Shown one piece after another: positions 1-9,851 of a stretch of 9,851 nt of DNA (positions within the stretch are counted from its first letter, which is position 1; each line of letters starts with the position of its first letter). The position numbers were made by a program, and so were the translations under genes. The DNA comes from Smithella sp. ME-1 (GTDB lineage: Bacteria > Desulfobacterota > Syntrophia > Syntrophales > Smithellaceae): the NCBI GenBank assembly GCA_000495415.1, contig AWGX01000768.1, positions 1 to 9,851 on the forward strand, read 5' to 3'. Below the pieces are notes generated by a model. That model saw only the letters and a list, made by a program, of their open reading frames with translations, was not told the origin of the DNA and did not search any database.

Positions 1-40
1 CGGTCAAAGGATAACGCGGCGGCATTGCATTTAAACGATA

Positions 41-1279
41 TCAAACATGTCCCAGCGCATCTACTATATTCTGTCTTGCCGCACGTCTTGCGGGAATTAT
101 TGCAGCGACCATGGACAGCAAAACCAGGCTCAACAATAAAACAACCAGCATCAACGGCACCATATCCACATACATCGACACGGGTTTGGAAAACCCCGGA
201 GGTATGTATTTTGGCGGATTGACTTTAACAATGGCCCACACGCACGTATGCAAAACAATACCTATTAAGCTGCCCAGAAATCCCAGCACGGCTCCTTCCA
301 AAGCGAAAAGAACTGAGACACCCTTGCGTTTCAACCCCAATGCCCGCAACGTACCAATTTCTCTGGTCCTTTCTAAAATAGCCATGCCCATCGTATTGAC
401 CGTAGTCATTATCACTATGACCAGAACAATGGAGAAAAGAAACATAAACATCGTATCAAGGAAAGCTTTTTGTTTGGAGAAAGACATGGACAGTTCTTTC
501 CATGTCTTGATTTCGCAATCTATACCTGCCGTCTTTAATTTGGCAAGAAGCAGCGTTCGCATGTTCTCCGTTTCTTCCCAATTTTTAAGCAGGATCACAA
601 TTCTTTCCGCCGATTGAGTATCCAGCAAAGACTGCGCGAAATAATAATTGAAGCGCATAAATTTATCATTGGAAAAATCATTGCCGGAATCGTAAACTCC
701 GTTTACTTGTATATCCAGAGCATTCATCTGTCCGCTTATTGTGGGCGCCATGACAACACCATCCTTGTCCGGTGTTAAATCGAGATATTTGCTCAGATCT
801 TTCGTTATTTCCACTCCGTAGCGTTTATCATCGCTCAAACGTTGTCCGATAACCGGAAAATATTCAGTCCATCGTCCTTTAATAATTTTGTCGTCCCTGG
901 GAACAACACCCTGAGCGATAAAAACAGTGGAAACTATTCCATTGGTTACTATACCGGTAACCTGAATCTGCGGCGTAGCCAACATTACGCCCTTTTCCTC
1001 CCCGACAAGTTTGATGATTTTTTGGGTATCTTCACCGGAGAACATATATTTTTCCGGCTCGAGCTTTCCTTTCTCCTGCCAGCCTGCTCTGTTGATTCTT
1101 AAATTACCCAGACCTTCACCTCGAATCGCCATAATTTCAAGTCCGTTATACACATTATGAATATATCCGTAATAAAGGCTGATTGCTGCAAAACCAATAC
1201 CTATAGCGACCATCGTAACAAAAGAACGGCGTCTGTTTCTCAAAATATTCCGGAATGCCAGCTTCATCCACTTCATCAT
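41..1279 (-). CDS. ABC transporter permease, FtsX/MacB (LolC/E) type
   Basis: A 412-aa inner-membrane permease that should pair with the ATPase encoded just before it. The layout is that of the MacB/LolCE family: a basic start (LAFRNILRNRRRSF) leads into one membrane segment at about residues 20-42, then a large periplasmic domain (about 45-270), then three hydrophobic segments near 275-300, 325-350 and 373-400. The loop after the second segment carries the family sequence ERTREIGTLRALG, and the C-terminus reads PARRAARQNIVDALG, the usual FtsX-domain ending. The length of about 400 aa matches LolC/LolE, and there is no fused ATPase as in MacB and no C39 peptidase domain. Its ATG overlaps the TGA of the ATPase gene (ATGATGA context), so translation is probably coupled. 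Family members export peptides, lipids or lipoproteins; position last in a peptide-modification operon makes product export plausible but not proven. Confidence 0.93.
   Translation of the reverse strand: MMKWMKLAFRNILRNRRRSFVTMVAIGIGFAAISLYYGYIHNVYNGLEIMAIRGEGLGNLRINRAGWQEKGKLEPEKYMFSGEDTQKIIKLVGEEKGVMLATPQIQVTGIVTNGIVSTVFIAQGVVPRDDKIIKGRWTEYFPVIGQRLSDDKRYGVEITKDLSKYLDLTPDKDGVVMAPTISGQMNALDIQVNGVYDSGNDFSNDKFMRFNYYFAQSLLDTQSAERIVILLKNWEETENMRTLLLAKLKTAGIDCEIKTWKELSMSFSKQKAFLDTMFMFLFSIVLVIVIMTTVNTMGMAILERTREIGTLRALGLKRKGVSVLFALEGAVLGFLGSLIGIVLHTCVWAIVKVNPPKYIPPGFSKPVSMYVDMVPLMLVVLLLSLVLLSMVAAIIPARRAARQNIVDALGHV
481..508. repeat. 10-bp perfect hairpin inside the permease gene
   Basis: AAGACATGGA (481-490) and TCCATGTCTT (499-508) are exact reverse complements around an 8-nt loop, in the codons for KTWKELSMSF of the permease, just before its second membrane segment. 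No T-run follows. It may be chance or an mRNA structure. Confidence 0.5.
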
Positions 1280-1962
1280 GTATTTACCGCTCCATCAACT
1301 ATCATTCCGTCTTCCAGACGCACTAAACGCTTAACTTTGTCCAGAAGTCTCTGATCGTGTGTTGAGAAAATAAAAGTTATCTCGTCTTTTTCATTCAGCT
1401 CGCGCATAATCTCAATTATCATCCGGGCCGTTTCGGAATCGAGATTGGCTGTCGGCTCATCGGCAATAACAAGAGAAGGATTGTTAACCAGCGCCCGCGC
1501 GATCGAAACTCTTTGCTGCTGGCCTCCCGACATTTTTGCCGGACGGTTATGGATAAGTTCGCTCAAACCGACTTCTTCCAGACGCGCCAGAGCCTGCTTT
1601 TTTGCCTCTTTCACAGACGCACCTTTTATCTGCAGGGGCAGCATTACATTCTCCAGCGCGGAAAGAACCGGGACAAGATTAAATCCCTGAAAGATGAATC
1701 CAATTGTTTGATTGCGATGTTCACTTTTCTCGTTATCAGTTAACAATCGCACATCTTTGCCGGCAATCGTCAATTCTCCTAAAGTAGGCTCATCAATTGC
1801 GCTGATCAGATTTAAAAGAGTTGTTTTCCCGGAACCTGACGGCCCCCAGATAGCTACAAACTCTTTTTTATCTATCTGCAGGTCAATACCTCTAAGAGCG
1901 TGCACGACCGTTTCACCAAGATGATAATCCTTAGTTATATTTTTCATTTCGATTAAGGCCAT
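1276..1962 (-). CDS. ABC transporter ATP-binding protein, LolD/MacB type
   Basis: A 228-aa cytoplasmic ATPase that powers the overlapping permease. Visible motifs, numbered from the chosen ATG, are Walker A GPSGSGKTT (40-48), Q-loop Q92 in FIFQGFNL, signature SGGQQQR (145-151), Walker B LVIADEP (164-170), D-loop NLD and H-loop H202 in STHD. The FQ.FNLVP.L..LENV.LPL stretch and the length are typical of the LolD/MacB/FtsE subfamily. The reading frame is open upstream to a GTG at 2001, but that start has no ribosome site and adds 13 residues outside the family alignment. The ATG at 1962, followed by ALIEMKNITKDY, is therefore preferred; a weak GGGA lies about 7 nt before it. A 111-bp spacer separates it from the ATP-grasp gene and holds a possible promoter, so the exporter pair may be partly independently expressed. 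Confidence 0.95.
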   Translation of the reverse strand: MALIEMKNITKDYHLGETVVHALRGIDLQIDKKEFVAIWGPSGSGKTTLLNLISAIDEPTLGELTIAGKDVRLLTDNEKSEHRNQTIGFIFQGFNLVPVLSALENVMLPLQIKGASVKEAKKQALARLEEVGLSELIHNRPAKMSGGQQQRVSIARALVNNPSLVIADEPTANLDSETARMIIEIMRELNEKDEITFIFSTHDQRLLDKVKRLVRLEDGMIVDGAVNT

Positions 1963-1975
1963 GTTATTTTCCCGT

Positions 1976-2053
1976 AAACGAAAATGCCGAATTTTTTTCA
2001 CTTAATTGCATTTTTATACATTGTTCTTCAAATAATATCATTAATTTTCGTTT
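1976..2053. repeat. 10-bp inverted repeat flanking a possible promoter
   Basis: The arms AAACGAAAAT (1976-1985) and ATTTTCGTTT (2044-2053) are exact reverse complements with 58 bp between them. They sit either side of the candidate promoter in the spacer upstream of the ABC ATPase gene. The arms are too far apart for a simple terminator. They could be paired operator half-sites, or a coincidence in AT-rich DNA. Confidence 0.4.
2013..2041 (-). promoter_or_regulatory. possible sigma70-type promoter for the ABC exporter genes
   Basis: On the minus strand ATGATA (2036-2041, 4/6 to the -35 consensus) is separated by 17 bp from TATAAA (2013-2018, 5/6 to the -10 consensus). Transcription would start near 2006, about 44 nt before the ATPase ATG. 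The -35 is weak and the spacer is AT-rich, so this is tentative. The 111-bp gap, long for this otherwise compact operon, is the reason for looking. Confidence 0.35.
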
Positions 2054-2073
2054 GTACTGATAAACATTTAATA

Positions 2074-2940
2074 TTAACCAGGAAGTTTAAGAAATGAGCC
2101 AAGGTATGAATCAAACGACTGGGGATCAAGTTTGCACAGTCCGGCCAGGGGATAAAAAGTCATCTCTCCAAAGTATATCTTACTGTTGACAACAATAAAA
2201 TCCACCCGGACAAATGGGAAGCCTCTGGCTAGTATAGCGGCATATTCAAGCATTAGGTCAATTTGCGGTGGTCTTGTAACGGGTTGCTGCAAAGGAGGCT
2301 CTATATATTTATTCTCTAAAAGATTCAGGTCAAGGTCGAACATATTTACCCTATGTAATTCAGGTGTATATTCATTTATTTCTACAAGGCGCGCAACGCC
2401 GTCATAGCAGTAAAAACCGTATTCATAAAGCGTTTCGCCATTTTTTGTCAGATGTTCCTCACAGATAACACGGGGGATAATGTTTTTATAACCCCATTCT
2501 CTGAATGCAAAGTAATGATTGGCTTTAAGATATTTTTTCAGAAGTTTTCGGGAATGATTCCAGTCCAGTTCCGATTTTTTTTTGCAGTATATATTTTGTC
2601 CGCTGCCATGATTAACTTTCATTACGAATGCGTCCGGAAGTTCACTTAGATCAATATCTTCAGCTTTTTCGTAAACACCATATAATTTTTTCAATAATTC
2701 CGGCCCGACCTTGTCCTCGACAAATTTTCGTACTTCGTATTTATCCGAACATTTTGTGAGAATATCATCACGCCAATTTAATTTAAGCCACTGAATTTTT
2801 TCGGTGAAGGTCCGGGGATTCCGTAAGTTAAGACGTTTACGTACTCTTCTTTTATATAAAAATGAAAGGTATATTCTGTCAGGCAAGTTCCGTATTAAAA
2901 AACTTCTGGCGAGAATGAAAAATAAATCACTTTTTAGCAT
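2074..2940 (-). CDS. TupA-like ATP-grasp protein
   Basis: A 288-aa cytoplasmic protein of the TupA-like ATP-grasp family, often annotated as a glycosyltransferase in polysaccharide clusters. The family start is clear: LPDRIYLSFLYKRR (19-32), then NLRNPRTFTEKIQWLKL (38-54). Further typical pieces are the substrate/nucleotide-binding stretch FVMKVNHGSGQN (105-116), ICEEHL (159-164), YEYGFYCYDG (172-181) and the acidic, probably metal-binding segments VRVDF (244-248) and FGEMTFYPLAGL (257-268). The namesake is linked to teichuronopeptide synthesis, where a peptide is joined to a glycan, so amide or ester ligation is a reasonable expectation. The gene starts 30 bp after the radical SAM gene with no clear ribosome site. 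Placement inside a peptide/PqqD/radical SAM operon is unusual and suggests it acts on the modified peptide or joins it to something, but an unrelated role in cell-surface glycan assembly cannot be excluded. Confidence 0.88.
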   Translation of the reverse strand: MLKSDLFFILARSFLIRNLPDRIYLSFLYKRRVRKRLNLRNPRTFTEKIQWLKLNWRDDILTKCSDKYEVRKFVEDKVGPELLKKLYGVYEKAEDIDLSELPDAFVMKVNHGSGQNIYCKKKSELDWNHSRKLLKKYLKANHYFAFREWGYKNIIPRVICEEHLTKNGETLYEYGFYCYDGVARLVEINEYTPELHRVNMFDLDLNLLENKYIEPPLQQPVTRPPQIDLMLEYAAILARGFPFVRVDFIVVNSKIYFGEMTFYPLAGLCKLDPQSFDSYLGSFLKLPG

Positions 2941-2970
2941 ATAAATGATTAATCGTATCCAGCACTGTTA

Positions 2971-4452
2971 TCAGTAGATTTCGTAAAGCCCGCTGCCGAT
3001 ATATTCCCATGTTTTCAAATAACACAGATTGTCTTTTTCATTCATCATTTCATTTATATCGGCTTTCGTTTCTAAACTATAGTCGCGATAGAATCTTTTA
3101 AAGACATCACGCTCGTTCATTTTTTCAATAAATAACTCCTGAAAACTCTTTATGGCTACAGGACTCTTTATCGTTATTTCGTGTAAAAGTTTTCTTTCAA
3201 TCAGAATATTTCGTTGAGCATTCAACACGACTTTTTTGATATTTTCATCCTCATCGCCGCCGACAGTTGTTAACAGCGGCGTGAAATAATTTATAATAAG
3301 GCCATGCTTTCTGAAATCTATATTTTTCAAAAGCGAATGATGAAAAAATAATTTATTGTTGTTTTCGTTAAAAAACCACAAGCTGTCGCTACATTTACTT
3401 CCGTTAAATACCTTGATAATGTTTTCTATATTCACCGGTATATCCTGGATGGAAAGTCTTCTGATAAATCCGTATTCAGTCAGATCCTCGTAACTTTCTT
3501 TAATATAAGATTGTAATCTCTCCCTGTAGCCTTTTTTCTGAAATCTATGTTTATAAATCGGCGAACAATAGTTGATGGATAAGCCGATGTTATTATCCAG
3601 GACATATTTAATGAGCCGCAGCGCGGTCATCTCCGATTCCAAAACAGCTATATTGGGCTGATGTAAAAAGGTGTAATTTCGATCAATAAATTGCCTGTAA
3701 CAATTCTGGTTAGCTAATAATTGATGCAAATTTAAATGCGCCACGCCTATCGCTTGCATTAGCGGCAGACATTTTTTTAACGTTTCATAATCTTCCGGAA
3801 TGGCGGGAATTTCAACTGTCACTCTGTCAATAATACCTATCGCCATTTTTACAGCTTTCAAACTGTATTTTTTGGCCGCGATATCGAAACGTATTTCATT
3901 CAGACCGGCTTTTTTAAGGGCTTTTAACTTATTCTTATCTACCAGATCACCGTTCGTGTATACCCAGATATAGATTCCCCTGCCCAGCCTTTCCCTGATT
4001 TTTTTTATGTATGTAAGTACTTCTTTAAATTTTAAAAAAGGTTCTCCTCCGGAAAAACTCACGCCTTTAAATTTAAATTTTTCAAGATAATCAACATAGT
4101 CTTCCGCATTATCAAAGACCAGCCCTGATTCATTTGGCACCTCGTCCTTTTCATTTTTTCTGTTCTGAGGACAAAAGAAACATTTGGCCGTACACAGGGA
4201 ACCGATAAAAATGCATGACCATATACCCCTTCCGCAAGTTATACATCCGGGAGACAACGGCCCTGTTGATATTTTACTTTCGTTAAAATGTTTTAGAACT
4301 TTACCGGATATGGATTTCAGTAATTCGTTTCTTTTCCGATTAGCTTTTTTTGCTTCTTCTTCCGAAAGCCATTTCATTTCCTGATAAGGCCATCCGACTT
4401 GTTCACGGGTATAACCAATGTCAGAATCTTTGATTACTTTATCATAGGACAT
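2971..4452 (-). CDS. radical SAM enzyme, COG2108/PFL-activase-like, RiPP maturase candidate
   Basis: A 493-aa radical S-adenosylmethionine enzyme. The cluster-binding motif is C87-X3-C91-X2-C94 (CTAKCFFCP), followed by the SAM-binding FSGGEPF (133-139) and YTNGD (165-169), and the barrel continues to about residue 300. Three more cysteines precede the motif at 70, 73 and 80 in GCITCGRGIWSC, a pattern I associate with proteins resembling COG2108 (pyruvate formate-lyase activase relatives). The C-terminal 190 residues have only scattered cysteines (C354, C477), so no SPASM or twitch cluster is visible. It begins 6 nt after the PqqD-like stop codon and is almost certainly co-expressed with it. 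A radical SAM plus stand-alone PqqD next to a short W-x-K-P peptide gene argues for peptide modification. The exact reaction cannot be read from the sequence. Confidence 0.9.
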   Translation of the reverse strand: MSYDKVIKDSDIGYTREQVGWPYQEMKWLSEEEAKKANRKRNELLKSISGKVLKHFNESKISTGPLSPGCITCGRGIWSCIFIGSLCTAKCFFCPQNRKNEKDEVPNESGLVFDNAEDYVDYLEKFKFKGVSFSGGEPFLKFKEVLTYIKKIRERLGRGIYIWVYTNGDLVDKNKLKALKKAGLNEIRFDIAAKKYSLKAVKMAIGIIDRVTVEIPAIPEDYETLKKCLPLMQAIGVAHLNLHQLLANQNCYRQFIDRNYTFLHQPNIAVLESEMTALRLIKYVLDNNIGLSINYCSPIYKHRFQKKGYRERLQSYIKESYEDLTEYGFIRRLSIQDIPVNIENIIKVFNGSKCSDSLWFFNENNNKLFFHHSLLKNIDFRKHGLIINYFTPLLTTVGGDEDENIKKVVLNAQRNILIERKLLHEITIKSPVAIKSFQELFIEKMNERDVFKRFYRDYSLETKADINEMMNEKDNLCYLKTWEYIGSGLYEIY

Positions 4453-4458
4453 AATAAA

Positions 4459-4770
4459 TTAAGCCTTTAAAACCTTGACCAGCAATTTTCTCTTAATCAG
4501 CCCTTCCACAAACCCGATAACGTCCTTTTCAATAACCTTTACCGGTGCCTTAAATTCGGCGGCCAAATTCTTTACTATATCCTTCAGGCTTTTATATCCG
4601 TCCAGCCTTTGCCAGATAACCTGTCCTGTTGCGTTGAGAAAGTATGGCTCATTGTCCATGTCATCTTCACCAGACACGACGGAAAAAAGAATGATGTCAT
4701 TCTCAACCAGGCGCACCACAACATTGTCGGATGCCGTGTACACGGCATCCGTCTTAATTTTTATTTTCAT
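4459..4770 (-). CDS. PqqD-like peptide chaperone (RiPP recognition element)
   Basis: A 103-aa stand-alone PqqD-family protein. The family signature is good: an N-terminal strand region rich in Val/Ile (residues 17-31), then PYFLNATGQVIWQRLDGYKSLKDIV (42-66), matching the usual LN-x-T/S-G-x-x-IW-x-x-L-D-G-x-x-(S/T) pattern, and a C-terminal helical part ending KRKLLVKVL. PqqD proteins bind the leader of a ribosomal peptide and present it to the partner radical SAM enzyme. Here the partner gene follows after 6 nt and a candidate peptide gene ends 77 nt upstream. An AGG about 9 nt before the ATG is the only ribosome site, much weaker than that of the peptide gene. Codons 7-15 contain a perfect 24-bp palindrome that could fold in the mRNA close to the start. 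The length is slightly above the roughly 90 aa of PQQ-pathway PqqD. Confidence 0.9.
   Translation of the reverse strand: MKIKIKTDAVYTASDNVVVRLVENDIILFSVVSGEDDMDNEPYFLNATGQVIWQRLDGYKSLKDIVKNLAAEFKAPVKVIEKDVIGFVEGLIKRKLLVKVLKA
4728..4751. repeat. perfect 24-bp palindrome inside the pqqD-like gene
   Basis: CGGATGCCGTGT (4728-4739) is followed immediately by its exact reverse complement (4740-4751). It covers about codons 7-15 of the PqqD-like gene. In RNA it would give a GC-rich stem of about 10 bp with a small loop, around 20-43 nt into the coding sequence. No T-run follows, so it is not a standard terminator. It may be an operator, an RNA-processing or translation-damping hairpin, or chance. 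Confidence 0.8.
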
Positions 4771-4847
4771 AAAATTTACCTGAAAAAAACTTGCTGATCC
4801 CGGTGTTAATGACGCTTGCGATACTGAAATTTAAGTCTTGAAATTTA

Positions 4848-4997
4848 TTATACAAAATCCGGCAAATAAGGCGGAGGAGAAAGAGGACCAAGACCAAAGC
4901 GCACATCGCCATTTCGAGATGAACCGGCAACCTTCTTTGTTTTCTTTCGTTTCACAACTTCGACCTGAGGTTTCTGCCACTGATTTACTTTCTTCAT
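4848..4997 (-). CDS. putative RiPP precursor peptide, 49 aa
   Basis: A 49-codon gene with an ideal AGGAGG ribosome site 6 nt before its ATG and a strong promoter upstream. The peptide starts MKKVNQWQKPQVEVV; the W-x-K-P motif at 7-10 recalls PqqA and leaders of other radical-SAM-modified peptides. Residues 16-22 are very basic (KRKKTKK), followed by a Gly/Ser/Asn linker (VAGSSRNGD, 23-31). The C-terminus VRFGLGPLSPPPYLPDFV (32-49) is rich in Pro and aromatic residues and has no Cys or Thr; it is the likely core. It is first in an operon with a PqqD-like protein and a radical SAM enzyme, the normal place for a precursor. There is no hydrophobic signal peptide. I do not recognise it as a member of a named peptide family. 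The alternative, a small basic protein unrelated to the enzymes, is less likely given position and leader motif. Confidence 0.8.
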   Translation of the reverse strand: MKKVNQWQKPQVEVVKRKKTKKVAGSSRNGDVRFGLGPLSPPPYLPDFV

Positions 4998-5003
4998 TTT
5001 GTG

Positions 5004-5009
5004 CCTCCT
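5004..5009 (-). promoter_or_regulatory. consensus ribosome binding site of the peptide gene
   Basis: AGGAGG on the minus strand, 6 nt before the ATG at 4997. It is the best ribosome site in the window and is the main reason to accept the 49-codon gene. It predicts much higher translation of the peptide than of the enzymes behind it, whose sites are weak. Confidence 0.9.
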
Positions 5010-5058
5010 GAATATTGATGAAAAAACGATTTATAAACTAATACTTTATAGATTGGAG

Positions 5059-5087
5059 TTTATACAAATTTTTTAATCATAAGTCAA
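5059..5087 (-). promoter_or_regulatory. sigma70-type promoter of the RiPP operon
   Basis: On the minus strand TTGACT (5082-5087, 5/6) is followed after exactly 17 bp by TATAAA (5059-5064, 5/6). Transcription would begin near 5052, leaving a leader of about 55 nt before the peptide ATG. It lies in the 113-bp gap after the last glycosyltransferase gene, so the peptide operon can be expressed separately from the glycosyltransferase block. An 8-bp inverted repeat (TATAAACT 5032-5039, AGTTTATA 5057-5064) overlaps the -10 element and could be an operator. Confidence 0.75.
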
Positions 5088-5110
5088 TTATTTTAATTCA
5101 AAATTATTAA

Positions 5111-6244
5111 TTATACACCTTTGTTCTTCAGACGAATTTTTCCATTTTCGCGGATTACAATACCTTGTTCCATATCTGCAAATTGCGCCTTTTCGTAATA
5201 CTGCCGAACAGCATCGTCATAGGCTTTGCGTTTCCGGGCCGATGGCTCTTCCCACTCACCTCTGAGTCTCAACCAACGCAAAATTCGTCCGATTTCTCCT
5301 CTTATATTCATATACAGATCGTGTAAGTTCCATTGCTCGTCAAGCCATCCGGGCCACGGAGAATCCTTAAGAAATTCCTTATAGAGTTTATAGCCTGTCA
5401 TGTCCGGAAACAGACTCCTGCCATAGACGAACCGGCGCCACGGTTTTTCATTTCCGGCATGATGAATGATGACCGGATTGGCAATGCCAACAGTGCCCCT
5501 CTTGTGCCATCGTGGCTGAGGACGTGCATTCCATATAGGTGATAATTCCGCAATGCATCCATCCAGAATGGCATTGAGCGCATCTTCATCCGGAAGAAAA
5601 CAGAGATCTGGATTTTGCCGGATAAATTCCAGCGCCCTTTCACCTAAGTTTTCATTGTTCCATCTTTTGACATCAATATAGAGAACACCTGCATTAAAAT
5701 ATCGATAAGGCTTGGTCATTTCCAGTTTATGGAAATGACCTTCAACTTCTTTGCGCCGTCTCTCACTTAAATCTGCCAAAATACGTCCAGCGGGCACAGC
5801 CGCCAATGCAAACGGTGCCGTATCCAGAGAAAATATCGGCGATATGTCACCGTGTATAGTCAGATCGCAGTCCAGATAGAGGATTTTATCATAACGGCCG
5901 GCAAGATGTTCGGCCAGCGGTAGTTTCATCAGCGTTGCCGGAGACAGCCTTTCACAATATTTACCGACACCTCGTTGACGTGAGAGGTCCATATCGTCAC
6001 AAAGTATAATGCCACGCTGTTTCATCCAGTGCCGATGGACATCCGTAACTTCCGAAGGCTCCGCGAAAATAATGGTATCAAAGCGGTTATCCGAACTTTT
6101 TGAGTGGGACTTCACCGCATCGGTAACGAATAACGCGGGAATCAACATTCTTCTGTCCGTGCAAAGACAAACGGCGTTTCTTGTTGTCTGTTTATGAAAA
6201 GTTCCGGCAGAGTCCATATTACCTGCCTGTAAATCTTTTTTCAT
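5111..6244 (-). CDS. glycosyltransferase family 8 protein
   Basis: A 377-aa cytoplasmic, retaining-type GT8 sugar transferase. After a 22-residue extension the catalytic domain starts at NAVCLCTD (23-30). It has the metal-binding DxD in LYLDCDL (D125, D127), the acceptor-side NAGVLYID (184-191), LPDEDALNAI (217-226) and the C-terminal metal/phosphate motif HHAGNEKPW (261-269), all as in LgtC-like enzymes. About 100 further residues are rich in Trp, Arg and Lys and could contact the membrane. The start at 6244 is supported by GAAGG (6252-6256) 7 nt upstream. The gene overlaps the end of the preceding transferase gene by 26 nt in another frame. By eye it is richer in G+C than the other two transferases, so it may have a different history. 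Sugar and acceptor are unknown; surface polysaccharide or lipopolysaccharide is likely, the neighbouring peptide possible. Confidence 0.92.
   Translation of the reverse strand: MKKDLQAGNMDSAGTFHKQTTRNAVCLCTDRRMLIPALFVTDAVKSHSKSSDNRFDTIIFAEPSEVTDVHRHWMKQRGIILCDDMDLSRQRGVGKYCERLSPATLMKLPLAEHLAGRYDKILYLDCDLTIHGDISPIFSLDTAPFALAAVPAGRILADLSERRRKEVEGHFHKLEMTKPYRYFNAGVLYIDVKRWNNENLGERALEFIRQNPDLCFLPDEDALNAILDGCIAELSPIWNARPQPRWHKRGTVGIANPVIIHHAGNEKPWRRFVYGRSLFPDMTGYKLYKEFLKDSPWPGWLDEQWNLHDLYMNIRGEIGRILRWLRLRGEWEEPSARKRKAYDDAVRQYYEKAQFADMEQGIVIRENGKIRLKNKGV
5714..5740. repeat. 11-bp perfect hairpin inside a GT8 gene
   Basis: GGTCATTTCCA (5714-5724) and TGGAAATGACC (5730-5740) are exact reverse complements around the 5-nt loop GTTTA. 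It encodes part of GHFHKLEMTK in the GT8 protein. No T-run follows on either strand, so it is not a simple terminator. Function unknown, possibly none. Confidence 0.6.
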
Positions 6245-7268
6245 TTATTAACCTTCTTAAGAATTTATAAATATCAGGATGGTTTTTTTCAAGAAACATT
6301 CTTACAGTTCTTTTTAACTTATTATAAAAACTTTTTACATTTATAAAAAAATTGCCCTTCATCCCTCTCACTATACCCAAAATCATTCTGGATACTTTGC
6401 CCGAAAAGCCATTTTCGCCCAGCGCTATGGCCTTGTATTCTTCCAGTAAAACCGTGCAGTCTTCGAGGTAATCTCTCTGAATATAAAATGCAAAATGGCC
6501 AAACAGAGCATCACCGCAAATCATGTTGGGACGATTCAGCCTCTGCGGCAGGTTCTGTGATAAAAATGATTCGTCACTATGAATGAAACGCCATGCTCCC
6601 GTCCTGTAATCTATCGTTTCATCAAAGCCTGAATCTAACTCCGGCAGGCCTTTTAAATCACGTCCGAACCAGCATATTACACCAATAGAAAATCTTCTGA
6701 AATCATCCATTACCACGTTATCGATTTTCCATTTGTTTAGATTTTCCGATTTTATATCATTAATAAATATTCTGTGGAGTTTCCCGGCAAATTTTGGATT
6801 CTGCCAACCGTTAATATCCAGGCATTCATATCCGACTTTGCCCCATTGCAGCGGAATAATTCCTTCCTTTTGAAGAAAGTGGGAACATACCGCGTTATTA
6901 ACAATGTTGCCGAAAACAAAAAGAGGTTTTGGATTATTAACTCTGTTATCAATAAGATTTTTAATAGCATCCTTTTCAAAAAAACAGATATCATCATCGA
7001 ATTTGATATAGATGGTATCGTCATCAATATAATCTTTGTAATACTGCCAGATACTGTCCACTGATTTTTTAAGCATTTTTTTTCTGTTGATTTTAAAGAA
7101 ATCGGGATGCTGCGCGGCAAGCATTTCAATATAAGCAATGTCATCCTTAACAGAAGTATTCAGCCAGAAGTGATGTTCCGAAATGTACCGGCGATTCCTG
7201 AGAAGATATTCCGCAAGTATTTCCAGATAATGTTTGCGTCCCGCAGGAGTAACAGTAATGACCTTCAT
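6219..7268 (-). CDS. putative glycosyltransferase with DDD motif, unclassified
   Basis: A 349-aa protein that looks like a GT-A fold sugar transferase but that I cannot place in a named family. The start MKVITVTPAGRKHYLEILAEYLL resembles a nucleotide-sugar binding strand and helix. The segment TIYIKFDDDICFF (85-97) offers the metal-binding DxD/DDD motif, and later DDFRRFSIGVICWFGRDL (188-205) and HSDESFLSQNLP (230-241) resemble acceptor and base regions of GT-A enzymes. A central segment (118-160) has several Asn, Trp and Gly residues. The C-terminal tail FLEKNHPDIYKFLRRL (325-340) is shared with the GT8 protein encoded just before it. It begins 15 nt after that gene and overlaps the next by 26 nt, so the three are probably one transcription unit. 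Probable role: one transfer step in a cell-surface glycan. Confidence 0.75.
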   Translation of the reverse strand: MKVITVTPAGRKHYLEILAEYLLRNRRYISEHHFWLNTSVKDDIAYIEMLAAQHPDFFKINRKKMLKKSVDSIWQYYKDYIDDDTIYIKFDDDICFFEKDAIKNLIDNRVNNPKPLFVFGNIVNNAVCSHFLQKEGIIPLQWGKVGYECLDINGWQNPKFAGKLHRIFINDIKSENLNKWKIDNVVMDDFRRFSIGVICWFGRDLKGLPELDSGFDETIDYRTGAWRFIHSDESFLSQNLPQRLNRPNMICGDALFGHFAFYIQRDYLEDCTVLLEEYKAIALGENGFSGKVSRMILGIVRGMKGNFFINVKSFYNKLKRTVRMFLEKNHPDIYKFLRRLINEKRFTGR

Positions 7269-7283
7269 TAAACATTCCCGATA

Positions 7284-8321
7284 TTACATCAATGCTTTGT
7301 TTCTTAACCTTCTTTGCAATTCAAATATTTGCGGATAATTCTCTTTGAGGAAAACACCTGCACGCAGCCTGTATTTATTAAATCTGTAATAATAAGATAT
7401 TTTATAACGGCAAAATTTATATAAATTACGTTTATGCAGATTCTTTAAATAAAAATCATCTTCCGCCTCTTCTCGTTTACTCAATATTTTTTTAGGAGCT
7501 TGCGGATTAGCAATATCAATCAGGTCGGCTTTATCCAGATTCGACTTCCATTCGAAGTTCAAAGGACTTTTTGGATTCCAAGCCTTCCCTCCCGGAAAGC
7601 TGGAATATGTGTGTAAAATAATCCCTTTCAAATTCTCAGGATGGCACCCCGAATTATAAACTTCATAACTGGGACAAATATTATAAACCTGCGAAAGCTT
7701 CTGCCACTTATCATAATAATAGATATTTAGAACCGTTTCTTCTGAAATTAAAAGTATATCCTTAAAATGAAAAAATATTTGTTTAATATTATGAAATTCA
7801 TCTTCGGATATTATATCTGTGCTGTAAGCCATGACACCGGAATTAAACGCGGGCTTGTTCAAATCACATTTACTTTTCAGCTCTTTGAACAGATATTTAT
7901 TGCGTCTATTTCGATCTTGAAACTGTCCTTTCAATAAAGTACGCGATATATTTAAAATTCTTACCGCCGCAAATCCTTTTACTTCAGCGAGAGAGTCCAG
8001 AGAACCTCTTACGATTATATCCCCATCGAGGAACACAACATTTTTCCATTTCTTGAATTCAGGTGTAAATAAATAGAATTTACAAAGAGTAGTTAACGGA
8101 GCATGGCCGATACGGGTCTCAGATTCCGTCAATATCGGTTCGCATTCTCTGACCAGAATGCCCTTTTCACGGAACCACTGCAACTCTTTTTCAGGAATAT
8201 CATAAGCCAGTAGCATATAATCACCTTGCCAGCCGGCATTCCAATATACACTGGAAAAAAGCTGCTTTGCCTGCTCGATGTAATTGCCATCAGCCAGAGT
8301 AACCAACAAATCCTTCTTCAT
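7284..8321 (-). CDS. glycosyltransferase family 8-like protein
   Basis: A 345-aa probable GT8 sugar transferase. The N-terminal strand LLVTLADGNYIEQAKQLFSSVYW (5-27) is typical of GT8/glycogenin-like enzymes. The DxD is in VVFLDGDIIV (D99, D101), followed by AFNSGVMAYS (158-167), the family N-x-G motif with Ser at its centre, and ILHTYSSFPGGKAWN (235-249), the usual H...GKxW metal/diphosphate site. The last 60 residues are rich in Tyr, Arg and Lys, and end with FLKENYPQIFELQRRL (324-339), nearly the same tail as in the following transferase. It is the first gene of the transferase block. No strong ribosome site or clear promoter is visible in the 152-bp gap upstream, so transcription from the Fe-S gene promoter is possible. 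Donor sugar and acceptor are unknown. Confidence 0.88.
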   Translation of the reverse strand: MKKDLLVTLADGNYIEQAKQLFSSVYWNAGWQGDYMLLAYDIPEKELQWFREKGILVRECEPILTESETRIGHAPLTTLCKFYLFTPEFKKWKNVVFLDGDIIVRGSLDSLAEVKGFAAVRILNISRTLLKGQFQDRNRRNKYLFKELKSKCDLNKPAFNSGVMAYSTDIISEDEFHNIKQIFFHFKDILLISEETVLNIYYYDKWQKLSQVYNICPSYEVYNSGCHPENLKGIILHTYSSFPGGKAWNPKSPLNFEWKSNLDKADLIDIANPQAPKKILSKREEAEDDFYLKNLHKRNLYKFCRYKISYYYRFNKYRLRAGVFLKENYPQIFELQRRLRNKALM

Positions 8322-8386
8322 CGCGTTACCAGAATATTTGACTTAAAAATAATCCGATACTTAAAAAGCAGGGTAATCATTTCCTG

Positions 8387-8406
8387 TTCGTCTATTGACA
8401 GACGAA
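8387..8406. repeat. 7-bp perfect hairpin between Fe-S and glycosyltransferase genes
   Basis: TTCGTCT (8387-8393) and AGACGAA (8400-8406) flank a 6-nt centre in the 152-bp intergenic gap. No T-run follows on either strand, so it is not a standard terminator. It could be an operator or an mRNA structure ahead of the transferase block. Apart from it I see no convincing promoter or gene in this gap. Confidence 0.5.
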
Positions 8407-8473
8407 ATCAATACCTGTTTGCCTTTGCCGGGGTTGGTCAAAAACACGATAATATTAAGCAGACAGATTACAA

Positions 8474-9673
8474 CTACGTTGTTATTCTTGTCTCGGATTT
8501 CTTGAGCATCGGCAGGAACGCGGTGCGTTTGTTCTCTACCAACTCAACAACGGAGCGAACGCACTGATGTGCGCATTGACCGCAACCGATGCACTTCCTG
8601 GTATCCAACTCCACTTTTTTCTCCACAACTTTTATTGCAGCTGTCGGGCAGAACTTCTCACACAAACCGCATCCATTGCATTTTGATATGTCTTTAATTT
8701 TAGCCATGTAAAAGCAGCTATAACGCAAAGGGACAGCACCCATATTGTAGGAACGCAATATTCCGCAGCAGTCCCAGCAGCAATTGCACAGCGCTATTTG
8801 AGGAAGATTGGCATCATCTTTTTCGTGGAACACCGTATGGATGGCGCCACAATCTCTTGCCTTTTGGATTATATCAAAAGCTTCTTCTTTGCTGATTTGC
8901 CGCATATAGCCGTACTGCATATAAGTTTTGATATGATCGCCAAAACCCATACATGCTATATCGTCCGGCATCTTAAAGCGGCATGGATTCCCAACATTTT
9001 CCGTTACTTTACGGCACATGCAGGCTTTGAACTGACCAATTATGCTTTTGCTACCATAGTCCGAAATCATATCATTAATGGAACTTGCCGGATAAATCAT
9101 AGAATCCTGCACAACTATTTTTTCATCAATAATGATTTTGGACTTCCCTTTTTCATTTTTTGCCTCACGGACTGTGCCGACACTCTGATTGGACACTGGT
9201 GCGTACTTACCCATGAGATCCATTACCTTTCTGATGGGAAAGAAATTACGGTTTCGCAGCGAGCTAAAAAAAGTCATATATCTTCTCGCGAATTCCTTTT
9301 CTTCCGGTTTGCCGAGCAAGTAAGTAACAATGCCTTCAAACCAGCCGACAATAAAAGGATTAAGGGTATATTGTTCCTGGCCCGCTTCAGTGTATTGTGT
9401 TCTTATAAATGCTTTTTGTTTAAGAATTTCGAATAATGGATTGAATTTTTCACTACTCATGCCGCTGAGCGCTAAAGCTTGCTCATATGAGTACAAACCT
9501 GTGCCCATCTTCAAGAGTAGAGCAAGCTCTTCCGGCGTTGTAACCAAATCAATGGCCTGGAGTATCGGCTCAAACGGCGGCATAAATCTCTTGTTTTGTC
9601 TATTCATCAAAATGACTAGTTTTCTAAGATCACCCTTCTTGTTGCGCAGAACTATTTTATTATCTTTTGTCAT
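8474..9673 (-). CDS. 4Fe-4S ferredoxin-domain protein with winged-helix-like N-terminus
   Basis: A 399-aa cysteine-rich redox protein. Residues 34-110 look like a small helical/winged-helix domain (TPEELALLLKMGTGLYS, then MSSEKFNPLFEILKQKAFI). The middle has C218-x-C220, C231 and C241 in a FKACMCRKV...CRFKMPDDIACMGFGDHI arrangement, then the unusual cluster CNCCWDCC (296-303) and C320. The C-terminus has two complete ferredoxin motifs: C332-X2-C335-X2-C338-X3-C342-P and C361-X2-C364-X2-C367-X3-C371. This order of parts matches a family of 4Fe-4S binding proteins frequent in anaerobic Desulfobacterota and other strict anaerobes whose function is not established to my knowledge. Electron transfer coupled to a further cluster is likely. 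AGGAG 7 nt before the ATG fixes the start. It has its own promoter and no evident functional link to the genes downstream. Confidence 0.9.
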   Translation of the reverse strand: MTKDNKIVLRNKKGDLRKLVILMNRQNKRFMPPFEPILQAIDLVTTPEELALLLKMGTGLYSYEQALALSGMSSEKFNPLFEILKQKAFIRTQYTEAGQEQYTLNPFIVGWFEGIVTYLLGKPEEKEFARRYMTFFSSLRNRNFFPIRKVMDLMGKYAPVSNQSVGTVREAKNEKGKSKIIIDEKIVVQDSMIYPASSINDMISDYGSKSIIGQFKACMCRKVTENVGNPCRFKMPDDIACMGFGDHIKTYMQYGYMRQISKEEAFDIIQKARDCGAIHTVFHEKDDANLPQIALCNCCWDCCGILRSYNMGAVPLRYSCFYMAKIKDISKCNGCGLCEKFCPTAAIKVVEKKVELDTRKCIGCGQCAHQCVRSVVELVENKRTAFLPMLKKSETRITT

Positions 9674-9680
9674 ATATCTG

Positions 9681-9685
9681 CTCCT
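9681..9685 (-). promoter_or_regulatory. ribosome binding site of the Fe-S protein gene
   Basis: AGGAG on the minus strand with 7 nt to the ATG at 9673. It confirms the start codon; the next in-frame ATG (residue 23) is much deeper in the gene. Confidence 0.8.
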
Positions 9686-9723
9686 AAGGTTATATTTGAT
9701 GAAAATTTTTTCTATAAGGTAAA

Positions 9724-9752
9724 AAGATAGGAGAGTATTGGATGTCTGTCAA
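9724..9752 (-). promoter_or_regulatory. sigma70-type promoter of the Fe-S protein gene
   Basis: On the minus strand a perfect TTGACA (9747-9752) is followed after 17 bp by TATCTT (9724-9729, 4/6 to consensus). The predicted start is near 9717, about 44 nt before the Fe-S protein ATG. It lies directly downstream of the terminator at 9791-9814, as expected for the beginning of a new transcription unit. Confidence 0.75.
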
Positions 9753-9790
9753 TTGTTATTTATATGTGGTGTTTTCGTTGATTCCGATTT

Positions 9791-9814
9791 AAAAAAGGGG
9801 GATCGAAATCCCCC
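9791..9814 (-). terminator. intrinsic terminator of an operon beyond the right edge
   Basis: Read on the minus strand, GGGGGAT, loop TTCG, ATCCCCC (9797-9814) is followed at once by six T (9791-9796). A 7-bp GC-rich stem with a UUCG tetraloop and a U-tract is a textbook Rho-independent terminator. It ends transcription coming from a minus-strand gene outside the window; no coding part of that gene can be recognised in the last 37 bases. Confidence 0.9.
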
Positions 9815-9851
9815 CTGTCCCGTTCTTTACTATTACTTCGGCAATTAAATA

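What the first reader, a model, noticed from the sequence alone, without database searches (positions are those of the whole stretch)
2074..4997. Candidate new radical-SAM RiPP operon: peptide, PqqD, radical SAM, ATP-grasp
A 49-aa peptide gene with a consensus ribosome site and its own promoter is followed by a stand-alone PqqD-like protein, a radical SAM enzyme and a TupA-like ATP-grasp protein, then an ABC exporter. PqqD plus radical SAM plus a short W-x-K-P peptide is the known logic of PQQ-type and other radical SAM peptide pathways. The combination with a COG2108-like (non-SPASM) radical SAM enzyme and a TupA-like ATP-grasp does not match any named class I know. Co-transcription and common function are inferred from order and spacing.
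Basis: partly seen in the sequence, partly recalled or inferred. Interest (0 to 1): 0.88.

Follow-up and report, generated by a model that had tools for sequence, protein, structure and literature searches.

The report
New radical-SAM peptide-modifying gene cassette
Smithella-type bacteria carry a small gene cassette that looks built to make a chemically modified, perhaps sugar-decorated peptide with a radical enzyme of unknown function.

Summary
In detail: peptide (49 aa), PqqD, radical SAM (rSAM) and TupA-type ATP-grasp genes lie in order on the minus strand. They form a co-inherited cassette. Of 155 genomes of the class, five carry the close rSAM; the same five carry the peptide, plus one hit judged chance. 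All five have PqqD and TupA beside the rSAM; the window is a sixth case. 34 of 34 peptides gathered share a W-x-x-P leader motif and a core unit [YF](xx)G[ILV]GP without conserved Cys, repeated in four. The peptide is under purifying selection and its promoter is conserved in 6 of 6 loci. Corrections: two GT8 glycosyltransferases upstream accompany the cassette in 6 of 6; the ABC exporter does not belong, since one relative has the window's flanking genes side by side with the cassette elsewhere. Best reading: a PqqD-guided RiPP whose Gly/Pro-rich core is modified by an rSAM with four extra invariant cysteines, then perhaps glycosylated and ligated. Chemistry, product and role are unknown. New variant of a known kind.

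The parts
4848..4997 (-). precursor peptide gene, 49 aa (MKKVNQWQKP... leader, ...VRFGLGPLSPPPYLPDFV core)
   Evidence: present in 6 of 6 loci, 32 profile hits, purifying selection
4968..4979 (-). W-x-x-P leader motif (residues 7-10), proposed PqqD recognition sequence
   Evidence: 34 of 34 peptides gathered; W/Y/LxxP/L/I is listed as a recognition motif of RRE groups including PqqD in PMC12710340 section 7
4872..4901 (-). core unit R-F-G-L-G-P-L-S-P-P (residues 33-42)
   Evidence: unit [YF](xx)G[ILV]GP in 34 of 34 peptides gathered, 2-3 copies in 4 of 34
5059..5087 (-). promoter of peptide gene: TTGACT-17 nt-TATAAA
   Evidence: same arrangement in 6 of 6 loci; not listed by the generic scan
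4459..4770 (-). PqqD-type RiPP recognition element, 103 aa
   Evidence: PF05402 52.6 bits; solved relatives TbiB1 E 1.4e-6 and PqqD E 3.4e-5
4728..4751 (-). 10-bp hairpin inside the start of the PqqD gene; possible regulatory element
   Evidence: 58 of 60 cells paired in six cassettes, 3 pairs with changes on both sides, reached by 38 of 500 shuffles
2971..4452 (-). radical SAM enzyme, 493 aa; CxxxCxxC 87/91/94 plus invariant C70, C73, C80, C296
   Evidence: PF04055; the seven Cys invariant in 96 of 96 aligned sequences and 23 of 23 loci; model pLDDT 94.2
2074..2940 (-). TupA-like ATP-grasp ligase, 288 aa
   Evidence: PF14305 163.5 bits; in 23 genomes with this rSAM family, only in the 5 cassette genomes, beside the rSAM; no solved relative at E below 0.1
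5111..6244 (-). GT8 glycosyltransferase b (LgtC-like)
   Evidence: PF01501 117.8 bits; LgtC 1ss9 E 2.5e-15; next to peptide in 6 of 6 loci
7284..8321 (-). GT8 glycosyltransferase a
   Evidence: PF01501 54.5 bits; in 6 of 6 loci; no solved relative at E 0.01
6219..7268 (-). third, weakly GT-like gene; variable accessory
   Evidence: only sub-threshold Galactosyl_T; of the six loci, in the window and L030 only, 88% identity
41..2001 (-). ABC transporter pair: flanking genes, judged NOT part of the cassette
   Evidence: 93 and 96% identical in L030, where they sit next to the ferredoxin-like gene without the cassette; same flank as in the window in L031

Best explanation
A RiPP pathway of a kind for which I found no name. 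The discrete PqqD binds the W-x-[KQ]-P leader of the small precursor and presents it to the rSAM enzyme, which modifies the Gly/Pro-rich C-terminal unit [YF](xx)G[ILV]GPx(x)PP; the unit has been duplicated in some species, as modified cores are. The two GT8 enzymes then perhaps glycosylate the modified peptide, and the TupA-type ATP-grasp enzyme joins it, through a carboxylate, to an amino acid or a glycan. Shown: gene content, co-inheritance, conservation and selection on the peptide, conserved promoter, core repetition. Inferred from family knowledge: PqqD binding and rSAM action on the core. Inferred from neighbourhood alone: the GT8 and ATP-grasp steps. The rSAM chemistry is unknown; four invariant extra cysteines suggest an auxiliary Fe-S cluster.
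For: Same 5 of 155 genomes hold close rSAM and peptide, each with adjacent PqqD and TupA. 34 of 34 peptides gathered have W..P and the core unit, 4 of 34 repeat it (the set came from a profile, which favours shared words). dN/dS below 0.5 in 15 of 15 pairs. Conserved promoter 6 of 6. The 57 close rSAMs, chosen by identity, form one clade, support 0.79; the five with a known FGLGP peptide fall in a 7-tip clade, support 1.0. The same six genes recur in differing surroundings, and L030 has the window's flanking genes adjacent without the cassette. Another sign of this rSAM family with glycosyltransferases and PqqD: L049 has a PF11397-rSAM fusion, a PqqD-GT2 fusion and a protein with WTKP and Thr/Ser/Pro repeats.
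Against: No product, no binding data. No exporter or leader peptidase recognised in the cassette. GT8 and TupA families are common in surface-glycan loci (recalled), so they may act on a glycan. The six rSAMs with Y-type peptides lie outside the FGLGP clade, but their own grouping has support 0.07. L049 is a single locus and its search class held only 3 genomes. The contig-length test covers the best 120 of 156 PqqD and 120 of 2540 rSAM hits, and distant PqqD proteins would have been missed. Several loci are MAG fragments; in L002 the ATP-grasp gene runs off the contig.
Confidence: 0.65

Rival explanations
1. Surface-glycan pathway: GT8 enzymes and TupA build a cell-surface glycan, and the modified peptide is the unit that is hung on it (a teichuronopeptide-like peptide-glycan).
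For: Two GT8 genes in 6 of 6, a further GT or GT-like gene in some; PF14305 is named for TupA; no exporter recognised in the cassette.
Against: No flippase, polymerase or sugar-nucleotide gene among the ten window ORFs scanned; the core unit is repeated in 4 of 34 peptides, which fits multi-core RiPPs better.
Confidence: 0.2
2. Glycosylated redox cofactor in the manner of mycofactocin: the small peptide is trimmed to a few residues that become a cofactor.
For: Same logic of peptide, PqqD-like protein, rSAM and glycosyltransferase (mycofactocin recalled).
Against: Window peptide matches no NCBIfam model at E 0.1; the extreme C-terminus varies; core repeats in 4 of 34 would serve no purpose for a single cofactor; no peptidase or dehydrogenase among the ten window ORFs scanned.
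Confidence: 0.08
3. The rSAM is a free-standing enzyme of the wider family with another substrate and the peptide is only a neighbour.
For: In 17 distant rSAM loci read, of 19 found (26-38% identity), no homologue of the peptide was found.
Against: Co-occurrence in the same 5 of 155 genomes and adjacency in 6 of 6 loci.
Confidence: 0.05

Closest known systems
PQQ pathway (PqqA/PqqD/PqqE)
   Same: discrete PqqD, rSAM enzyme, short precursor
   Different: PqqE is a SPASM enzyme acting on Glu and Tyr (recalled); here no SPASM domain is hit in the window's rSAM, the core is Gly/Pro-rich, and no PQQ model passes its cut-off
Mycofactocin (MftA/B/C/F)
   Same: precursor, PqqD-like protein, rSAM and glycosyltransferase together (recalled)
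   Different: no Val-Tyr C-terminus (the rule is recalled), GT8 genes, TupA-type ligase, repeated cores in some
Lasso peptide systems with discrete RRE (TbiB1)
   Same: PqqD profile matches TbiB1 (5v1u, E 1.4e-6); W/Y-x-x-P type leader motif
   Different: no lasso protease or cyclase among the ten window ORFs scanned
RRE-glycosyltransferase fusions and rSAM clusters reported by RRE-Finder (PMC7470986, section 10 read)
   Same: RRE, rSAM and glycosyltransferase in unassigned clusters
   Different: those clusters are pictured in a supplement not seen here; identity with this system not tested
Graspetides
   Same: ATP-grasp ligase near a small peptide
   Different: ligase is PF14305 (TupA); the word TupA has 0 occurrences in the graspetide survey PMC8939145 (passages seen)

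Membership tests
RRE-dependent RiPP | discrete PqqD/RRE protein | tested here: met
   PF05402 52.6 bits, cut-off 23.4
RRE-dependent RiPP | conserved small precursor with recognition motif and core, co-inherited with enzymes | tested here: met
RRE-dependent RiPP | enzyme-installed modification on the core | not testable with these tools
   needs expression and mass spectrometry
PQQ pathway | PqqD/PqqE/PqqA equivalogs | tested here: not met
   PqqD 42.4 of 46 bits, PqqE 18.6 of 381.35, window peptide no hit
SPASM-type sacti-/ranthipeptides | Cys in core as thioether donor | tested here: not met
   a Cys in 4 of 34 peptides only, none conserved
SPASM-type maturases | C-terminal cysteine-rich SPASM domain | tested here: not met
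   no SPASM hit for the window's rSAM; after CxxxCxxC only C296 is invariant (96 of 96); C228 in 82, C354 in 65, C251 in 51, C477 in 4 of 96
Lasso peptide | protease and Asn-synthetase-like cyclase | tested here: not met
   absent from the ten window ORFs scanned; other loci not scanned for them. One of 34 peptides weakly hits a paeninodin lasso model, E 0.03
Mycofactocin | MftA/MftB models | tested here: not met
   neither is named among the 0 peptide and 7 PqqD hits at E 0.1; that the library holds these models is recalled
Graspetide | ATP-grasp making lactones or lactams in the core | tested here: inconclusive
   ligase is PF14305; chemistry untested
rSAM with its own RRE domain | C-terminal domain of rSAM (380-493) is PqqD-like | tested here: inconclusive
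COG2108 | membership of that COG | not tested
   only a source name, 'pyruvate formate-lyase activating enzyme-like'

The most novel reading that the evidence does not exclude
A new class of anaerobic glyco-RiPPs: an rSAM with an auxiliary Fe-S cluster held by C70, C73, C80 and C296 functionalises glycine, proline or the aromatic residue in a repeatable [YF](xx)G[ILV]GPxPP unit, making handles that GT8 enzymes glycosylate and a TupA-type ligase caps or couples to the cell surface. The same rSAM family, fused to a PF11397 GlcNAc transferase (a family whose known members act on polypeptides, recalled) beside a Thr/Ser/Pro-repeat protein in L049, would be a second branch of the class, so that this enzyme family primes Pro-rich peptides for glycosylation without oxygen.
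Probability: 0.3. Interest if true: 0.88.

Novelty: new variant of a known kind. Interest (0 to 1): 0.72.

Why it matters
It gives a compact, testable gene unit for a radical enzyme family with no known substrate that I could find, and pairs radical SAM chemistry with glycosyltransferases and a ligase on a peptide without conserved Cys. It also points to natural products of syntrophic anaerobes (Smithella), a group little mined so far as I know, and gives genome miners a motif (W-x-[KQ]-P with G[ILV]GP) to find more.

Tried and rejected
ABC exporter as part of the system: rejected. In L030 the ferredoxin-like gene and the ABC genes are neighbours (about 107 bp apart) while the cassette ends about 3.9 kb before them; the ABC genes are 93 and 96% identical to the window's and the ferredoxin-like gene 89%, the cassette genes 56-82% except the accessory GT-like gene (88%).

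PqqD-like domain at the rSAM C-terminus: not accepted. Topology fits, and L049's rSAM has a sub-threshold PF05402 match (19.5 of 23.4 bits), but hhalign gave P 0.14 (the run used a wrong option and was repeated), Foldseek best E 0.48, and Pfam on 96 members did not list PF05402 among the 25 of 40 families shown (by the table's order an unshown family has at most one member).

G111 peptide hit: rejected as a chance Pro-rich match.

Context of 45-54% relatives (sources name Omnitrophota for some): could not be read; I found no way to a genome of that kind. A viral-contig scan gave one relative. Of the 19 distant loci, L027 and L029 were not fetched with context.

Literature: 9 searches listed no paper whose title, abstract start or passages seen describe this combination; most listed papers were not opened, and subscription papers and supplements were not seen. 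Papers seen: PMC12710340 (passages and section 7), PMC7470986 (passages and section 10), PMC8939145, PMC2824669, PMC4289311 (passages). All others only in listings.

Rows dropped before counts: A1 holds the window and 29, A4 the window and 95, of 120 listed rSAM rows (2540 matched); the tree left out L038 and L039 and cut 330 residues (the transferase part) from L049; one search counted six partial high-identity rows with the close rows. The close clade was defined by identity before the tree.
Full report
What is there. On the minus strand the window reads: a ferredoxin-like protein (8474-9673), GT8a (7284-8321), a weakly GT-like gene (6219-7268), GT8b (5111-6244), a 49-aa peptide (4848-4997), PqqD (4459-4770), rSAM (2971-4452), TupA-type ATP-grasp (2074-2940) and an ABC pair (41-2001). 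The four genes of the finding are confirmed at the given coordinates. No whole genome is held for the window; named close relatives are Smithella and other Deltaproteobacteria MAGs; Smithella is of the order Syntrophales.

Is it a unit? A scan for the rSAM gave two close loci (L001, L002, 76% identity). A profile search of the 155 genomes held of that class gave five at E below 1e-145. The peptide profile rang in the same five and in G111 at E 9.5e-4, where the match is a Pro-rich piece in a stretch with stops. In the 23 genomes with a member of the rSAM family at E below 1e-30, PF14305 occurs in these five only, each time beside the rSAM. PF05402 occurs in 11 of the 23; it lies beside the rSAM in the five, about 1.6 kb from it in G048, and on the same contig in G231. 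All six cassettes, the window included, have GT8, GT8, peptide, PqqD, rSAM, ATP-grasp in this order, with the extra GT-like gene between the GT8 genes in the window and L030; in L002 the ATP-grasp gene runs off the contig. In 395 genomes drawn from the phylum, 15 had a match at E below 1e-30, three of them close ones already known.

Boundaries. In L030 the ferredoxin-like gene and the ABC genes that flank the window's cassette are direct neighbours, about 107 bp apart, while the cassette ends about 3.9 kb before them. Local DNA similarity to the window ends at the ferredoxin stop codon and resumes 22 bp before the ABC gene. The ABC genes are 93 and 96% identical to L030's, the ferredoxin-like gene 89%, the cassette genes 56 to 82% (GT-like gene 88%). 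L031 has the window's arrangement. I infer that the cassette moves, or was inserted or lost, as a block and that the exporter is not in it.

The peptide. A profile of six found 32 proteins at E 0.01 or better among 46 candidates, two of them identical to members of the query. With the window and L001, 34 of 34 have W-x-x-P near the start and the unit [YF](xx)G[ILV]GP; 13 have FGLGP, 21 the Y-x-x-G form; three have two units and one has three; a Cys occurs in 4 of 34 and is never conserved. The profile favours members with these words, so the 34 of 34 is partly built in; the repeats are not. dN/dS is below 0.5 in 15 of 15 pairs. NCBIfam gives only weak, mixed hits for the 34 (best E 0.0057, one to a lasso precursor model at E 0.03). 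W/Y/LxxP/L/I is described as a recognition sequence of RRE groups including PqqD (PMC12710340, section 7). The five rSAMs with a known FGLGP peptide fall in a 7-tip clade with support 1.0; the six with a Y-type peptide are outside it, but their own grouping has support 0.07. A TTGACT-17-TA-rich promoter lies 67-90 nt before the start codon in 6 of 6, although the generic scanner missed it.

Wider family. In 17 distant loci read of 19 found (26-38% identity), BLAST with the window's peptide found no homologue and a motif scan no similar small ORF. One locus is telling: in L049 the rSAM is fused to a PF11397 GlcNAc transferase (that this family's known members act on polypeptides is recalled), upstream lies a PqqD-GT2 fusion, and about 160 bp downstream a 159-aa ORF with a sub-threshold Tat-signal match, the letters KWTKP, and 5.3 copies of a 36-bp repeat giving Thr/Ser/Pro-rich repeats. 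W-x-[KQ]-P occurs in 25 of 4200 short ORFs looked at, so the motif alone is weak, and no second such locus was found in the 3 genomes searched. It is the only independent sign that the family works with glycosyltransferases on repeat peptides.

Mechanism and confidence. Real co-inherited cassette: about 0.95. RiPP with PqqD-bound leader and rSAM-modified core: about 0.8. Glycosylation of that peptide: about 0.5. ATP-grasp acting on it: about 0.5. Chemistry of the rSAM step: unknown. Contig-length coincidences back the first point: 18 of 60 close rSAM rows against 0 of 60 others match a PqqD row, with 0.4-0.7 expected for the whole lists; only the nearest 120 of 156 PqqD and 120 of 2540 rSAM proteins were listed, so distant PqqD partners would be missed.

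Novelty. Known kind (RRE-guided radical SAM RiPP), new variant: rSAM subfamily without a specific model, new core, TupA-type ligase and GT8 pair. Nine searches of the open library listed no paper seen to describe it (details under Tried and rejected); RRE-Finder mentions RRE-glycosyltransferase fusions and rSAM clusters without detail in the part read.

Noticed in passing
window 4728-4751: Perfect 10-bp hairpin inside the start of the PqqD gene; in six cassettes 58 of 60 cells pair, with changes on both sides at 3 of 10 pairs (38 of 500 shuffles reach the paired share; slid versions 27-50%). It may set the ratio of peptide to enzymes, or follow from codon limits.
   Followed up: partly
L049 8368-14948: PF11397-rSAM fusion (804 aa), PqqD-GT2 fusion (765 aa), a weak GT2 match (408 aa), and a 159-aa ORF with KWTKP and Thr/Ser/Pro repeats: possible second branch of the system.
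   Followed up: partly
L073 7836-8792: A 191-kb contig of the viral collection encodes a 318-aa relative of the rSAM (31% identity over residues 62-330) with the C-x2-C-x6-C motif; neighbouring ORFs not identified.
   Followed up: no
L030 (G038): Ferredoxin-like gene and ABC pair adjacent without the cassette: an empty site for the window's arrangement.
   Followed up: yes
window 6219-7268: GT-like gene with no Pfam family over cut-off, overlapping GT8b by 26 bases; of the six loci shared only with L030, at 88% identity.
   Followed up: no
L034 5449-7953: NTP_transf_5, PqqD and a sub-threshold HPr-kinase-like gene just upstream of a distant rSAM relative.
   Followed up: no
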